64,000 nucleotides of DNA, taken from contig NC_014541.1 in the NCBI RefSeq assembly GCF_000148645.1, positions 2,875,139 to 2,939,138 of the forward strand. Reading direction: 5' to 3'. Both the position numbers and the translations under genes were made by a program. Shown here one piece after another: positions 1 to 64,000 of the stretch (position 1 is its first letter; each line of letters begins with the position of its first letter). Source of the DNA: Ferrimonas balearica DSM 9799. Its GTDB lineage: Bacteria > Pseudomonadota > Gammaproteobacteria > Enterobacterales > Shewanellaceae. The notes below the pieces were generated by a model. That model was given only the letters and a program-made list of their open reading frames with translations, had not been told where the DNA came from and did not search any database.

Positions 1-780
1 AGTACCGCCATTAAGAAGCTGGAGACCGACCTGGGCCTGGTGCTGCTGCACCGCCAGGACAAACGGGTGCAGTTGACCGCCGAGGGGAAAGAGTTACTGC
101 CCCACGCCAAAGCGATTCTGGATCGGGTGGAGCACGCCACCGCAGCAATGAACCGCCTGCGCGATCTGGACCGGGGTGAAGTGCGCATCGCCCTGCCGGG
201 GATGATTGGCTCCTATTACTTCCCTGCCCTGCTGATGGCTTTCCACCATCGTTACCCGGAGCTGAAGCTGTCTCTGTGTGAGGCCGGCACCCGGGAGATC
301 CAGGGCATGCTGGAGCGGGACGAGGTGGACATCGGCATCATCATCGAGCCGACCGCGGATCAGGGCCTGGAGACGGTGCCCCTGACCCGCCAGGAGATGA
401 TTGTGGCGGTGGGACTGGACCACCCGCTGGCCAGCGAAGAGAAGATCGACATCGAAACCTTCTTCCAGCACGAGCTGGTGATGTTCAAACACGGCTACTA
501 CCACCGTGAGTTGATCAACAACCTGGCCAAGAATCTCGATGTGACCCCGGACATTGCGTTTGAGACCAACCTGATTGAGCTTATCCGCAGCATCGTCCGA
601 CAGGGCTTCGCCATCACTACCGTGCTGAAGATGGTGGTGGACCAGGACCCGGATATCCGTGCCATTCCGTTTAAGGACCCGCTGTACATGGACCTGCACG
701 TTGGCTGGAAGAGCGGCCGGGCCCTGACTCAGGCTGACCGCACCTTCCTCGACTTCCTGCTGGAGCAGAACGGCCGCTGA
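1..780 (+). CDS. LysR-type transcriptional regulator, 5' end cut by the window
   Basis: The frame is open from base 1, and its first residues (STAIKKLETDLGLVLLHRQDKRVQLT) are the second half of a LysR winged helix-turn-helix, so the true start lies before the window. The rest is a LysR effector-binding domain: GEVRIALPGMIGSYYFPALLMAF opens subdomain 1, and VDIGIIIE followed by PLTRQEMIVAVGLDHPLA is typical of the ligand cleft. The C-terminus is complete. It ends 3 bases before the convergent stop of the GltS-type gene, so the two may share termination and possibly a regulatory link, but its target and effector cannot be read from the sequence. Family assignment is secure; specific function is unknown. 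Confidence 0.9.
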   Translation, partial: STAIKKLETDLGLVLLHRQDKRVQLTAEGKELLPHAKAILDRVEHATAAMNRLRDLDRGEVRIALPGMIGSYYFPALLMAFHHRYPELKLSLCEAGTREIQGMLERDEVDIGIIIEPTADQGLETVPLTRQEMIVAVGLDHPLASEEKIDIETFFQHELVMFKHGYYHRELINNLAKNLDVTPDIAFETNLIELIRSIVRQGFAITTVLKMVVDQDPDIRAIPFKDPLYMDLHVGWKSGRALTQADRTFLDFLLEQNGR

Positions 781-783
781 GGA

Positions 784-1980
784 TTATGGCTGCAGGCTGT
801 TGACGGTCAGCTGCAGTACCAGCGCATTAGCCAGGTCAACAAAGAAGGCGTTGGCCAGCGGCAAAATCATAAACGCCAGGGGCGCGGCACCGTAGCGCCC
901 CACCAGGGCGTTCATGTTGGCCATCGCATTGGGCAGCGCGCCCAGACCCATCCCCATATACCCGGCACACAACACCGCACTGTCGTAGCTGCGCCCCAGC
1001 ATAGGGAACAGGGCAAAGCGGACCATCAGCGTCATCGCCATCACCTGCGCCGCCACCGCCAGTATCATCGGCAGCGCCAGATCGATCAGGGTCCACAGCT
1101 GCATCCCCATCAGCGACATCGACAGAAACAGGCCGAGGCTGACTTCTGACAGCAGCGGCAGCGCCTGCCCTTCTGACGGCGACTCCAGCCGGGGCAGCAG
1201 TCGCGGCAGCGTGTTGGTCATCAACATGCCCACCAGCATGCAGGCCAGAAACTCGGGGATGTTCACCCCTTGCGTTTCAGCCCAGTCCGACAACAGACCG
1301 CCCAGAATCATGCCCGCGCTGACGTACATCAGCACCACAAACATCTCCTGACTGCTGACCCGCCGACGGGGCTTTTCGCTCGTCGGGTGCGTGTCCAATA
1401 CCGGCTCAGCGGACTTCAGGCCATGGCGTTCAATCAGGCGTTGGGCCATAGGCCCGCCCACGATGCCGCCCATGATCAGCCCAAGAGTCGCGCTGCCGAT
1501 GCCAATCTCCAATGCGTTGTCGATGCCGAAGCGTTGCTCGAACACCGATGCCCAGGCCACGGAGGTGCCGTGCCCGCCAAACAGGGATACTGACCCCAGC
1601 AACAACCCTTCCGCCGGTTCCAGCCCGGTGACGTGGGCCATGCTCAGCCCCACCAGATTCTGCAGAATCACGCCGCCGACGCAAAACAGCATCAGCACCA
1701 TCAAAGGACGACCACCTCGGGTCAGCGCATCCAGTCGCGCCGACAGGCCAATGGTGGTAAAGAACGCCAGCAACAGGGCATCGCGCAGTGACATATCAAA
1801 CTGCAGCTCCAGGCCCCAGAGCTCATAGGCCAGCAACGCCATCAGGGAAGCGAACAAGCCACCACTCACCGGTTGCGGAATGTTGTAGCGTCGAAGCACG
1901 CCAAAGAGGTGGGTCAGTCCCCGTCCGATCAGCAGCACCAGGATGGCCGCCAAGACCGTTTCTTTCAGGGAAAGCACCAT
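784..1980 (-). CDS. gltS: Sodium/glutamate symporter (GltS family)
   Basis: A 398-residue inner-membrane protein with about ten hydrophobic segments, matching GltS in length and motifs. The first half has IPQPVSGGLFASL and FFTTIGLSARLDAL; the re-entrant GGHGTSVAW loop near the middle and GYMGMGLGALPNAMANM near the C-terminus are the family hallmarks. It is expected to import glutamate with Na+. The ATG at 1980 is preferred over the in-frame GTG at 1989 because AAGGTG sits 6 bases before it. It is convergent with the LysR gene. An inverted repeat (2004-2028) lies just upstream. Substrate range beyond glutamate is not tested by the sequence. Confidence 0.9.
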   Translation of the reverse strand: MVLSLKETVLAAILVLLIGRGLTHLFGVLRRYNIPQPVSGGLFASLMALLAYELWGLELQFDMSLRDALLLAFFTTIGLSARLDALTRGGRPLMVLMLFCVGGVILQNLVGLSMAHVTGLEPAEGLLLGSVSLFGGHGTSVAWASVFEQRFGIDNALEIGIGSATLGLIMGGIVGGPMAQRLIERHGLKSAEPVLDTHPTSEKPRRRVSSQEMFVVLMYVSAGMILGGLLSDWAETQGVNIPEFLACMLVGMLMTNTLPRLLPRLESPSEGQALPLLSEVSLGLFLSMSLMGMQLWTLIDLALPMILAVAAQVMAMTLMVRFALFPMLGRSYDSAVLCAGYMGMGLGALPNAMANMNALVGRYGAAPLAFMILPLANAFFVDLANALVLQLTVNSLQP

Positions 1981-2295
1981 AAAACACACCTTATTGGGAC
2001 ATTGATTGGTTCAAATGTCTGACCAATCGAAAAAACAAGGTTCGCGATGCTACTGGTTTCCACCCTGAAAAACCAAGCAACATAATCGCTTGCGGTTGCA
2101 AAAGAACGACATGAAACCGAAGGGATCGCGTTCTCCTTTGCCACGATTCAGGCTCTATCTCATTGATATAGCGTCACTTGTTTTCGATGTCAGTGCTGAC
2201 TGGGACGAGTAAGCAAGTATAGGCAGGGAAGGGTCTGGATGCGGAAAAAATGAACGGAGCCAGTAAGCTTGGCTCCGTTTCGGTCAAAAAGTGGC
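1981..2295. other. 315-base intergenic region between maiA and gltS
   Basis: No ORF worth calling on either strand. It should hold the gltS promoter (transcribed leftward). A 7-base inverted repeat, GATTGGT/ACCAATC with an 11-base spacer, lies at 2004-2028, about 25 bases from the gltS start; it could be an operator or a leader hairpin. The maiA terminator occupies the right end. Nothing else stands out. Confidence 0.6.
2253..2279 (-). terminator. Rho-independent terminator after maiA
   Basis: A 10-bp stem AACGGAGCCA/TGGCTCCGTT with a 7-base loop is followed on the minus strand by CATTTTTT. It lies 16 bases past the maiA stop codon. Confidence 0.85.
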
Positions 2296-2937
2296 TTACA
2301 GCGCGTCCGGCTGCTGCTCGGGGGCCGCCAGACTGAAGGATTCCAGTGCGCGACAGCGGGCGGTGATGGCGCGGATCAAAGGGTAATCGTCCAACGCCAC
2401 TTTGAACCGCTCTGCGTTATACACCTGGGGCACCAGGCAGACATCGGCAATGCTGACCTCATCGCCAACACAGAACTCACCGGAGGTTTGCTCCAACTGC
2501 AGTTCCAGCCCCTCAAACGCGGTTTTGATCCAGTGGTGATACCAGGCCGTCTTCTGCGCTTCGCTGGCCTTCAGTTCGCTGCCCAGATACTTCAGCACCC
2601 GAAGGTTGTTGAGCGGGTGGCAGTCCGAAGCGATGTTCTGAGCCAGCGCCCGTGCTTTGGCCCGGGCTACCGGCCCCTCCGGCAACAACGCCGGCATGGG
2701 GTAGGCCTCATCCAGGTACTCGATGATGGCCAATGACTGGTTGAGGATCAGGTCGCCGTCCACCAGAGTCGGCACCAGATGATTCGGGTTAAGCACCCCG
2801 TAGGCCGGCAGATGCTGCTCCCCACCGTCGCGAACCAGGTGAACAGAACGGTTATCAAAGGCCAGCCCCTTGTGGTGGCAGGCGATGCGAACCCGGTAAG
2901 CAGCGCTGGAGCGCCAGTAGCCATAAAGTGTGAGCAT
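2296..2937 (-). CDS. maiA: Maleylacetoacetate isomerase (zeta-class GST)
   Basis: 213 residues, the usual length. The N-terminal thioredoxin-like domain starts YGYWRSSAAYRVRIA, which contains the SSxxxRVRIAL-type glutathione site of zeta-class GSTs, followed by NHLVPTLVDGD and the glutathione-contacting NQSLAIIEYLDE. The rest is the helical GST domain. It isomerises maleylacetoacetate to fumarylacetoacetate in tyrosine breakdown, using glutathione. AGGGAA 7 bases before the ATG supports the start. It lies downstream of hppD on the same strand but behind a strong terminator, so it is probably transcribed separately. The intervening pathway enzymes (homogentisate dioxygenase, fumarylacetoacetase) are not in this window. 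Confidence 0.92.
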   Translation of the reverse strand: MLTLYGYWRSSAAYRVRIACHHKGLAFDNRSVHLVRDGGEQHLPAYGVLNPNHLVPTLVDGDLILNQSLAIIEYLDEAYPMPALLPEGPVARAKARALAQNIASDCHPLNNLRVLKYLGSELKASEAQKTAWYHHWIKTAFEGLELQLEQTSGEFCVGDEVSIADVCLVPQVYNAERFKVALDDYPLIRAITARCRALESFSLAAPEQQPDAL

Positions 2938-3060
2938 GCACGTTCCCTGTTATCTGCGGTAAATTGACCGCCTTGTCACTAAGCTAGCACCATTTTTCCG
3001 AAGCGGTGAATGGCCTGAGCTGACCCGCCAAAGCGCCCTGCTCTGCCTCAGAGCGTGACA

Positions 3061-3091
3061 GCAAAAGGGACGGCGGCCCAGGGGGCCGCCG
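3061..3091 (-). terminator. Rho-independent terminator after hppD
   Basis: A very GC-rich 9-bp stem CGGCGGCCC/GGGCCGCCG with a 3-base loop, followed on the minus strand by TCCCTTTTGC. It lies about 38 bases past the hppD stop. Confidence 0.8.
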
Positions 3092-3128
3092 CCAGCTTAT
3101 TTCTCTAACTACCCAAGCCTGTGGGCGA

Positions 3129-4205
3129 TCAAATCACGCCGCGGCGAATTTGATCTTCTTCGATGGATTCGAACAGGGCTTTAAAGTTGCCCTCACCGAA
3201 GCCTTCGTTGCCTTTGCGCTGGATGATTTCAAAGAACACCGGACCAATCACGGTCTGAGTGAAGATCTGCAGCAGAATGCCATCTTTCATCGGCGCGCCA
3301 TCCACCAGGATCTCCAGCTCGCGCATGGCGGCCAGGTCTTCCCCGTGGCCCGGTACGCGGCTGTCGACCTTATCGTAGTAGGTGCCCGGAGTCGGCATAA
3401 AGTCCATGCCACCCTCACGTAGGGCACGCACAGAACCGTAGATGTCATCGGTGGTCAGGGCGATGTGCTGGATACCTTCGCCGTTGTACTCACGCAGGTA
3501 CTCCTCGATCTGACTCTTGTCATCAGAGGATTCGTTGATGGGGATGCGGATTTTGCCGCAAGGGCCGGTCATGGCGCGACTGACCAGACCGGTCAGTTTA
3601 CCTTCAATGTCGAAGTAGCGGATCTCGCGGAAGTTGCCGATGCGCTCGTAGAAACCGGCCCACTTGTCCATATTGCCCTGGAACACGTTGTGGGTGAGGT
3701 GGTCAATCTCGTACAGGCCCTTGTCGGCGGCTTTCAGACGGGCGTCGGCATCGTCGTAGAAATTGAAGTCCACATCGTAGATGCTGCGGTCGCCGTAGCG
3801 GTCCACAAAATACAGGGTGGAGTCACCGATGCCGTGCACTGCCGGGATGTAGAGCTCCATCGGGCCGATGTTGCCTTCAAATTCGGTGGCGCCATTCTCC
3901 AGCGCGTTCTTCAGCGCCGCGGCGGCGTCCTTAACCCGCCAGGCCATGCCGCAAACTGAGGGGCCGTGCAGACGGGCGAACTCAGCGGCCTGAGAGTGCG
4001 GCTGAGCATTGATGATGAAGTTGATGTCGCCCTGACGGAACAACCAGGCTTCCTTAGAACGATGCTTGGCAATCTCGGCAAAGCCGAGCAGGCTGAACAG
4101 TTGCTTGAGCGCGGCAATCCCCGCTTCGTCCGGTGCGGTGTATTCGACAAACTCGAATCCGTCAGTGCCGAGCGGATTCCAGTCCGGCTGAGCTGTATGG
4201 GCCAT
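3129..4205 (-). CDS. hppD: 4-hydroxyphenylpyruvate dioxygenase
   Basis: 358 residues with the two-domain fold of HppD: an N-terminal vicinal-oxygen-chelate half and a catalytic C-terminal half. The iron ligands are visible as the His in YEIDHLTHNV, the His in GIQHIALTTDDI and the Glu in GPVFFEIIQRKG. The C-terminal GFGEGNFKALFESIE is diagnostic. It converts 4-hydroxyphenylpyruvate to homogentisate with O2. I take the ATG at 4205 because GGGAGAAG precedes it; an in-frame ATG at 4226 has no ribosome-binding site. The upstream region has a candidate TyrR box and a weaker CRP-like site, and tyrR itself is the next gene, suggesting control by aromatic amino acids. Confidence 0.95.
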   Translation of the reverse strand: MAHTAQPDWNPLGTDGFEFVEYTAPDEAGIAALKQLFSLLGFAEIAKHRSKEAWLFRQGDINFIINAQPHSQAAEFARLHGPSVCGMAWRVKDAAAALKNALENGATEFEGNIGPMELYIPAVHGIGDSTLYFVDRYGDRSIYDVDFNFYDDADARLKAADKGLYEIDHLTHNVFQGNMDKWAGFYERIGNFREIRYFDIEGKLTGLVSRAMTGPCGKIRIPINESSDDKSQIEEYLREYNGEGIQHIALTTDDIYGSVRALREGGMDFMPTPGTYYDKVDSRVPGHGEDLAAMRELEILVDGAPMKDGILLQIFTQTVIGPVFFEIIQRKGNEGFGEGNFKALFESIEEDQIRRGVI

Positions 4206-4284
4206 GGTCACTTCTCCCTGGTTCATTTGTTGTTATCGGGTATCAGAAGACCTGTTTAAACAATGCCGCAGAAAGAATAAATAG

Positions 4285-4300
4285 CGTGCGCCGGATCACA
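4285..4300 (-). promoter_or_regulatory. Weak CRP-like site upstream of hppD
   Basis: CGTGC-GCCGGA-TCACA matches TGTGA-N6-TCACA at 8 of 10 positions, with a perfect right half. It is placed 80 bases before the hppD start codon. A better CRP-like site occurs in the same arrangement before the mdeA-phhA-phhB operon, which is why it is listed. Confidence 0.35.
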
Positions 4301-4318
4301 CTTCCCTGAACGCACAAA

Positions 4319-4356
4319 GGGGATGTCACCCATGCTTTACAATGGATGACATCCCC
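4319..4356. terminator. Hairpin between tyrR and hppD (probable tyrR terminator)
   Basis: A perfect 10-bp stem GGGGATGTCA/TGACATCCCC with an 18-base loop, about 20 bases past the tyrR stop. The T-run is TTTT on the plus strand and only TTT on the minus strand, so termination of tyrR is likely but not certain. It overlaps the candidate TyrR box. Confidence 0.6.
4324..4341 (-). promoter_or_regulatory. Candidate TyrR box upstream of hppD
   Basis: On the minus strand the 18 bases read TGTAAA-GCATGG-GTGACA. Against the consensus TGTAAA-N6-TTTACA one half is perfect and the other matches at 4 of 6. It is centred about 127 bases before the hppD start and lies next to tyrR itself. It overlaps a terminator-like hairpin, so part of the symmetry could come from that. 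Confidence 0.5.
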
Positions 4357-4376
4357 TTTTATTTCATGAAGTTATA

Positions 4377-5921
4377 TTACTTTCGAGTTTTTCCGATGCC
4401 GTGCTCACGCAACTTGTTGGCGATGGCGGTGTGAGACACCCCCAGCTTGCGGGCCAACTGCCGGGTGGACGGATAAGCCGGATACAGACGACGCAACAGA
4501 CTGGCTTCAAACTGCTTCACCGCTTCATCCAGCGTGCCTTCAAACTCCTGGTCAAAATAGCCGAAGCCTTCGGTCCAGGAGGGCAAACGCAGCTGTTCCG
4601 GGGTGAGATCGCCCCGCTCGTCCGCCATCGATACCGCCCGGAAAATGGCATTTTTCAGCTGACGGACATTGCCAGGCCAGGCGTAGTTCTTCATAAACTC
4701 GCGGCACTCGGCTGAGAGCTGTCGCAACGGACTCGCCAACTGCTGGCTGTAGTGCTCCAGAAACAGCTCCGCCAGCGGCACGATGTCCGCCTTGCGTTCA
4801 CGCAGCGGTGGCAGGTGCAGGTTGAGCACGTTGATGCGGTAGTAGAGGTCTTCACGGAAATCGCCACGCTGGCACAGTTCAGACAGATCCCGCTGACTGG
4901 CGCAGATCACCCGCAGATCCACGCGGATCTCAGTGTCGTCACCCACCCGCCGGAAACAGCCGTCCTGGATCAGGCGCAACAACTTGACCTGAAGTTGCGG
5001 ACTCATGTCCGCCACTTCGTCGAGGAATACGGTGCCGCCGTCCGCCTGCTCAATCACGCCGCGCTTCACCACCTCGCCGGGAGATTTGCACAGACCGAAC
5101 AGTTCGCTCTCCGCCACGCTGTCAGGCAGTGAAGCGCAGTTGATCACCACAAAACTCTTGTCCTGGCGCAGGCTGGCTTCATGGCAGGCGCGAGCCAGCA
5201 GCTCTTTGCCGGTGCCGGTTTCGCCGGTCACCAGCAACGGCGCTTCCAGTTGCGCCATGCGGCGCGCTTCCGCTAGCAGGGCGCGCATCTTGTCGCTCTC
5301 CGCCAGCAGGGTGTCGAAACCGCTGATCTGGTCACGCAGCGCATTAAACTGTTTACCGACCCGGGCCGGTGATTTCAGCAGCACCATGGCACCGGCCAGA
5401 ATGCTGGTACCCTCTTCATCGGGCAGGTCAATGGGAAGGATTTCCGCCAGGTACTGGTTGCCCTGAACGGACACGCGGGTTGCCTGGGGTAACACCTCGT
5501 CCAGCCCCAGCCAGCGCAGGAATGAGAAGCCCTGGATCCAGTTGCTGACCGGCTCCTCCATCACCTGCTCACGGGGCAGGCCCAGCAGCGACAGGATGGA
5601 GTCATTGGCCATGCTGATGCGGCCTTTGAGGTCGATGGCAAAGATGGGGTCAGGCAGGGTCCGCAGCAACGCCTCCATGGCGTAGTGCTCCCGCTCAGAC
5701 GGCATAAAGGGAACGGTCTTAACGTCGGTCACGCCGGGGATCTTGCGGATCATCGGCATCAGGATCTGCAACTCCTCGAAACTGGGGGCGGGGATCTGCA
5801 AAAACACGTACCCGGCGCTGCCCGCATCGATGGCGTTGATATTGATATTTTGCTTTTCCAGCACTTCGAGGATTTCACGAGCGAGCCCGATACGATCCTC
5901 ACAGCTGACTTGTAATCGCAT
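4377..5921 (-). CDS. tyrR: Transcriptional regulator TyrR
   Basis: 514 residues in the standard TyrR order: ACT domain (about 1-70, starts MRLQVSCEDRIGLAREIL), PAS domain (about 78-190, LPDPIFAIDLKGRISMAND), AAA+ domain (about 205-425, Walker A GETGTGKE, Walker B GGTVFLDEV) and a C-terminal helix-turn-helix (STRQLARKLGVSHTAIANKLREHG). The GAFTGA loop that contacts sigma-54 is absent: ESELFGL runs into CKSPGEVVKRG instead. This is the known TyrR condition, meaning it works with sigma-70. It senses aromatic amino acids. AGGAAGGG precedes the ATG. TyrR-box-like sites occur before hppD and before the mdeA-phhA-phhB operon. Confidence 0.95.
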   Translation of the reverse strand: MRLQVSCEDRIGLAREILEVLEKQNININAIDAGSAGYVFLQIPAPSFEELQILMPMIRKIPGVTDVKTVPFMPSEREHYAMEALLRTLPDPIFAIDLKGRISMANDSILSLLGLPREQVMEEPVSNWIQGFSFLRWLGLDEVLPQATRVSVQGNQYLAEILPIDLPDEEGTSILAGAMVLLKSPARVGKQFNALRDQISGFDTLLAESDKMRALLAEARRMAQLEAPLLVTGETGTGKELLARACHEASLRQDKSFVVINCASLPDSVAESELFGLCKSPGEVVKRGVIEQADGGTVFLDEVADMSPQLQVKLLRLIQDGCFRRVGDDTEIRVDLRVICASQRDLSELCQRGDFREDLYYRINVLNLHLPPLRERKADIVPLAELFLEHYSQQLASPLRQLSAECREFMKNYAWPGNVRQLKNAIFRAVSMADERGDLTPEQLRLPSWTEGFGYFDQEFEGTLDEAVKQFEASLLRRLYPAYPSTRQLARKLGVSHTAIANKLREHGIGKTRK

Positions 5922-6021
5922 TACTTGCCCTTCCTGTTGTTATAGTTCCGTTATCTTGGTCGGGATGGGCTGATCATACTGTAAAATGGCCGCCCTGCCA
6001 CGGCATTTGTAAGGTAAAAGA

Positions 6022-6044
6022 AAGCCCGCCAGAGTGGCGGGCTT
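6022..6044 (-). terminator. Rho-independent terminator after phhB
   Basis: A 9-bp stem AAGCCCGCC/GGCGGGCTT with a 5-base loop, followed on the minus strand by TCTTTTACC, 18 bases past the phhB stop. Confidence 0.8.
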
Positions 6045-6062
6045 ATGGGCGACAGGGCCGAT

Positions 6063-6404
6063 TCAGTCGTTTTGCAGGGCGTCGGTTTTGGCCGCCATAA
6101 TGAAGTCGTTTTTATGCAGGCCACCGATGGCGTGGGTCCACCAGGTTACGGTGACTTTGCCCCACTCCAGCAGGATGCCGGGGTGGTGAAACTCCGCTTC
6201 CGCCAGCTCTGCCACCTGGTTGGCAAAGGCCCAGGCCTGTTTGAAGTTTTTGAACTTGTAGACCCGCTCCAGCTGCAGCACACCATCACGAACCGGGGCA
6301 GACCAGTCCGGCAGTTGCTTCATCAGGCTGGCCAGCTCGTCATCGCTCACCTTCGGGGCACCGGCCTGGCAGGCTTCACAGGTTTGTTGGCTCAATTCAG
6401 TCAT
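6063..6404 (-). CDS. phhB: 4a-hydroxytetrahydrobiopterin dehydratase
   Basis: 113 residues, the normal size for pterin-4a-carbinolamine dehydratase. The core reads [27 protein letters not shown] followed by [20 protein letters not shown], holding the conserved His-His-Pro and Thr-His pairs of the active site. It recycles the pterin cofactor used by PhhA. It follows phhA by only 9 bases, forming the end of the mdeA-phhA-phhB operon before a clear terminator. Confidence 0.94.
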
Positions 6405-6413
6405 GGCTATTCC

Positions 6414-7205
6414 TTAGCTTGCTTGTGATTTTGGGGGAAATTTCGGCTCGAACAGACCCAACGCCATCGCCTCGTGAACCAGTGCCATCAGGTCCAGTTC
6501 CGACAGCGCGAACAGATCATCAATGTTGTTCAGCACATAATAGATGGGTTGCATGATGTCGATGCGATATGGGGTGCGCATGGCGTCCAGCACCGCCATT
6601 GGCTGATGCTCAGGCTCGCCGGACAACGCATAAAGGGTTTCACCCGGACTGGAAAGGATGCCGCCGCCATAGATGCGCTTGCCCTTCGCTGTGTTCACCA
6701 GACCAAACTCCACGGTAAACCAGTACAGCCTGGCCAGGTAGACCCGCTCTTTAGGGCTGGCCGCCAGCCCCAGCTTGCCGTAGGTGTGGGTGAAGTGGGC
6801 AAACGCGGGGTTGGTCAGCAGCGGACAGTGGCCGAAAATCTCGTGAAAGATGTCCGGTTCCTGCAGGTAATCAAACTCCTCGCGAGTGCGGATAAAGGTG
6901 GCCACCGGAAACTGCTTGCTGGCCAGCAGTTCGAAGAAACGCTCAAAGGAGATCAGCGCCGGCACCTGGGCGGTGCGCCAGCCGGTGGCCGCTTCCAGTA
7001 CCGCATCCACCTCCGCCAGCTGCGGAATGCGGTTGCGCGGGAGGTCCAGCGCCGCTAAACCCGCCATAAACTCATCGCAGGCCTTGCCCTGAATGCACGC
7101 CAACTGGCGCTCTACCAGCTCGGCCCAGATGCGATGCTCCTCATCGCTGTAGTGGATAAAACCCTGCTCATCCGGTTGGCGAGCCTGGTATTGGGTCCCT
7201 TTCAT
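6414..7205 (-). CDS. phhA: Phenylalanine 4-monooxygenase
   Basis: 263 residues, the length of single-domain bacterial phenylalanine hydroxylases (no regulatory ACT domain). The iron site is visible: two His in DIFHEIFGHCPLLTNPAF and the Glu in YWFTVEFGL. YGGGILSSPGE is the conserved catalytic-domain loop. It converts phenylalanine to tyrosine with tetrahydropterin and O2. Its ATG overlaps the stop of mdeA as ATGA, indicating translational coupling, and phhB follows 9 bases later. Together with hppD and maiA it places phenylalanine and tyrosine degradation in this neighbourhood. Confidence 0.96.
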   Translation of the reverse strand: MKGTQYQARQPDEQGFIHYSDEEHRIWAELVERQLACIQGKACDEFMAGLAALDLPRNRIPQLAEVDAVLEAATGWRTAQVPALISFERFFELLASKQFPVATFIRTREEFDYLQEPDIFHEIFGHCPLLTNPAFAHFTHTYGKLGLAASPKERVYLARLYWFTVEFGLVNTAKGKRIYGGGILSSPGETLYALSGEPEHQPMAVLDAMRTPYRIDIMQPIYYVLNNIDDLFALSELDLMALVHEAMALGLFEPKFPPKSQAS

Positions 7206-8425
7206 TGCTGCTCCTCCCCGGCCAAAGGCGCCGTTTCACCGGCCTCTGCACAGGCTGCCAGTGCCTGCTTCAGATCCGCCAGGATATCCTCAATATGCTC
7301 CAGTCCCACTGCCAACCGTACCATGCTGTCGCTGATGCCCGCAGCCGCCCGGTCTTCGGGAGTGTAGGGGCTGTGGGTCATGGAGGCGGGATGCTGCACC
7401 AGCGATTCCGCATCCCCCAAACTGACCGCGATGCTGAACAGCCGGAGTTGGTTAACAAAGCGCACTGCGGTGTCAAAGCCGCCGTGCAGTTCCAGGGCCA
7501 GTACGCCGCCCGCGGCGCGCATCTGCCGCCCCAGCAGGCGGTGGCCGGGATGGCTGGGTAACCCAGGATAGTGAACCCGCGCCACCTGAGGCTGTGCCTC
7601 AAGGAAGTGCGCCACTGCCATGGCGTTATCGCTGTGACGCTCCATCCTCAGCGCCAGCGTCTTCAGCCCGCGCAGAATCAGCCAGGCATCGTGGGGTGAC
7701 AACACGGCGCCAAAATCTTTGCGGATGGCCATCCGCACCGGTGCCATCTGTTCGGCAGACCCACACACCACACCGGCGATCACGTCACCGTGGCCATTGA
7801 GGTACTTGGTGGCACTGTGCAGGACAATATCGACGCCATGGCGAAGCGGTTGTTGCAGCAGCGGCGTCATAAAGGTGTTGTCGACAATGGTCACCAACCC
7901 TTTGCGCCGGGCCAGCGTCACAATGGCGTCCAGGTCATAGACCGCCAGATGGGGATTCACCGGGGTCTCCAGATACAACACTTTGGTGTTGGGCCGAATC
8001 GCCGCTTCCAACGCATCGAGATCAGCAAAGTCCACTGAGTCACTTTCAACGCCAAATCGCGGCAGTTGCTCAGTGATAAAGGCGTGGGTACAGCCATACA
8101 ACCCGATGGCCGCAACCAGGTGGTCACCGGCGGACAACTGGCTTAACAGGGCACCGGAAACGGCGCCCATGCCACTGCCAAATGCCACCGCATCTTCGGC
8201 GCCTTCGAGCAGGGCCATGCGGCGCTCAAACTCATCAGTGGTCGGGTTGCCCAGACGGGTGTAGATGGGGCCGGACTCCTCGCCGGCAAAACGGGCGCCG
8301 CCACGCTCGCAATCAGGAAATACGAAGGTGGCGGATTGATAAAGTGGTGTGGCCAGACTCCCGGGTTCGGCCCGGTGGTGACCGCCATGGATCACGCAGG
8401 TGCCTTGGTGCTTAAACGCAGCCAT
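7202..8425 (-). CDS. mdeA: Methionine gamma-lyase (Cys/Met metabolism PLP enzyme)
   Basis: 407 residues of the gamma family of PLP enzymes. Visible features: YTRLGNPT (phosphate-binding Tyr and Arg near 55-57), GSGMGAVS, catalytic Cys112 in GLYGCTHAF, Asp182 in VDNTF, and the Schiff-base Lys207 in HSATKYLNGHGD. Cys in the YGCT motif is characteristic of methionine gamma-lyase rather than cystathionine lyases or synthases, so methionine to methanethiol, ammonia and 2-oxobutyrate is the likely reaction. AAGGGGAG precedes the ATG. It heads an operon with phhA and phhB (ATGA overlap), an unusual link of methionine and phenylalanine breakdown. Candidate TyrR and CRP sites lie upstream. A cystathionine gamma-lyase role is the main alternative. 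Confidence 0.85.
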   Translation of the reverse strand: MAAFKHQGTCVIHGGHHRAEPGSLATPLYQSATFVFPDCERGGARFAGEESGPIYTRLGNPTTDEFERRMALLEGAEDAVAFGSGMGAVSGALLSQLSAGDHLVAAIGLYGCTHAFITEQLPRFGVESDSVDFADLDALEAAIRPNTKVLYLETPVNPHLAVYDLDAIVTLARRKGLVTIVDNTFMTPLLQQPLRHGVDIVLHSATKYLNGHGDVIAGVVCGSAEQMAPVRMAIRKDFGAVLSPHDAWLILRGLKTLALRMERHSDNAMAVAHFLEAQPQVARVHYPGLPSHPGHRLLGRQMRAAGGVLALELHGGFDTAVRFVNQLRLFSIAVSLGDAESLVQHPASMTHSPYTPEDRAAAGISDSMVRLAVGLEHIEDILADLKQALAACAEAGETAPLAGEEQQ

Positions 8426-8523
8426 GTTGCTAACTCCCCTTGATGCTTGGTCCGTCGTTGTTTGTTGTTAAAGGGACGGATCCTGTTGGTCTACCTTATA
8501 CGCAGACCGGGAGAAGCCAGCGG

Positions 8524-8539
8524 CGTGATGGCGATCACA
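8524..8539 (-). promoter_or_regulatory. Candidate CRP site upstream of mdeA
   Basis: CGTGA-TGGCGA-TCACA differs from TGTGA-N6-TCACA at only one base and is flanked by ATTT, as in good CRP sites. It lies about 100 bases before the mdeA start and 12 bases from the candidate TyrR box. It fits catabolic control of the mdeA-phhA-phhB operon. Confidence 0.6.
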
Positions 8540-8551
8540 TTTCGCTCACCC

Positions 8552-8569
8552 TGTAAATTATCGGTTACA
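8552..8569 (-). promoter_or_regulatory. Candidate TyrR box upstream of mdeA
   Basis: The minus strand reads TGTAAC-CGATAA-TTTACA, 11 of 12 consensus positions of TGTAAA-N6-TTTACA. It is about 127 bases before the mdeA start and touches the stop codon of the upstream ycjF gene. This is the best TyrR-box match I found in the window. Confidence 0.65.
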
Positions 8570-9593
8570 TCTTAACCTTGTCGCCGCGGCTGGCCTTCTC
8601 CCGCACCGAAGCCAGTGCATCGCTGGAGAGTTTGGTCAGCTCCTTAAGCAGTCGCGACTGCACGTGCACCAGAGAGGGCCGCTGCCGGGCCTGATAGGGC
8701 AACGGACGACATTGTGCGGTGGCGGCATAGCCCAGCCGCGCCGTCAGCAAACCGGCCCCCAGCCCCTGTGCCACCCGGGCCGACAACTTGCCGGTGAGCT
8801 CCGCTGACAACATCTGGGTGCCGAGGTCCACCGCCAGTTCACTGCCACCGGCATAGAGCAGGTTCTGCAGGATCATCCGCACCAGGCGGACGCGCCCCCA
8901 ATAACCGGGCTCAATGCCGTAGATCCGTGCCACTTCATCCAGCATCGCCTGATTGCGCCACAGCATCAGCGCCATATCCAGCGCGGCCATCGGGCTGGCT
9001 GCCAGCAACAGGCTGGCTTGCGCGGAGTAGCGGTAGATGCAGGCCTGAGCCTGCTCGTCCTGAGCCGACAGTACCGTCATCTCGTACAGACGCAGCTGCT
9101 CCGCATCGCTGTGATGGGCCTGGCGCTGCTGTTCAAACTGCTGCCACTGGGGCGCAAAACTGGCAGGCAAACGGCGGTGCAGTTCTGCCAGCACCTGCGG
9201 GGCTTCCCCCTGCTGCTGACTGTCGGCCAGGCGCTCTCCGGTATGGCGCAACGCCTCAGCCTGTTTCAGCTGAGCCAGACGACGCCACTCCCGCCACAAT
9301 CCCCGAAGCAGCCAGCCACCAGCCACCGCAAAGGTGGTGGCGTACAAGCCAAACAGCAACGGGCTGCGCTGCCAGCTGTCCCACAGCGTAATTCCCCCCT
9401 CCACCAGCAACAGGGTGGCCAGCAGGCCCAGCGCCAGGCTGCCCCAGCGTCGTGCCCGAGGGCGCGGCATAGGTTCTGGCGGCGGCGTCATCGCCTGCCA
9501 GGCCGATTCATCCCACTCCTGAGCCGGTTTCAGCTCCGGACTGAGGGGGGTGTTCTCAGCTTCAAACTCTTTGGCGGGTTTAATGGCACTCAT
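8565..9593 (-). CDS. ycjF: YcjF/UPF0283 family inner-membrane protein
   Basis: 342 residues. A proline-rich cytoplasmic N-terminus (about 1-55) is followed by two membrane segments (WGSLALGLLATLLLVEGGITL and LLFGLYATTFAVAGGWLL), then an Arg/Gln-rich helical stretch and a C-terminal half with further hydrophobic segments, the layout of the YcjF (TIGR01620) family. The start at 9593 overlaps the ycjX stop as ATGA, so the pair is translationally coupled. It travels with the psp genes in many gammaproteobacteria, but its biochemical role is unknown. Confidence 0.88.
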   Translation of the reverse strand: MSAIKPAKEFEAENTPLSPELKPAQEWDESAWQAMTPPPEPMPRPRARRWGSLALGLLATLLLVEGGITLWDSWQRSPLLFGLYATTFAVAGGWLLRGLWREWRRLAQLKQAEALRHTGERLADSQQQGEAPQVLAELHRRLPASFAPQWQQFEQQRQAHHSDAEQLRLYEMTVLSAQDEQAQACIYRYSAQASLLLAASPMAALDMALMLWRNQAMLDEVARIYGIEPGYWGRVRLVRMILQNLLYAGGSELAVDLGTQMLSAELTGKLSARVAQGLGAGLLTARLGYAATAQCRPLPYQARQRPSLVHVQSRLLKELTKLSSDALASVREKASRGDKVKM

Positions 9594-10972
9594 CGCAGTT
9601 TGTCTCCAAGCAGCCACTGCAGCAGATGGTCCATCCGCATATGGGGCAGCGGCAGCGTGCCCTTGGGCGGCGCCAAGGGCACAAAATCAAAACCCTGTCC
9701 CTGCCAGAACTCAGCCGGAGGCAGGGCGCCGGGCACTTCACCGGGGAAACGCATCAACGGCTGACCATCCAATCGATGCCCCCGAATCACCGGGATCGGG
9801 CCGCGCCCATCGTCCACCTGGCCCTGCTCACTGGCGCGCACCGCGCTGAGCACCATGGTTTCCACCTCACCGCCGGCAAAGCGGATCTGCCGTTGGGCGT
9901 CTCCCATCAGGCTTTGGGTCAACTTCAGCAGATTGGGATGCTGGTCGACGCTGACATGGTCGGCCTTGGTGGCCGCGAACAGCAACTTGTCGATCTGCGG
10001 TTTGAACAAGCGCCGAAGCAGCGAGCCAGGGCCATAGCGGAAACTGTCCAACACCCCTTTCAGGGCCATGCCCATCTGCTCAACCGGGGCCCGCCCCTGG
10101 TTCAGCGGGGTAAGGCAATCCACCAGCACCACCTGGCGATCAAAGCGGGCAAAGTGGTGGCGGTAGAACGGTTTCACCACCTGTTCACAGTAGGCGTCGA
10201 ACCGTTCGGTCATCAGCGCCCGCAGCGCTTCGTTATCACACTCCGGCGGCAGCGGGAAAAACGCCAGCACCGGGGTGCCCGCCAACTCGCCGGGCAGCAG
10301 TGCACGTCCCGGCTGCAACAGGGTGGCCCCTTGTTGTCTCAGCTGCCCGAGCAGCTGGCCATAATGTTCGGCGCAGCGGGCCACGTCGGCGTCATCGCTG
10401 CTGCTCAAGCCTCGAACCTTCTCGCACCAGGCTTCACTGCTTTGCCGCCAGGTGGGGTGAGTCAGGCGCGCCCACGCCTGCTCGCTCCACTGGTCGTAAT
10501 CCTGTGCCAGCATCGGCAGGTCCAGCAGCCACTCGCCGGGATAGTCCACCAGGTCGAGGTAGAGGGTGACACTCTCCTTAAACTGGCGGCGCAAGCCCCG
10601 ACCGGGGCGATAGCGCAGCGCCAGGCGAATTTCGCTGATGCCACGGGTTGAAGGGGGCCAGCTTGGCGACTCTGCCAGCAGGCAGCTCATGGCGGCATCG
10701 TAATCAAAGGGGGCCAGGGTCAAATCCGGCTGGCGCGCCCGCTGGGCACCCAGCCAGCGGCCCTGTGCCAGCACCTCCCACATCGGCAGGTGATCGCGCT
10801 CGGCATTGAGCAACTGATGGACAAGCGCCGTGATGAACGCGGTTTTACCGGCCCCACTGAGGCCGGTAATGCCGACCCGAAGGTGCTGGTCCAGACCGCG
10901 ATGGGCCCACTCTTCCAGTTGCTGGCCAAGGGCTTTAAGGCGGGGTTTTACGGTAACGGAGGCTCGGGACAC
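9590..10972 (-). CDS. ycjX: YcjX family P-loop NTPase
   Basis: 460 residues, DUF463/YcjX family. Walker A is intact (GITGLSGAGKTAF, about residues 34-46), with LYLDLVDYPGEWLLDLPML as the switch/Walker B-like segment and LLFAATKADHV as the base-specificity TKAD motif of GTPases. It is thought to be a stress-linked NTPase of the Psp regulon. It lies 54 bases downstream of pspC on the same strand and is coupled to ycjF, so it is probably part of an extended pspABC-ycjX-ycjF transcript. A hairpin sits between pspC and ycjX. Confidence 0.92.
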   Translation of the reverse strand: MSRASVTVKPRLKALGQQLEEWAHRGLDQHLRVGITGLSGAGKTAFITALVHQLLNAERDHLPMWEVLAQGRWLGAQRARQPDLTLAPFDYDAAMSCLLAESPSWPPSTRGISEIRLALRYRPGRGLRRQFKESVTLYLDLVDYPGEWLLDLPMLAQDYDQWSEQAWARLTHPTWRQSSEAWCEKVRGLSSSDDADVARCAEHYGQLLGQLRQQGATLLQPGRALLPGELAGTPVLAFFPLPPECDNEALRALMTERFDAYCEQVVKPFYRHHFARFDRQVVLVDCLTPLNQGRAPVEQMGMALKGVLDSFRYGPGSLLRRLFKPQIDKLLFAATKADHVSVDQHPNLLKLTQSLMGDAQRQIRFAGGEVETMVLSAVRASEQGQVDDGRGPIPVIRGHRLDGQPLMRFPGEVPGALPPAEFWQGQGFDFVPLAPPKGTLPLPHMRMDHLLQWLLGDKLR

Positions 10973-10994
10973 TGAGTGACTCGCTATAACGGCA

Positions 10995-11019
10995 ACGGGC
11001 GTCCGCTGGGGACGCCCGT
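10995..11019 (-). terminator. Hairpin between pspC and ycjX (attenuator or processing site)
   Basis: A perfect 10-bp stem ACGGGCGTCC/GGACGCCCGT with a 5-base loop lies just past the pspC stop, but no T-run follows on the minus strand (TGCCGTTATAG). It may lower read-through or stabilise the upstream mRNA rather than fully terminate. Confidence 0.45.
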
Positions 11020-11026
11020 GGAGGGC

Positions 11027-11413
11027 TTACTTGAGGTTATCAATTTCGCGTTTAAGGCTGTAGGAGTCTGACGTGACGTGCTGCTCCAGGGCCCGCAACC
11101 GCAATTCGAGAGAGCGGAACCGGGTACTGATCTCCCGGATTGCCTGGCGGGGTGAATCTCCCGCCTGCCACACCTTGGTCTTTAACTCAGCGTGGCGGCC
11201 ATGCGCGGGTGGCTTCTTGTCCAACAGTACCCAAGCCACGATGTAAAGCAACAGGGCGAAACTGAAGACACCGGTCAGGATGATGGCGGAGAGCACCACG
11301 ATGCGAACCAGCCATACCTCCAGATTAAAGTACTCGGCCAGACCGGCGCAGACGCCAGCAACCTTGCCCTGCTCCGGAATACGATACAGCTCTTTTTTAC
11401 CGTTCGTGCTCAT
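11027..11413 (-). CDS. pspC: Phage shock protein C, inner-membrane regulator
   Basis: 128 residues. The N-terminal PspC domain (KKELYRIPEQGKVAGVCAGLAEYFNLEVWLVR) is followed by a membrane segment (IVVLSAIILTGVFSFALLLYIVAWVLL) and a charged C-terminal region ending in a short coiled-coil stretch (SLELRLRALEQH). PspC with PspB relays envelope stress and frees PspF from PspA. I choose the ATG at 11413, which has GGAGGAG 5 bases upstream, over an earlier in-frame start at 11443. It overlaps the end of pspB by 17 bases, showing coupled translation. Confidence 0.93.
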   Translation of the reverse strand: MSTNGKKELYRIPEQGKVAGVCAGLAEYFNLEVWLVRIVVLSAIILTGVFSFALLLYIVAWVLLDKKPPAHGRHAELKTKVWQAGDSPRQAIREISTRFRSLELRLRALEQHVTSDSYSLKREIDNLK

Positions 11414-11645
11414 GCTTACTCCTCCATTCCGGCGATTCCGCATCTAGAATCCGCTCCAGAGTCTCGATACGATCCGCCATTTTATCGGCCCGTTGCAGCA
11501 GGCCATTCAGTTGCTGATACTCCTCTTCGGTCAGGCCCTGGCTGATCTGGCGCTTACTGCGGTAATGCAAGATCAGCCAGATTGGCGCTACCAGGAACAT
11601 GAAGATAATCAGCGGCGCTACCAACAGTCCAATCAGTTCTTCCAT
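11397..11645 (-). CDS. pspB: Phage shock protein B
   Basis: 82 residues, close to the usual 70-80. One N-terminal membrane segment (IGLLVAPLIIFMFLVAPIWLILHY) is followed by a cytoplasmic helical part with leucines in a coiled-coil pattern (LNGLLQRADKMADRIETLERIL). PspB acts with PspC in sensing inner-membrane stress. GGGGGAT lies ahead of the ATG. It sits 29 bases after pspA and overlaps pspC. Confidence 0.95.
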   Translation of the reverse strand: MEELIGLLVAPLIIFMFLVAPIWLILHYRSKRQISQGLTEEEYQQLNGLLQRADKMADRIETLERILDAESPEWRSKHEHER

Positions 11646-11674
11646 GGTCGGATCCCCCTATTCTCAATCGTCGC

Positions 11675-12343
11675 TCAGGCTTTCTTCTTCGCCATCTTTT
11701 TCTTCATGGCTTCCAGCTCCTGGTTCACCTTATCTTCGGCTTCCAGGGCAGCAAACTCGTCTTCCAGCGTACGGGCCTGGCCCAGGTCATAGGATTCCAC
11801 TTCGGCTTCCAGACCTTCAATGCGACGCTCGTACTGCTCGAATTTGTTCATCGCCTGATCGATTTTGGAGGAGTCCAGTTGACGCTTCACATCCAGACGG
11901 GAAGACGCGGTCTGCTTGCGCATGATGATGGTCTTCTGACGGGCGCGGGCGTCGTTCAGTTTCTCCTGCAGCTGACCAATCTCTTCCTTAAGGCGCTCAA
12001 TCTGCTCCTCGATGTTGATCAGCTCATGCTTCAGCGCGTCAACCAGTTCACCGGCCTTCTGCTTCTCAACCAGTGCCGCTTTGGCCAGGTCTTCGCGGGA
12101 CTTGTCCAGCGCCAGTTCGGCTTTAGCCTGCCACTCTTCCACCTGACGCTCGGCGCGCTCGACGCGACGGAGCATCTCTTTCTTCTCCGCCAATACCTTG
12201 GCTGAGGTGGAACGCACTTCTACCAGTGTATCTTCCATCTCCTGGATGATAAGACGCACCATCTTTTCCGGATCCTCGGCCTTGTCCAGCAAAGCACTGA
12301 GGTTGGAATTCACGATGTCAGCAAAGCGAGAAAAAATACCCAT
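11675..12343 (-). CDS. pspA: Phage shock protein A
   Basis: 222 residues of the PspA/IM30 family: an N-terminal amphipathic helix (MGIFSRFADIVNSNLSALLDKAEDPEKM) then nearly continuous charged coiled coil to the C-terminus. It binds PspF to silence it and, under stress, coats and stabilises the inner membrane (family knowledge). The ATG at 12343 with GAGGAAA upstream is the real start; the longer frame to 12403 adds residues unlike PspA and would contain the sigma-54 promoter. It is first in pspABC, divergent from pspF. Confidence 0.96.
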   Translation of the reverse strand: MGIFSRFADIVNSNLSALLDKAEDPEKMVRLIIQEMEDTLVEVRSTSAKVLAEKKEMLRRVERAERQVEEWQAKAELALDKSREDLAKAALVEKQKAGELVDALKHELINIEEQIERLKEEIGQLQEKLNDARARQKTIIMRKQTASSRLDVKRQLDSSKIDQAMNKFEQYERRIEGLEAEVESYDLGQARTLEDEFAALEAEDKVNQELEAMKKKMAKKKA

Positions 12344-12385
12344 AATGTGTTTCCTCAATTGTTGATATGCCCTCGGGCTAACAAC

Positions 12386-12402
12386 AATCAGTTTCCGTGC
12401 CA
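12386..12402 (-). promoter_or_regulatory. Sigma-54 promoter of pspABC
   Basis: The minus strand has TGGCAC-GGAAA-CTGAT: a perfect -24 element and a weaker -12 element that lacks the usual GC. It lies about 43 bases before the pspA ATG, in the pspF-pspA intergenic region where a PspF-dependent sigma-54 promoter is expected from the known system. Confidence 0.7.
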
Positions 12403-12524
12403 ATCTGAAATATTGCTGTAACTTATTATTTTAAAAGGATTTTAACAAGAGGTTTATTTTTGGTCACCCCAGCCCTATTATGGAAATCACCAACTATTAG
12501 CCAAAATCACTACATCAGGGACCG

Positions 12525-13592
12525 ATGCCAACACAACGCCAACACGACAATCTGATTGGTCAGTCTGTCAGCTTTCACGAAGTGCTCGACCACGTGTCCA
12601 AAGTGGCGCCTCTCAATAAGCCCGTCCTGATCATCGGAGAGCGCGGTACAGGTAAAGAGCTGATTGCCGAACGCCTGCACTTCCTCTCCAGCCGCTGGGA
12701 CCAGCCCTACCTTAAGCTCAACTGTGCGGCCCTGAATGAAAACCTGCTGGAGAGTGAGCTTTTTGGTCACGAATCCGGGGCGTTTACCGGCGCCAGCAAG
12801 CGTCATGAGGGCCGCTTTGAGCGTGCGGATAAAGGTACCCTGTTTCTGGATGAGCTGGCCAACACCTCTGGGCTGGTGCAGGAGAAACTGCTGCGCGTTA
12901 TTGAGTACGGGGAGTTTGAGCGGGTGGGCGGCAGCCGCACTGTCCGGGCCGACGTCCGGCTTGTCTGCGCCACCAACGAAGACCTGCCGGCCCTGGCCGA
13001 ACGTGGCGAGTTCCGCGCGGACCTGCTCGACCGTCTCGCCTTTGACGTGATCACCCTGCCGCCGCTGCGTGAGCGCCCGGAAGATGTGTTGCTGTTGGCG
13101 GAGCACTTCGCCATCCAGATGACCCGTCAGCTCGAACTGGAGCTGTTCTCCGGTTTTACTGAAAAGGCCCGCCGTACCCTGTTGGACTACCACTGGCCCG
13201 GCAACATCCGTGAACTGAAGAACACCGTTGAGCGCAGTGTCTACCGACACAATAACGCCCAGTTGCCGTTGCACGACATCGTACTCGATCCCTTTGATTC
13301 CCCGTGGCGTCCCGGCCAGTCCGTCCGCACCCGGGACCAGCGTCCGGCGGAGCCCAGTACCCCGGTCAGCCCGCAGCCGGAGGCCACCCAAACCGCCAGC
13401 CACAACAATGGCCTGCCCAGCCTGCCGCTGGATTTCAAGCAGACCTGCCAGAGCTTCGAAATCGGCATTCTTAAGCAGGCACTGGTGCAGAGCCAGTACA
13501 ACCAGAAGAAAACCGCCGAGCTGTTGGGCCTGACCTATCACCAGTTACGCGGCATACTGAAAAAGTATGACCTTCTGGGTAATGATATTTGA
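12525..13592 (+). CDS. pspF: PspF, sigma-54 activator of the psp operon
   Basis: 355 residues. No N-terminal receiver domain: the AAA+ domain starts at once (Walker A GERGTGKE near 38-45, GAFTGA in GHESGAFTGASKRHEG, Walker B GTLFLDELA, arginine finger region FRADLLDRLAF), as in PspF, which is controlled by PspA binding instead. The C-terminal Fis-type helix-turn-helix is QKKTAELLGLTYHQLRGILKKY. The linker between (about 265-310, rich in Pro, Arg and Thr) makes it about 30 residues longer than the E. coli protein. It is divergent from pspABC and followed 55 bases later by sapA. Confidence 0.95.
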   Translation: MPTQRQHDNLIGQSVSFHEVLDHVSKVAPLNKPVLIIGERGTGKELIAERLHFLSSRWDQPYLKLNCAALNENLLESELFGHESGAFTGASKRHEGRFERADKGTLFLDELANTSGLVQEKLLRVIEYGEFERVGGSRTVRADVRLVCATNEDLPALAERGEFRADLLDRLAFDVITLPPLRERPEDVLLLAEHFAIQMTRQLELELFSGFTEKARRTLLDYHWPGNIRELKNTVERSVYRHNNAQLPLHDIVLDPFDSPWRPGQSVRTRDQRPAEPSTPVSPQPEATQTASHNNGLPSLPLDFKQTCQSFEIGILKQALVQSQYNQKKTAELLGLTYHQLRGILKKYDLLGNDI

Positions 13593-13647
13593 GCCCGATC
13601 TGGTGCCTTGCTAGACTACGCAGATCGCGGCGTTGTGAACTGAAATC

Positions 13648-15252
13648 ATGGCAAAATTACGGCTGTTGGTGGCATTGTGTGCCACCCTGGGGTGGCTGAC
13701 CGGCTGCGGCGGGGCCAGTGAACCCCCGGCGGGGTTGGTGTATTGTTCCGAGGGCGACCCGGACAGCTTCAACCCCCAACTCACCACCTCCGGCACCAGC
13801 ATCGACGCCAGTGCCAAGCAACTCTACAACCGCTTGCTGCGGTTTGACCCCAACACCGAGACCCTGGTCCCTGACCTCGCCACCGCCTGGCAGGTCAGTG
13901 ACGATGGCCTCGAGGTGCGCTTCACCCTGCGCCGGGGAGTGCCGTTTCATCACACCGATCGATTCCAGCCCAGCAGGGAGATGAATGCCGATGATGTGGT
14001 TTTCAGCTTTGCCCGTGTGCTGGACGTTAACCACCCCTTCCACGGCGTGGGTGGCGGCCGTTACCCCTACTTCCAGAGTGCCGGGCTGACCAAGCAGATA
14101 AAAACCGTCCGCAAGCTCGATGACCATCTGGTGGTGTTCGAGCTGAACTACGCCAGCGCCAGCTTCCTGTCGGAACTGGCCACCGACTTTGCGGTGATCC
14201 TGTCCGCCGAATACGGCGGTTATCTGCTGGCCGAGCAGATGCCGGAACGCATCGATCTGGAGCCGGTCGGTACCGGCCCGTTTAAACTGACCGGCTACCA
14301 GCGCCAGCACTACATTCGTTACCAGCGTCATGACCAGTACTGGGCCGGGCCGGTCGCGCTGGAGCGGCTGGTCTATGACATTACCCCACACAGCACCAGT
14401 CGGCTGATCAAGTTGATTGGGGGCGACTGCGACGTGGCTGCCCTGCCTCAGATCAGTGAATTGTCGGTGATTCAGCAACAGGACGACCTGGCGGTGGATA
14501 CCCGGCCCGGCCTGAACGTGGCCTACTGGGCGTTCAACACCCAGAAACCGCCGCTGGACAATCCCCTGGTGCGCCGCGCACTGTCACTGGCGGTGGACCA
14601 GCGCCGTATCCTGGCGGCGGTGTATCACAATACCGCTGTGGCCAGCCACGGTTTGCTGCCCCCCATCTCCTGGGCCTATGACGCCGACAATGCCCTGCCG
14701 GAGTACAATCCGGACAAAGCGCGGCTGCTGCTGCAACAGGTGGGGGTTGAACAACTTGAGATCACCATCTGGGCGATGCCGGTGGGGCGGATATACAATC
14801 CCAACCCCATTAAGACCGCTGAGCTTATCCAGCAGGACCTGGCCAAAATTGGCGTCAACAGCACCATTGTCAGTTACGACTGGGCGGTCTTTGTGAATCG
14901 GCTGGAATATGCCGAGTACGATTCGGTGCTGATTGGCTGGAGCGCCGACACCTACGACCCGGATAACTTTTTCACCCCACTGCTCAGTTGCGAAGCGCTG
15001 GTGTTCGGATCGAACCGCGCCCGCTGGTGCAATGGGGAGTTCGATGCCCTGATGCGCGAAGCGCGCCAGAGCAATGACCCACAAACCCGACAAGCGCTTT
15101 ACCGGGAGCTGGAGCGGATCCTGCGTCAGGAGCTGCCCCTGTTCCCGCTGGCACACGCCAGCCGCACCCTGGGCCGTCAGCGCGCCTGGCAAGGCCCCAT
15201 GTTGCACACCACCGGCGGCATCGATTTTTCCGCCGTGGTCAAGGAACCCTAG
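13648..15252 (+). CDS. sapA: SapA-type peptide ABC transporter substrate-binding lipoprotein
   Basis: 534 residues, solute-binding family 5. GLVYCSEGDPDSFNPQLTTSGT and YNRLLRFDPNTETLVPDLATAW are the conserved N-lobe start; EPVGTGPFKLTGY and NPLVRRALSLAVDQRRIL are further family motifs. The N-terminus has a hydrophobic stretch then LTGC, a lipobox, so this copy is probably a lipoprotein, whereas E. coli SapA is a soluble periplasmic protein. It is first of sapABCDF; sapB begins at the base after its stop. In enterobacteria the system is linked to antimicrobial-peptide resistance and putrescine export; the ligand here is unknown. No strong ribosome-binding site precedes the ATG. Confidence 0.88.
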   Translation: MAKLRLLVALCATLGWLTGCGGASEPPAGLVYCSEGDPDSFNPQLTTSGTSIDASAKQLYNRLLRFDPNTETLVPDLATAWQVSDDGLEVRFTLRRGVPFHHTDRFQPSREMNADDVVFSFARVLDVNHPFHGVGGGRYPYFQSAGLTKQIKTVRKLDDHLVVFELNYASASFLSELATDFAVILSAEYGGYLLAEQMPERIDLEPVGTGPFKLTGYQRQHYIRYQRHDQYWAGPVALERLVYDITPHSTSRLIKLIGGDCDVAALPQISELSVIQQQDDLAVDTRPGLNVAYWAFNTQKPPLDNPLVRRALSLAVDQRRILAAVYHNTAVASHGLLPPISWAYDADNALPEYNPDKARLLLQQVGVEQLEITIWAMPVGRIYNPNPIKTAELIQQDLAKIGVNSTIVSYDWAVFVNRLEYAEYDSVLIGWSADTYDPDNFFTPLLSCEALVFGSNRARWCNGEFDALMREARQSNDPQTRQALYRELERILRQELPLFPLAHASRTLGRQRAWQGPMLHTTGGIDFSAVVKEP

Positions 15253-16275
15253 ATGTACACCTATCTGTTACGCCGCCTTAATCTGCTGGTGCTGACCACC
15301 CTGGTGTTGTTGGGGCTGCTGTATGCGGCCACCCTCGCCATGCCCGGTGACCCGATCAGCAACCTCAGTGGCATTCAGGAACCCACCCTGGCCGAAGAGG
15401 CCGAGGTGATCCACCGCTACCGCCTGGATCAGTCCACCCTGTCCGGCTACCTGGCTTATGTGCAGCACCGACTGGCCGGCGACCTTGGCTACTCACTGAG
15501 TACCGGCGAACCGGTGATGGAGCAAGTACGCACTTACCTCCCGGCATCACTGGAACTGGCCGCCGTCGCCATGATGATGGCCCTGCTGGTGGGCATTCCC
15601 TTTGGCATTCTGGCGGCCAGCCGTCGCGGTCTGCTGGCCAAAATTCTGTGGGCTCTGACCCTGCTGGGTTTCTCTTTGCCGGTGTTCTGGCTGGGCCTGT
15701 TGCTGATGCTGACCTTCGGCATTCAGCTCGACTGGTTGCCGCCCTCAGGCCGCTTTAACCTGCTCTATGATGTGCCGGATCGCAGCGGCTTCGTGCTGCT
15801 CGACATCATGATGTCCGACGCCCCCTGGCGCTGGGCCGCGCTGCGGGATGCCGTCAACCACCTGATCCTGCCGGCGGCGGTACTGGCCACTCTGCCCACC
15901 ACCATCATCGTGCGCACCATCCGCATCGCCATGCTGGCTGAAATGGACAAGAACTACATCCGCGCCCTGACCGCGCGGGGCGTTCACCGGGCCCGCCTGG
16001 TGCTGTTCCATGCCCTGCCCAATGCGATGGCACCGCTGTTTCGTACCCTGAGCCTGCAGATTGGCTCATTGGCCTCATCCGCCATCATCGTCGAAGTGAT
16101 CTTCTCCTGGCCCGGACTGGGAGGCTGGGTGCTGTCCGCACTGCACCAGGGGGACTTCACCGCCCTTCAGGGCGGCATCCTGGTGATTTCGCTGTTCATT
16201 ATTGTGTTGGGCATTGTTATGGAGATCCTCCAGGCGCTCCTTAACCCCATCAGTCGGAAAGAGATCCATGGCTAG
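15253..16275 (+). CDS. sapB: SapB-type peptide ABC transporter permease
   Basis: 340 residues, DppB-type permease with an N-terminal membrane segment (LNLLVLTTLVLLGLLYAATLAMPGDPI), a long periplasmic stretch, and five more segments. The EAA loop that docks to the ATPases is visible (IRALTARGVHRARLVLFHALPNAMAPL). It forms the channel with SapC. It starts directly after the sapA stop and overlaps sapC by 8 bases. Confidence 0.92.
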   Translation: MYTYLLRRLNLLVLTTLVLLGLLYAATLAMPGDPISNLSGIQEPTLAEEAEVIHRYRLDQSTLSGYLAYVQHRLAGDLGYSLSTGEPVMEQVRTYLPASLELAAVAMMMALLVGIPFGILAASRRGLLAKILWALTLLGFSLPVFWLGLLLMLTFGIQLDWLPPSGRFNLLYDVPDRSGFVLLDIMMSDAPWRWAALRDAVNHLILPAAVLATLPTTIIVRTIRIAMLAEMDKNYIRALTARGVHRARLVLFHALPNAMAPLFRTLSLQIGSLASSAIIVEVIFSWPGLGGWVLSALHQGDFTALQGGILVISLFIIVLGIVMEILQALLNPISRKEIHG

Positions 16276-17158
16276 TCCACAGCTCTATCACGAAGATAAG
16301 ATCCCCTCGCCCTGGCATCTTATCTGGCAACATTTCGCCAATCGCCCCACCGCCATGCTGGGGCTGTGGTGCCTCACCCTGGTGGTGCTGATCTCCGTAT
16401 TCGGCCCCCTGCTGGCGCCCTATGACGCCGAGTTCCAGGCCGCCGATGCGCTGCTGAAACCGCCCTCATGGCACGCTGAGGGCTCGGTGGAGTATTTCCT
16501 CGGCACCGATGACCTGGGCCGGGACATCTTTTCCCGCCTGCTGCACGGTGCCCATCTGACCTTCGGTTACGCCGCCCTGATTGTGTTGGTGGCTCTGGCC
16601 GCCGGTTTCATCATCGGCGCCTTCTCCGGCATGAGCGAGGGTCTCAAGTCCTCGGTACTGGGCCACCTGCTTGATGCCCTGCTGTCGCTGCCCTCTGTGG
16701 TGCTGGCGCTGCTGATTGCTGCCGTGCTGGGGCCAGGGCTGGACAACGTCTTCTGGGCGGTCGGCCTGGCTCTGTTACCGGGGTTCATCCGGGCCGTCCA
16801 TAACGCGGTGCACGACGAGATGCAAAAAGAGTACGTGATGGCCGCACGGCTGGACGGCGCCAACCGCTGGCAGCAGTTCCGCTACGTGATTCTGCCCAAC
16901 GTCACGGACGCCATCGTGGTGCAAACCACTCTGGCGTTCTCCAACGCCATCCTCGACATCGCCGCGCTGGGCTTCCTGGCTCTTGGGGCACAAGCCCCCT
17001 CTGCGGAATGGGGTGCCATGGTCAATCAGGGTCTGGACAATGTGCTCAGTGCGCCCTGGACCGTCACCATGCCGGGGCTGGCCATCCTGCTGTCGGTGCT
17101 GGCCACCAACCTGGTGGGTGATGGCCTGCGTCAGGCCATTGCCGAGGAGCGTGGGTAA
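16268..17158 (+). CDS. sapC: SapC-type peptide ABC transporter permease
   Basis: 296 residues, DppC-type permease. The N-terminal cytoplasmic segment leads to AMLGLWCLTLVVLISVFGPLLAPYD (first membrane segment), then DDLGRDIFSRLLHGAHLTF, the conserved GRD motif of this permease family, and the EAA loop EYVMAARLDGANRWQQFRYVILPN. The start is the ATG at 16268 (MASPQLYHED), inside the last codons of sapB; earlier in-frame codons only read through sapB. Its TAA overlaps the sapD ATG. Confidence 0.92.
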   Translation: MASPQLYHEDKIPSPWHLIWQHFANRPTAMLGLWCLTLVVLISVFGPLLAPYDAEFQAADALLKPPSWHAEGSVEYFLGTDDLGRDIFSRLLHGAHLTFGYAALIVLVALAAGFIIGAFSGMSEGLKSSVLGHLLDALLSLPSVVLALLIAAVLGPGLDNVFWAVGLALLPGFIRAVHNAVHDEMQKEYVMAARLDGANRWQQFRYVILPNVTDAIVVQTTLAFSNAILDIAALGFLALGAQAPSAEWGAMVNQGLDNVLSAPWTVTMPGLAILLSVLATNLVGDGLRQAIAEERG

Positions 17159-18162
17159 TGCCAATTCTCGACATCCGTAACCTCACCATTGAACTGGACA
17201 CCCCTCATGGCCGCATGGTGGCGCTGGACCGCTTCAGCCTGAAGCTGGGCGAGGGGGAGATCCACGGTCTGGTGGGCGAATCCGGCTCCGGTAAGAGCTT
17301 GCTGGCCAAGGCGATCCTTGGCATTGCCGACCGCCGCACCCACGTCCGGGCTGACCGTCTCAGCTGGAACGGCCTCAACCTGCTGGAGATGACCGCTGCG
17401 GAGCGTCGTGCCCTGATGGGACGCGAGATCGCCATGATCTTTCAGGAACCCACCTCCTGTCTCGACCCCGCTGCCCGCATTGGCACCCAGTTACTGGAAG
17501 CGATGCCGGAACCGGAAGGCGAACGCTGGTGGTGGCGCAAGCGCGCCGCCAAGCGGGCCCACGCTATCCGCTTACTGCACAAAGTCGGGGTAAAGCAGCA
17601 CAGCAAGATATTGAAAGCCTTTCCCTGGGAACTGACCGACGGCCAGGCCCATAAGGTGATGCTGGCCATGGCCCTGGCGCACCAGCCCAGGCTGCTGATT
17701 GCCGATGAACCCACTACCGGACTGGAGACCGCCACCCAAGCCCAGATCTACCGCCTGCTGGCCAAGCTGAACCAGCTGCGGGGGGTGGCCATCCTGTTGA
17801 TCAGCCATGACCTCGACTCAGTGGCCCGTCTGGCCAACAAGATCAGCGTGCTCTACTGCGGCCAGTTGATGGAATCCGGTCGGGCCAAGCAGCTGCTGAA
17901 AAAACCGATGCACCCCTATACCCAGGCATTGATTCAAAGCGCCCTGACCACCCGCAGCAAGCTGGAGGCGAAAAGTCCCCTGTCGACCCTGCCCGGAGGC
18001 ATCCCGCCCATGCACCACCTGCCGGTTGGCTGCCGCCTGGGGCCACGCTGCCCCTATGCCCGCCGTGAATGCGTTCAGCCGCCGCGGATCCGCACCCAGG
18101 TGGGTCAGGCGTTTCGCTGCCACTACCCGCTCAACCCCATCATTAAGGAGCCGCAGCCATGA
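17158..18162 (+). CDS. sapD: SapD-type peptide ABC transporter ATP-binding protein
   Basis: 334 residues, OppD-type ATPase. Walker A is intact (GESGSGKS), Q-loop [12 protein letters not shown], the signature is the variant LTDGQ in [18 protein letters not shown], Walker [14 protein letters not shown]-loop LLISHDL. The C-terminal tail ([15 protein letters not shown]) is the Cys-rich oligopeptide-ABC extension. It pairs with SapF to power SapB/SapC. TAATG and ATGA overlaps couple it to sapC and sapF. Confidence 0.92.
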
Positions 18163-18935
18163 GCGCGCTATTGGAAGTGCGGCAACTGCACAAACGGTTT
18201 CCGGTCGGCAGCTGGTGGCGACGCCAATACTACACCGCCCTGTCGCCGCTTTCGTTCGATCTGGCGGCGGGCCAGACTCTGGCGTTTGTCGGCGAGGCCG
18301 GTTCTGGCCGCACCACCCTGGCCCGGATCCTGACCGGGGCGCAAACCCGGACGGGTGGCCAAATCCTGCTGGATGGCCACGAACTGGAGAGCCGCAACTA
18401 CCGTCAGCGCAGCCGACTGATCCGGATGATTTTCCAGGATCCCAGCACCTCGATGAACCCGCGCCTGCGCATCGGTGAGCAGCTGGAAGAACCGCTGATC
18501 TTCAACACCGATATGGACGCCGAGGAGCGCCGCGCTGCCGTGGAGGCCAACCTCACCAAAGTGGGCCTGCTACGGGAGCACGCCGACTTCTACCCCCATA
18601 TGCTTGCCCCTGGCCAGCGCCAGCGCATCGCCATCGCCCGGGCCCTGATGCTGGAACCGAAGATCATCGTCGCGGATGAGGCCTTCACCGGCCTGGACAC
18701 CTCGATTCGGGCCCAGTGCATCAATCTGCTGCTGCAGCTGCAGAAAGACCTCGGCCTGGCCTACGTCTTGATGTCTCACGACTTGGGGCTGGTTCGCCAT
18801 ATGGCCGACCGGGTGATTGTGATGAAGTCCGGTGAAGTGGTGGAGCAGGGCCCCACCCGGGAAGTGTTCGCCGACCCACAGCACGAATACACCAAACGGC
18901 TGCTCGAAGAGCAGGTGTTCCGGCAGGAGCGATAA
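18159..18935 (+). CDS. sapF: SapF-type peptide ABC transporter ATP-binding protein (altered Walker A)
   Basis: 258 residues, OppF/SapF-type ATPase. Q-loop MIFQDPSTSMNP, signature variant LAPGQRQRIAIARAL (also LAPGQ in E. coli SapF), Walker B IIVADEAFTGLD and H-loop LMSHDLG are present. The Walker A reads GEAGSGRTT: the invariant Lys is Arg (codon CGC). This could weaken or abolish ATP hydrolysis at one site of the SapD/SapF pair, which in many heterodimeric ABC ATPases is tolerated. It ends the operon before a strong bidirectional terminator. Confidence 0.9.
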   Translation: MSALLEVRQLHKRFPVGSWWRRQYYTALSPLSFDLAAGQTLAFVGEAGSGRTTLARILTGAQTRTGGQILLDGHELESRNYRQRSRLIRMIFQDPSTSMNPRLRIGEQLEEPLIFNTDMDAEERRAAVEANLTKVGLLREHADFYPHMLAPGQRQRIAIARALMLEPKIIVADEAFTGLDTSIRAQCINLLLQLQKDLGLAYVLMSHDLGLVRHMADRVIVMKSGEVVEQGPTREVFADPQHEYTKRLLEEQVFRQER

Positions 18936-18948
18936 GCCATAAAAAAAA

Positions 18949-18967
18949 GGGAGCGCTGAGCGCTCCC
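18949..18967. terminator. Bidirectional terminator between sapF and fabV
   Basis: An 8-bp stem GGGAGCGC/GCGCTCCC with a 3-base loop is flanked by eight A on the left and seven T on the right, so it works for both convergent genes. Confidence 0.9.
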
Positions 18968-18985
18968 TTTTTTTGTTGGTGGGCC

Positions 18986-20194
18986 TCAGCCCTCCAGAGT
19001 GATCACGTCAAACGGCACCACCGGGTCAACGTCGGCATCGTAATCAATGCCTTCCAGACCAAAACCAAACAGGCTGAGGAACTCCTCCTTGTACTCGACG
19101 TAGTCGGTCAGCTCCTTCAGGTTCTCGTTGGTCAGCTGCGGCCACAGGGCCTTACAGTGGCTCTGGATGTGCTCCTGAAGCTCCAGGTCATCCAGGCGCA
19201 GACGATTGTCATCGTCGGTGGGGATGGCACTGCCATCGGCCTGGTAGAGGCGCTCGTTGAACATGCGGTAGATCTGCTCGATACAGCCCTCGTGCACACC
19301 CTCTTCACGCATCTTCTTAAACACCATGGCAATGTACAGCGGCATCACCGGAATGGCGGAGGAAGCCTGGGTTACCACGGACTTCAGTACCGCCACGTTG
19401 GCGCCACCGCCAATGGCAGACAGCTGCGCATTCAGCGCGGCCGCCGCACGGTCCAGGTCCTTCTTGGCTTCGCCCAGCGCACCGTCCCAGTAGATCGGCC
19501 AGGTGATTTCGGTACCAATGTAGCTGTACGCCACGGTACGGCAACCCTCGGCCAGTACACCCGCTTCAGACAGGGCCTGTACCCACAGCTCCCAATCCTG
19601 GCCGCCCATAACGGTCACGGTGTCCTGAACCTCCTGCTCGGTGGCCGGCTCAATGCTGGCTTCAAACAGGGTGTCTTTGTTGGTGTCCACGGCAGTGGCG
19701 GTGTAGGTCTGACCCATCGGCTTCAGTGAAGAGCGCACCAGCTCACCGCTGTCCGGCAGTTTGCGCACCGGAGAGGCCAGGGAGTACACCACCAGGTCAA
19801 CCTGACCCAGGTCGGCTTTAATCAGCTCAATCGCTTTACGCTTGGCATCATGGGAGAACGCATCACCATTGATGCTCTTGGCGTACAGGCCCGCTTCGTG
19901 AGCGGCTTTGTCGAAGGCGGCAGCGTTATACCAGCCAGCGGTACCCGGCTTTTTCTCGGAGGCCGGTTTTTCAAAGAACACACCGATGGTGGCCGCACCG
20001 CCGCCAAAAGCGGAAACGATGCGGGAAGCCAGACCGTAGCCGCTGGAGGAGCCCACCACCAGCACGCGCTTGGGCGCATTGGCGATGGCGCCCTGGCTCT
20101 GGGTGTAGGCAATTTGATCCCGGACATTCTTCTCACAACCTACCGGATGGGTGGTAGTGCAGATAAAACCGCGGATTTTCGGCTTGATGATCAT
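18986..20194 (-). CDS. fabV: NADH-dependent trans-2-enoyl-ACP reductase FabV
   Basis: 402 residues, the FabV length. N-terminus [20 protein letters not shown] is diagnostic; the NADH-binding segment [16 protein letters not shown] follows, and the active site Tyr235-X8-Lys244 ([10 protein letters not shown]) is intact. It does the last step of each fatty-acid elongation round. FabV enzymes are generally triclosan-resistant (family knowledge). AAGGGAA precedes the ATG. It stands alone between two terminators. Confidence 0.95.
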
Positions 20195-20361
20195 GTGTTG
20201 ATTCCCTTAATCCGGCCCCGGGGAAGTGGGACCTCTGTCGATTGCGCGCCATCGGATGGCGGGCAAGATAAAGCTTGTGCGCAAGGTTAACCCAGAAAAG
20301 GGGGATTCTTGAAGCCAAAGCAAGGTGATCCGACCTGACCACCGCTCTGTTGCGCCCATAA

Positions 20362-20389
20362 AAAACGGCGGCACCCTGGCCGCCGTTTT
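20362..20389 (-). terminator. Rho-independent terminator after ppiD
   Basis: An 11-bp stem AAAACGGCGGC/GCCGCCGTTTT with a short loop, followed on the minus strand by TTTATGG, just past the ppiD stop. Confidence 0.85.
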
Positions 20390-20402
20390 ACCCGTTACCG
20401 GT

Positions 20403-22277
20403 TTACTGCACCGGGTTGGCTTCTGCGCGGTCCAGATACAGGATCTCAGCGTCAGCACGCAGGCTGTCGATCAGGGAGCGGTAATCCGCTTCGCCCATCT
20501 GCTGAGCCAGGCGACCTTTCAGGGCACCCACCAGCTCGGCTTCAGCACTGCCGTCAGTCACTTTGTCCAGCGCCACGATGGCGATGTCGCCGCTGGGCAG
20601 ACGGAAGTGGCTGAATACGGAACCGTCCACCGGCTTGGCCATGGTGAAGACAGACTGCACCAGGGTCGGGTCGAGGTCAGGCTGGCCGAAGCGGCCCACA
20701 CCAGCAACCGCAATCACGTCGGTCGGCTCAGTGCCCGCCTGCCAGGCAGCTTCGATGGCCGCGGCTTCGGTCATGGCTTTATCGCTGGCCTTCTCGGTCA
20801 CGAGCTGGGCACGAATGCGCTCTTTAACCTGCTCCAGGGTTTCAGTCCCTGCCGCCTGGTGCGCTTTAACACGCAGTACCAGGATGTGGCCGTTGTCGAT
20901 CTGAACCACTTCGGAGTTCATGCCATCCAACAGCACGGAGTCAGAGAACGCCGCCGCCAGGGCACGCGGGTTGTCCATCGGAGCCGGCGCGTTGTTGCGA
21001 GAGAACATCTCGGTGGTTTTCACTTCACCACCCACGGCTTCAGCGGTTTCCACCAGGCTGTCCGGCACCTGGAAGCTGACATCAGCCAGTTTCTGCTGCA
21101 GGCCGTAGAACTCAGTCTGAGCCTTGTCGGCTTGCAGAGTGGCGATGATGCTGGCTTTTACCTCGTCGAACGGGCGCTGGGTGGCGGCCTCAATCTTCTT
21201 GGCATTGACGATCTGGTAGCCGTACTCAGTCTTGATGACGTCAGAGGTTTCACCCTCCTGCAGGGCAAACAGCGCGGCGTCAAACGCGGGCTCCATCTGA
21301 CCCGGGGTCATCCAGTCCAGCTCACCGCCGTTCTCTGCAGTAAAGGTATCGTCAGAGGCCTCAGCGGCCACAGCGGCAAACGCTTCACCGGCACGAACGC
21401 GGGCCAGAGCGGCTTCTGCGCGAGCCTGGGCGTCATCGCCTTCAAACAGCATGTGAGCGGCCAGACGGCGCTCCGGTTGCTGGTAGGCGTTGGCCTGGCT
21501 GTCGTAGAACGCTTTGGCTTCTTCATCGGTCACGCTGACGTCACCGGCCAGGTCAGATACGGCCAGCTCAACGTACTCCACAGACACCTCTTCCGGGGTG
21601 GCGAAGCGGGCTTGGTTGGCCTGGTAGAAATCGGAAATCTCGCTGTCGCTGACCTCGATGCCGGCGTTGTAGTCGGCTTGGGAAACCAGCAGGTAGCGCA
21701 GGTCGCGGGTTTGCTGCTGCAGAGCAGTCAGGGCCTGAGCTTCGGCGTCAGTCACGAACTCGCTGCCCAGCAGGCCAACGACCAGCTGCTGACGGCTCAT
21801 GTCGCGACGCAGCATGTCACGCAGCTGCACACCGCTCAGGTTGTTCTGGCGCAGTACCGCCTGGTAACGCGCGTTATCGAACTTGCCGTCAACCTGGAAC
21901 TCCGGCATGGCCACGATGGCCTGCTGGATCTGGTCATCGGAAACGCGCAGGCCGAGGTCCGCAACCTTTTGGTCGATCAGACGTTCGGCAATCAGACGGT
22001 CCAACACGCTCTGACGCAGGCCGGCCATGTAGGTCGGGTCGGCAGACAGGCTGTCAAACATCTCACCCAGCTGAGCACGCATCCGAGCTTGCTCGTTCTG
22101 GAACGCCTGGTCCAGGTCGTAGCGGGTGATCTCTTCCCCATTGACCTCGGCAGCCAGCATCTCGCTGTTGGTGCCCAGATAGCTGTATACGCCGGTCAAG
22201 GCGAATGACAGGATCACTGCCCCAAGGATGATCTTGGCGGCCACTCCCTGTGAGCCTTCACGGATCTTTTCTAACAT
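20403..22277 (-). CDS. ppiD: Periplasmic folding chaperone PpiD
   Basis: 624 residues. The N-terminus MLEKIREGSQGVAAKIILGAVILSFALTGVYSYLG is the PpiD signal anchor with its short cytoplasmic part. A SurA-like chaperone region follows (YDLDQAFQNEQARMRAQLG, RQSVLDRLIAERLIDQKVADLGLRVSDDQI), then a parvulin-like domain around 265-355 (AAHMLFEGDDAQARAEAALARVRAGEAFAAVAAEASDD, GGELDWMTPGQMEPAFDAALFAL). It assists newly exported proteins near the Sec translocon. It lies downstream of hupB, separated by 208 bases with two hairpins. Confidence 0.95.
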   Translation of the reverse strand: MLEKIREGSQGVAAKIILGAVILSFALTGVYSYLGTNSEMLAAEVNGEEITRYDLDQAFQNEQARMRAQLGEMFDSLSADPTYMAGLRQSVLDRLIAERLIDQKVADLGLRVSDDQIQQAIVAMPEFQVDGKFDNARYQAVLRQNNLSGVQLRDMLRRDMSRQQLVVGLLGSEFVTDAEAQALTALQQQTRDLRYLLVSQADYNAGIEVSDSEISDFYQANQARFATPEEVSVEYVELAVSDLAGDVSVTDEEAKAFYDSQANAYQQPERRLAAHMLFEGDDAQARAEAALARVRAGEAFAAVAAEASDDTFTAENGGELDWMTPGQMEPAFDAALFALQEGETSDVIKTEYGYQIVNAKKIEAATQRPFDEVKASIIATLQADKAQTEFYGLQQKLADVSFQVPDSLVETAEAVGGEVKTTEMFSRNNAPAPMDNPRALAAAFSDSVLLDGMNSEVVQIDNGHILVLRVKAHQAAGTETLEQVKERIRAQLVTEKASDKAMTEAAAIEAAWQAGTEPTDVIAVAGVGRFGQPDLDPTLVQSVFTMAKPVDGSVFSHFRLPSGDIAIVALDKVTDGSAEAELVGALKGRLAQQMGEADYRSLIDSLRADAEILYLDRAEANPVQ

Positions 22278-22331
22278 CGACCTTCTCTTAATTCGAATCG
22301 GTTTTTGGAATGGTTCGCAGTGTCATAAAAA

Positions 22332-22356
22332 AAGCGCATCCTTGCAAGATGCGCTT
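22332..22356 (-). terminator. Rho-independent terminator in the hupB-ppiD interval
   Basis: A 9-bp stem AAGCGCATC/GATGCGCTT, followed on the minus strand by TTTTTTTATG, a strong T-run. It ends transcription coming from hupB about 50 bases before the ppiD start. Confidence 0.85.
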
Positions 22357-22442
22357 GTAATTGCGTGACACCGTAGTCGTCAATTTCTGACCAGTGGGTC
22401 GAGCCCCTGCCGTGGCAAGGCGCGTCTACCGTATCAAACAAC

Positions 22443-22468
22443 AACGCTCAAGCCGGGGCTTGAGCGTT
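22443..22468 (-). terminator. Hairpin just after hupB
   Basis: A perfect 12-bp stem AACGCTCAAGCC/GGCTTGAGCGTT with a 2-base loop lies 18 bases past the hupB stop, followed by GTTGTTTG on the minus strand. The T-run is weak, so it may be a first terminator or a 3'-end stabiliser ahead of the stronger one at 22332-22356. Confidence 0.6.
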
Positions 22469-22485
22469 AGTCCGTAAACCAATAC

Positions 22486-22758
22486 TTAGTTTACAGCGTC
22501 TTTCAGCGCCTTACCGGCTTTAAAGGCAGGAATCTTCGCCGCAGCGATCTTGATTTCCTTGCCAGTCTGCGGGTTACGGCCAGTACGCTCAGCACGCTCA
22601 CGTACTTCGAAGGTGCCGAAACCTACCAGAGAGATTTTCTCACCGTCTTTCAGAGAAGCGGTGATGGCGTCGATGAAAGAGTCCAGAGCACGGCCAGCAG
22701 CTGCTTTAGAAATGTCCGCGCCAGAAGCAATTTGATCGATCAGTTGAGACTTGTTCAT
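22486..22758 (-). CDS. hupB: DNA-binding protein HU-beta
   Basis: 90 residues, exactly HU size. [32 protein letters not shown] is the helical dimer part; [28 protein letters not shown] is the signature with the Arg/Pro-tipped DNA-binding arms. It bends and compacts DNA. AAGGGG precedes the ATG. It follows lon with its own promoter region (278 bases) in the common hupB-next-to-lon order. A 7-base inverted repeat (GCTTGAA/TTCAAGC, 22834-22854) lies about 76 bases before the start. Confidence 0.97.
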
Positions 22759-23000
22759 ATCATCCCCTTGAATGCATTTATTCGCGCCGCCGCCTGTTCC
22801 ATTAAAGCGCGGTCTGCGGAAGTTTTATAGCAAGCTTGAAATTGAAGTTCAAGCGCTAAACAGACAGCATATTCCATTTATTGGATACGGCTCAAACCCA
22901 GTCCTGTAGCGGTTTGCAGCATGGTCTGGGTTGCGTCAGTTCCCTACACTACCACGTATTTTTGCGTTGAAAAGCCCTTTTTAAGCATCTTGGGACAAAA

Positions 23001-23022
23001 AATGCGCCCCTGAGGGCGCATT
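23001..23022 (-). terminator. Rho-independent terminator after lon
   Basis: A 9-bp stem AATGCGCCC/GGGCGCATT with a 4-base loop, followed on the minus strand by TTTTGTCCC, 14 bases past the lon stop. Confidence 0.85.
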
Positions 23023-23036
23023 ATGATATTGGATGC

Positions 23037-25394
23037 TTATTTTGTGGCTTCCACCACTTCAAAACCTTCCGGTGGATGTTCCAGTGCAAGGCTCAGAACT
23101 TCATCAATCCAACGAACCGCACGAATATCCAAATCCGCTTTTACGTTATCCGGAATCTCTTCCAAATCACGCTCGTTTTCTTTCGGAATAAGTACCCGTT
23201 TAATGCCACCGCGATGGGCCGCCAACAACTTCTCTTTGAGGCCACCAATAGGCAGAACTTCGCCGCGCAGCGTGATTTCACCGGTCATTGCCACATCGGC
23301 ACGCACCGGGTTACCGGTCAGGCTGGAAACCAGCGCCGTACACATGGCAATACCCGCGGACGGGCCATCTTTGGGGGTCGCCCCTTCCGGCACGTGGACG
23401 TGAATATCACGCTTCTCATAGAAGTCACCCGCCACCCGCAGCTTCTCAGCTCGGGCACGCACTACGGTCATTGCCGCCTGAATGGACTCCTGCATCACAT
23501 CACCGAGTGAACCGGTGTAAGTGAGCTTGCCCTTGCCCGGAACCGAGGTGGTTTCGATGGTCAGCAGGTCGCCGCCCACTTCGGTCCACGCCAGACCGGT
23601 CACCTGGCCAATCTGGTTGCTCTCTTCCGCTTTGCCGTAATCGAAGCGCTGAACCCCCAGGAACTCCTTGAGGTTATCGCCGTTGACGACCACCGGCTTA
23701 TCGGACCGACCCAGCAGGATCTGCTTGACCGCCTTACGGCAGATCTTGGAGATCTCGCGCTCCAGGCTACGCACACCGGCTTCACGGGTGTAGTAACGAA
23801 TAATGCCGATAATGGCGGACTCTTCCACCACCAGCTCATCCGGCTTAACGCCGTTGCGCTTCAGCTGCTTGGGCAGCAGGTGCTGCAGGGCGATATTCAG
23901 TTTTTCATCTTCGGTGTAACCGGACAGACGAATCACTTCCATACGGTCCAGCAGCGGACCCGGGATGGCCATGGAGTTGGAGGTGGCGACGAACATCACG
24001 TCGGACAGGTCGTAATCGACCTCCAGGTAATGGTCGTTAAAGGCGCTGTTCTGTTCCGGATCGAGCACTTCCAGCAGGGCAGACGACGGGTCGCCACGCA
24101 TGTCGGAGCTCATCTTGTCGATTTCATCGAGCAGGAACAGCGGGTTCTTCACCCCGACTTTTGACATCTTCTGGATCAGCTTGCCCGGCATGGAGCCGAT
24201 GTAGGTACGACGGTGACCGCGGATCTCCGCTTCATCACGCACCCCACCCAGCGCCATACGCACGTACTTACGGCCGGTGGCCTTGGCGATGGACTGACCC
24301 AGCGAGGTTTTACCCACACCCGGCGGTCCCACCAGGCACAGAATCGGGCCTTTCAGCTGCTTTACTCGGGCCTGCACGGCAAGGTATTCGAGAATGCGCT
24401 CTTTGACCTTGTCCAGGCCAAAGTGGTCGGCATCCAGCACCTCGCTGGCCACGCTCAGGTCTTTTTTGACCTTGGAACGCTTGGCCCAGGGCACGCTCAC
24501 CATCCAGTCAACGTAGCTGCGCACCACGGTGGCTTCGGCGGACATCGGCGACATCATCTTGAGCTTGTTCAGCTCTGCGACGGTCTTCTCCTTGGCCTCA
24601 GTCGGCATGCGGGCTTCGTCGATCTTCTTGCTCAGCGCTTCAAACTCATCCGGCGCGTCATCCAGCTCACCCAGCTCTTTCTGGATCGCCTTCATCTGCT
24701 CGTTGAGGTAGTACTCACGCTGGCTCTTTTCCATCTGCTTTTTGACCCGGGTGCGGATCTTCTTCTCCACCTGGAGAATGTCGATCTCGGACTCCATGGT
24801 CGCCATCAGATACTCGAGTCGCTCGCCCACATCCACCATCTCAACCACGGCCTGCTTATCGGCCAGTTTGAGCGGCATGTGCGCCGCCATGGTGTCAGCC
24901 AGGCGTGCGGCTTCGTCGATGCCGTTCAGGGAGGTCAGCACCTCCGGCGGGATCTTCTTGTTGAGCTTGATGTAGCCTTCAAACTGGCTGATGGCGGTGC
25001 GTACCAGCACCTCCTCTTCACGCTCAGGCATCGGCTTGGAGGGCAGGAACTGCGCTTCCGCGACAAAGAACGGGTCCGTCTCCGTCATCTGCTCAATGCG
25101 AGCACGCTGGCCACCTTCCACCAGCACCTTAACGGTGCCGTCAGGCAGCTTCAGCAACTGAAGAATGGAAGCGACGGTTCCGACCTGGTAGATGTCGTCC
25201 TCGGTGGGATCGTCCTGGTCGGCCTCGCGCTGGGCCACCAGCAGAACCTGCTTCTCCTGTTCCATCGCCGCTTCCAGGCAGCGGATTGACTTTTCTCGAC
25301 CCACAAAGAGAGGGATCACCATGTGGGGGTAGACCACCACGTCCCTGAGTGGGAGCACAGGAATGACAACGTGGTCAGAACGCTCTAGGGTCAT
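23037..25394 (-). CDS. lon: ATP-dependent protease Lon
   Basis: 785 residues, the LonA length. N-terminal substrate-binding domain (VIPVLPLRDVVVYPHMVIPLFVGR), long helical region (MEKSQREYYLNEQMKAIQKELGE), AAA+ domain with Walker A GPPGVGKTS and Walker B PLFLLDEIDKM, and the protease domain with the catalytic Ser in PKDGPSAGIAM and Lys in LKEKLLAAHRGG. It degrades damaged and regulatory proteins. A heat-shock-type promoter lies upstream (25441-25467). Neighbours are clpX and hupB, all transcribed leftward. Confidence 0.98.
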   Translation of the reverse strand: MTLERSDHVVIPVLPLRDVVVYPHMVIPLFVGREKSIRCLEAAMEQEKQVLLVAQREADQDDPTEDDIYQVGTVASILQLLKLPDGTVKVLVEGGQRARIEQMTETDPFFVAEAQFLPSKPMPEREEEVLVRTAISQFEGYIKLNKKIPPEVLTSLNGIDEAARLADTMAAHMPLKLADKQAVVEMVDVGERLEYLMATMESEIDILQVEKKIRTRVKKQMEKSQREYYLNEQMKAIQKELGELDDAPDEFEALSKKIDEARMPTEAKEKTVAELNKLKMMSPMSAEATVVRSYVDWMVSVPWAKRSKVKKDLSVASEVLDADHFGLDKVKERILEYLAVQARVKQLKGPILCLVGPPGVGKTSLGQSIAKATGRKYVRMALGGVRDEAEIRGHRRTYIGSMPGKLIQKMSKVGVKNPLFLLDEIDKMSSDMRGDPSSALLEVLDPEQNSAFNDHYLEVDYDLSDVMFVATSNSMAIPGPLLDRMEVIRLSGYTEDEKLNIALQHLLPKQLKRNGVKPDELVVEESAIIGIIRYYTREAGVRSLEREISKICRKAVKQILLGRSDKPVVVNGDNLKEFLGVQRFDYGKAEESNQIGQVTGLAWTEVGGDLLTIETTSVPGKGKLTYTGSLGDVMQESIQAAMTVVRARAEKLRVAGDFYEKRDIHVHVPEGATPKDGPSAGIAMCTALVSSLTGNPVRADVAMTGEITLRGEVLPIGGLKEKLLAAHRGGIKRVLIPKENERDLEEIPDNVKADLDIRAVRWIDEVLSLALEHPPEGFEVVEATK

Positions 25395-25440
25395 CGCTCG
25401 ATTCCGTTTTGCTGCAGGATAAATTTGGGAGATACCCAGT

Positions 25441-25467
25441 ATATGGGGCGGGATCTCAAGGATTCAA
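25441..25467 (-). promoter_or_regulatory. Sigma-32 (heat-shock) promoter of lon
   Basis: On the minus strand TTGAAT (25467-25462) is followed after 13 bases by CCCCATAT (25448-25441), close to the sigma-32 pattern CTTGAAA-N13-15-CCCCATNT and to the known E. coli lon promoter. It lies about 47 bases before the lon ATG. Confidence 0.7.
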
Positions 25468-25484
25468 TGAGGTACGAATAAAAA

Positions 25485-25505
25485 AAGAGGCCCTATTGGC
25501 CCCTT
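25485..25505 (-). terminator. Rho-independent terminator after clpX
   Basis: An 8-bp stem AAGAGGCC/GGCCCCTT with one G-T pair and a 5-base loop is flanked by A- and T-runs on both sides. It lies about 18 bases past the clpX stop. Confidence 0.8.
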
Positions 25506-25523
25506 TTTCATCAACCACTTCGC

Positions 25524-26801
25524 TTACTCGGCCGAGGCCGCCTGAGCGTCGCCGTTGTAAATCATCAGCGGTGCGGTTTCGCCCTTGATCACGGATTCGT
25601 CCACCACCACCTTGGATACGTCCTGCGCAGAGGGCAGGTCGTACATGGTGTCCAGCAGCACGCCTTCCACGATAGAACGCAGACCACGAGCACCGGTTTT
25701 CCGCTCCATCGCCTTGCGGGCAATGGCACGCAGCGCGTCTTCGCGGAACTCCAGCTCAACCCCTTCGAGGTCGAACAGGGCGCCATACTGTTTGGTCAGC
25801 GCGTTTTTCGGCTCCTGCAGGATCTGGATAAGGGCATCCTCATCCAGCTCGCCCAGGGTGGCCACCACCGGCAGACGACCGATGAATTCCGGGATCAAAC
25901 CGTACTTCACCAGATCTTCCGGCTCAACGCGGGCAAAGGTTTCGGTCAGAGACTTACCGTCATCCTTGCTGCGCACTTCCGCGCCGAAACCGATACCGGT
26001 GCCGGTAAAGGCACGCTGCTCAATCACCTTATCCAGGCCGGCAAAGGCGCCGCCACAGATAAACAGGATCTTGGAGGTATCCACCTGCAGGAACTCTTGC
26101 TGAGGGTGCTTACGGCCGCCCTGAGGCGGTACCGCGGCAACGGTGCCTTCAATCAGCTTCAGCAGCGCCTGCTGCACCCCTTCACCGGACACGTCGCGGG
26201 TGATGGAGGGGTTATCAGATTTGCGAGAGATCTTGTCAATCTCATCGATGTAGACGATGCCACGCTGGGCCTTTTCCACGTCGTAATCGCACTTCTGCAG
26301 CAGTTTCTGGATGATGTTTTCCACATCTTCACCCACGTAACCGGCTTCGGTCAGGGTGGTGGCATCCGCCATGGTAAACGGCACATCCAGCAGGCGAGCC
26401 AAAGTCTCAGCCAGCAGGGTTTTACCGGAACCGGTCGGGCCGATCAGCAGAATGTTGCTCTTGCCCAGTTCCACTTCAGCCTCGTCGCCACCGTGGCGCA
26501 GACGCTTGTAGTGGTTGTACACGGCCACGGCCAGTACCTTCTTGGCCTGTTCCTGACCAATGACGTACTCATCCAGGTGAGCACGGATTTCGTGGGGAGT
26601 CGGCAAGCGGTCGGAAGCACGCTTGGGCGCCAGCTCCTTCACCTCCTCCCGGATGATGTCGTTGCACAGGTCAACGCACTCATCGCAAATGTAAACGGAG
26701 GGGCCGGCAATCAACTTGCGCACTTCGTGCTGGCTCTTTCCGCAGAAAGAACAGTACAGCAGCTTGCTGTTGTCACCGTCACCCTTCTTGATATCACTCA
26801 T
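25524..26801 (-). CDS. clpX: ClpX, ATPase subunit of the ClpXP protease
   Basis: 425 residues. The N-terminal zinc-binding domain has CSFCGKS and [10 protein letters not shown] (four Cys). The AAA+ domain has Walker A GPTGSGKT, the GYVG pore loop, Walker [12 protein letters not shown], and the IGF loop region ([10 protein letters not shown]) that docks to ClpP. It unfolds tagged substrates and feeds them to ClpP. The ATG at 26801 is used; the codon before it is TTG. clpP lies 64 bases upstream on the same strand. Confidence 0.98.
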
Positions 26802-26865
26802 CAACGACCTCGTAGTGCTGGTGCGTTACGGTATATAGAGTCTAAGACAGGCTTCGTGGCTTTGC

Positions 26866-27489
26866 TTATTCAGCGTCAGCCGCCCGACGGGTCAGCACGG
26901 AGTCGACCAGACCGTATTCCACCGCATCGGTAGCGCTCATAAAGTTGTCGCGATCGGTGTCGCGCTCGATCACTTCCATCGGCTGGCCGGTGTGCTCGGC
27001 CAACAGCAGGTTGAGCTTGTGCTTGATGCCCAGGATCTCCTGAGCGTGAATGGCGATGTCAGAGGCTTGCCCCTGAAAGCCACCCAGCGGCTGGTGAATC
27101 ATAACCCGGCTGTTCGGCAGAACGTGACGCTTGCCCTTGGCACCGCCGGCCAACAGGAAGGCGCCCATGCTGGCAGCCTGGCCCATGCACACGGTGCTCA
27201 CGTCCGGCTTGATAAACTGCATGGTGTCGTAGATGGACATCCCCGCAGTCACCGAACCACCGGGTGAGTTGATGTACAGGTAGATGTCCTTGTCGGGGTT
27301 CTCCGACTCAAGGAACAGCAGCTGCGCGACCACAAGGTTCGCCATATGGTCTTCCACCGGACCGGTAAGGAAGATAACCCGCTCTTTAAGCAGACGGGAA
27401 TAGATGTCATAGGAGCGTTCGCCCTTGGCAGTCTGTTCCACCACCATCGGGATTAGCGCATTCAGGGGAGAATCAAGCAGGTGCTGCAT
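26866..27489 (-). CDS. clpP: ClpP, proteolytic subunit
   Basis: 207 residues. Serine protease with Ser107 in [13 protein letters not shown], His132 in [14 protein letters not shown], and Asp in [21 protein letters not shown]. The N-terminus [20 protein letters not shown] includes the short propeptide region. It forms the tetradecameric chamber served by ClpX. The tig-clpP-clpX-lon order is the standard proteobacterial one; a hairpin separates it from tig. Confidence 0.98.
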
Positions 27490-27511
27490 AGTTTTTCCGT
27501 CTTCCTAACAA

Positions 27512-27547
27512 AATGGCTCGCATGAGCGAAACCTCATACGAGCCATT
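27512..27547 (-). terminator. Hairpin/terminator between tig and clpP
   Basis: A long stem AATGGCTCGTATGAG/CTCATGCGAGCCATT (one mismatch) with a 6-base loop, followed by TTGTTAGG on the minus strand after TT. It should reduce tig read-through into clpP. Confidence 0.65.
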
Positions 27548-27586
27548 ATAAGATTGGCCGAGGCGGCCAAGTCAAATCAACTTCGC

Positions 27587-28888
27587 TTAGCGTTGTTGAT
27601 TCATGAACTCGTCAAAGTTCACTTCTTTCTCAGTGACTTTCGCACCAGAAAGGATAGCCTCTACCGCCTGCTCTTCCAGCGCAACATTGCGCATGTTCTG
27701 CATCATTTCCTGGTTGCCTTTGTAGTAGTCAACCACTTCCTGCGGATCTTCGTAGGCGGAAGCCATGGAAGCGATCAGCGCTTCAACACGCTCCTCTTCC
27801 ACTTTCAGGTCCTGAGACTTGATCACTTCACCCAGCAGCAGGCCGATTTGAACGCGACGCTTGGCTTCGTCCTGGAACAGCTCAGCCGGCAGTTCCGGCA
27901 TGTTGTTGCCCTGCATACCGCCGAAGCGCTGCATGGCCTGCTGACGCAGTACGTTGATTTCAGAGTTGATCAGCGCTTGCGGCATGTCGATGTCGTTGGC
28001 CTTAACCAGACCGTCGATAACCTGCTGCTTAACGGCGTTTTTCAGGGCTTGAGTCAGCTCACGCTCCATGTTCTTACGAACTTCGGCGCGCAGCGCTTCA
28101 ACGCCGCCTTCGGCGATGCCGAACTTAACCACGAACTCGTCGTTCAGTTCCGGCAGAACCTGCTCTTCAACGCTGGTCAGTTTGATGGCGAACTGAGCGG
28201 CTTTGCCTTTCAGGTTCTCAGCGTGGTACTCCTCAGGGAAGGTCACGTCGATGGTGAACTCGTCACCCGCTTTGTGGCCTTTAACACCCTCTTCGAAGCC
28301 CGGGATCATGCGGCCAGAGCCGATAACCAGGTCAAAACCTTCGGCTTTGCCGCCTTCGAACTCTTCGCCGTCGATGGAACCGGTGAAGTCGATCTTGGCG
28401 CGGTCGTTGTCGCCCGCTTCGCGGTCAACGGCTTTGAACTCAGCGTGTTGCTTACGCAGGGTTTCCAGCATGGCGTCAACGTCAGCGTCGTTCACTTCGC
28501 AGGTCGGCTTTTCCACTTCGATGGCGTCCAGACCCTGCAGCTCTACTTCCGGGTAAACTTCGAAAGTGGCGGCGAATTCCAGATCAGCACCCTCTTCGTT
28601 TTTCAGGGGCTCGAACTTCGGCATGCCGGCCGGGTTGATCTTCTGCTCAACGATGGCCTGGAAGAAGCTCTGCTGCATCACGTCACCCATTACCTGGGCG
28701 CGGATGGAGGCGCCGAAGCGCTTTTTGAATACAGAAACCGGCACTTTGCCCGGGCGGAAACCATCCAGGCGCACGCGCTTGGCTTCTTTCTTCATCTCTT
28801 CCTGCACCTTGGGCTCAAAATCGGCAGCCGCGACGGTGATGGTCATGCGGCGTTCCAGGCCCTGGGTGGTTTCAACAGAAACTTGCAT
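27587..28888 (-). CDS. tig: Trigger factor (ribosome-associated chaperone)
   Basis: 433 residues, E. coli size. The N-terminal ribosome-binding domain has the signature [17 protein letters not shown]; the FKBP-like prolyl isomerase domain follows ([50 protein letters not shown], about 155-215); the rest is the helical chaperone domain. It binds nascent chains at the tunnel exit. It lies downstream of the tRNA cluster but behind its terminator. Confidence 0.98.
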
Positions 28889-29082
28889 TTCGTTACCTCA
28901 AGTACTCGATATTCTTGTGCACACCAGCGGACCCTCCGCTGGCTGAAAAAATCCGGCCTCAGTCGCTCGGCGCCGAACAAAACTGAGGAAAAATCGGCGT
29001 CCACGCCGGGATCAAGACGCGCCATTATAGCGACAGCGCAGAAGGGAGTCGAGACGGGGTTGGGGAGAGAATGAGCAACGAA

Positions 29083-29113
29083 AAAGGGGAGACGCGATCT
29101 GCGTCTCCCCTTT
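29083..29113 (-). terminator. Rho-independent terminator of the tRNA cluster
   Basis: A 12-13 bp stem AAAGGGGAGACGC/GCGTCTCCCCTTT with a 5-base loop, followed on the minus strand by TTTTTCG. It lies 8 bases past the tRNA-His CCA end. Confidence 0.9.
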
Positions 29114-29120
29114 AGAAGGA

Positions 29121-29197
29121 TGGGGTGGCTGACGGGACTTGAACCCGCGACAACCGGAATCACAATCCGGGACTCTACCAACTGAGCTACAGCCACC
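29121..29197 (-). tRNA. tRNA-His (GTG)
   Basis: 77 bases with encoded CCA. The acceptor starts GGTGGCT with the extra 5' G opposite C73 that marks tRNA-His. D-arm AGCTCAGTTGGTAGAG, anticodon loop ATTGTGATT (GTG), T-arm GGGTTCAAGTCC. It is the last gene of the Pro-Arg-His cluster. Confidence 0.97.
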
Positions 29198-29209
29198 ACT
29201 GTTTTTGCA

Positions 29210-29286
29210 TGGCACGCCCGGCAGGACTCGAACCTGCGGCCAGCTGCTTAGAAGGCAGCTGCTCTATCCAGCTGAGCTACGGGCGC
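29210..29286 (-). tRNA. tRNA-Arg (TCT)
   Basis: 77 bases with encoded CCA. Acceptor GCGCCCG/CGGGCGT, D-arm AGCTCAGCTGGATAGAGC, anticodon arm CTGCC-TTCTAA-GCAG reading TCT, T-arm CAGGTTCGAGTCCTG. It decodes AGA/AGG. 12 bases separate it from tRNA-His. Confidence 0.96.
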
Positions 29287-29319
29287 AGAAACAGGGTTTA
29301 CCTTGCGTACCTTAAAAAG

Positions 29320-29396
<77 letters not shown>

Positions 29397-29429
29397 ACTA
29401 GTTCTGTTGTTCTCGGCCCTCAACAGGAG

Positions 29430-29495
29430 GGTCGCCCTCTGGTCCGCTCATTCCCAAAACCTGGGATGCGTTCCAGTCCGCGCTATTCACCGACT
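29430..29495 (-). pseudogene. Decayed partial tRNA-Pro copy upstream of tRNA-Pro
   Basis: Three blocks match the intact tRNA-Pro in the same order and strand. GCGCTATTCACCGACT (29480-29495, acceptor 5' strand plus D-stem and flank) is identical over 16 bases. CCCTCTGGTCC (29435-29445, anticodon 3' stem and variable region) is identical over 11 bases. A diverged anticodon segment with an 8-base insertion lies between. The 3' half with the T-arm and CCA is missing, so it cannot make a tRNA. It looks like the remnant of a tandem duplication. Confidence 0.7.
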
Positions 29496-29683
29496 GTCGC
29501 CTTGAAGCTATGTGCCTCTCAACGGGGGCGCATATTAGCGCCGCCCCCCGGAGTCGTCAAACCTTTTTTCCACCTGTAAGACTGATTGTCCAAAGGTTAC
29601 ACAACCTTAGGGCTGTCCCCTGTGACAGAGTTGGCAAGCATTGGTAAAATGTCGCCGCCATCACATTTCAGACAGAGTATTTC

Positions 29684-30538
29684 ATGTCCGCTGCCATCAT
29701 CGACGGCAAAGCCATTGCCGCGTCAATTCGCCAAACCATCCAAGCCTCCGTCGCCGAGCGGGTCAGTCAGGGCCTTCGCGCGCCAGGTCTGGCCGTGATT
29801 CTGGTGGGGCAGGATCCCGCTTCCCAAGTGTATGTGGGGAACAAGCGTCGCGCCTGTGAGCAGGTGGGCTTTGTTTCCAAAAGCTACGACCTGCCCGCAA
29901 CCACTGGGGAAACCGAGCTCCTGAGCCTGATCGACAGCCTGAATGACGACGCGACCATCGACGGCATTCTGGTGCAACTGCCGCTGCCGGGCCACATCGA
30001 CAGCGCCAAGGTGATTGAACGGATCCAGCCAAACAAGGATGTGGACGGCTTTCACCCCTACAACGTCGGTCGCCTTGCCCAACGCATCCCGGTACTGCGT
30101 CCCTGCACGCCGATGGGGATCATGACCCTGATCGAATCCACCGGCGTGCCCACCCATGGCCTGCACGCAGTGGTGGTCGGCGCATCCAACATTGTTGGTC
30201 GCCCGATGACCCTCGAACTGCTGCTGGCCGGCTGCACCACCACCACCTGCCACCGCTTTACCGAGAACCTGCGTGCCGAGGTGGAGCGCGCCGACCTGCT
30301 GGTGGTGGCGGTGGGCAAACCCCACTTTATTCCGGGTGACTGGGTGAAGCCGGGCGCCATCGTAATCGATGTCGGCATCAACCGACTGGACAATGGCAGC
30401 CTGGTGGGTGACGTCGATTACGCCGTGGCAGCGGAACGGGCGGCCCACATTACTCCGGTGCCCGGTGGCGTCGGCCCGATGACCATCGCCAGCCTGCTGC
30501 AGAACACCCTGTTCGCCTGCGAGCAGTACCACAGCTGA
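29684..30538 (+). CDS. folD: Bifunctional methylenetetrahydrofolate dehydrogenase/cyclohydrolase FolD
   Basis: 284 residues, typical size. Conserved motifs: [23 protein letters not shown] (with the catalytic Lys), [25 protein letters not shown], the NADP-binding [10 protein letters not shown] and the C-terminal [18 protein letters not shown]. It interconverts 5,10-methylene- and 10-formyl-tetrahydrofolate. It is divergent from the tRNA cluster and convergent with cysS, sharing a bidirectional terminator. Confidence 0.98.
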
Positions 30539-30552
30539 GCGGTTCAGGCACA

Positions 30553-30578
30553 AAAAAGCCCGCCAATGCGGGCTTTTT
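30553..30578. terminator. Bidirectional terminator between folD and cysS
   Basis: An 11-bp stem AAAAAGCCCGC/GCGGGCTTTTT with a 4-base loop, with A- and T-runs on either side, placed between the two convergent stops. Confidence 0.92.
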
Positions 30579-30592
30579 TTATTGGGGCTCGA

Positions 30593-31975
30593 TTACTTGC
30601 GGCGCCAGCTGGTGCCACCGGCACCGTCTTCCAGCACGATGCCCATGGCGGTCAGCTCATCACGGGCCGCATCCGCCGCTGCCCAGTCTTTGCTGGCACG
30701 GGCGTCATTACGGGCCTTGATAAGGCCCTCAATCTTAGCCACTTCGTCGTCGTCACCACCGCCCTGCAGGAAGGCTTCCGGCGCTTGCTCCAGCAAGCCC
30801 ATAACGCCACCCAGATAACGCATCAGGCCAGCCAGCTGGGCGGCCTGCTCGGATTCGCCATCCTCTTTGGTGATGTTGAGCTCACGGGCCAGGTCAAACA
30901 GCACCGGCAACGCTTCAGCGGTATTGAAGTCGTCGTTCATTGCCGCCTGGAAGCGAGCCACGTGGTCGTTATCCAGGTTCAGCTCAGTGGCCGGAGTCAC
31001 ACCACGCAATGCGGTGTAGAGGCGCTCCAGCGCCGCATGGGCCTGGTTGAGGTTCTCCTCGGAGTAGTTCAACTGGCTGCGGTAGTGGCTGGACAGCAGG
31101 AAGTAACGCACGGACTCGGCCTGGTACTGCTTCAGCACTTCGCGAATGGTGAAGAAGTTGTTCAGAGACTTGGACATCTTCTCTTTGTTCACCTGCACCA
31201 TGCCGGAGTGAACCCAGTAGTTCACGTAGTTGGTGTCATGCGCACAGCAACTCTGCGCCACTTCATTCTCGTGGTGCGGGAACATCAGGTCGGAACCACC
31301 GCCGTGAATGTCAAACACCTTACCCAGGTGCTTACCGTTCATGGCAGAACATTCAATGTGCCAACCGGGACGGCCTTCACCCCAGGGGGAGGTCCAGCTC
31401 GGCTCACCCGGCTTGGCGCTCTTCCACAGAGCGAAGTCCATCGGGTTGCGCTTGCTTTCGTCCACCTCAACACGGGCACCGGACTGCAGCTGCTCCAGAT
31501 CCTGGCGGGACAGCTTGCCGTAGTCGTCGAAGGTTTTCACTTCGAACCACACGTCGCCCGCATCGGTGACGTAGGCGTGGCCTTTGTTCACCAGGGTCTG
31601 GATGATGTCGATGATCTCAGCCATATGGCCGGTCACGGTGGGTTCGATGTCGGGACGCAGCAGGTTCAGTGCATCAAAGTCCTGGTACATCGCTTCGGTA
31701 AAGCGGGCCACCAGCGCTTCGCAGCTTTCGTTGTTTTCTGCGGCACGACGGATGATCTTGTCATCCACATCGGTGATGTTGCGAACGTAGGTTACGTCCA
31801 GACCCTGGCTGCGCAGGTAGCGCACCATGGTGTCAAACGCCACGTAGGTTCGGGCATGGCCGATGTGACAGTAGTCATAGATGGTTACCCCGCACACATA
31901 CATGCCCACTTTGCCGGGCTGGATGGGTTTGAATGCCTCTTTCTGTCGGGTCAGGGTATTGAATATCTGCAACAT
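30593..31975 (-). CDS. cysS: Cysteinyl-tRNA synthetase
   Basis: 460 residues, one less than E. coli. HIGH motif in [18 protein letters not shown] motif in [14 protein letters not shown], and the zinc/cysteine-binding site in [20 protein letters not shown] and [18 protein letters not shown]. The start is the ATG at 31975 ([15 protein letters not shown]); the frame is open further upstream but the extra 12 residues are not part of the family. No strong ribosome-binding site is seen. It is divergent from ppiB. Confidence 0.97.
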
Positions 31976-32116
31976 CGTAGTACTCGGTATTGGCAATGCC
32001 TTGGTGGCCAAAACAAAGGAGCTAGTCTAACACGTAAGATACGGCTTCCGGCGAGCTTTTTCCCGGCGCGCCGATCCGATAGAATTTGCCTGAATATCCC
32101 AAAAGAGAACGCACCC

Positions 32117-32611
32117 ATGGTGACACTGCACACTAACTTCGGCGCCATCAAACTGGCGCTGGATGCCGAAAAAGCCCCGAAAACCGTAGCCAACTTCATC
32201 GAGTACGCTAACGAAGGCTTCTACGATGGCACCATCTTCCACCGCGTCATTGACGGGTTCATGATCCAGGGCGGCGGTTTTGACGCCCAGATGCAACAGA
32301 AGCCCACCAAGGGCGGTATCCAGAACGAAGCCAGCAACGGCCTGTCCAACAAGACCGGTACCATTGCCATGGCCCGTACTCCGGATCCGCACTCTGCCAC
32401 CGCGCAGTTCTTCATCAACGTGAACGACAACAACTTCCTGGATTTCAAAAACGAATCCATGCAGGGCTTTGGCTACTGCGTATTTGGCGAAGTGGTTGAA
32501 GGTATGGACGTGGTTAACGCCATCAAGGGCGTGAGCACTGGCAACCACGGTATGCACCAAGATGTCCCGCTGGAAGCCGTGGTCATCGAGAAAGTCACCG
32601 TTGAAGCCTGA
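32117..32611 (+). CDS. ppiB: Cytoplasmic peptidyl-prolyl isomerase (cyclophilin B)
   Basis: 164 residues, cyclophilin fold: [48 protein letters not shown] holds the catalytic Arg and Phe; [22 protein letters not shown] is the second half of the active site. There is no signal peptide, so this is the cytoplasmic PpiB. The ATG at 32117 fits the family; the open frame before it is only antisense to cysS. lpxH begins 5 bases after its stop, suggesting co-transcription. Confidence 0.97.
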
Positions 32612-32615
32612 TACG

Positions 32616-33353
32616 ATGACTCAGAGGGCCGCCGTCAGCGGCCCTCGTACCCTGATCATCGGGGACCTGCACCTCTCCCCTACCCGCCCGGACATCACCC
32701 AGGCGTTTCTCCGTTTTCTCGACAATGAACTGGACGGCGCTGACGCGCTCTATATCGTCGGAGACCTGTTCGAAGCCTGGATTGGCGATGACGATGTCAC
32801 TGACTTCACCCAGTCCATTGCAGAGCAGCTCAAGCGCGCCAGTGCCAAGCTGTCCATCTACTTTTGCCACGGTAACCGCGACTTCCTGCTTGGCCCCCGC
32901 TTTGCGCAGCGCTGCGGCATGAGTCTGCTGCCGGAACCCGAAGTGCTTGAGCTGTACGGGAAAACCACCCTGATCCTGCATGGCGACAGCCTCTGCACCG
33001 AAGATCGCGAATACCAGAAGTTTCGCCGCCTGCGCAATCGCCCCTGGTTCCGCTTGCTGGTGCTGTCACTGCCGCTGTCGCTGCGTCGCGGCCTGGCCCG
33101 TCGGGCCCGGGCACGCAGTAAGATGCACACCCAGATGAAAGACGCCCGCATTATGGATGTCAGTCCCAAAGCGGTGGACAGCCTGATGGAGAGATACGGC
33201 GCCCGTCGCCTGATCCACGGCCACACTCATCGTCCCGCCATCCATGACCTGCCACAGCAGCGTCAGCGACTGGTGGTCGGCGATTGGTACAGCCAGGACA
33301 GCGTTCTGGTGATCACCCCCAACGACGCCACTCTGGAAAGCCGGGCACTCTGA
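32616..33353 (+). CDS. lpxH: UDP-2,3-diacylglucosamine diphosphatase LpxH
   Basis: 245 residues, a calcineurin-like metallophosphoesterase with all motifs: GDLHLS, GDLFEAWIGDDD, GNRDF, HGDSL and HGHTHRPAIH. It makes lipid X from UDP-diacylglucosamine in lipid A synthesis at the inner membrane. It lies 4 bases after ppiB, the usual gammaproteobacterial pairing, and is convergent with miaE. Confidence 0.96.
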   Translation: MTQRAAVSGPRTLIIGDLHLSPTRPDITQAFLRFLDNELDGADALYIVGDLFEAWIGDDDVTDFTQSIAEQLKRASAKLSIYFCHGNRDFLLGPRFAQRCGMSLLPEPEVLELYGKTTLILHGDSLCTEDREYQKFRRLRNRPWFRLLVLSLPLSLRRGLARRARARSKMHTQMKDARIMDVSPKAVDSLMERYGARRLIHGHTHRPAIHDLPQQRQRLVVGDWYSQDSVLVITPNDATLESRAL

Positions 33354-33357
33354 ATCC

Positions 33358-34017
33358 CTAAGCCGGGACTCCGCTGTGAAAGCGCAGCTGCGGGTCCGGG
33401 CTTGTTATCAACGCCGCTTCCGCCTTCCCCAGCACCCTGACTCTCGGCGCAATCGGTGCTTCACTGAACTGTTCTGCCAGCGCCAGGTAGTCCTGATAGT
33501 GACGCGCCTCCGAGCGCAGCAGCGAGTGATAGAAACGCGCCAGTTCCTCATCGACGTGGGGCATCAGGGCCGCAAAGCGCTCACAGCTTCTTGCTTCGAT
33601 ATAAGCACCGATGATCAATCGGTCCACCAGCGCTTCTGGCTCCCGTTTGCGGGCCTTCGCCAACAGCCCGGTGGCATAGCGGGAGGCGGACACCGCGCCA
33701 TAGTGGATGCCGCGCGCCTGCATGATCGCCAGCACCTGCTCAAAATGGTGTAACTCCTCCCGCACCAGCAGGAACAGCTTATCCACCATCTCCGATTTGC
33801 CGGTCAGCACCGGCGCCTGGGGCCGATTGGCCAGCAACGCCTGCTCAGGCACGGCATCGTAGCGGCGCATCAACCGCACCGCCGTCTGCGCCGCTTTGAG
33901 TTCGCAGTTGCAGTGGTCTATCAGCAACAGGGCGGGGTCAGCCACGGCGGCAGTCAGCCAGGCCTGGGGGGTGGGGCAATGCAAAAAGCGGTGGATGGGT
34001 TCCAACAGGGCGCTCAC
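33358..34017 (-). CDS. miaE: tRNA-(ms2io6A37) hydroxylase MiaE
   Basis: 219 residues with a four-helix diiron fold. The Glu/His iron ligands are visible as DHCNCELKAAQ, EELHHFEQVLAIM, AYIEARSCERF and SEARHYQDYLALAEQF. It hydroxylates the isopentenyl group on A37 of tRNAs reading UNN codons, using O2. It is found in Salmonella, Pseudomonas and Shewanella relatives but not E. coli. It ends 4 bases from the convergent lpxH stop. Confidence 0.94.
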   Translation of the reverse strand: MSALLEPIHRFLHCPTPQAWLTAAVADPALLLIDHCNCELKAAQTAVRLMRRYDAVPEQALLANRPQAPVLTGKSEMVDKLFLLVREELHHFEQVLAIMQARGIHYGAVSASRYATGLLAKARKREPEALVDRLIIGAYIEARSCERFAALMPHVDEELARFYHSLLRSEARHYQDYLALAEQFSEAPIAPRVRVLGKAEAALITSPDPQLRFHSGVPA

Positions 34018-34087
34018 GGGGACTCCTTTTCACACGAGCGGGGCAATCTTTCCGCGCAGTATACCGAAAGTTCACGGTCACAAGTGC

Positions 34088-34116
34088 TTGACTCCCCCGA
34101 CACATTCACCAATAAC
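34088..34116 (+). promoter_or_regulatory. Sigma-70-like promoter of the Yip1-family gene
   Basis: TTGACT, a 17-base spacer, then AATAAC, followed by an AT-rich stretch. It lies about 78 bases before the start codon of the 34194 gene. The -35 element is good and the -10 element is fair. Confidence 0.4.
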
Positions 34117-34193
34117 TAAAAGGCGAGCAGTAGTTGTACCGTCTGAAGTGACTGACGAAAACGCACAGTGACGTAAAGGGAAGGACTATAACT

Positions 34194-34793
34194 ATGATTC
34201 TCAATCATTTATGGGGTTTGTACGCCCACCCGAAACAGGAGTGGAAGAGCATTGAGCGCAGCCATGAGGGCTTCTCCGCCAGCTTAATCCACATCATGAT
34301 CATCGCGTTGATCCCGGCCATCTGCGGTTATTTTGCGACCGCGCACATCGGCTGGAGCATCGGAGCGGGTGATCCCATCCGCCTGACCCAGGCCAGCGCG
34401 CTGAAGATCGCCGTTGCCATGTACGCGGCGCTGATTGGCGGGGTGTTTGCTCTGGCCTATCTGGCCAACTGGATGGCCAAAACCTTTGGCGCAAAACCGG
34501 ATTTCTCGCAGGCGCTGGAACTGGCCGCTTACACCGCCACCCCGCTGTTTATGGTTGGCTTCGCCGCTCTCTATCCGGAACTGTGGTTCCTGATGTTGGC
34601 GGGTCTGGCTGGGGTCAGCTATTCGGTCTACCTGCTCTACTCCGGGGTGCCGATCCTGATGAACATTCCGGAAGAGCGGGGCTTTATCTACGCCAGCTCG
34701 CTGGTGACCTGCGGCCTGGTGCTGCTGGTAGCCATCATGGCGGCCTCAGTGATTCTGTGGAGTTACGGCTTCGGGCCCGCTTACATGGGCTAA
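34194..34793 (+). CDS. Yip1-family (YohC-like) inner-membrane protein
   Basis: 199 residues with about five hydrophobic segments. The start MILNHLWGLYAHPKQEWKSIE is typical of the bacterial Yip1/DUF1282 family (YohC-like), as are QALELAAYTATPLFMVGFAALYPE and YLLYSGVPILMNIPEERGF near the C-terminal half. AAGGA precedes the ATG. It is a single gene bounded by its own promoter-like sequence and a terminator. Function unknown. Confidence 0.85.
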   Translation: MILNHLWGLYAHPKQEWKSIERSHEGFSASLIHIMIIALIPAICGYFATAHIGWSIGAGDPIRLTQASALKIAVAMYAALIGGVFALAYLANWMAKTFGAKPDFSQALELAAYTATPLFMVGFAALYPELWFLMLAGLAGVSYSVYLLYSGVPILMNIPEERGFIYASSLVTCGLVLLVAIMAASVILWSYGFGPAYMG

Positions 34794-34810
34794 CCGATAA
34801 GCGACCATAA

Positions 34811-34836
34811 AAAAACGCGCCAACCGGCGCGTTTTT
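34811..34836. terminator. Bidirectional terminator between the Yip1-family gene and purF
   Basis: An 11-bp stem AAAAACGCGCC/GGCGCGTTTTT with a 4-base loop, flanked by A- and T-runs, between convergent stops. Confidence 0.92.
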
Positions 34837-34854
34837 TGTGCGTCACCATCCCGG

Positions 34855-36369
34855 TCAGGGGTGGCAGACGTTGTGGATCTCCAGGTTGGTGCCCTGCTCC
34901 GCATCCCGCTGGGTCTTGGCAATGTCATTGCGAGACGCATTGAGGCGGTCCAGGTAGGCCTGGTCAACGTCATTGGTGACGTAGCGGCCATTAAACACCG
35001 AGGTTTCGAAGTGCTGGATCCCTTCGTTGCCTTCACGCACGGCGGCTTCCAGATCCGGCAGGTCCTGGAAGATCAGGCCATCGGCACCGATAAGCTCACG
35101 GATCTCCTCAACGTCACGGCCATAGCCAATCAGCTCGTTCGGGCTGGGCATGTCGATACCGTACACATTGGGGAAGCGGATCTCCGGGGCGGCAGAGGCG
35201 AAATACACCTTCTTGGCACCACTTTCCCGGGCCATGTCGATGATCTGCTGGGAGGTGGTCCCCCGCACAATGGAATCATCCACCAGCAGCACGTTCTTAC
35301 CTTTGAACTCATCGCTGATCGGGTTCAGCTTCCGGCGCACCGATTTCTTACGCTCGTTCTGGCCCGGCATGATAAAGGTACGGCCGATGTAGCGGTTCTT
35401 CACAAAACCCTGGCGGTACGGCAGTTCCAGTTCGTTGGCGATCTGCAGTGCGATGTCGCAGGAGGTCTCCGGGATTGGGATCACCACATCGATGTCGTGG
35501 TCTTCCCATTCGCGGGCAATCTTGGCGCCCAGCTTACGGCCCATGTTGACGCGACTGGCGTACACGGAGATGCCATCCAGCATGGAGTCCGGACGGGCAA
35601 AGTAAACGAATTCGAAGATGCAGGGCGCGTACTGCGGCGAATCGGCGCACTGCTGGGTGAACAGCTGACCTTCGAAATCAATGAAGATCGCCTCCCCCGG
35701 TGCCACATCGCGCATGCGGGTAAAGCCGACTGCATCCAGTGCCACACTCTCAGACGCCACCATGTATTCAGTGCCACGCTCGGTCTCCTTACGACCCAGC
35801 ACCAACGGACGGATGCCGTTAGGGTCGCGGAACGCCAGCATGCCCTGGCCAACCACCAGTGCCACCGCAGCGTAAGCACCACGCACCTGACGATGCAGGT
35901 TGCGTACGGCGGAGAAGATGTCGTCGGAGGTGAGCTGCTGGCCCGGGATCATCTGCAGTTCGTGCGCCAGCACGTTCAGCATCAGCTCGGAGTCAGAGGT
36001 GGTGTTGATATGGCGACGCATGCTGCGCATGGCGTCCTTGAGCTCATCCGCGTTGGTGAGGTTACCGTTGTGGGCAAGGGTGATGCCGAACGGTGAGTTC
36101 ACGTAAAACGGCTGAGCTTCGGAAGCGCTGGAGCTGCCAGCAGTAGGGTAGCGCACGTGGCCGATGCCATTGGTGCCCTGAAGACGGTGCATGTGCTTAA
36201 TTTCAAAGACGTCCTTTACAAGGCCATTAGCCTTGCGCAGGCGGAAGGCGTCTCCGTCTACGGTCACAATACCGGCAGCGTCCTGGCCGCGGTGTTGCAG
36301 CACAGTCAGGGCATCATAGATGACCTGGTTGACCGGATAGTGACCGACGATTCCGACGATACCACACAT
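34855..36369 (-). CDS. purF: Amidophosphoribosyltransferase
   Basis: 504 residues. [10 protein letters not shown] gives the N-terminal catalytic Cys after Met removal; the glutaminase domain continues with [10 protein letters not shown] and YPTAGSSS. The phosphoribosyltransferase domain has the PRPP loop [17 protein letters not shown]. It commits PRPP to purine synthesis. It follows cvpA by 53 bases, as in E. coli. Confidence 0.98.
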
Positions 36370-36422
36370 TATTGAGAGTCCTCACAAAGGTCGATGTTCT
36401 ATATAGGGCTTGTTGTTATTTA

Positions 36423-36911
36423 TTAGGCTCGGAAGCTGGAGGATTGCTCCAGATAATCAAAGAACCACTGGATCACCACGCCGAACTCAGGGATCAGCAC
36501 GGAATCCGTCCACCACTCGGCGTCCGAGGCGCCGGTAAAGGAGTCCAGGAAAAACAGGACAGCGGCAACAACCAGCACACCACGGAGCGCGCCAAAGCAA
36601 GCCCCCAGTACCCGGTCGGTGCCGGACAAACCGGTTTTATCCACCAGTTGACCGACAAGGTAGTTCACCAGCGCCCCGAGGATCAGTGTGCACACAAACA
36701 GGATGGCAATCGCCGCCCCTTTGCGCATCATCGGGTCACTGAGTTGAGTCAGGTACACCGCCAAGTCTTCGTAGAAATGGCTGGCAATGAAAAAGGCCGC
36801 TACCCATACCACCAGCGACATGGCCTCGCGGGCAAAGCCGCGGATAAGGCTGATCACGATAGAGAGGCCGATGACGGCCAGTATCGCGTAGTCAAACCAC
36901 ACCATGGTCAC
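36423..36911 (-). CDS. cvpA: CvpA family inner-membrane protein
   Basis: 162 residues with four membrane segments ([89 protein letters not shown]). [19 protein letters not shown] is the family signature. It is required for colicin V production in E. coli; its basic role is unclear. Two starts are possible: GTG at 36911, with AAGGA 7 bases upstream, or ATG at 36905, which aligns with the E. coli start. The spacing favours GTG. Confidence 0.94.
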
Positions 36912-37015
36912 ACGTTATTCCTTCCAATGTTGTAATGCGCGGCGATCCTACCAGAACCTCCGCGCTTTCTCACTACCCCAGCCCCATCGATGCTGACCCG
37001 GCAAACGGACAGCAA

Positions 37016-37036
37016 AAAGCCCGCATAGCGGGCTTT
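37016..37036 (-). terminator. Rho-independent terminator after dedD
   Basis: A 9-bp stem AAAGCCCGC/GCGGGCTTT with a 3-base loop overlaps the dedD stop codon and is followed by TTGCTG after TT on the minus strand. It separates dedD from cvpA-purF, though read-through is plausible. Confidence 0.75.
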
Positions 37037-37604
37037 ACATCTGGAGTGGATCGTATTGCACCAACTGGCTCTGCAGGCCGAGGTCTTTGGCCAGGCGACT
37101 CTGCTGCTGCTTCAGCTTATCCTGGGACACCTCCGGGCCAACATAGACCACAGTGATCTCACCGTTGACCGGCTTGCTCGGCACCGTATAGGCGCGGTAG
37201 CCCTTGTCCCGCAGGTTCTTAACCAACCGGGCAACGTTACCTGCATCGCGGAAGCTGCCCAGGCGGATGGCCCAGCCAGCCTGCTTGGGCTCAGCGGGAG
37301 CAGGCTTAGCCTTCGGCGCCTCAAGCGCTGCCGTCTGCACCACCACACTCTCCTGCTTCGCCGCCGCTTCCGGAGTCGGCTCATCTTCAGTCAGCGCCGC
37401 CACTTCGCTGGGCGTGCCCTCTTCAATCGGCGCAAACGCCTCGTCAGGCGCCCCACCGGTAGCCACGCTGGGACGCAGGGGGATGGTGGCAAAATGCTCT
37501 TCGACCGACGCTTTCTCACCGTTCAGAAGATCCGGCAGGAACAAGACGCCCAATGCGGTCAGTACCACGATTCCCACAATACGATTGTGCAGCTGTTTGG
37601 CCAA
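37035..37604 (-). CDS. dedD: DedD, SPOR-domain cell division protein
   Basis: 189 residues. A short cytoplasmic N-terminus, one membrane segment (IVGIVVLTALGVLFLPDLL), an Ala/Pro/Glu-rich periplasmic linker, then a SPOR domain (AGWAIRLGSFRDAGNVARLVKNLRDKGYRAYTVP) that binds denuded septal peptidoglycan. I place the start at the TTG at 37604 because GAGGAG lies 6 bases before it, inside the last codons of folC; another in-frame TTG at 37625 lacks one. No ATG is available ahead of the membrane segment. The folC stop is 2 bases upstream. Confidence 0.88.
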   Translation of the reverse strand: MAKQLHNRIVGIVVLTALGVLFLPDLLNGEKASVEEHFATIPLRPSVATGGAPDEAFAPIEEGTPSEVAALTEDEPTPEAAAKQESVVVQTAALEAPKAKPAPAEPKQAGWAIRLGSFRDAGNVARLVKNLRDKGYRAYTVPSKPVNGEITVVYVGPEVSQDKLKQQQSRLAKDLGLQSQLVQYDPLQM

Positions 37605-37606
37605 AG

Positions 37607-38857
37607 TTATCTCCTCGTCAGCCAATGGGATTTGGCTTGGGCAACAGTGTAAAAGGAGCCAAAGACGATGACCAGCGCCGAGTCATCTGCGGCGTTCACC
37701 GCGGCATCCAGCGCGTTCGCCACGCTGGCGTGGATCTCGGCCTGGGGCAACGGCTGAGCCAACCGCTCTGCGTCGGCCCCGCGGGGACCGCTCAGCGGTG
37801 CCAGATACCAGTGGTCGACCTGGTCCGCCAGCGCGGCCAGGGTGGCATCGATGTCTTTGTCTTTGAGCATGGCGCACACCGCATGCACCCGACTGGCCGA
37901 CTGCTGACTCAGCCACTGAGCCAGATGGCGGGCCGCATGGGGGTTATGCGCCACATCCACCACCAACCAGGGTTGCGCACTGAGGGTTTCCAGTCGCCCC
38001 TCCACCCGGGTATTGGCCAGGCCCAGTTCAATCGCCTGGCGGGGCAGATTCGGCCACAGAGCCTCCAGCGCGGCCAACGCGGTCACGGCGTTATCCCGGG
38101 GAATGTGAGGCAGCGGCAGACCATCCAGTTGCCACTGCTGACCACGGAATTGCCACTGCTCAGCATCAAACCGGCCATCGAACTGTTCACCACGCTGACG
38201 CAACGATGCGCCGATGCGCCCCGCCTCGCTGGCGAGGGTCGCGGGCGGATTGGGCTCACCGCTGATGGCAGGACGTCCGGCCCGGAAAATCCCCGCTTTC
38301 TCCCGCGCTACGCTGTCACGGGTGTCCCCCAGGTACTCCTGGTGGTCAAGGTCGATGGAGGTGATCAGCGACAGGTCGGCGTCGATCAGGTTAGTGGCAT
38401 CAAGCCGCCCACCCAGTCCCACCTCCAGCAACACCACATCGGGGCGGTGGCGGGCAAACAGATGCAGGGCGCCCAGCGCCGAGTACTCGAAAAAGGTCAG
38501 CGAGGTGTCAGCCTGAGCGTTGGCGATGGCTTGGAAGGCCTCGACATGTTCAGACTCAGGACGCTCTTCGCCATTGATACGAACCCGCTCGGTGTACCGT
38601 TCGATATGGGGGGAGCTGAATACGCCAACGGAGTAGCCCGCCGCCATCAGGATCCGTTCCAGCAGCGCACAGGTGGTGCCCTTACCGTTGGTGCCACCGA
38701 CGGTAATCACGGTGCTGTCAGGCAGGGTATCGAGACCCAGCTGCTGGGCAACATGGCGGACCCGGGTCAGGCCTAAATCGATTTCGGTGGGGTGCAGAGC
38801 GAGGATATGATCAAGCCACTCCGCCAGGGAGTGGCTTGCAAAGGGACGCGGACTCAT
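37607..38857 (-). CDS. folC: Dihydrofolate synthase/folylpolyglutamate synthase
   Basis: 416 residues. ATP-binding P-loop in [18 protein letters not shown], then [18 protein letters not shown] and [14 protein letters not shown], all characteristic Mur-ligase-like motifs of FolC; the C-terminal domain has [14 protein letters not shown]. It makes dihydrofolate and adds glutamates to folates. Its ATG overlaps the accD stop as ATGA, and its last codons carry the ribosome-binding site of dedD. Confidence 0.97.
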
Positions 38858-39729
38858 GCAACGACGTCGGCGATAACCAGGTCGTGGTGCGTAAACTTGG
38901 CCAGCAGACGGGCCACGGTGTCACGCATCTGGCGACGGTCGACGATCATGTCGATGGCGCCTTTCTCCAGCAGGAACTCACTGCGCTGGAAGCCTTCCGG
39001 CAGCTTTTCACGCACGGTCTGCTCGATAACGCGAGGGCCGGCAAAGCCGATCAGGGCGTTGGGCTCACCGATATTGATGTCACCCAGCATCGCCAGACTG
39101 GCGGACACGCCACCCATGGTCGGGTCGGTCAGTACGGACACGTAAGGCAGGCCACGCTCGCTCATACGCGCCAGGGCAGCTGAGGTCTTGGCCATCTGCA
39201 TCAGGGAAAACAGCGCTTCCTGCATACGGGCACCACCGGAGGCGGAGAAACACACCAGCGGCAGGTTCTTCTCCAGACACACCTCAACGGCACGAACAAA
39301 ACGCGCCCCCACCACAGAGGCCATGGAGCCGCCCATGTAGGAGAATTCGAAAGAGCAGGCCACCACAGGCATACCGTGCAGGGTACCTTCCATGGCGATC
39401 AGCGCGTCTTTCTCACCACTGGCTTTTTCCGCCTGGCTGATGCGGTCTTTGTATTTCTTGCTGTCGCGGAACTTCAGGATGTCCTGCGGCTCAAGCTCGG
39501 CACCCAGCTCACGGGTGCTGTCAGTGTCCAGAAAGCGCAGCAGACGCTCACGGGCACTGATGCGCATGTGGTGGTCACACTTGGGACACACTTCCAGGTT
39601 ACGCTCGAGTTCTGCCCGATAGAGGATCTGGTCACACTTGTCGCATTTGCTCCACACCCCTTCCGGGACGCTGCGGCGACGGTCGGAGACCGCTTTACTC
39701 TTAGGCAGGATCTTCTTTAACCAGCTCAT
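38854..39729 (-). CDS. accD: Acetyl-CoA carboxylase carboxyltransferase subunit beta
   Basis: 291 residues. The N-terminal zinc ribbon is CDKC-X15-CPKC ([23 protein letters not shown]); the rest is the carboxyltransferase crotonase fold ([85 protein letters not shown]). With AccA it makes malonyl-CoA. A long self-complementary leader (39778-39846) lies upstream. folC is translationally coupled to it. Confidence 0.98.
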
Positions 39730-39777
39730 TTACAGTCCTGTATCCATTTGGGCCATCTGGGGCCTATCTGTTTCGAA

Positions 39778-39846
39778 CCGGCAGGGATATTGGTGGGAAG
39801 GCTGGCCTTTCGGCCTGCGAGCCTTAACAGGCTGCCAATATGCCGG
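39778..39846 (-). promoter_or_regulatory. Nested hairpin in the accD leader
   Basis: Four nested complementary pairs fold this 69-base stretch into one long arm: CCGGCA/TGCCGG outermost, TATTGG/CCAATA, AAGGCT/AGCCTT, and GGCC/GGCC around a TTTC loop. The AGCCT at 39820-39824 can instead pair with AGGCT at 39829-39833, so two structures compete. It lies about 50-115 bases before the accD ATG with no T-run. Function is not known to me. Confidence 0.5.
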
Positions 39847-39965
39847 AATTAGAATGGCAAACATTAAACCACAAGGGGGTTTAGGGGGCTAACGAAAACT
39901 GGTCATACCCGGTGATCCCCCCTAATAGAGCGGCGATCACCGGCGAAAACTCAAACTTCGTGCGA

Positions 39966-40757
39966 TTAGAGCGGATCGGGAAGAAACAGCGGACCCGGTT
40001 CCGCCCGGGGCAGACCAAATTCGGCCGGGTAATCCACCTCAACCAAATAGAGTCCCTCGGCCTTGGCGGTGGCTGCCGCCAGGTTGCGGTCCTTGCCTTC
40101 CAGCAGCTCTGCAATCCACTCCACCGGCCGGTTGCCCATCCCCACTTCCATGAGCGAGCCGGCAATGTTGCGCACCATATGATGGACAAAGGCGTTGGCC
40201 TTGATGTCGATGATGACGTACTGGCCCTGACGGGTTACCCGCAGGTGGTGGATGTTGCGCCACGGGGTGCGGCTCTGGCACTGAATCGCCCGAAACGCGC
40301 TGAAATCGTTCTCCCCCAGCAACTGCTGGCCAGCCTGGTGCATCAGCGCCTCATCCAGGGGATGATGGTAGTGGCTGACGCCGTGGCGCAGGATGCCCGG
40401 ACGCAGGCGGTTGTTGAAAATGATGTAGCGATAGCGGCGGGCCGTGGCGGAAAAACGGGCGTGAAAGTCATCGCTGACCGGTTGCGCCCAACGCACCGCG
40501 ATGCCGTCCGGCAGGTTGGCGTTGAGGCCCAGGGTCCAGGCGGCGGGACGGCGGTCAAACTGAGCATCAAAGTGCACCACCTGGCCGGTGGCGTGCACAC
40601 CAGCGTCGGTGCGGCCGGCACAAGCCACTTCCACCGGATGGTTGGCCACTTTGGCGATGGCGGCTTCCAGGCGCTCCTGTACCCCGACCACCTCACGCTG
40701 GCGCTGCCAGCCGAAATAGCCGTGGCCGTCGTACTCAATGCCTAATGCGATGCGCAT
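39966..40757 (-). CDS. truA: tRNA pseudouridine(38-40) synthase TruA
   Basis: 263 residues. [20 protein letters not shown] is the TruA start; the catalytic Asp is in [38 protein letters not shown] is the C-terminal signature. It modifies the anticodon arm of many tRNAs. The ATG at 40757 is used; the frame is open far upstream but that is antisense-frame noise over fimV. It sits between fimV and accD, as in relatives that lack dedA at this spot. Confidence 0.96.
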
Positions 40758-40804
40758 GTTTGCCCCCTGTAATGCGTTAGGGGGCGCATTATAGCGGCGA
40801 AAAA

Positions 40805-40828
40805 AAACGGTGGCCATCGCCACCGTTT
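40805..40828 (-). terminator. Rho-independent terminator after fimV
   Basis: A 9-bp stem AAACGGTGG/CCACCGTTT with a 6-base loop, followed by TTTTTCGCC on the minus strand, just past the fimV stop. Confidence 0.85.
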
Positions 40829-40836
40829 CGGATTTT

Positions 40837-42567
40837 TTACAGCTGCTCCAACAGCGTGCTGGCTTCCGCCTTCTGCTCTTCGTTGCCGTCGTAGGCCACT
40901 TCCTTAAGCAGGGCACGAGCACTGTCGTGATCGTCAATCTCGATGTAGGCGCGGGCCAGGTCGAGTTTGGCGTTGATGGCGCTCTCATCCTCCACCATCT
41001 CACTGCCCATTGGCGCGCCTTCCATTTCGAAACGCACACCCGGGTAGGCCACTTCCACCTCTTCCTCGCTCTCTTCCAGCAGCTTGTCGATGTCGATAAA
41101 GGGCTCATCGTCCATCGCCGGCGTGGCTTGAGCAGAGGCCGGGGTGGGCTCCGGCTCGGACGGCGTCGGCTCCGCCTGCTCAAAATCAGAGGAAGCGGGG
41201 TAATCCAGATCCGGCAGTGACTCCGGTTCAGTGGCCGGCTGGATTTCCGGTTCAGCAAACAGGCCAGGTGCCTCCTGGCTCGGTTCGGGCTTAGGTTCGG
41301 GCTTGGGTTCCGGCTCAGCCAGCAGGGTGTCAAAGTCGGTATCCACCGATTCGGGCGGTGCTTGGGTCGGTTCCGGATCCACCGGCTTATCCACTTCCGC
41401 CAGAAGCGCATCCAGGTCATCGTCCATCATCAGGTGGCTATCCAGGTCCACCTCATCACGGCCAGACTCCTGCTCCCGCAGCAGGTCGCTGAGGGACTGG
41501 CCCTCCTCTTCCATCTCCGGGTCCAGTTGCACCGAGGCGGTCTCGGCCTCGTCGAACTGCGGCGGCTCCAGGGTGCCGTCGTTGTGCTCTTCATCCTGAA
41601 CGGTTTCATCCGCAAACACCGCTTCGTCGCGTTGCTCAACCGACTCATCGCCCTCCTGATCGCTGCGGCGACGCAGCCAGGCAAACAGAGCCAGCAACAG
41701 CGCCAGCGCCGGGATCACCGCCGCCAGGGTCAGCAACCACGGGTTACTGGCCAGGCTCTGCCAGAAGCTCGGCGGCTCAGCCGCTTCAACAAACTCCGGC
41801 TCCGCCACCACCGCATCCGGCTGGGGCTGAGGCTCAACCTCTGCCGGCAGCGACGGTTCCACCATCTGCTGCTCCAGCTGCTGGTTGACGGTTTGCTGCT
41901 CATCCAGAGCGGCCTGAAGCAGCGCCATCTCGGTGTTAAGGGCATCCAGGCGACGCTTCAGTTGCTCATTCTGCTCCAGCATCACCGCCAGCTCCTCAAC
42001 GGAGGTTGCCAGTTCGCTGCGCAAACGCTGCACCTGTTCGCCATCCCCCTGCTGCTCCGCCAACTGGGCGGCGAGACGGCGGTTTTCCGCTTTCAGGCGG
42101 TCAAGCTCGGCGTTGTCCACCACCGGGGCGGCAGGCTGAGTCGGTGCCGGTTTGGCCGCAGCGGGCTTGGCCGGCGCCGGTTGCCATTGCTTATCATCCT
42201 GGCGGGCCCGGGCCTTGGCTTCACTGGCGGGCAGTGAGGCCATTACCGCACGGGTGGGAATGCGCAGGATCTTGCCGCGCTCCAGGCTGTTGAAGTTGCT
42301 GGAGTTGAACGCATGAGGGTTGGCCTGGAATATCGACAACATCACCTGGTATACGGTGATCCCCTGGTCCGGCCGGACCTCATTGGCAATCCGCCACAGC
42401 GTATCGTTACGAGTGGTGGGGCCGTACTCCTGGAACTGGGTGTCCGCCACCTCTCTGACTTGCCCATCCGGGCCAGCGATGCGAAGTGTCTGGGCCGCCA
42501 GCCCGCTGCTGAGCAGGGCCGCGCTAAGCAGGGTCGCCAGGCAGATGCCGTGGGTCCGTGTTTTCAT
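40837..42567 (-). CDS. fimV: FimV/HubP-type polar membrane protein
   Basis: 576 residues. Signal peptide ([27 protein letters not shown]), FimV N-terminal domain with a LysM-like part ([39 protein letters not shown]), a coiled coil (about 155-245), one membrane segment ([26 protein letters not shown], about 280), an acidic cytoplasmic region rich in Glu, Pro and Ser, and the conserved C-terminal FimV motif ([28 protein letters not shown]). It organises cell poles (flagella, pili, chemotaxis) in Vibrio, Shewanella and Pseudomonas. It is clearly shorter than those proteins, because the acidic middle is short. Confidence 0.92.
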
Positions 42568-42660
42568 GCGTTCAATCCGTTTGTTGATGGTCGCTGAGCC
42601 AGCTTACCTAGATAGTACGACCCAAGCCGGCCTCAGATAAAGCACTCAGTTTAAAGGATA

Positions 42661-43671
42661 TTACAGGTATTCGCGCACCAAAAGTTCGGCAATCTGCACG
42701 GAATTGAGTGCCGCCCCTTTGCGTACGTTATCCGCCACCACCCAGAGGTTCAGTCCCTGCGGGTGGGAGATGTCCTGACGAACCCGGCCGACAAAGACCT
42801 CATCCTGACCCGCGGCATTGGTAAACGGGGTCGGGTAATCTTCATCGTCGGCCATCAGGGTCACGCCCGGAGCCTGCTCCAGCAGTGCCTTCGCCTCTTC
42901 CGCAGAGGTGGGCAGACGGGTTTCCAGGTGGATCGCTTCCGCGTGACCATAGAACACCGGCACCCGCACCGCAGTGGCATTCACCTGAATATCGGCATCA
43001 CCAAAGATTTTTTGAGTCTCCCACACCATCTTCATCTCTTCTTTGGTGTAGCCGTTGTCCATGAACTGGTCGATCTTGGGCAGCACGTTGAACGCGATCT
43101 GCTGGTCAAACACCTCATGGGTCGCCGGTTGGGCGTTCAGCAACTGACCACACTGCTTGGCCAGTTCCTCAATCGCCTTGCGACCGGCGCCAGAAACAGA
43201 CTGGTAGGTGGAGACGTTGATGCGCTCGATGCCGTACGCGTCGTGCAGCGGCTTGAGCGCCACCACCATCTGGATGGTGGAGCAGTTCGGGTTGGCGATG
43301 ATATTGCGGTTACGGAAGTCAGCCAGGGCGTAAGGGTTCACTTCCGGCACCACCAGCGGGATCTCCGGGTCGTAGCGGAACTGGCTGGTGTTGTCGATCA
43401 CCACACAGCCGGCATCAGCGGCGATGGGGGCCCAACGCTCAGAGACGCTGCCACCGGCGCTGAACAGGGCAATCTCCACCTGGCTCCAGTCAAACGACTC
43501 CACATCCAGCACATCCAGGGTTTCACCGTGGAAGGAGACGGTTTTACCGGTGCTGTTGGCGCTGGCCAGCGGGTACAGCTTCGCCACCGGGAACTCACGT
43601 TCCTCGAGAATCTCAATCATGGTTTGGCCAACGGCGCCGGTGGCGCCCAATACCGCGATGTTATATGCCAT
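42661..43671 (-). CDS. asd: Aspartate-semialdehyde dehydrogenase
   Basis: 336 residues, the shorter class (usg-like/Gram-positive type) rather than the 367-residue E. coli Asd. NADP-binding GATGAVGQTMIEIL at the start, catalytic Cys130 in IANPNCSTIQM, and YQSVSGAGRKAIEEL. It makes aspartate semialdehyde for Lys, Thr, Met and diaminopimelate. It lies 6 bases downstream of pdxB, the place taken by usg in E. coli; so a non-catalytic Usg role is the alternative, but the catalytic Cys is intact. Confidence 0.92.
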   Translation of the reverse strand: MAYNIAVLGATGAVGQTMIEILEEREFPVAKLYPLASANSTGKTVSFHGETLDVLDVESFDWSQVEIALFSAGGSVSERWAPIAADAGCVVIDNTSQFRYDPEIPLVVPEVNPYALADFRNRNIIANPNCSTIQMVVALKPLHDAYGIERINVSTYQSVSGAGRKAIEELAKQCGQLLNAQPATHEVFDQQIAFNVLPKIDQFMDNGYTKEEMKMVWETQKIFGDADIQVNATAVRVPVFYGHAEAIHLETRLPTSAEEAKALLEQAPGVTLMADDEDYPTPFTNAAGQDEVFVGRVRQDISHPQGLNLWVVADNVRKGAALNSVQIAELLVREYL

Positions 43672-43677
43672 TTGCGC

Positions 43678-44817
43678 TTACTCTTTAGTGTCAAATCCAA
43701 GGGCAGCGAGGGTGGTCGCCGCCCGGGTGTCTGTGGTCTGCACCGTCAGTGCAGAAAACTCCCGCCGTGCCAGATTGGCCTTACGGCGGGCATCAAATCC
43801 TCCCGGCTCGGTGATCGCCTGGCGAAAGCGGCGATCCTCCTCTGCCAGATCATAGACCCGTCGGCACAATCCCAGCAGGCTGGCCTGGTCCAATGGGCCG
43901 TCCAGGGTGACCGGGGGCAGCCTCGGCACCTCAAGCAACTGGGCCAATGAAGGGGTGGCGGGCATCGCCTCCAGAGCCGCCGGGCTTTGGGCCAGTGCCT
44001 GATGCAGCATCTGGGTGCCCCGGATTTTACCCTCCACCGAATAACCGGCAATGTGCGCCGTGGCGATGTCGCTGCAGTCGACCAGCGCGGCCAGCGGCTC
44101 CGGTTCCCCCTCCCACACGTCCATCACCAGGCGCAGATCCGGTCGCGCCGCCTTGACGGCCACCAGGGCGGCATTGTCCACCACCTCACCGCGGCTGGCG
44201 TTGACCAGCCAGCTGCCGGGTTTCAGTGCGGCCAGACGCTTATGATCAAGCAGGTGAAAGGTGTCCGTCTGATTCGGGACGTGACAGCTGATCACATCAC
44301 AGCAGCCCAGCATCGCGTCCAACGTCAGCCAGTTGCCGCTGGCGCCGGCCGCCTGTTTGGGCGGGTCACAGTGCCAGACCGTCAGCCCCAGTGCCGCCAA
44401 CCGGCGCGCCACCGCGGAACCGGTATTGCCGAGCCCCACCAGGCCAATGGTACGGTCCTGCAGGGCAACGCCATCACGCTCTGCCAGCTCCAGCAGCGCG
44501 GTAAGCACGTACTCACCCACCGCCTCGGCGTTACAGCCAGGGGCACTGGCCCAGTGGATGCCACGGGATTCCAGCGCTTCAATATCGAGGTGATCCGTAC
44601 CGATGGTGGCGGTACCGACAAACCGCAGTGACGGCATCGCCGCAATCAGGGCGGCGTTCACCGGCGTCACGGAACGCACCAAAAGGGTGTGCACCTGTTT
44701 CAGCGTGGCGTCATCGAGTTGGTCGAGGGAGATCGCCCTGCCCGGGCGGGTATGGATGGGCGTCAGGTCCGCAAACAGCGGTTCCAGGCACGCCATGTTT
44801 TCATCAGCCAGGAGCAT
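43678..44817 (-). CDS. pdxB: Erythronate-4-phosphate dehydrogenase
   Basis: 379 residues, D-2-hydroxyacid dehydrogenase family. Begins MLLADENM like E. coli PdxB (MKILVDENM); NAD-binding GLVGLGNTGSAVARRL; catalytic Arg in LVNASRGEVVDN, and His in DIATAHIAGYSVEGKIRG, the PdxB-specific ending of the motif. It is the second step of DXP-independent vitamin B6 synthesis. No strong ribosome-binding site is visible. asd follows after 6 bases. Confidence 0.95.
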   Translation of the reverse strand: MLLADENMACLEPLFADLTPIHTRPGRAISLDQLDDATLKQVHTLLVRSVTPVNAALIAAMPSLRFVGTATIGTDHLDIEALESRGIHWASAPGCNAEAVGEYVLTALLELAERDGVALQDRTIGLVGLGNTGSAVARRLAALGLTVWHCDPPKQAAGASGNWLTLDAMLGCCDVISCHVPNQTDTFHLLDHKRLAALKPGSWLVNASRGEVVDNAALVAVKAARPDLRLVMDVWEGEPEPLAALVDCSDIATAHIAGYSVEGKIRGTQMLHQALAQSPAALEAMPATPSLAQLLEVPRLPPVTLDGPLDQASLLGLCRRVYDLAEEDRRFRQAITEPGGFDARRKANLARREFSALTVQTTDTRAATTLAALGFDTKE

Positions 44818-44894
44818 GTTGTGAAGGGGGGTTGTAAACGGTCCGGGCGGACAGTGTAACCGATGCGCCGGATTGGCGCGAGATGGGGAAAGAG

Positions 44895-44922
44895 CGGGCC
44901 CGATGCGGAATCACCGGGCCCG
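44895..44922 (-). terminator. Hairpin terminator after fabB
   Basis: An 8-bp all-GC stem CGGGCCCG/CGGGCCCG with a 12-base loop, followed on the minus strand by CTCTTTCC. It lies 9 bases past the fabB stop. Confidence 0.65.
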
Positions 44923-44930
44923 ACAAGCGG

Positions 44931-46154
44931 TTAAGGCAGCTTGCGGAAAATCAGGCTGGCGTTGGTGCCGCCGAAGCCGAAGCTGTTGCTCATCACGGTG
45001 CTGAGCGCCTTTTCCTGACATTCCGTCACGATGGACATGCCCTCTGCGTCCGGGTCGAGGTTATCGACGTTGATGGAGGGGGCAACAAAGCCGTGCTCCA
45101 GCATCAACAGGCTGTAGATCGCCTCGTGTACGCCGGCAGCACCCAGGGCGTGGCCGGTCATCGCCTTGGTGGCGCTGATCATCGGGGTGTTGTCGCCGAA
45201 GGTTTCGCGGATGGCACCCAGTTCACGGGTGTCGCCTACCGGGGTGGAGGTGCCGTGAGTGTTCAGGTATTCCACCGGGCCAGCGCCGGCTTCTGCCGCC
45301 TGGGTCAGTGCCTGCTTCATGCAGCGCACGGCGCCTTCACCGGAGGGAGCCACCATGTCGTAACCGTCAGAGTTGGCACCATAGCCAACGATTTCGGCGT
45401 AGATCTTGGCACCACGCGCCAGCGCGTGCTCCAGCTCTTCCACTACCACGATGCCGCCGCCACCGGAGATCACAAAACCATCACGGTCAGCGTCGTAGGT
45501 GCGGGAGGCTTTGGTCGGGTCATCGTTGTATTTGGTGGACAGCGCGCCCATACCGTCGAAGCCCATGGCCAGGGTCCAGTGCAGCTCTTCGGAGCCGCCG
45601 GCGAATACCACGTCCTGTTTGCCCAGCTGAATCTGCTCAACCGCGTTGCCAATGCAGTGGGCACTGGTGGCGCAGGCGGAGCTGATGGAGTAGTTCACAC
45701 CCTTAATCTTGAAGGGGGTAGCCAGACACGCAGAGGCGGTGGAGGACATGATGCGCGGCACCAGGTACGGACCAATTCGACGAACGCCTTTGCTGCGCAG
45801 GGTATCAGCCGCTTCCACCTGGTTGAGGGAGGAGGCGCCGCCGGTACCTACGATGATGCCGGTACGCTCGTTGCTGACCTGGTCTTCGCCCAGGCCGGAA
45901 TCGGCAATGGCCTGTTCCATGGAGAGGTAGGCGTAAGCCGCCGCATCACCCATAAAACGCAGAACCTTACGGTCGATGTGTTCAGCGGGGTTGATCTTCA
46001 GATCACCCCAGACGCGGCTACGCAGCCCCATCTCTTCAAATTGTTCGGAGTAGCTCAGGCCGCTCTTGCCGGCTTTGAGGGCAGCTGTCACCTCTTCGGC
46101 GTTGTTACCGATGCTGGAGATCACGCCGATCCCGGTAATTACCGCTCTTTTCAT
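44931..46154 (-). CDS. fabB: 3-oxoacyl-ACP synthase I (FabB)
   Basis: 407 residues, one more than E. coli. [18 protein letters not shown] start; catalytic Cys161 in [16 protein letters not shown]; the two His in [14 protein letters not shown] and [24 protein letters not shown] and TGGASS are FabB rather than FabF features. It elongates acyl chains and is needed for unsaturated fatty acids. The ATG at 46154 is chosen by alignment; the frame is open to 46217. It is divergent from mnmC, as in E. coli. A FadR-like half-site (AACTGGTCGG, 46218-46227) lies upstream. Confidence 0.96.
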
Positions 46155-46280
46155 GCTTCCATCCTGTAATGTTAGATCTGTCGCAAGCTGCGCTATGTTA
46201 GCGCGAAGCCCGGTCACAACTGGTCGGCTTTCACCAAAGGGCGTTAAAATAGCGCTCTGTCTTGCCCCATGAGGACTCCC

Positions 46281-48251
46281 GTGAGCACTACCTCATCCCC
46301 ACACGCACTGGAATCAGCCCGCATCGATTGGTCCGATCCGGCTGCGCCTGTGTCCGCCCAGTTTGATGACGTTTACTTTTCCAAACACGATGGCGCGGCC
46401 GAAACAGACTACGTTTTTCTGCAGCACAACGGCTTACCCGAGCGCTGGGCCGACCATCCCCGCCGCCACTTCACTGTGGCCGAAACGGGATTTGGTACCG
46501 GTCTCAACCTACTGGTGTTGTGGCAACGATTCAATGCCCACCGTAAAGCCAACCCGGACGCCACCTGTCAACGCCTGCACTTTGTCAGTTTTGAAAAGTA
46601 CCCGCTTAACGTGACGGACCTGAGTCGCGCCCACCGCCAGTGGCCCCAGTTTGCCGAGATGGCGAGCACCCTGCGTGCCCACTACCCGCCCGCCACCAGT
46701 GGCTGTCACCGTCTGGTCATGCAGGGTGGCGAAGTGGTGGTGGACCTGTGGTTTGGCGATGTGCTGGAACAACTGCCCACCCTCGACCGCGGCCACAACG
46801 GCGTGGTCGATGCCTGGTTTCTGGATGGCTTTGCGCCCAGCAAGAACCCGGAGATGTGGCAGCCCCAGCTGTTTGAGCAGATGGCCCGACTGTCCCGGCC
46901 CGGCGCCAGCTTTGCCACCTTTACCGCGGCGGGTGTAGTGCGCCGGGGGTTACAGGAAGCGGGGTTTGAGGTCAGTAAAGTGCCCGGATTCGGCCGCAAA
47001 CGGGAGATGGCCCGGGGCCAGCTGGCCGCTTCAGCCCCCATTGTTGAACCGGCACAGCCGACCGAGGTCACCATCGTTGGCGCCGGTCTGGCTGCGGCGG
47101 CTACGGCGCTGGGGCTGGTGCGACGCGGAGTGGGTGTCACCCTGTACTGCCAGGATGAGGGCCCGGCCATGGCCGCATCGGGGAACCGACAGGGTGCCAT
47201 CTACCCTCTGCTCAATCAGGCGGACGATGGCCTTTCCCGATTTTTCCAGCAGGCGTTCCCGCTGGCCCGGCAAACCCTGCTCAGCATGGTGGAGGCGGGC
47301 TACCCCATTGCCCACGAGCTCAGTGGCGTGCTGCAGCTGGCCATTGATGACAAAAGCGCGCAGCGGCTAACGGCGCTGGGTCAGTGCCCCTACCCCACGG
47401 AACTGGTGCACGGCGTTGATGCCTCCAGCGCCAGTGACATCGCCGGGGTGCCGCTGACTCAAGGGGGGGTCTACTACCCTCTGGGCGGCTGGTTGTGCCC
47501 GGCGGAGCTGACTGCGGCGCTGCTCACCGAAGCGCAGCAGAGTGGTCGCTTACTTTGCCACTACCGGCACCGCCTGACCGAACTGCACCATGACGGTGAA
47601 CAGTGGCAGCTGCAGTTCGAAGAGGGCGCACAGGGCCGCGCCCAAACGGTGATTCTGGCGATGGGCCACAACAGTGCCGACCTGCCACAGACGGCGCCTC
47701 TGCCGCTCAATCCGGTTCGGGGCCAGATCAGCTACCCGCCGGAAGGCCCCACCACCGCACAACTGAAAACCGTGTTGTGTGCCGACGGCTACCTGGTGCC
47801 GGCTCAGGATGGACGGCTCACCTGTGGCGCCAGCTTTGGCCGCGGCGATGCCGGCAGTGACTGGCGCGCCGGGGACCGCGACGAGGTGGCTCAACGGATG
47901 ACTCGCAGCTTTGGCGAGACCAACTGGCACCACGAGTTGGCACTGGATGACTCCGGCCGTGCGGCGGTGCGGGCAGCGGTGCGTGACCATCTGCCGTTGG
48001 TGGGTCCCCTGCCCGACTGGGACGCGTTGGCCCAATGGGAACCGGGTCAACCGCTGCCGTTGCAGCCGGGCTTGCACCTGGTGTCAGGCCTGGGCTCGCG
48101 GGGACTCTGCTCAGCAGCACTGTGCGCCGAGTTGCTGGTCAGCCAGCTGCTGGATGAACCCCGCCCCCAGAATCAGGATCAACAAGCCCGGCTGACGCCG
48201 GGCCGGTTGTGGATGCGAAAACGGCTGAAGGGGCAACCCATCAGCCGTTAA
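46281..48251 (+). CDS. mnmC: Bifunctional tRNA mnm5U methyltransferase/FAD oxidase MnmC
   Basis: 656 residues. The N-terminal methyltransferase (about 1-250) has [16 protein letters not shown] and [18 protein letters not shown]; the C-terminal FAD oxidoreductase starts at [21 protein letters not shown], with [14 protein letters not shown] and a C-terminal [10 protein letters not shown]. It finishes mnm5(s2)U34 in tRNA. GTG at 46281 with GAGGA 5 bases before is preferred over the ATG at 46269, which has no ribosome-binding site. It ends 4 bases from the convergent yfcL stop. Confidence 0.95.
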
Positions 48252-48255
48252 GGGA

Positions 48256-48522
48256 TCAGCTGAGGCGCTGGGCCAACTCGGCCCAGGCGCCCTGCACCAG
48301 TGCCATATCCCCCGGTGCCAGTTCGGAGCGCGCCTGTTCCAGGTGCGCTTCCATACGGCTTTCCAGATCAGTCAGGCTGACCTCGGCTTGCTGCTCCAGC
48401 CCCGCCAACACCACAGCAAAGTGGCCCTGCAGATAGCCGCTGGCAAACACCTCATCGTCGCTGCCATTCTCCAGATGCTCAGCAACCCACTGATGGCAGA
48501 TCTCATCCCACCGCTCTAACAT
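48256..48522 (-). CDS. yfcL: YfcL family protein
   Basis: 88 residues, the size of YfcL (about 92 in E. coli), acidic and helical: WDEICHQWVAEHLENGSDDEVFASGYLQGHFAVVLA. Its place next to mnmC and before the epmC region matches E. coli. GGAGGA lies 6 bases before the ATG, inside the end of the upstream NAD-kinase-like gene, which it overlaps by 7 bases. Function unknown. Confidence 0.88.
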   Translation of the reverse strand: MLERWDEICHQWVAEHLENGSDDEVFASGYLQGHFAVVLAGLEQQAEVSLTDLESRMEAHLEQARSELAPGDMALVQGAWAELAQRLS

Positions 48523-49646
48523 AACGCGTCCTCCGGGTTGGCCAGGGGATACAACACCGCATCCCGATAGCCGGTAATGATTCGATAGTGCCCCTGCAGA
48601 GCGCTATCCAGTTGACTGTCGCCAGTGTCCGCCACCATAGGGCGGTGCGCCAGCGCGGTTAATTTGTTCTTACTGGCCAGGATAATGATGTTATCCCGGC
48701 CGATGGCCCGAATCACCGCCGGGCTCAGTTGCTGGTTACCCCGACCAAACAGGTGGCCCTGGCCGCCAATCAATGTGATCACCAACTTGGTGGGCACACC
48801 CTGTACCCGTTGCAGCAACTCGGCGGCGGTCAGGTCACTGGCCAGCAGTTGGCCGTCCTGTATCAGGTCCACCCCCAACAGGGTGTTGTCCAGTCCCAGT
48901 TCCGCCATCACCGCCGCCACCGTGGAGCCGGAGCCCATCACGTACTGCCACTCGGGGTCCATCTGCTCCACCACTTCAGCAGCGATGTCGTCGGTGACCA
49001 GAGCGTCATCCTCACGGCCGCCCATCTTCACCGCCTGAACGTAGCGCAGCGCCTCCGGCACGGTCATCTCGCCAAAGTAACGGGCCCGTACCTGACCAGC
49101 CCGAAACGCGGCTTCATCAATGTCACGCACTTCGCCATCGGTCACGCTGACCAGCTCACCCTTGACCATCTGGGCCGCGACGATGCCGCTGGCCTTGGGC
49201 GTCAGGCCATATACCCCCGAGTGGATCTTGACCCCGGCGGGCACCCCCAGTACCGGTTGCTGTGGCGCCACACTGGCGCACAGGTCACGGGCGGTGCCGT
49301 CCCCTCCGGCGAACAGGATCAGGTTGGGACGCAGCGGGGCCATGGCACGAACCAGTGTCCGGGTATCCTCGGCAGTGCTCGGCTCACTGGCCTGGTGCAG
49401 CACCTCGACATTGAAGCCCATTTCCCGGGCCAGCGATTCTCCCATAGCGCCGCTGCCGGTCAAGACCCGAATGCGCGCTTTCAGCGGCGCCAGATAGGCC
49501 AGCGCCTCGGCCATGCGCAGGTGGGCCCGGGGTTCCGCCCCCAGTGCAAGTGCCTGTTCGGCCACCTGATCGCTGCCTTTAAGCGCAACGCTGCCCCCCA
49601 GTCCCGCCAGGGGGTTAATGATCAGTCCCAGTGTAAACACGGCCAT
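48516..49646 (-). CDS. ATP-NAD kinase/AcoX-like family protein
   Basis: 376 residues. The N-terminus LGLIINPLAGLGGSVALKGSD and FAGGDGTARDLC (the GGDG motif of NAD kinases and diacylglycerol kinases) place it in the ATP-NAD kinase-like (AcoX-type) family; GVPAGVKIHSGVYGLTPKASGIVA and VMGSGSTVAAVMAELGLDNTLLGVDLI are typical of the longer AcoX-like members. The true NAD kinase is usually near 290-300 residues, so the substrate is uncertain. Starts at 49646 or 49649 (two ATGs in a row), both within the end of epmC. It overlaps yfcL by 7 bases. Confidence 0.8.
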   Translation of the reverse strand: MAVFTLGLIINPLAGLGGSVALKGSDQVAEQALALGAEPRAHLRMAEALAYLAPLKARIRVLTGSGAMGESLAREMGFNVEVLHQASEPSTAEDTRTLVRAMAPLRPNLILFAGGDGTARDLCASVAPQQPVLGVPAGVKIHSGVYGLTPKASGIVAAQMVKGELVSVTDGEVRDIDEAAFRAGQVRARYFGEMTVPEALRYVQAVKMGGREDDALVTDDIAAEVVEQMDPEWQYVMGSGSTVAAVMAELGLDNTLLGVDLIQDGQLLASDLTAAELLQRVQGVPTKLVITLIGGQGHLFGRGNQQLSPAVIRAIGRDNIIILASKNKLTALAHRPMVADTGDSQLDSALQGHYRIITGYRDAVLYPLANPEDALC

Positions 49647-50169
49647 CATCCCTTAACTGAAAATCGTCCATCTCCGGCATCGGCCGGTCAAAATGCGCCG
49701 CCAGGGTCGCCATCAGGGCCCGGGTCCGGGCCGGGATCCCCTGCTGGTAAACCCGCTGCACTTCGCTCAGTACGGCGCGCCGGAACGCCACCCGGTCCAC
49801 CTTAATGGCGTGATTGTCGACGCTGACATCGAACGGCTGTCCACAGGCCCGGCAGAGCATCCACTCCAGCGCCTGCGGACGGGCTTCCACCGCTTCGAAT
49901 GCCGCCTGTTGCACGGCATCACGACCATCCGGCTGGTACCAGTAGCCGTAATCCACCTGTTCACGGCGGGCCGGCCCGGCCTGGCACCAGTGCGCCAACT
50001 CATGCAGGGCACTGGCGGTAAAGCCGTGGGCAAAGTAGATGCGATGATAGGGGCAGTGCCAGTCTGCCGGCAGGTACAGCGGCTCATCGGTGCCACGCAC
50101 CAGACGGGTACCGTATTGCTGTCCCAGCGTCCGGTTAAACACCGCCATCAGTTCATCGACGTCGACCAT
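49615..50169 (-). CDS. epmC: Elongation factor P hydroxylase EpmC
   Basis: 184 residues, the YfcM/EpmC family. The metal-binding HELAHWC motif (residues about 56-62) and the context CPYHRIYFAHGFTASALHELAHWCQAG, plus EWMLCRACGQPFDVSVDNH, fit EpmC, which hydroxylates the beta-lysylated Lys of EF-P. GGGAG precedes the ATG at 50169. Its 5' end overlaps the upstream MFS gene by 17 bases and its 3' end overlaps the next gene by about 32 bases, so translation of the chain is coupled. EF-P and EpmA/EpmB are not in the window. Confidence 0.93.
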   Translation of the reverse strand: MVDVDELMAVFNRTLGQQYGTRLVRGTDEPLYLPADWHCPYHRIYFAHGFTASALHELAHWCQAGPARREQVDYGYWYQPDGRDAVQQAAFEAVEARPQALEWMLCRACGQPFDVSVDNHAIKVDRVAFRRAVLSEVQRVYQQGIPARTRALMATLAAHFDRPMPEMDDFQLRDDGRVYTGTDH

Positions 50170-51328
50170 CCTGCTCCCTGCCCATCAACAACAGTGCCAC
50201 CAGCGCAGACGCGGCGGCAACGGCCGCCAGTGTCCAGGTCAGGCTGGCGCCGGCGCCATTGTGCCATAACTGGCCACTGATGTAGGCCCCGATGGCCCCA
50301 CCCAGGCCGAAGCTGACGCTGGCGTACAACGCCTGAGCTTTGCCCTGATGGGCGGCGCTGAAGTTACGATGCACGAACTGGATGCCACAGGCGTGGGCCA
50401 GGCCGAAACTGAACGCGTGCAGCAGCTGGGCAACGCCGTGCCCCAGCACACTGGTGCCTGCCGCGTCCGTCAGTACCCAGCGTAACGAGGTCATCACGCA
50501 ACACAGCGCCATCAGGGTTCGCACCGAGAATCGGCCCAGCAGGCGCGGCGCCAGCAGGAAGATGCCGATCTCCGCCAGTACCCCCACCGCCACCAGGATG
50601 CCGGCAGTGCTTTCGCCCAGCCCCAAACCACGCAGGTACAGCACGTAGAAGGTGTAGAACGGGCCATGACTGCCCTGCATCAGCATCGCCGCCAGCAGGA
50701 ACAGCAGCACCGGCCGCTGCAGCAACTGGCTCATAAAGGGGATGTCGGTTTCCGCTTCGTTGCGGACACGGGGCGCCACTTCGGTCAGCGCCATTGAGGC
50801 GCCCAGCAGAGCCAGGAACAGCACCAGCCCAACCCAGGGCAGGTCCGCCGGGCCACGCAGGCCAAACCACCATCCGGCGCCCACCACCAGCACGATGTAA
50901 CCCACGCTGCCGAAGCTGCGCAGGCCGCCATAATCCTGAGGCCGGTCCGCCAGGGTGGTCAGCGTCACCACTTCCAACTGGGCCAGAATGGCGTTCCAGA
51001 AGAAGGTGTAGATCCCCATCACCACCGCCAGCACCAGAAACTCCTTGGCCACAAACAGGCCCAGGTAGGTAAAGGCGGCCAACAGGGCACCGGCACGGAT
51101 GATCCGCACCGGCGTGCCGAGCCGGTCCGACAGCGCCGCCCAGATGTTGGGGGCGATCATGCGGGTGGCAAAGAGAATCGCCAGCATCCAGCCGATCTGG
51201 GCCGAGTTAAAGCCGAGGTGATCCAGATACAGGCTGAGGTAGGGCACCATCAAGCCAAGGATGGCGTAGAACGCAAAATAAGAGGCCGCCAACGCTTTAC
51301 GCTGACGGCCTTCCAGTAACGCACTCAT
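50153..51328 (-). CDS. MFS transporter, HcaT/PPP-like
   Basis: 391 residues with about 12 membrane segments. SYFAFYAILGLMVPYLSLYLDHLGFNSAQIGWMLA and RMIAPNIWAALSDRLG are typical of the MFS_1-like group that contains the 3-phenylpropionate carrier HcaT; the second half has QGSHGPFYTFYVLYLRGLGLGESTAGILVAVGVLAE. Substrate unknown. It starts 7 bases after the aroC stop and overlaps epmC by 17 bases. Confidence 0.85.
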   Translation of the reverse strand: MSALLEGRQRKALAASYFAFYAILGLMVPYLSLYLDHLGFNSAQIGWMLAILFATRMIAPNIWAALSDRLGTPVRIIRAGALLAAFTYLGLFVAKEFLVLAVVMGIYTFFWNAILAQLEVVTLTTLADRPQDYGGLRSFGSVGYIVLVVGAGWWFGLRGPADLPWVGLVLFLALLGASMALTEVAPRVRNEAETDIPFMSQLLQRPVLLFLLAAMLMQGSHGPFYTFYVLYLRGLGLGESTAGILVAVGVLAEIGIFLLAPRLLGRFSVRTLMALCCVMTSLRWVLTDAAGTSVLGHGVAQLLHAFSFGLAHACGIQFVHRNFSAAHQGKAQALYASVSFGLGGAIGAYISGQLWHNGAGASLTWTLAAVAAASALVALLLMGREQDGRRR

Positions 51329-51335
51329 GCAGTGT

Positions 51336-52433
51336 TCAATCTCGCATGGACAACACAGGGGTCGTGACAGATACGTCCAGATTCTGGGCGCGGTGACGCA
51401 ACAGGTGATCCATCAGAACAATGGCCACCATCGCTTCCACAATGGGCACGGCACGGATGCCAACACAGGGATCGTGTCGACCTCGGGTCACCATCTCCAC
51501 CGGATTGCCATCCACATCAATGCTGTGGCCGGGCACCATAATGGAGGAGGTGGGTTTGAGGGCAATCTCCGCCACCAACGGCTGGCCGGAGCTGATGCCC
51601 CCCAGTACGCCACCGGAGTGGTTGCTGGCAAAGCCGTCGGGGTACATCTCGTCACGATGCTCTGAACCCTTCTGGGTCACCACATCAAAACCGTCACCCA
51701 CCGCCACGGCTTTCACCGCGTTGATGCCCATCAGGGCATGGGCCAGGTCGGCATCCAGGCGATCAAACACCGGCTCACCCAGCCCCACCGGAACGGAGGT
51801 GGCTTCCACCCGCACCTTGGCGCCGATGGAGTCGCCCTCCTTTTTCAGTGCCCGCATGTACTCATCAAGTGCCTCCAGCTGGCTGGGGTCGGGGAAAAAG
51901 AAGGGGTTGGTTTCCACCACGGACCAATCGAACTGCTGCGCCGCAATCGGGCCCAGCTGACTGACACAGGCGCGGATCTCAATGCCGTGCTGTTCGGCCA
52001 GGTACTTCTTGGCGATGGCACCGGCCGCCACCCGCATCGCGGTTTCCCGCGCGGAGCTGCGACCGCCGCCGCGATAGTCGCGGTTGCCGTATTTGTGGTG
52101 GTAAGGGTAATCGGCGTGGCCCGGCCGAAACAGCGGGGCGATCTCCGAATAATCCTTGCTGCGCTGGTCGGTGTTCTCAATCAGCAGGCCAATCGGGGTA
52201 CCGGTGGTCTTGCCTTCAAACACGCCGGACAGGATTTTCACCTGGTCCGGTTCACGCCGTGCGGTGGTAAAGCGCGAACTGCCCGGGCGACGGCGATCCA
52301 GGTCGCCCTGCAGGTCGGCTTCGGAGATGGCCAGCCCCGGAGGGCAGCCATCAACAATGGCCCCAAGCGCGGGGCCATGACTTTCACCAAAGGTGGTGAC
52401 GGTAAAGAGTTTTCCGATGCTGTTGCCGGCCAT
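51336..52433 (-). CDS. aroC: Chorismate synthase
   Basis: 365 residues. The three family signatures are present: [45 protein letters not shown] and [19 protein letters not shown]. It forms chorismate from EPSP with reduced FMN. It lies 20 bases after prmB and before the MFS gene, matching the prmB-aroC order of gammaproteobacteria. Confidence 0.98.
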
Positions 52434-52453
52434 GGCGACGCACTCCTAATTCT

Positions 52454-53389
52454 TTAATCGCGGTAGATGGCGAACAGGTCCTGGGCTTCCAGCAGTTGTT
52501 CCCGGGTCAGCAGGAACACACCGTCACCGCCACGCTCGAACTCCAGCCAGGTAAAGGGCACTTCCGGGTACTGCTCGGCCAGGGCCACCATGGAGTTACC
52601 CACCTCCACGATCAGGATGCCATCGTCGGTCAGGTGGTCGGCGGCACGGGCCAGGATGCGCTTGGTCAGGTCCAGACCGTCGCGGCCAGAGGCCAGGCCC
52701 AGTTCCGGCTCGTGGTGGAACTCTTCCGGCAGGTCGCCCATGTCTTCAGCGTCCACGTAGGGCGGGTTGGAGACGATCAGGTCGTACTTCTGCCCTTCCA
52801 GCGCGGTAAAGCCGTCAGACTGGATCGGGAACACCCGCTCCAGCATGCCGTGCTGCTCGATGTTGATCTGGGCCACTTCCAGTGCGTCGTCACTGATGTC
52901 GACCGCATCCACCTCAGCGTTCTCAAACGCATAGGCACAGGCAATCGCAATGCAGGCGGAGCCGGTGCACAGGTCGAGGATACGATTCACCGGCTTGTTG
53001 TAGAGCCAGGGTTTGAAGTCGTTTTCGATCAGTTCGGCAAACGGGCTGCGCGGCACCAGTACGCGCTCATCCACGTAGAACTCCAGGCCAGCGAAGTAGG
53101 CGGTGTTGGTCAGGTAGGGAACCGGCACACGCTCACGCACACGGCGGATCACCAATTCGACGATGCGATGCTTTTCGGTGCTGGTCAGGCGGGCGCCACG
53201 CACCTGGTTGCCAATCTCCAGCGGCAGGTGAAGGGTGTGCATCACCAACGCAACGGCTTCATCCCAGGGGTTGTCCGTGCCGTGGCCGTAGTAGATCCCA
53301 GCGGCGTTAAAACGGCTTACGCACCAGCGCAGCATGTCGTCGATGGTGTGAAGCTCGGTGATGGCTTCATCGAGAAAGATCTTTTCCAC
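52454..53389 (-). CDS. prmB: 50S ribosomal protein L3 glutamine methyltransferase PrmB
   Basis: 311 residues. SAM-binding [30 protein letters not shown] and the catalytic NPPY in [15 protein letters not shown]. The N-terminal [30 protein letters not shown] separates it from PrmC. It methylates Gln150 of L3. It starts the prmB-aroC-MFS-epmC transcription unit and is divergent from smrB. Confidence 0.96.
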
Positions 53390-53480
53390 AGGGGGGTCCT
53401 TAGAGCTGACGAATGGCGGCCATTGTACCCAATGGCGCTGTAGGTTCCTATCTCAAGGCGCCTTGGCATAAAATGGCGTT

Positions 53481-54014
53481 ATGAAGAAAAAGAATACTCT
53501 GGCTCCCGACGAACTCGAACTGTTCCGGGATACCGTTGATGGCATCCGCCCCCTGAACCACGACACCGTGGTGCACCGCCGTGCCCAGTCCAGCCGCCAG
53601 GCGGTGCAACAGCAGCAACAGCGTCGCGAAGCCGACCACTACTTTTCCGACAGCTACCAGCCTGCCCTGCCTACGGAGGGGCCGATGCGCTATGTCCGTG
53701 ACGGGGTATCCAGCTACGAAGTGAAGCGGCTGCGCCGGGGTGACTACGTGCCCGACCTGCTGCTGGACCTGCACGGCTACACCCAGGCTGAGGCACGACA
53801 CGAGATCATCGCCCTCATCAACGCCTGTAAGAAACAGCACATCAGCTGCGCCAGCGTCATGCACGGGCTTGGCAGTGGCGTGCTAAAGCGCCAGGTGCCA
53901 GCCTGGTTGACCCAGCACCCGGATGTGATGGCCTTTCACCAGGCTCCACTGGAGTGGGGCGGCGACGGCGCTCTGCTGATATTGGTGGATATCGGTTTAA
54001 CCGACGAGGGCTAA
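53481..54014 (+). CDS. smrB: SmrB, ribosome rescue endonuclease
   Basis: 177 residues. A charged N-terminal extension (ribosome-binding helix region in the family) leads to the Smr domain (about 95-175) with DLHGYTQAEARHEI and SVMHGLGSGVLKRQ, the DLHG and HGxG motifs of the nuclease. It cuts mRNA between collided ribosomes in E. coli. It is divergent from prmB, as in E. coli, and its 3' end overlaps the convergent sixA by 18 bases. Confidence 0.93.
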   Translation: MKKKNTLAPDELELFRDTVDGIRPLNHDTVVHRRAQSSRQAVQQQQQRREADHYFSDSYQPALPTEGPMRYVRDGVSSYEVKRLRRGDYVPDLLLDLHGYTQAEARHEIIALINACKKQHISCASVMHGLGSGVLKRQVPAWLTQHPDVMAFHQAPLEWGGDGALLILVDIGLTDEG

Positions 54015-54473
54015 ATCTGACGGCCCCTGCAGGCTGATGAGGGTGGGCGTGGGCTTCAGTTCAATCTGCGCCAGTGCCGAGGTGGCGAACAGCGGGGGAG
54101 CTTCAGCGGGAACAAACTCACTGACCAGGTAGCCCAACAACGGCATATGGGCGATCACCAGGCCGGTCTCGGCACCCTGAACGTCCATATATGCCAACAG
54201 CAGGTCGTGGGCGGTCTGGGGGCAGGCTTCCGGCACCAGTTCGTTCAGGGTGTGGATCTTCTGAGCCTTGGGCAACAACACTTCACAGGCCTGCCAGCTT
54301 TGCTGGGCCCGCAGATAGGGGCTGACAAACACCTGGTCCAGTTGAGCAATCCGGCTGGCCAGGTGGGCGGCCATCTGTTGAGTCTGGGTAACGCCTAATG
54401 GTGTCAATGGCCGCTGTCGATCGGTGCTGGCATCGAAGCTGGCCTCACCATGGCGCATCAAAAACAGTTTCAT
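53997..54473 (-). CDS. sixA: Phosphohistidine phosphatase SixA
   Basis: 158 residues. MKLFLMRHGEASFDASTDRQRPLTPLGVTQTQQMA has the RHG catalytic motif; the second His is in LVIAHMPLLGYL. SixA removes phosphate from HPr/ArcB-type phosphohistidines in E. coli. The ATG at 54473 aligns with the family; an ATG at 54485 adds four residues. It overlaps smrB tail to tail. Confidence 0.92.
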   Translation of the reverse strand: MKLFLMRHGEASFDASTDRQRPLTPLGVTQTQQMAAHLASRIAQLDQVFVSPYLRAQQSWQACEVLLPKAQKIHTLNELVPEACPQTAHDLLLAYMDVQGAETGLVIAHMPLLGYLVSEFVPAEAPPLFATSALAQIELKPTPTLISLQGPSDLALVG

Positions 54474-54667
54474 GAATGCGTTCAAAGTGACATCTCAGTC
54501 CCTATCTTATCCCGCCGCTTTCTCAGGAAAAAAGCCCTGATTGACTAGTCTTTAGTCGTTAGTGATCGAGGTAACATTGCACCCGTCGGCGACAACGCGC
54601 AAACTGGATCTTCTTTCCGAAGGCAGCAGGAGCCAGCCGACCCCGGCGGGTGTTCCAGGATAAGGAT

Positions 54668-57454
54668 ATGACCGACAAGCTAATAATCAGTCCCAACGAC
54701 CCCCGGCACTACCGCTTAGTGGTGCTGGAAAATGGCTTGCGTGTCACCCTGGTGCACGACCCCGAAGCCAGTAAAGGGGCTGCCGCCATGGCGGTGCGTG
54801 CCGGCCATTTTGATGACCCTGCCGACCGCGAAGGCATGGCGCACTTCCTTGAGCATATGCTGTTTTTGGGAACACGCGACTATCCCAAAGCGGGGGAGTA
54901 CCAGCAGTTCATCAGCGAACATGGTGGCAACCATAACGCCTGGACCGGCCCGGAGTTCACCAGCTACTACTTCGATGTGGAGCCCGCAGCCCTGGAATCG
55001 GCGCTGCACCGCTTCAGCCAGTTCTTCACGGCCCCGCTGTTTGATGCGGCCCTGGTCGAGAAAGAGCGCCAGTCGGTGGATTCCGAGTACCGCATGAAGC
55101 TGCAGGACGACATGCGCCGCTTCTACCAGGTGCACAAGGAAACGGTGAATCCGGCCCACCCCTTCTCCAAGTTCTCCGTCGGCAACCAGCAGACTCTGGC
55201 GGACCGCCCGGACCGTCCTGTACGGGAAGAGCTACTGGCGTTCCATCGCCAGCACTACTCCGCCAACCTGATGACCCTGGTGGTGGTCAGCCCGCTGTCC
55301 CTGGATCAGGCCGAAGCCATGGTTCAGGCTCATTTCTGTGCCATCGCCAACCTGAAGCTGACCAAATCCCTGCCGGACGTGCCGCTGTACCGCGACGAGG
55401 ACCGCAACATCGAGATACGGATGCTGCCGAACAAGCGACAGCGCCAGATGACCCTGACCTTCCCGCTGCCCGCGCTCGACCCCTGGTACCGGCATAAGCC
55501 ACTGACCTACCTCTCCTACCTGCTCGGCTATGAAGGGCCCGGAAGCCTGCTGTCGGTGCTGAAGTATGAAGGCCTGGTCAGCCAGCTCAGTGCCGGAGGC
55601 GGCATCAATGGCTACAACTTCAAGGATTACAACGTCAGCTATCAGCTGACCGAAAAAGGACTGGCTGCCCCGGACCGCATCCTGGCCATGACCTTCCAGT
55701 ATCTGCAGATGATCCGGGAAGGCGGCGTAGAGGATTGGCGCTATCAGGAGCGGCAGCAACTGCTCGAGCGCGCCTTCCGGTTTCAGGAGCCCAGCAAACC
55801 TCTGGACCTGGCCAGCCACCTCGCCATCAACATGCACCATTACGACGATGAAGACGTGGCGTATGGCGATTACCGCATGGATGGCCTGGACCACGATACC
55901 GTCAACTACATTCTCGCCAGCTTCACCCCGGATGGGGTCCGCCTGACCCTGATCGCGCCGGACCTCGACACCGACCAGCGCGCCAAGTGGTATGACACCC
56001 CATACGCCTGCCTGCCCATCAGCCAGGCGCGCCGGGCTGGCTGGCTCAGCGGCGAGCGCCACCCCAAACTGGCACTGCCAGACCCCAACCCCTATCTGGT
56101 TGGGCTGCTGGAACCCCGTGAGGAAGCCAGTCCCGGCCCCCATCCGGTGCTGCTGCCGGAGCTGTCACGGCTGTCACTCTGGTTCAAGAAAGACCAGGAC
56201 TTCCATGTCCCCAAGGCACACCTTTTCCTGGCACTGGACAGTGAGAGCAGTCACCATGATGCCCGCACCGCTGCCCTCACCCGGCTCTATATCGCCATGC
56301 TGATGGACTCGCTGGCAGAGCCCACCTATCAGGCGGAAGTGGCCGGACTCAGTTACAACATCTATCCCCATCAGGGCGGTCTGACCCTGCATCTCAGCGG
56401 CTTTACCGGTGGCCAGGAGAAGCTGCTTGATCTGTTGCTGCGCAAAGCCCGCCAACGGGACTTCGCGCCCCAGCGCTTTAACGAGTTGAAAGCCCAGTTG
56501 CTGCGCAACTGGAATGGCATCCGCACCGCGCGGCCCATCTCCCGTCTGTTCAATGCCCTGACCGCCACCCTGCAACGCCGCAGTCATGAACCCCTGAATA
56601 TGGCCGCCGCACTGGAGAACTGCTCCCTCGAGCAGCTGCATCACCACATCGATACCCTGTACCAGAGCGTGCACGTGGAGGGATTGATCTACGGGGACTG
56701 GCTGCAGGCTGAAGCGGAAGGGTTGAGCCAGCGCCTGAATCACACCCTGTCCCAGGTGTCCAAGCCGGGCCCGGAGGTGCAGCGCCAGCTGATCAGCATC
56801 CAGGGCCGCGGCACCATCCTGCGCGAGATCAGCCATGACCATCAGGACAGCGCCATCATCGTTTACTACCAGTCGCGGCAAAGCGATCTGGATAAGATGG
56901 CCCTGTTCTGCCTGCTCAACCACAGTATGACCAGCAGCTTCTTTAACGAGCTGCGCACCAAGCAACAGCTGGGTTATATGGTGGGCACCAGCTATGTACC
57001 GATGAACCGCTGTCCGGGCATCATATTCTATGTCCAGAGTCCGGTGGCCGGCCCGTTGCAGCTGATGGAGTCCATCGACCAGTTTATTGCCGACTACAGC
57101 TACGCCCTGATGCAGATCTCCGCCAGCCAGTGGCAAGCCACCAAAGACGCGCTCTGCAACCAGATCCTGGAGCAGGACAATAACCTCAAGTCCAAGGCCC
57201 AGCGCCTGTGGGTCAGCATCGGCAACAAGGACACCGACTTTGACCATCGCGAAAAGATCGCCGAGGCGATTCAGAAGCTGGAGCGGGCTGACCTTATCCG
57301 CTACATCATGCAGCAGATGCGGCGCAGCAATCCGGATCGCCTGGTGCTCTACTCCATCGGAGGCTCCCACAGCGAACACGAGCCCCTCTCCGGCGAACGC
57401 CAGATCACCGACCTGAGCTACTTTAAGGGCCAGGCCGACCTGATTGATTTCTAG
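54668..57454 (+). CDS. M16 family zinc protease (pitrilysin/insulinase type)
   Basis: 928 residues, the pitrilysin layout of two M16 halves. The inverted zinc site HFLEHMLFLGT (HxxEH, about 68-72) with the downstream Glu in LVEKERQSVDSEYRMKLQDD is intact; GGNHNAWTGPEFTSYYFDV is typical. The second half is inactive, as usual (FFNELRTKQQLGYMVGTSY). No signal peptide is visible, so it may be cytoplasmic, unlike E. coli protease III. AGGATAAGGA precedes the ATG at 54668. It breaks down peptides; specific substrates unknown. Confidence 0.9.
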   Translation: MTDKLIISPNDPRHYRLVVLENGLRVTLVHDPEASKGAAAMAVRAGHFDDPADREGMAHFLEHMLFLGTRDYPKAGEYQQFISEHGGNHNAWTGPEFTSYYFDVEPAALESALHRFSQFFTAPLFDAALVEKERQSVDSEYRMKLQDDMRRFYQVHKETVNPAHPFSKFSVGNQQTLADRPDRPVREELLAFHRQHYSANLMTLVVVSPLSLDQAEAMVQAHFCAIANLKLTKSLPDVPLYRDEDRNIEIRMLPNKRQRQMTLTFPLPALDPWYRHKPLTYLSYLLGYEGPGSLLSVLKYEGLVSQLSAGGGINGYNFKDYNVSYQLTEKGLAAPDRILAMTFQYLQMIREGGVEDWRYQERQQLLERAFRFQEPSKPLDLASHLAINMHHYDDEDVAYGDYRMDGLDHDTVNYILASFTPDGVRLTLIAPDLDTDQRAKWYDTPYACLPISQARRAGWLSGERHPKLALPDPNPYLVGLLEPREEASPGPHPVLLPELSRLSLWFKKDQDFHVPKAHLFLALDSESSHHDARTAALTRLYIAMLMDSLAEPTYQAEVAGLSYNIYPHQGGLTLHLSGFTGGQEKLLDLLLRKARQRDFAPQRFNELKAQLLRNWNGIRTARPISRLFNALTATLQRRSHEPLNMAAALENCSLEQLHHHIDTLYQSVHVEGLIYGDWLQAEAEGLSQRLNHTLSQVSKPGPEVQRQLISIQGRGTILREISHDHQDSAIIVYYQSRQSDLDKMALFCLLNHSMTSSFFNELRTKQQLGYMVGTSYVPMNRCPGIIFYVQSPVAGPLQLMESIDQFIADYSYALMQISASQWQATKDALCNQILEQDNNLKSKAQRLWVSIGNKDTDFDHREKIAEAIQKLERADLIRYIMQQMRRSNPDRLVLYSIGGSHSEHEPLSGERQITDLSYFKGQADLIDF

Positions 57455-57459
57455 GGAGA

Positions 57460-57494
57460 ATCTACAGCGGCCCCGGATTTTGGTCGCTGTAGAT
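57460..57494 (+). terminator. Hairpin after the M16 protease gene
   Basis: A perfect 10-bp stem ATCTACAGCG/CGCTGTAGAT with a 15-base loop, 6 bases past the stop. No T-run follows (AGGATCC), so it may stabilise the mRNA end or act with Rho rather than be a classic terminator. Confidence 0.5.
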
Positions 57495-57641
57495 AGGATC
57501 CGCCTTCGTGGCTCAAAATGCGGTTGCTTAAAGCATCAGCAATGAATCGTCCTCAGGTGTTGGCGTCACTGCCTCTCAGTGCTATCGTTACCCTCTGATA
57601 ACAATAATTAATTTGCTTTAAAGGACTCAACGGGACGCCTG

Positions 57642-60600
57642 ATGAAGCCATGGATTGCGCTGCTTCTTCTCTGTATCTGCCTTACAGCGGGCGCCTCTGA
57701 GCGACAGCTCACCCCTACCTACAACCTCAGTTACTACGGGCTGGAGCACAACCTCTCCGAAAGCTCCGTCACCAGCATTGTGCAGGACCCGACGGGCTTT
57801 ATCTGGGCTGGCACCATCAACGGCCTCAATCGCCTTGATGGAGACCGGTTTCGACAGTACAACTCTGCCAATGTAGACAGTCATGGGTTGGCCAATTCCA
57901 CCATCCGTGACCTGCAGATCGATGAGCAGGGTCACATGTGGGTGCTTACCCGACAAAACATCTACCGCTACCACTTTGCCGCCGATCGCTTTGAAGTCCT
58001 TGAACTGCCCTCAGACTCGAGTTACTGGAGTTTACGGGTTCGCCGGGACACCTTATTTATCGGTACCGAGTCCAGCATTATTGAATACAACGTCCGGACC
58101 CGAACCTACAAAGAGTATCGGTTGCTGCTTGGCAGCAATAATGGGATACGGCACGTCGAAATAACGGGTGAGCACACCTTGTTGGTCTCCGAGTTCAAAG
58201 GCCAAACTTACGAACTCGATATCCAGTCCGGTCAGTTTTCAGAAGTTGAAGTTCCGGGCCAGCTTAACGCCATCATCGACTATAACGGCGTGAATTACGC
58301 CGCTACCGATGTCGGCCTTTTCAAAATCGGCGCCGATCATGTCAGCCAACAGCAATGGTTTACCGGAAACGTTATCCACATTGCCAAAAACCGTTCTGAG
58401 AATACGCTGTACTTTATCAGTGACAAATCTCTCTACACGCTGAAAGAGTCAGAGAGCGGCGAGGTACAGGTAAACAAAGCGTTTGATTTCGACGCTACGG
58501 CACAATCCCTCTATATCGATACTGACGATAACCTCTGGGTAGGACTGGTGGGATTGGGATTAGCCAAAGTCAACTCGCCGGAGTCGGCACTGACCCATTA
58601 CCAGAACATTTGTGACGCCCCTGGCTGCAATCAAATCTGGAGTCTGGAAACCCACAACAACAAAGTGTGGCTGGCCAATGAAACGAACCAGTTAGTGGCG
58701 TTTTCAGCGGATCTCTCCATTGCCCAACAGCTCGACATCGGCATCAATGGTGCCAAGTCCCTGCACCGCCATCTGGACAAGCTTTATGTCACTGGCGAGA
58801 ACGGGTTAAGCATTGTCGATGCGTCCGATAGCGCGACTCACCTCGAGTACCGCAACACCATCTTCACCTCCATGGCCTCTGCCGGTTCTGAGCTTTATAT
58901 CGGCACCTTTTCAAAAGGGATTTTGCGCCTCGAGCCTGACCTGTCACTCGACGATGAGCGTCTGTCCCCCCAGCTGACATCTACGGTGTTAACGCTCACC
59001 ATCGATGGCGACCGTATGCTCATCGGCAGCCAGCGCGGGGTTCATATCTACCAGTTCGAGCCCGACTTAAATCTGTGGGTTCAGCGGGCGAACCTTCTCA
59101 AGGACAAAATCATTACCGCCATCGACGTGTTGAGTCATGGTTTGCTGGTGGGTACGGTCGGTGAAGGCTTCTTCCTTATCGATGAGAACAACAAACCCTC
59201 GAAGGTGCGTTTTAACCTGCCGAAAGAGAAAGAGATGCTGGTATACAGCATGTCCAGCAACGGCAACTCGGCCTTCGCTTCCACCAGTTCGGGCATTGTT
59301 GAGATCGACAAAACCTCGCTCAACGTCGTCAACTTCTACGACGAGGCGTACGGTGCCCAGGCTGAGTTTAACGGAATGTCCTCGCTCTCCACCGAACAGT
59401 TTGTCTTCTTTGGCGGCACCGAGGGCTTTAATCGCCTGGAACTGGCTAAACGCCAGATTGATAAGTCCATCAGCCCCCCAAAGTTCACCTCCTTCCGGGT
59501 CTTTAATCAGGAGGTTCAGGTTGGCGATAAGCTGAAGCAAAACATCGTTGCGGCAGAACAGGTCAAACTGAAATACAGCGATTACCCCTTCTCCTTCTAC
59601 TTCACCAGCCTGGAGAGTAACCTGTCGGGGCTGATCACTTATGACTACCGACTGGAAGGATTGAGCGAGAACTGGATCCCGACCGACATCAACCAGCGAT
59701 TCGCCACCTTCACCAACATTCCCCACGGCGAGTACACCCTCGAGGTCAGAGCCTCGATCCCCTTTATCGACGGCTCCGCACAGACCTCCTCGCTAAACGT
59801 CATCATCACGCCCCCCTGGTGGCTGTCCCGCTACGCCAAACTCGCTTATGGTGCGGCCATCCTGGCACTGGTTCTGGTGGTTTACCGGGAGTTCCTGCGT
59901 CGTCAGCGGGTTCAGGCGCGCATCGCCCAAAGCGAAGAGCGGTTGAAGTTGTCGCTATGGGGCAGCGGCGATGAGATGTGGGACTGGGATATGGAGGCGG
60001 GCCGGATCTACCGCTCCAATATCTGGGGGATTCTTGAGTTTCCCAGGGATGGCAAACGCAGCAGCGGGGCTGAGAGCAATATCCACCCGGACGACGTCGA
60101 GCGCGTCAACCAGTTGCTCTCACGCCACTTCAGTGGAGACAGCGACCACTTCGAAGCCACTTACCGGGTAAAGAGCAAACTCGGCGACTGGGTCTGGATC
60201 CTTGACCGAGCCAAGATTGTGGAGCGCGACGACCAGGACCGTCCCACCCGGATGACCGGGACCATCAAGGACATCAGCAGCATTAAAGAGGCCGAGGAGC
60301 GCCTCAACCTGTTTGCCCGGGCTCTGCGCAACATCTCCGAAGGGATGTTCATTCTCGATGACGACATGCGTTATCTGGAGGTCAACGAAGCCTGCCTTGA
60401 GATCACCGGATTCGAGAAGGAGCATTTCGTCAACGAGACACTCAAGTTCGATCGCTATCCGCAGGCCTATACCGATGACATCATCCGCATCGTGCAGCAG
60501 CAGGGGCGCTGGAATGGCGAGTTGGAACTCAGCCGCTCCAACGGTCGCCTGATTCAGATTGAACTGACACTCGACCAGATTAAGGAAAGTGGCACCCACA

Positions 60601-61979
60601 ACCACTTCTACGTTGGGGTATTCAGTGACATTACCCACCGCAAACAAGCGGAGTCGGAGCTGCGCCGACTGACCAACAACGACATCCTCACCGGCCTGCC
60701 CAACCGCAGTTATCTGCAGATCTCTCTGGACAGCCTGGTGCGTCGTCAGGTGCCGCTGTGCCTGCTGATTTTTGACCTGGACAACTTTAAGAAAGTGAAC
60801 GACTCACTGGGCCACGGCGCCGGTGATGCCCTGCTTTGCCACGTCGCCAACCGGGTGCGCAACCACCTGCCGGAACAGGCCTCCCTCTACCGTCTTGGTG
60901 GCGACGAGTTTGCCGTGATCTTCGACGGCGATCAGGCGATCAACTACAGCACCAAACTGGCCCAGGAGATCCTGGCGGCCTTTAGTCAGCCCTTCCAGCT
61001 GGAGCAAGGTGAAGTGGTGGTGAACTCCAGTATCGGCATCGTCACCTTCCCGGACGACGATGTCGACCGTCAGGCTCTGTTGCGTAAAGCCGACCTGGCG
61101 ATGTACCACGCCAAGGGCCAGGGCGGTCAGTGCTACCAGTTCTTTAACGAATCCCTGAACCAGGCCGCCATGGAGCGCCTCGATACCGAAAACCTGATCC
61201 GTCAGGCGCTCAAAGACAACCACTTTGAGGTGTATTACCAACCCAAAGTCGACCTGCCCACCAAGCAGATCAAAGGGATGGAAGCCCTGGTTCGTCTTAA
61301 CCACCCCACCCGGGGCCTGATCAGCCCGGGCGAATTCATTCCGTTGGCCGAAGAGACCGGGCTGATCGTGGAGATCGGCGAACACGTCCTGAAGCAAGCC
61401 TGTTTTGCCGCCGAGAAGTGGCGCCAGATGGGCCTGCTGAAAGGGCGGGTTGCGGTCAACCTGTCGTCCCAGCAGTTTATCCTGCCGGACCTGTGTGAGC
61501 GCATTGAGCGCATCCTCAAGCTGACCCGGCTGCCTGCAGACTGGCTGGAGCTGGAGATCACCGAAGGCACCGTGATTCAGCAGCCCGAGCAAGCCATCGC
61601 CACCATGCGTACCCTCAACCAACTGGGTATCCACCTGGCGCTGGACGATTTCGGCACCGGCTACTCCTCGCTCTCGTACCTTAAGCGTTTCCCCATCAAC
61701 ACCCTGAAGATCGACAAGTCCTTTGTTGACGATATCGCCATTACGGCAAAAGACCGAATGATGGCAGCCTCCATTATTACCATTGCGCGCAATATGGAAT
61801 TGTCAGTCGTGGCAGAGGGGGTTGAGGAGAAAGCGCAGCTTAGTGTGCTTGAAGAGTTACGCTGCGATATGGTCCAGGGATATCTGTTCAGCCGTCCTAT
61901 TCCAGAAATGGAATTCGAGTCCCTGATGTTCTCTCAATCCAAAAGACCCATTTATTTGAGTCAAGAATCCGTCACTTAA
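57642..61979 (+). CDS. Membrane sensor with periplasmic propeller, PAS, GGDEF and EAL domains
   Basis: 1445 residues. Signal peptide (MKPWIALLLLCICLTAGASE); two beta-propeller-type repeat regions (about 30-630; blades such as SSVTSIVQDPTGFIWAGTINGLNRLDGDRF); a Y_Y_Y domain (about 645-720, TYDYRLEGLSENW); one membrane helix (about 733-750); PAS domains at about 765-880 and 885-1000; GGDEF with LGGDEFAVIF intact at about 1085; EAL with EALVR (about 1214), NLSSQQF, LEITEG, DDFGTG, LKIDKSF and VAEGVE all present. The RxxD inhibitory site before GGDEF is missing (PEQA). It should make and/or break c-di-GMP in response to a periplasmic signal. A sigma-54 promoter and the repeat-protein gene follow at once. 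Confidence 0.93.
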   Translation: MKPWIALLLLCICLTAGASERQLTPTYNLSYYGLEHNLSESSVTSIVQDPTGFIWAGTINGLNRLDGDRFRQYNSANVDSHGLANSTIRDLQIDEQGHMWVLTRQNIYRYHFAADRFEVLELPSDSSYWSLRVRRDTLFIGTESSIIEYNVRTRTYKEYRLLLGSNNGIRHVEITGEHTLLVSEFKGQTYELDIQSGQFSEVEVPGQLNAIIDYNGVNYAATDVGLFKIGADHVSQQQWFTGNVIHIAKNRSENTLYFISDKSLYTLKESESGEVQVNKAFDFDATAQSLYIDTDDNLWVGLVGLGLAKVNSPESALTHYQNICDAPGCNQIWSLETHNNKVWLANETNQLVAFSADLSIAQQLDIGINGAKSLHRHLDKLYVTGENGLSIVDASDSATHLEYRNTIFTSMASAGSELYIGTFSKGILRLEPDLSLDDERLSPQLTSTVLTLTIDGDRMLIGSQRGVHIYQFEPDLNLWVQRANLLKDKIITAIDVLSHGLLVGTVGEGFFLIDENNKPSKVRFNLPKEKEMLVYSMSSNGNSAFASTSSGIVEIDKTSLNVVNFYDEAYGAQAEFNGMSSLSTEQFVFFGGTEGFNRLELAKRQIDKSISPPKFTSFRVFNQEVQVGDKLKQNIVAAEQVKLKYSDYPFSFYFTSLESNLSGLITYDYRLEGLSENWIPTDINQRFATFTNIPHGEYTLEVRASIPFIDGSAQTSSLNVIITPPWWLSRYAKLAYGAAILALVLVVYREFLRRQRVQARIAQSEERLKLSLWGSGDEMWDWDMEAGRIYRSNIWGILEFPRDGKRSSGAESNIHPDDVERVNQLLSRHFSGDSDHFEATYRVKSKLGDWVWILDRAKIVERDDQDRPTRMTGTIKDISSIKEAEERLNLFARALRNISEGMFILDDDMRYLEVNEACLEITGFEKEHFVNETLKFDRYPQAYTDDIIRIVQQQGRWNGELELSRSNGRLIQIELTLDQIKESGTHNHFYVGVFSDITHRKQAESELRRLTNNDILTGLPNRSYLQISLDSLVRRQVPLCLLIFDLDNFKKVNDSLGHGAGDALLCHVANRVRNHLPEQASLYRLGGDEFAVIFDGDQAINYSTKLAQEILAAFSQPFQLEQGEVVVNSSIGIVTFPDDDVDRQALLRKADLAMYHAKGQGGQCYQFFNESLNQAAMERLDTENLIRQALKDNHFEVYYQPKVDLPTKQIKGMEALVRLNHPTRGLISPGEFIPLAEETGLIVEIGEHVLKQACFAAEKWRQMGLLKGRVAVNLSSQQFILPDLCERIERILKLTRLPADWLELEITEGTVIQQPEQAIATMRTLNQLGIHLALDDFGTGYSSLSYLKRFPINTLKIDKSFVDDIAITAKDRMMAASIITIARNMELSVVAEGVEEKAQLSVLEELRCDMVQGYLFSRPIPEMEFESLMFSQSKRPIYLSQESVT

Positions 61980-61981
61980 AC

Positions 61982-61997
61982 TGGCACAGGGCTTGCT
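61982..61997 (+). promoter_or_regulatory. Sigma-54 promoter of the PWIKQ repeat gene
   Basis: TGGCAC-AGGGC-TTGCT is a full match to the -24/-12 consensus TGGCAC-N5-TTGCW. It lies 3 bases past the stop of the GGDEF-EAL gene and about 50 bases before the repeat-protein ATG, giving a leader of about 40 bases with TAGGAG before the start. Expression should need RpoN and an enhancer-binding activator; none is encoded nearby except distant pspF. Confidence 0.85.
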
Positions 61998-62047
61998 AAT
62001 CTAAAAACAATTCAAATTGGATTTGTTTTTTTGACTAGGAGCCCGTC

Positions 62048-63598
62048 ATGTTTGCTAAAACCACTGTTTCCGCTTTTGTAGCCTCTATCCTCTTTTCTGC
62101 CCAAGCTGCTGCAGGCGTGCCATGGATCGCAAAAGAAAGTCATGACCTCAAAAATATCCCCTGGACTTCAGAGCAGGTAATTAAGCGCGAAACCGACCGA
62201 GGCTCCGACAAAACAAAACAGGCAACCGTTCCCTGGATTAAGCAGGTTGAAGAATTTGCGACAGTTCCCTGGATCAAACAAGTCGAAGAGCTGGCCACCG
62301 TACCGTGGATTAAGCAGACCGAAGAATTAGCTACCGTACCGTGGATTAAGCAGACCGAGGAATTGGCCACCGTACCGTGGATTAAGCAGACCGAGGAATT
62401 GGCCACCGTACCGTGGATTAAACAGACCGAAGAACTGGCCACCGTACCGTGGATTAAACAGACCGAAGAACTGGCCACCGTACCGTGGATTAAGCAGACC
62501 GAACTGGCCACCGTGCCGTGGATTAAGCAGACCGAGCTGGCCACCGTGCCGTGGATTAAGCAGACCGAGCTGGCCACCGTACCGTGGATCAAACAGACCG
62601 AGCTGGCCACCGTACCGTGGATCAAGCAGACCGAGCTGGCCACCGTACCGTGGATCAAGCAGACCGAGCTGGCCACCGTGCCGTGGATTAAGCAGACCGA
62701 ACTGGCCACCGTGCCGTGGATTAAGCAGACCGAAGAGCTGGCCACCGTGCCGTGGATTAAGCAGACCGAGCTGGCCACCGTACCGTGGATTAAGCAGACC
62801 GAGCTGGCCACCGTGCCGTGGATTAAGCAGACCGAACTGGCCACCGTGCCGTGGATCAAGCAGACCGAACTGGCCACCGTACCGTGGATCAAGCAGACCG
62901 AACTGGCCACCGTGCCGTGGATCAAGCAGACCGAACTGGCCACTGTACCGTGGATCAAGCAGACCGAGCTGGCCACCGTGCCGTGGATTAAGCAGACCGA
63001 ACTGGCCACCGTACCGTGGATCAAGCAGACCGAGCTGGCCACCGTGCCGTGGATTAAGCAGACCGAGCTGGCCACCGTACCGTGGATTAAGCAGACCGAA
63101 CTGGCCACCGTACCGTGGATTAAGCAGACCGAACTGGCCACCGTGCCGTGGATCAAGCAGACCGAGCTGGCCACCGTACCGTGGATTAAGCAGACCGAAC
63201 TGGCCACCGTACCGTGGATTAAGCAGACCGAACTGGCCACCGTGCCGTGGATCAAGCAGACCGAGCTGGCCACCGTGCCGTGGATTAAGCAGACCGAACT
63301 GGCCACCGTGCCGTGGATTAAGCAGACCGAGCTGGCCACCGTACCGTGGATTAAGCAGACCGAGCTGGCCACCGTACCGTGGATTAAGCAGACCGAACTG
63401 GCCACCGTACCGTGGATCAAGCAGACCGAACTGGCCACCGTGCCGTGGATTAAGCAGACCGAACTGGCCACCGTGCCGTGGATTAAGCAGACCGAACTGG
63501 CCACCGTACCGTGGATTAAGCAAAGCCAGCAAAAGCCTCAGCCCAAGCCTGAGAGCACCCGCAACATTCCCTGGCTGAAGCCTTCTTCCGTAGCCTAA
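62048..63598 (+). CDS. Secreted PWIKQ tandem-repeat protein, novel
   Basis: 516 residues. A Sec signal peptide (MFAKTTVSAFVASILFSAQAAA, cleavage near residue 22), a 36-residue lead with two degenerate motifs (VPWIAKE, IPWTSEQ), then 38 full tandem units and a last partial one, giving 39 TVPWIKQ motifs. Units 1-7 are 12 residues (TVPWIKQTEELA; the first two carry VEE), units 8-14 are 11 (TVPWIKQTELA), unit 15 is 12, units 16-38 are 11. The tail SQQKPQPKPESTRNIPWLKPSSVA has a final variant. No membrane anchor, sortase signal or known domain is visible. TAGGAG precedes the ATG. I do not recognise the family; a structural, adhesive or matrix role, or a multi-copy peptide precursor, are guesses. 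Confidence 0.85.
   Translation: MFAKTTVSAFVASILFSAQAAAGVPWIAKESHDLKNIPWTSEQVIKRETDRGSDKTKQATVPWIKQVEEFATVPWIKQVEELATVPWIKQTEELATVPWIKQTEELATVPWIKQTEELATVPWIKQTEELATVPWIKQTEELATVPWIKQTELATVPWIKQTELATVPWIKQTELATVPWIKQTELATVPWIKQTELATVPWIKQTELATVPWIKQTELATVPWIKQTEELATVPWIKQTELATVPWIKQTELATVPWIKQTELATVPWIKQTELATVPWIKQTELATVPWIKQTELATVPWIKQTELATVPWIKQTELATVPWIKQTELATVPWIKQTELATVPWIKQTELATVPWIKQTELATVPWIKQTELATVPWIKQTELATVPWIKQTELATVPWIKQTELATVPWIKQTELATVPWIKQTELATVPWIKQTELATVPWIKQTELATVPWIKQTELATVPWIKQTELATVPWIKQTELATVPWIKQSQQKPQPKPESTRNIPWLKPSSVA
62225..63523 (+). repeat. 39-copy in-frame tandem repeat (33/36 bp)
   Basis: Seven 36-bp units (62225-62476), seven 33-bp units (62477-62707), one 36-bp unit (62708-62743), 23 33-bp units (62744-63502), and a partial unit to 63523. 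Apart from the first two units, differences are almost all at third codon positions (GTA/GTG, ATT/ATC, AAG/AAA, GAA/GAG) and silent. The only length change is gain or loss of one Glu codon. Confidence 0.95.
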
Positions 63599-63625
63599 CG
63601 ACCAGACATCAGAGAGGTAGAAACG

Positions 63626-63745
63626 ATGACTATGCTGACCAAAATCAAACAAGCTCTGGGTCTTTGTCCTCGCCGCAAGAAAGTGGCACTGCCAAGCGGC
63701 CTGCAGAACCTGGAAGTGATCACCGCAGAACGTTGGTGGCACTAA
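63626..63745 (+). CDS. Small basic peptide (39 residues) after the repeat gene
   Basis: A short ORF starting MTMLTKIKQALGLCPRRKK and ending ITAERWWH, with AGAGG about 8 bases before the ATG. It is 27 bases after the repeat-protein stop and before a hairpin, so it probably shares the sigma-54 transcript. The N-terminal half is basic and amphipathic with one Cys; the end has two Trp and a His. KIKQ echoes the IKQ of the repeats, perhaps by chance. There is no signal peptide, so it should stay in the cytoplasm unless exported another way. No known family; coding status rests on its ribosome-binding site, position and plausible composition. Confidence 0.55.
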   Translation: MTMLTKIKQALGLCPRRKKVALPSGLQNLEVITAERWWH

Positions 63746-63771
63746 GAGAGAACACCAAACCGGTGAGAGTG

Positions 63772-63794
63772 GGCTCCTGATGAATTGAGGAGCC
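63772..63794 (+). terminator. Hairpin after the small peptide gene
   Basis: A 7-bp stem GGCTCCT/AGGAGCC with a 9-base loop, 26 bases past the small ORF stop. No T-run follows directly; the strong terminator comes 14 bases later. Confidence 0.45.
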
Positions 63795-63807
63795 GACAGG
63801 AAAAATC

Positions 63808-63843
63808 AACGCGGTCAGCTGTCCCAGCTGGCCGCGTTTTTTT
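63808..63843. terminator. Terminator closing the repeat-protein operon
   Basis: A 14-bp stem AACGCGGTCAGCTG/CAGCTGGCCGCGTT with one G-T pair and a 3-base loop, followed by seven T on the plus strand. It also covers the last codons of the minus-strand gene that ends at 63815. Confidence 0.85.
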
Positions 63844-64000
63844 GCACCGCACGACGATGCAGCTGGCGCTCGGCCTGGAACAGCGGCCACAGCAACGGGC
63901 CCAGCAACAGCCCCTGAATCAGCCAGCGTCGGGGCGCCATCCCCGCTTTCAACGCTTCCAAATAGAAAAACGGTGCCGACAGCACCGCCACAAACAACCA
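63815..64000 (-). CDS. Small membrane protein, 5' end beyond the window
   Basis: At least 61 codons on the minus strand, open to the window edge, so the start is not seen. Two hydrophobic stretches (LFVAVLSAPFFYLEALKAG and WLIQGLLLGPLLWPLF) separated by APRR, then a basic tail (ERQLHRRAVQKN). The last codons lie inside the terminator stem shared with the convergent repeat-protein operon. Not recognised; an integral membrane protein seems likely. Confidence 0.55.
   Translation of the reverse strand, partial: WLFVAVLSAPFFYLEALKAGMAPRRWLIQGLLLGPLLWPLFQAERQLHRRAVQKNAASWDS

Follow-up and report, generated by a model that had tools for sequence, protein, structure and literature searches.

The repeat gene and its flanking genes

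The window analysed here is a 64,000-nucleotide stretch of Ferrimonas balearica DSM 9799 (contig NC_014541.1). Near its right-hand end the plus strand carries, in order, an M16 (insulinase) peptidase gene (54650..57454), a sensor gene (57642..61979), a gene for a repetitive protein (62048..63598) and a gene for a 39-residue peptide, MTMLTKIKQALGLCPRRKKVALPSGLQNLEVITAERWWH, which ends in RWWH (63626..63745; the WW peptide). The 1445-residue sensor was assigned Reg_prop, Y_Y_Y, PAS, GGDEF and EAL regions by Pfam, and its signal-like start and membrane helix were both judged by eye. A consensus scan placed a terminator-like hairpin 3' of the WW gene on the plus strand (63808..63838), one of 6 such sites returned from both strands against 3.2 expected; the same scan found no terminator-like hairpin on the plus strand between the repeat gene and the WW gene.

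Translation of the repeat gene gives 516 residues plus a stop. The protein opens with a signal peptide recognized by eye, MFAKTTVSAFVASILFSAQAAA (62048..62113), with the cut inferred before GVPWI, followed by two lead Pro-Trp motifs, GVPWI and NIPWT (62114..62164), an array of TVPWIKQ cores over residues 60-492 (62225..63523) located with TRF and by motif count, and a C-terminal motif, NIPWLKPSSVA (63563..63595), with a final Ala as in relatives. The first-pass annotation of this DNA had described 39 copies of TVPWIKQ behind a signal peptide, and an exact count returned 39 in an open reading frame of 516 residues with a signal-like start. Its unit of 11 or 12 residues was also recovered, the spacing between cores being 11 in 30 cases and 12 in 8; the whole units comprise 30 TVPWIKQTELA, 6 TVPWIKQTEELA, 1 TVPWIKQVEEFA and 1 TVPWIKQVEELA. 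In the DNA of the array TRF reported a 33-base unit in 36.8 copies with 94% matches. Repeats make up 88% of the mature protein if the cut is placed, by eye, after residue 22, in keeping with the earlier figure of more than 80%. The last TVPWIKQ is separated from the C-terminus by 24 residues, and the presence of the lead motifs GVPWI and NIPWT and the tail NIPWLKP bears out the suggestion that the whole protein grew from one motif.

The 30 identical 11-residue units are written in 10 DNA spellings that differ at 5 bases, each a third codon position, so the array is neither a chance product nor a fresh DNA copy. Across these units pS was 0.206 and pN was 0, and selection therefore holds the peptide in the window copies; the spelling counts and the pN/pS values concern the 11-residue units only, the eight 12-residue units, two of which differ in residues, standing outside them.

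The order M16 peptidase, propeller-PAS-GGDEF-EAL sensor, repeat gene and WW-ending peptide of 37-39 residues is nearly always kept in relatives. Among 42 named loci of at least 14 kb, a simple pattern recovered the sensor in 40 and, on its downstream side, a gene resembling fadJ in 39; M16-like ORFs were seen by eye upstream in other loci too. In genome G143 (L164, about 4.9-17 kb), some 12.7 kb with several transposase-like ORFs parts the sensor from the repeat gene. The sensor presumably corresponds to SO3084 in S. oneidensis. SO3084 is named in PMC4168976 as one of the genes for whose insertions no explanation was available.

For the WW peptide the median pN/pS was 0.174 over 1868 pairs of similar relatives, a ratio lowered by the restriction to pairs at least 75% identical. 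Its gene occurs as two tandem copies in several Shewanella (L251, L253, L255, L256, L260, L278 and L279), and some Ferrimonas (L157, L158, L160 and L161) carry a divergent form (..AELDIREVPAGSWWS) that the profile missed; in G002 no WW peptide was recognized 3' of the array.

Variation of the unit between and within genomes

Loci were examined one per genome, 139 in all, and 125 gave a repeat ORF with an intact end (105 read whole, 11 without a start because of a contig end and 9 with masked bases). Left out of the 125 were arrays masked by N (G005, G008 and G171) or running into a contig end (G009, G065, G107 and G129), stretches holding the WW gene alone (G095 and G141), cases in which the wrong frame was picked (G028, G081 and G146) and arrays with a frame-broken look (G062 and G139). 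The broken look of these last two (L259 and L261, respectively) may reflect mutation or sequencing error.

The 125 genomes yielded 101 distinct modal units, with 87 among the 105 proteins read whole. A main period of 13 residues was found in 113 genomes; periods of 14 and 9 occurred in 4 genomes each, 15 in 3, and 11 in the window alone. Period-13 units of relatives, of which GIPNIKFKPVQTA is an example, follow the pattern G/A-hydrophobic-Pro-x-I/V-K/R-hydrophobic-x3-Q/E-T/V/L-Ala: among 90 distinct 13-mers, position 5 is I/V in 87, position 6 K/R in 89, position 11 Q/E in 81 and position 13 Ala in 89, with the reservation that Pro and the positions following it served as the anchor for defining units, which makes conservation there partly a product of the method. 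At position 4 the commonest residues include N (34), H (18), G (10), W (8), Y (8) and A (7). Proteins read whole hold 4 to 40 cores, seven of the 105 having 4 to 6; G028 (L252) has one unit, and G081 (L194) has three at wider spacing.

Divergence within arrays was calculated for the 119 genomes with at least 4 units of the main period and gave a median pS of 0.298, pN of 0.016 and ratio of 0.066. In 118 of these arrays pN was smaller than pS, and the remaining one was without any synonymous difference. Because units are alike within arrays and different between them, and because synonymous divergence is kept, the arrays point to duplication of units together with purifying selection on a short peptide.

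These values bear on whether the protein is a structural polymer, that is, a beta-solenoid, polyproline rod, fibre or surface coat. Such a polymer would suit the regular Pro-containing repeats and the high copy number in the window, and the first-pass annotation had proposed a solenoid, a fibre or cation-pi stacking. That proposal was weakened by the relatives: Trp occurs in 8 of the 90 distinct 13-mers, periods range from 9 to 15, copies go down to 1, spacings of 11 and 12 are mixed, and no solved relative was found beyond a lysostaphin match in the repetitive stretch. We consider a structural polymer improbable. Since Trp is rare among the distinct 13-mers, it is a habit of Ferrimonas and Paraferrimonas, shared by a few Shewanella. 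The earlier argument that a Pro in every unit speaks against a coiled coil was supported, both by the Pro of each unit and by the mixed spacing, and the fixed period and fixed structural residue of a hendecad coiled coil or regular solenoid were not seen. The varying period, Trp content and copy number are a better fit to repeated short motifs or peptides than to a regular polymer.

Protein ends and possible minimal precursors

The final residue is Ala in 123 of the 125 proteins and in 114 of 116 distinct tails, the exceptions being G011 (Ser) and G127 (Val). Ala ends 103 of the 105 proteins read whole, and G028 and G081 likewise end in it. Entropy of the last position was 0.14 bit, against 1.4-3.4 bits at the 19 preceding positions. 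As controls, Ala was the last residue in 7 of 46 sensors and in 17 of the 273 long open frames found on these stretches, a set that includes many homologous neighbours. Internal units are closed by the same Ala (89 of the 90 distinct 13-mers), and in 90 of 125 proteins the last core stands exactly one unit before the stop. As in a multi-copy precursor, the stop is in phase with the unit and the terminal residue is that of the internal boundary; the family f20, described below, differs.

A signal-like start was found by a crude rule in 111 of the 114 relatives tried. Inspection by eye of the 25 shortest proteins listed gave at least eight genomes (G017, G023, G063, G075, G076, G082, G096 and G104) in which nothing separates the signal-like segment from the first unit, and the protein of Paraferrimonas G017 (L024) consists of the signal, five GLPWIENQDINTA and a final GLPWIENQETQSA, with little besides. 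A signal followed by units with an in-phase Ala has the look that would be expected of a precursor cut after Ala.

Two S41 family peptidases are encoded in the genome to which the window belongs, and a candidate cutter therefore exists. Members of the S41 family recognize nonpolar C-termini, and stepwise removal of units from the C-terminal end by such a peptidase is conceivable in principle. The unit-closing Ala does not constitute a signal peptidase I site, as Q/E at -3 does not fit the rule for such sites. Inheritance, and not a functional need, could account for the Ala in phase with the unit.

The chief rival of a cut precursor is a flexible chain that stays whole and whose short linear motifs would bind or cluster a partner in the periplasm multivalently, be it the sensor, some envelope protein or a polymer, with copy number tuning avidity. 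Variation of the spacing within and between species, retention of the core beside varying spacers in f20 and G081 (L194), and the existence of a single-copy member all agree with such a chain. It does not explain why 123 of 125 proteins stop with Ala where a unit closes, nor the near-constancy of the whole unit, beyond the core, inside arrays. We regard the uncut chain as unlikely, while giving it real weight. The reading preferred here, a Sec-exported multi-copy precursor with units that, either released or displayed on the chain, act as ligands for the adjacent sensor, is held tentatively, as a serious possibility that falls somewhat short of probable.

Database matches and known systems

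No relative of substance was found for the window protein in Pfam, NCBIfam or PDB, and no characterised repeat family was found; placement in such a family, with a known function, was what the first-pass annotation had named as a refutation. The one Pfam match of the window protein, Peptidase_M99_m (E 8e-4), was rejected as lying below the cut-off and having no significant stretch. The alignment of relatives took in 60 of the 105 eligible repeat proteins. At E<=0.001 these 60 reached 43 Pfam families, the 25 listed being of unrelated kinds, and 30 NCBIfam families, 25 of them listed; whole-protein scores of these arrays therefore mean little. For arrays of short repeats such as those of L181 and L197, the HMMER E-values computed over the whole protein seem badly inflated.

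An ice-binding (antifreeze) repeat was considered from the Pfam name of the match of some members, AFP_2 (PF18815, bacterial antifreeze protein repeat), whose whole-protein score was about 78 bits against a cut-off of 25 in members viewed singly. The match, however, is present in 6 of the 60 members at E<=0.001 and absent from the window protein, neither of the two proteins viewed singly (G090 = L071/L181; G026 = L197) has a stretch that passes by itself, and it is one family name among the many unrelated ones reached by the same 60 proteins. AFP_2 membership was rejected as a likely artefact of summed weak repeats, and an antifreeze role is very improbable indeed. A literature search that covered few subscription papers returned no paper naming PF18815.

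A relation to lysostaphin was rejected because the match (phmmer E 2.8e-14 from a Shewanella member; profile E 3e-12) is to the repetitive stretch alone. The lysostaphin propeptide (Lysostaphin_N PF25533, PDB 6rk4) is alike in being a set of tandem repeats in an exported protein, and its repeat length is 13 residues, but only 4 of the 60 members match Lysostaphin_N; membership was rejected since no peptidase domain comes after the repeats and a stop follows the array in relatives. A phage origin was also rejected, the PHROG matches of two repeat proteins being without a significant stretch. No relative of the WW peptide was found in viral contigs.

Several known systems offer points of comparison. 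Yeast alpha-factor and neuropeptide precursors likewise have a signal peptide and tandem, near-identical short units that are the same within a species and different between species, whereas the repeat family is bacterial, has an Ala boundary and a putative processing step, and no homology is claimed. Gram-positive peptide pheromone systems pair a short, species-specific peptide with an adjacent sensor gene, the arrangement suggested for the present locus; they differ from this Gram-negative case, in which a Sec-exported polyprotein has about 40 copies at the most and the proposed receptor has a GGDEF-EAL output. The hybrid two-component sensors of Bacteroides have the same Reg_prop and Y_Y_Y sensor half, while the output of the present sensor is PAS-GGDEF-EAL and its proposed ligand would be a peptide encoded next door.

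Distribution of the locus

A repeat profile built from 6 sequences matched 120 of the 152 genomes of the family, which we take to be Shewanellaceae in the GTDB sense, at E<=0.001 (32 without a match); a WW profile built from 7 sequences matched 133 of the 152 at E<=0.1 (19 without a match), and the periplasmic half of the sensor matched 112 of the 152 at E<=1e-40. The 62 contigs found with the WW peptide belong to Shewanella, Parashewanella, Paraferrimonas and Ferrimonas; the two genomes of the fifth genus of the family, g3, gave no WW profile match. A Ferrimonas-type locus was found in NZ_JAHVJZ010000003.1 (L149), which falls in the genus of the window, is titled Marinobacter nauticus strain DP3N21-5 and looks misnamed.

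Within the genus of the window the repeat gene was found in 12 of 14 genomes. G002, G005, G008, G009, G012 and G013 were missed by the search and the repeat gene was then found behind the sensor, in G009 as the start of the gene alone at a contig end. The repeat gene, WW peptide and sensor were all undetected in G010. No repeat gene or WW gene was seen behind the sensor in G001 (L163, 4950-5396), where the sensor frame is intact and fadJ still adjoins; this locus is perhaps a natural deletion.

Of 394 genomes sampled across the order, 39 gave a match to the WW peptide, and these belong to families f1, f15 and f20. The order M16-like, sensor-like, repeat and WW is kept in f20 (4 of 7 genomes; the first two genes by eye), with the unit cores RIPVRF, RVIIRY, HIPIRF and RIQIRI and mostly acidic spacers; all four f20 proteins end on a core and not in Ala, and the Ala end rule was seen in f1 only of the three families. 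The five f15 genomes (5 of 5) have M16-like, sensor-like and WW genes and, between the latter two, a gap of about 200 bases without a repeat ORF. With the repeat gene sought behind the sensor, the receptor candidate thus occurs without the ligand candidate in G001 and the five f15 genomes, and because these have the sensor alone or with the WW gene, the sensor can do without the repeat gene. The sensor and WW peptide may be the older pair, the repeat gene being an addition or a loss.

The distribution also bears on the idea that the gene is a many-copy source of an exported peptide with antimicrobial or competitive action, for which arms races would make the units species-specific and the WW peptide or sensor would serve as control or immunity. 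Species-specific units with K/R and a hydrophobic core, and an export-type precursor, would be in line with it; the gene, however, is widespread at a constant locus rather than patchy, and no exporter or immunity gene was recognized by eye among the neighbouring ORFs. An antimicrobial function is considered distinctly improbable.

Co-variation of units and sensor

A precursor whose units act on the sensor was assessed by comparing unit distances with distances of the neighbouring proteins. Of 52 loci, six rows (duplicates and one wrong-frame unit) were removed to leave 46, of which 37 have an M16 fragment. Over the 37 loci mean identity was 0.32 for the periplasmic half of the sensor, 0.72 for the cytoplasmic half and 0.67 for the M16 fragment. 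Unit distance was correlated with the periplasmic half, given the cytoplasmic half and M16, at a partial r of 0.255 (37 loci; permutation p 0.001, the least possible with 1000 shuffles), with the cytoplasmic half, given the periplasmic half, at 0.173 (37 loci; p 0.019), and with M16, both sensor halves removed, at -0.136 (37 loci). Without the M16 control, the 46 loci gave 0.25 for the periplasmic half (p 0.0005) against 0.10 for the cytoplasmic half (p 0.089), and the 34 Shewanella-type loci gave 0.23 (p 0.0005) against 0.11 (p 0.037). The co-variation modestly supports what may be a ligand-receptor relation, and shared history may be partly left in it.

Proposed function

The export signal, judged by eye and by the crude rule, occurs together with tandem units selected for the same peptide, as in a precursor, and the candidate ligand gene adjoins the candidate receptor gene, as in a peptide-sensor pair, one locus being parted by transposase-like ORFs. 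The start typical of exported proteins, the build of the units, the selection acting on them, the Ala end in phase with the unit and the conserved locus are read from the genomes themselves; cleavage, passage beyond the outer membrane, binding to the sensor, a signalling role and any role of the WW peptide are inferred. In the proposed mechanism the product of the repeat gene would be a Sec-exported precursor of a short, species-specific peptide, mostly of 13 residues and in the window the 11-mer TVPWIKQTELA. Its many copies would raise the dose, or the local valency if the chain is uncut, and duplication of units together with purifying selection would keep them alike. A periplasmic peptidase would cut after the Ala closing each unit; the units, free or chained, would bind the sensor encoded just upstream at its periplasmic propeller half, which evolves fast, and binding would tune the cyclic-di-GMP output of its GGDEF and EAL regions.

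An extension of this mechanism, speculative and rather unlikely as it stands, is that Shewanellaceae and their neighbours possess a Gram-negative peptide hormone system, in which a Sec-exported and then cut polyprotein of up to about 40 copies would release species-specific peptides of 9 to 15 residues to a propeller-GGDEF-EAL receptor that sets cyclic-di-GMP, for kin recognition or for reading the cell's own envelope, with the WW peptide as a third component.

The repeat proteins are a real, unnamed and widespread exported family with a species-specific peptide under strong selection. A literature search covering titles, the openings of abstracts and few subscription papers returned no description of the family, and a search for the unit sequences returned no relevant paper. 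If the units are released and read, the locus would represent peptide signalling in Gram-negative bacteria, a species code readable from the genome and a direct link to cyclic-di-GMP, in a group with common laboratory bacteria in which genes are easily knocked out. Even otherwise, the exported proteins form a widespread and unnamed family that changes fast, in bacteria that have been well studied. The 101 modal units in 125 genomes are a natural experiment for concerted evolution under selection.

An Rfam search of the window returned three tRNAs and nothing else; tRNA-His, tRNA-Arg and tRNA-Pro form a cluster at 29121-29396 on the minus strand.
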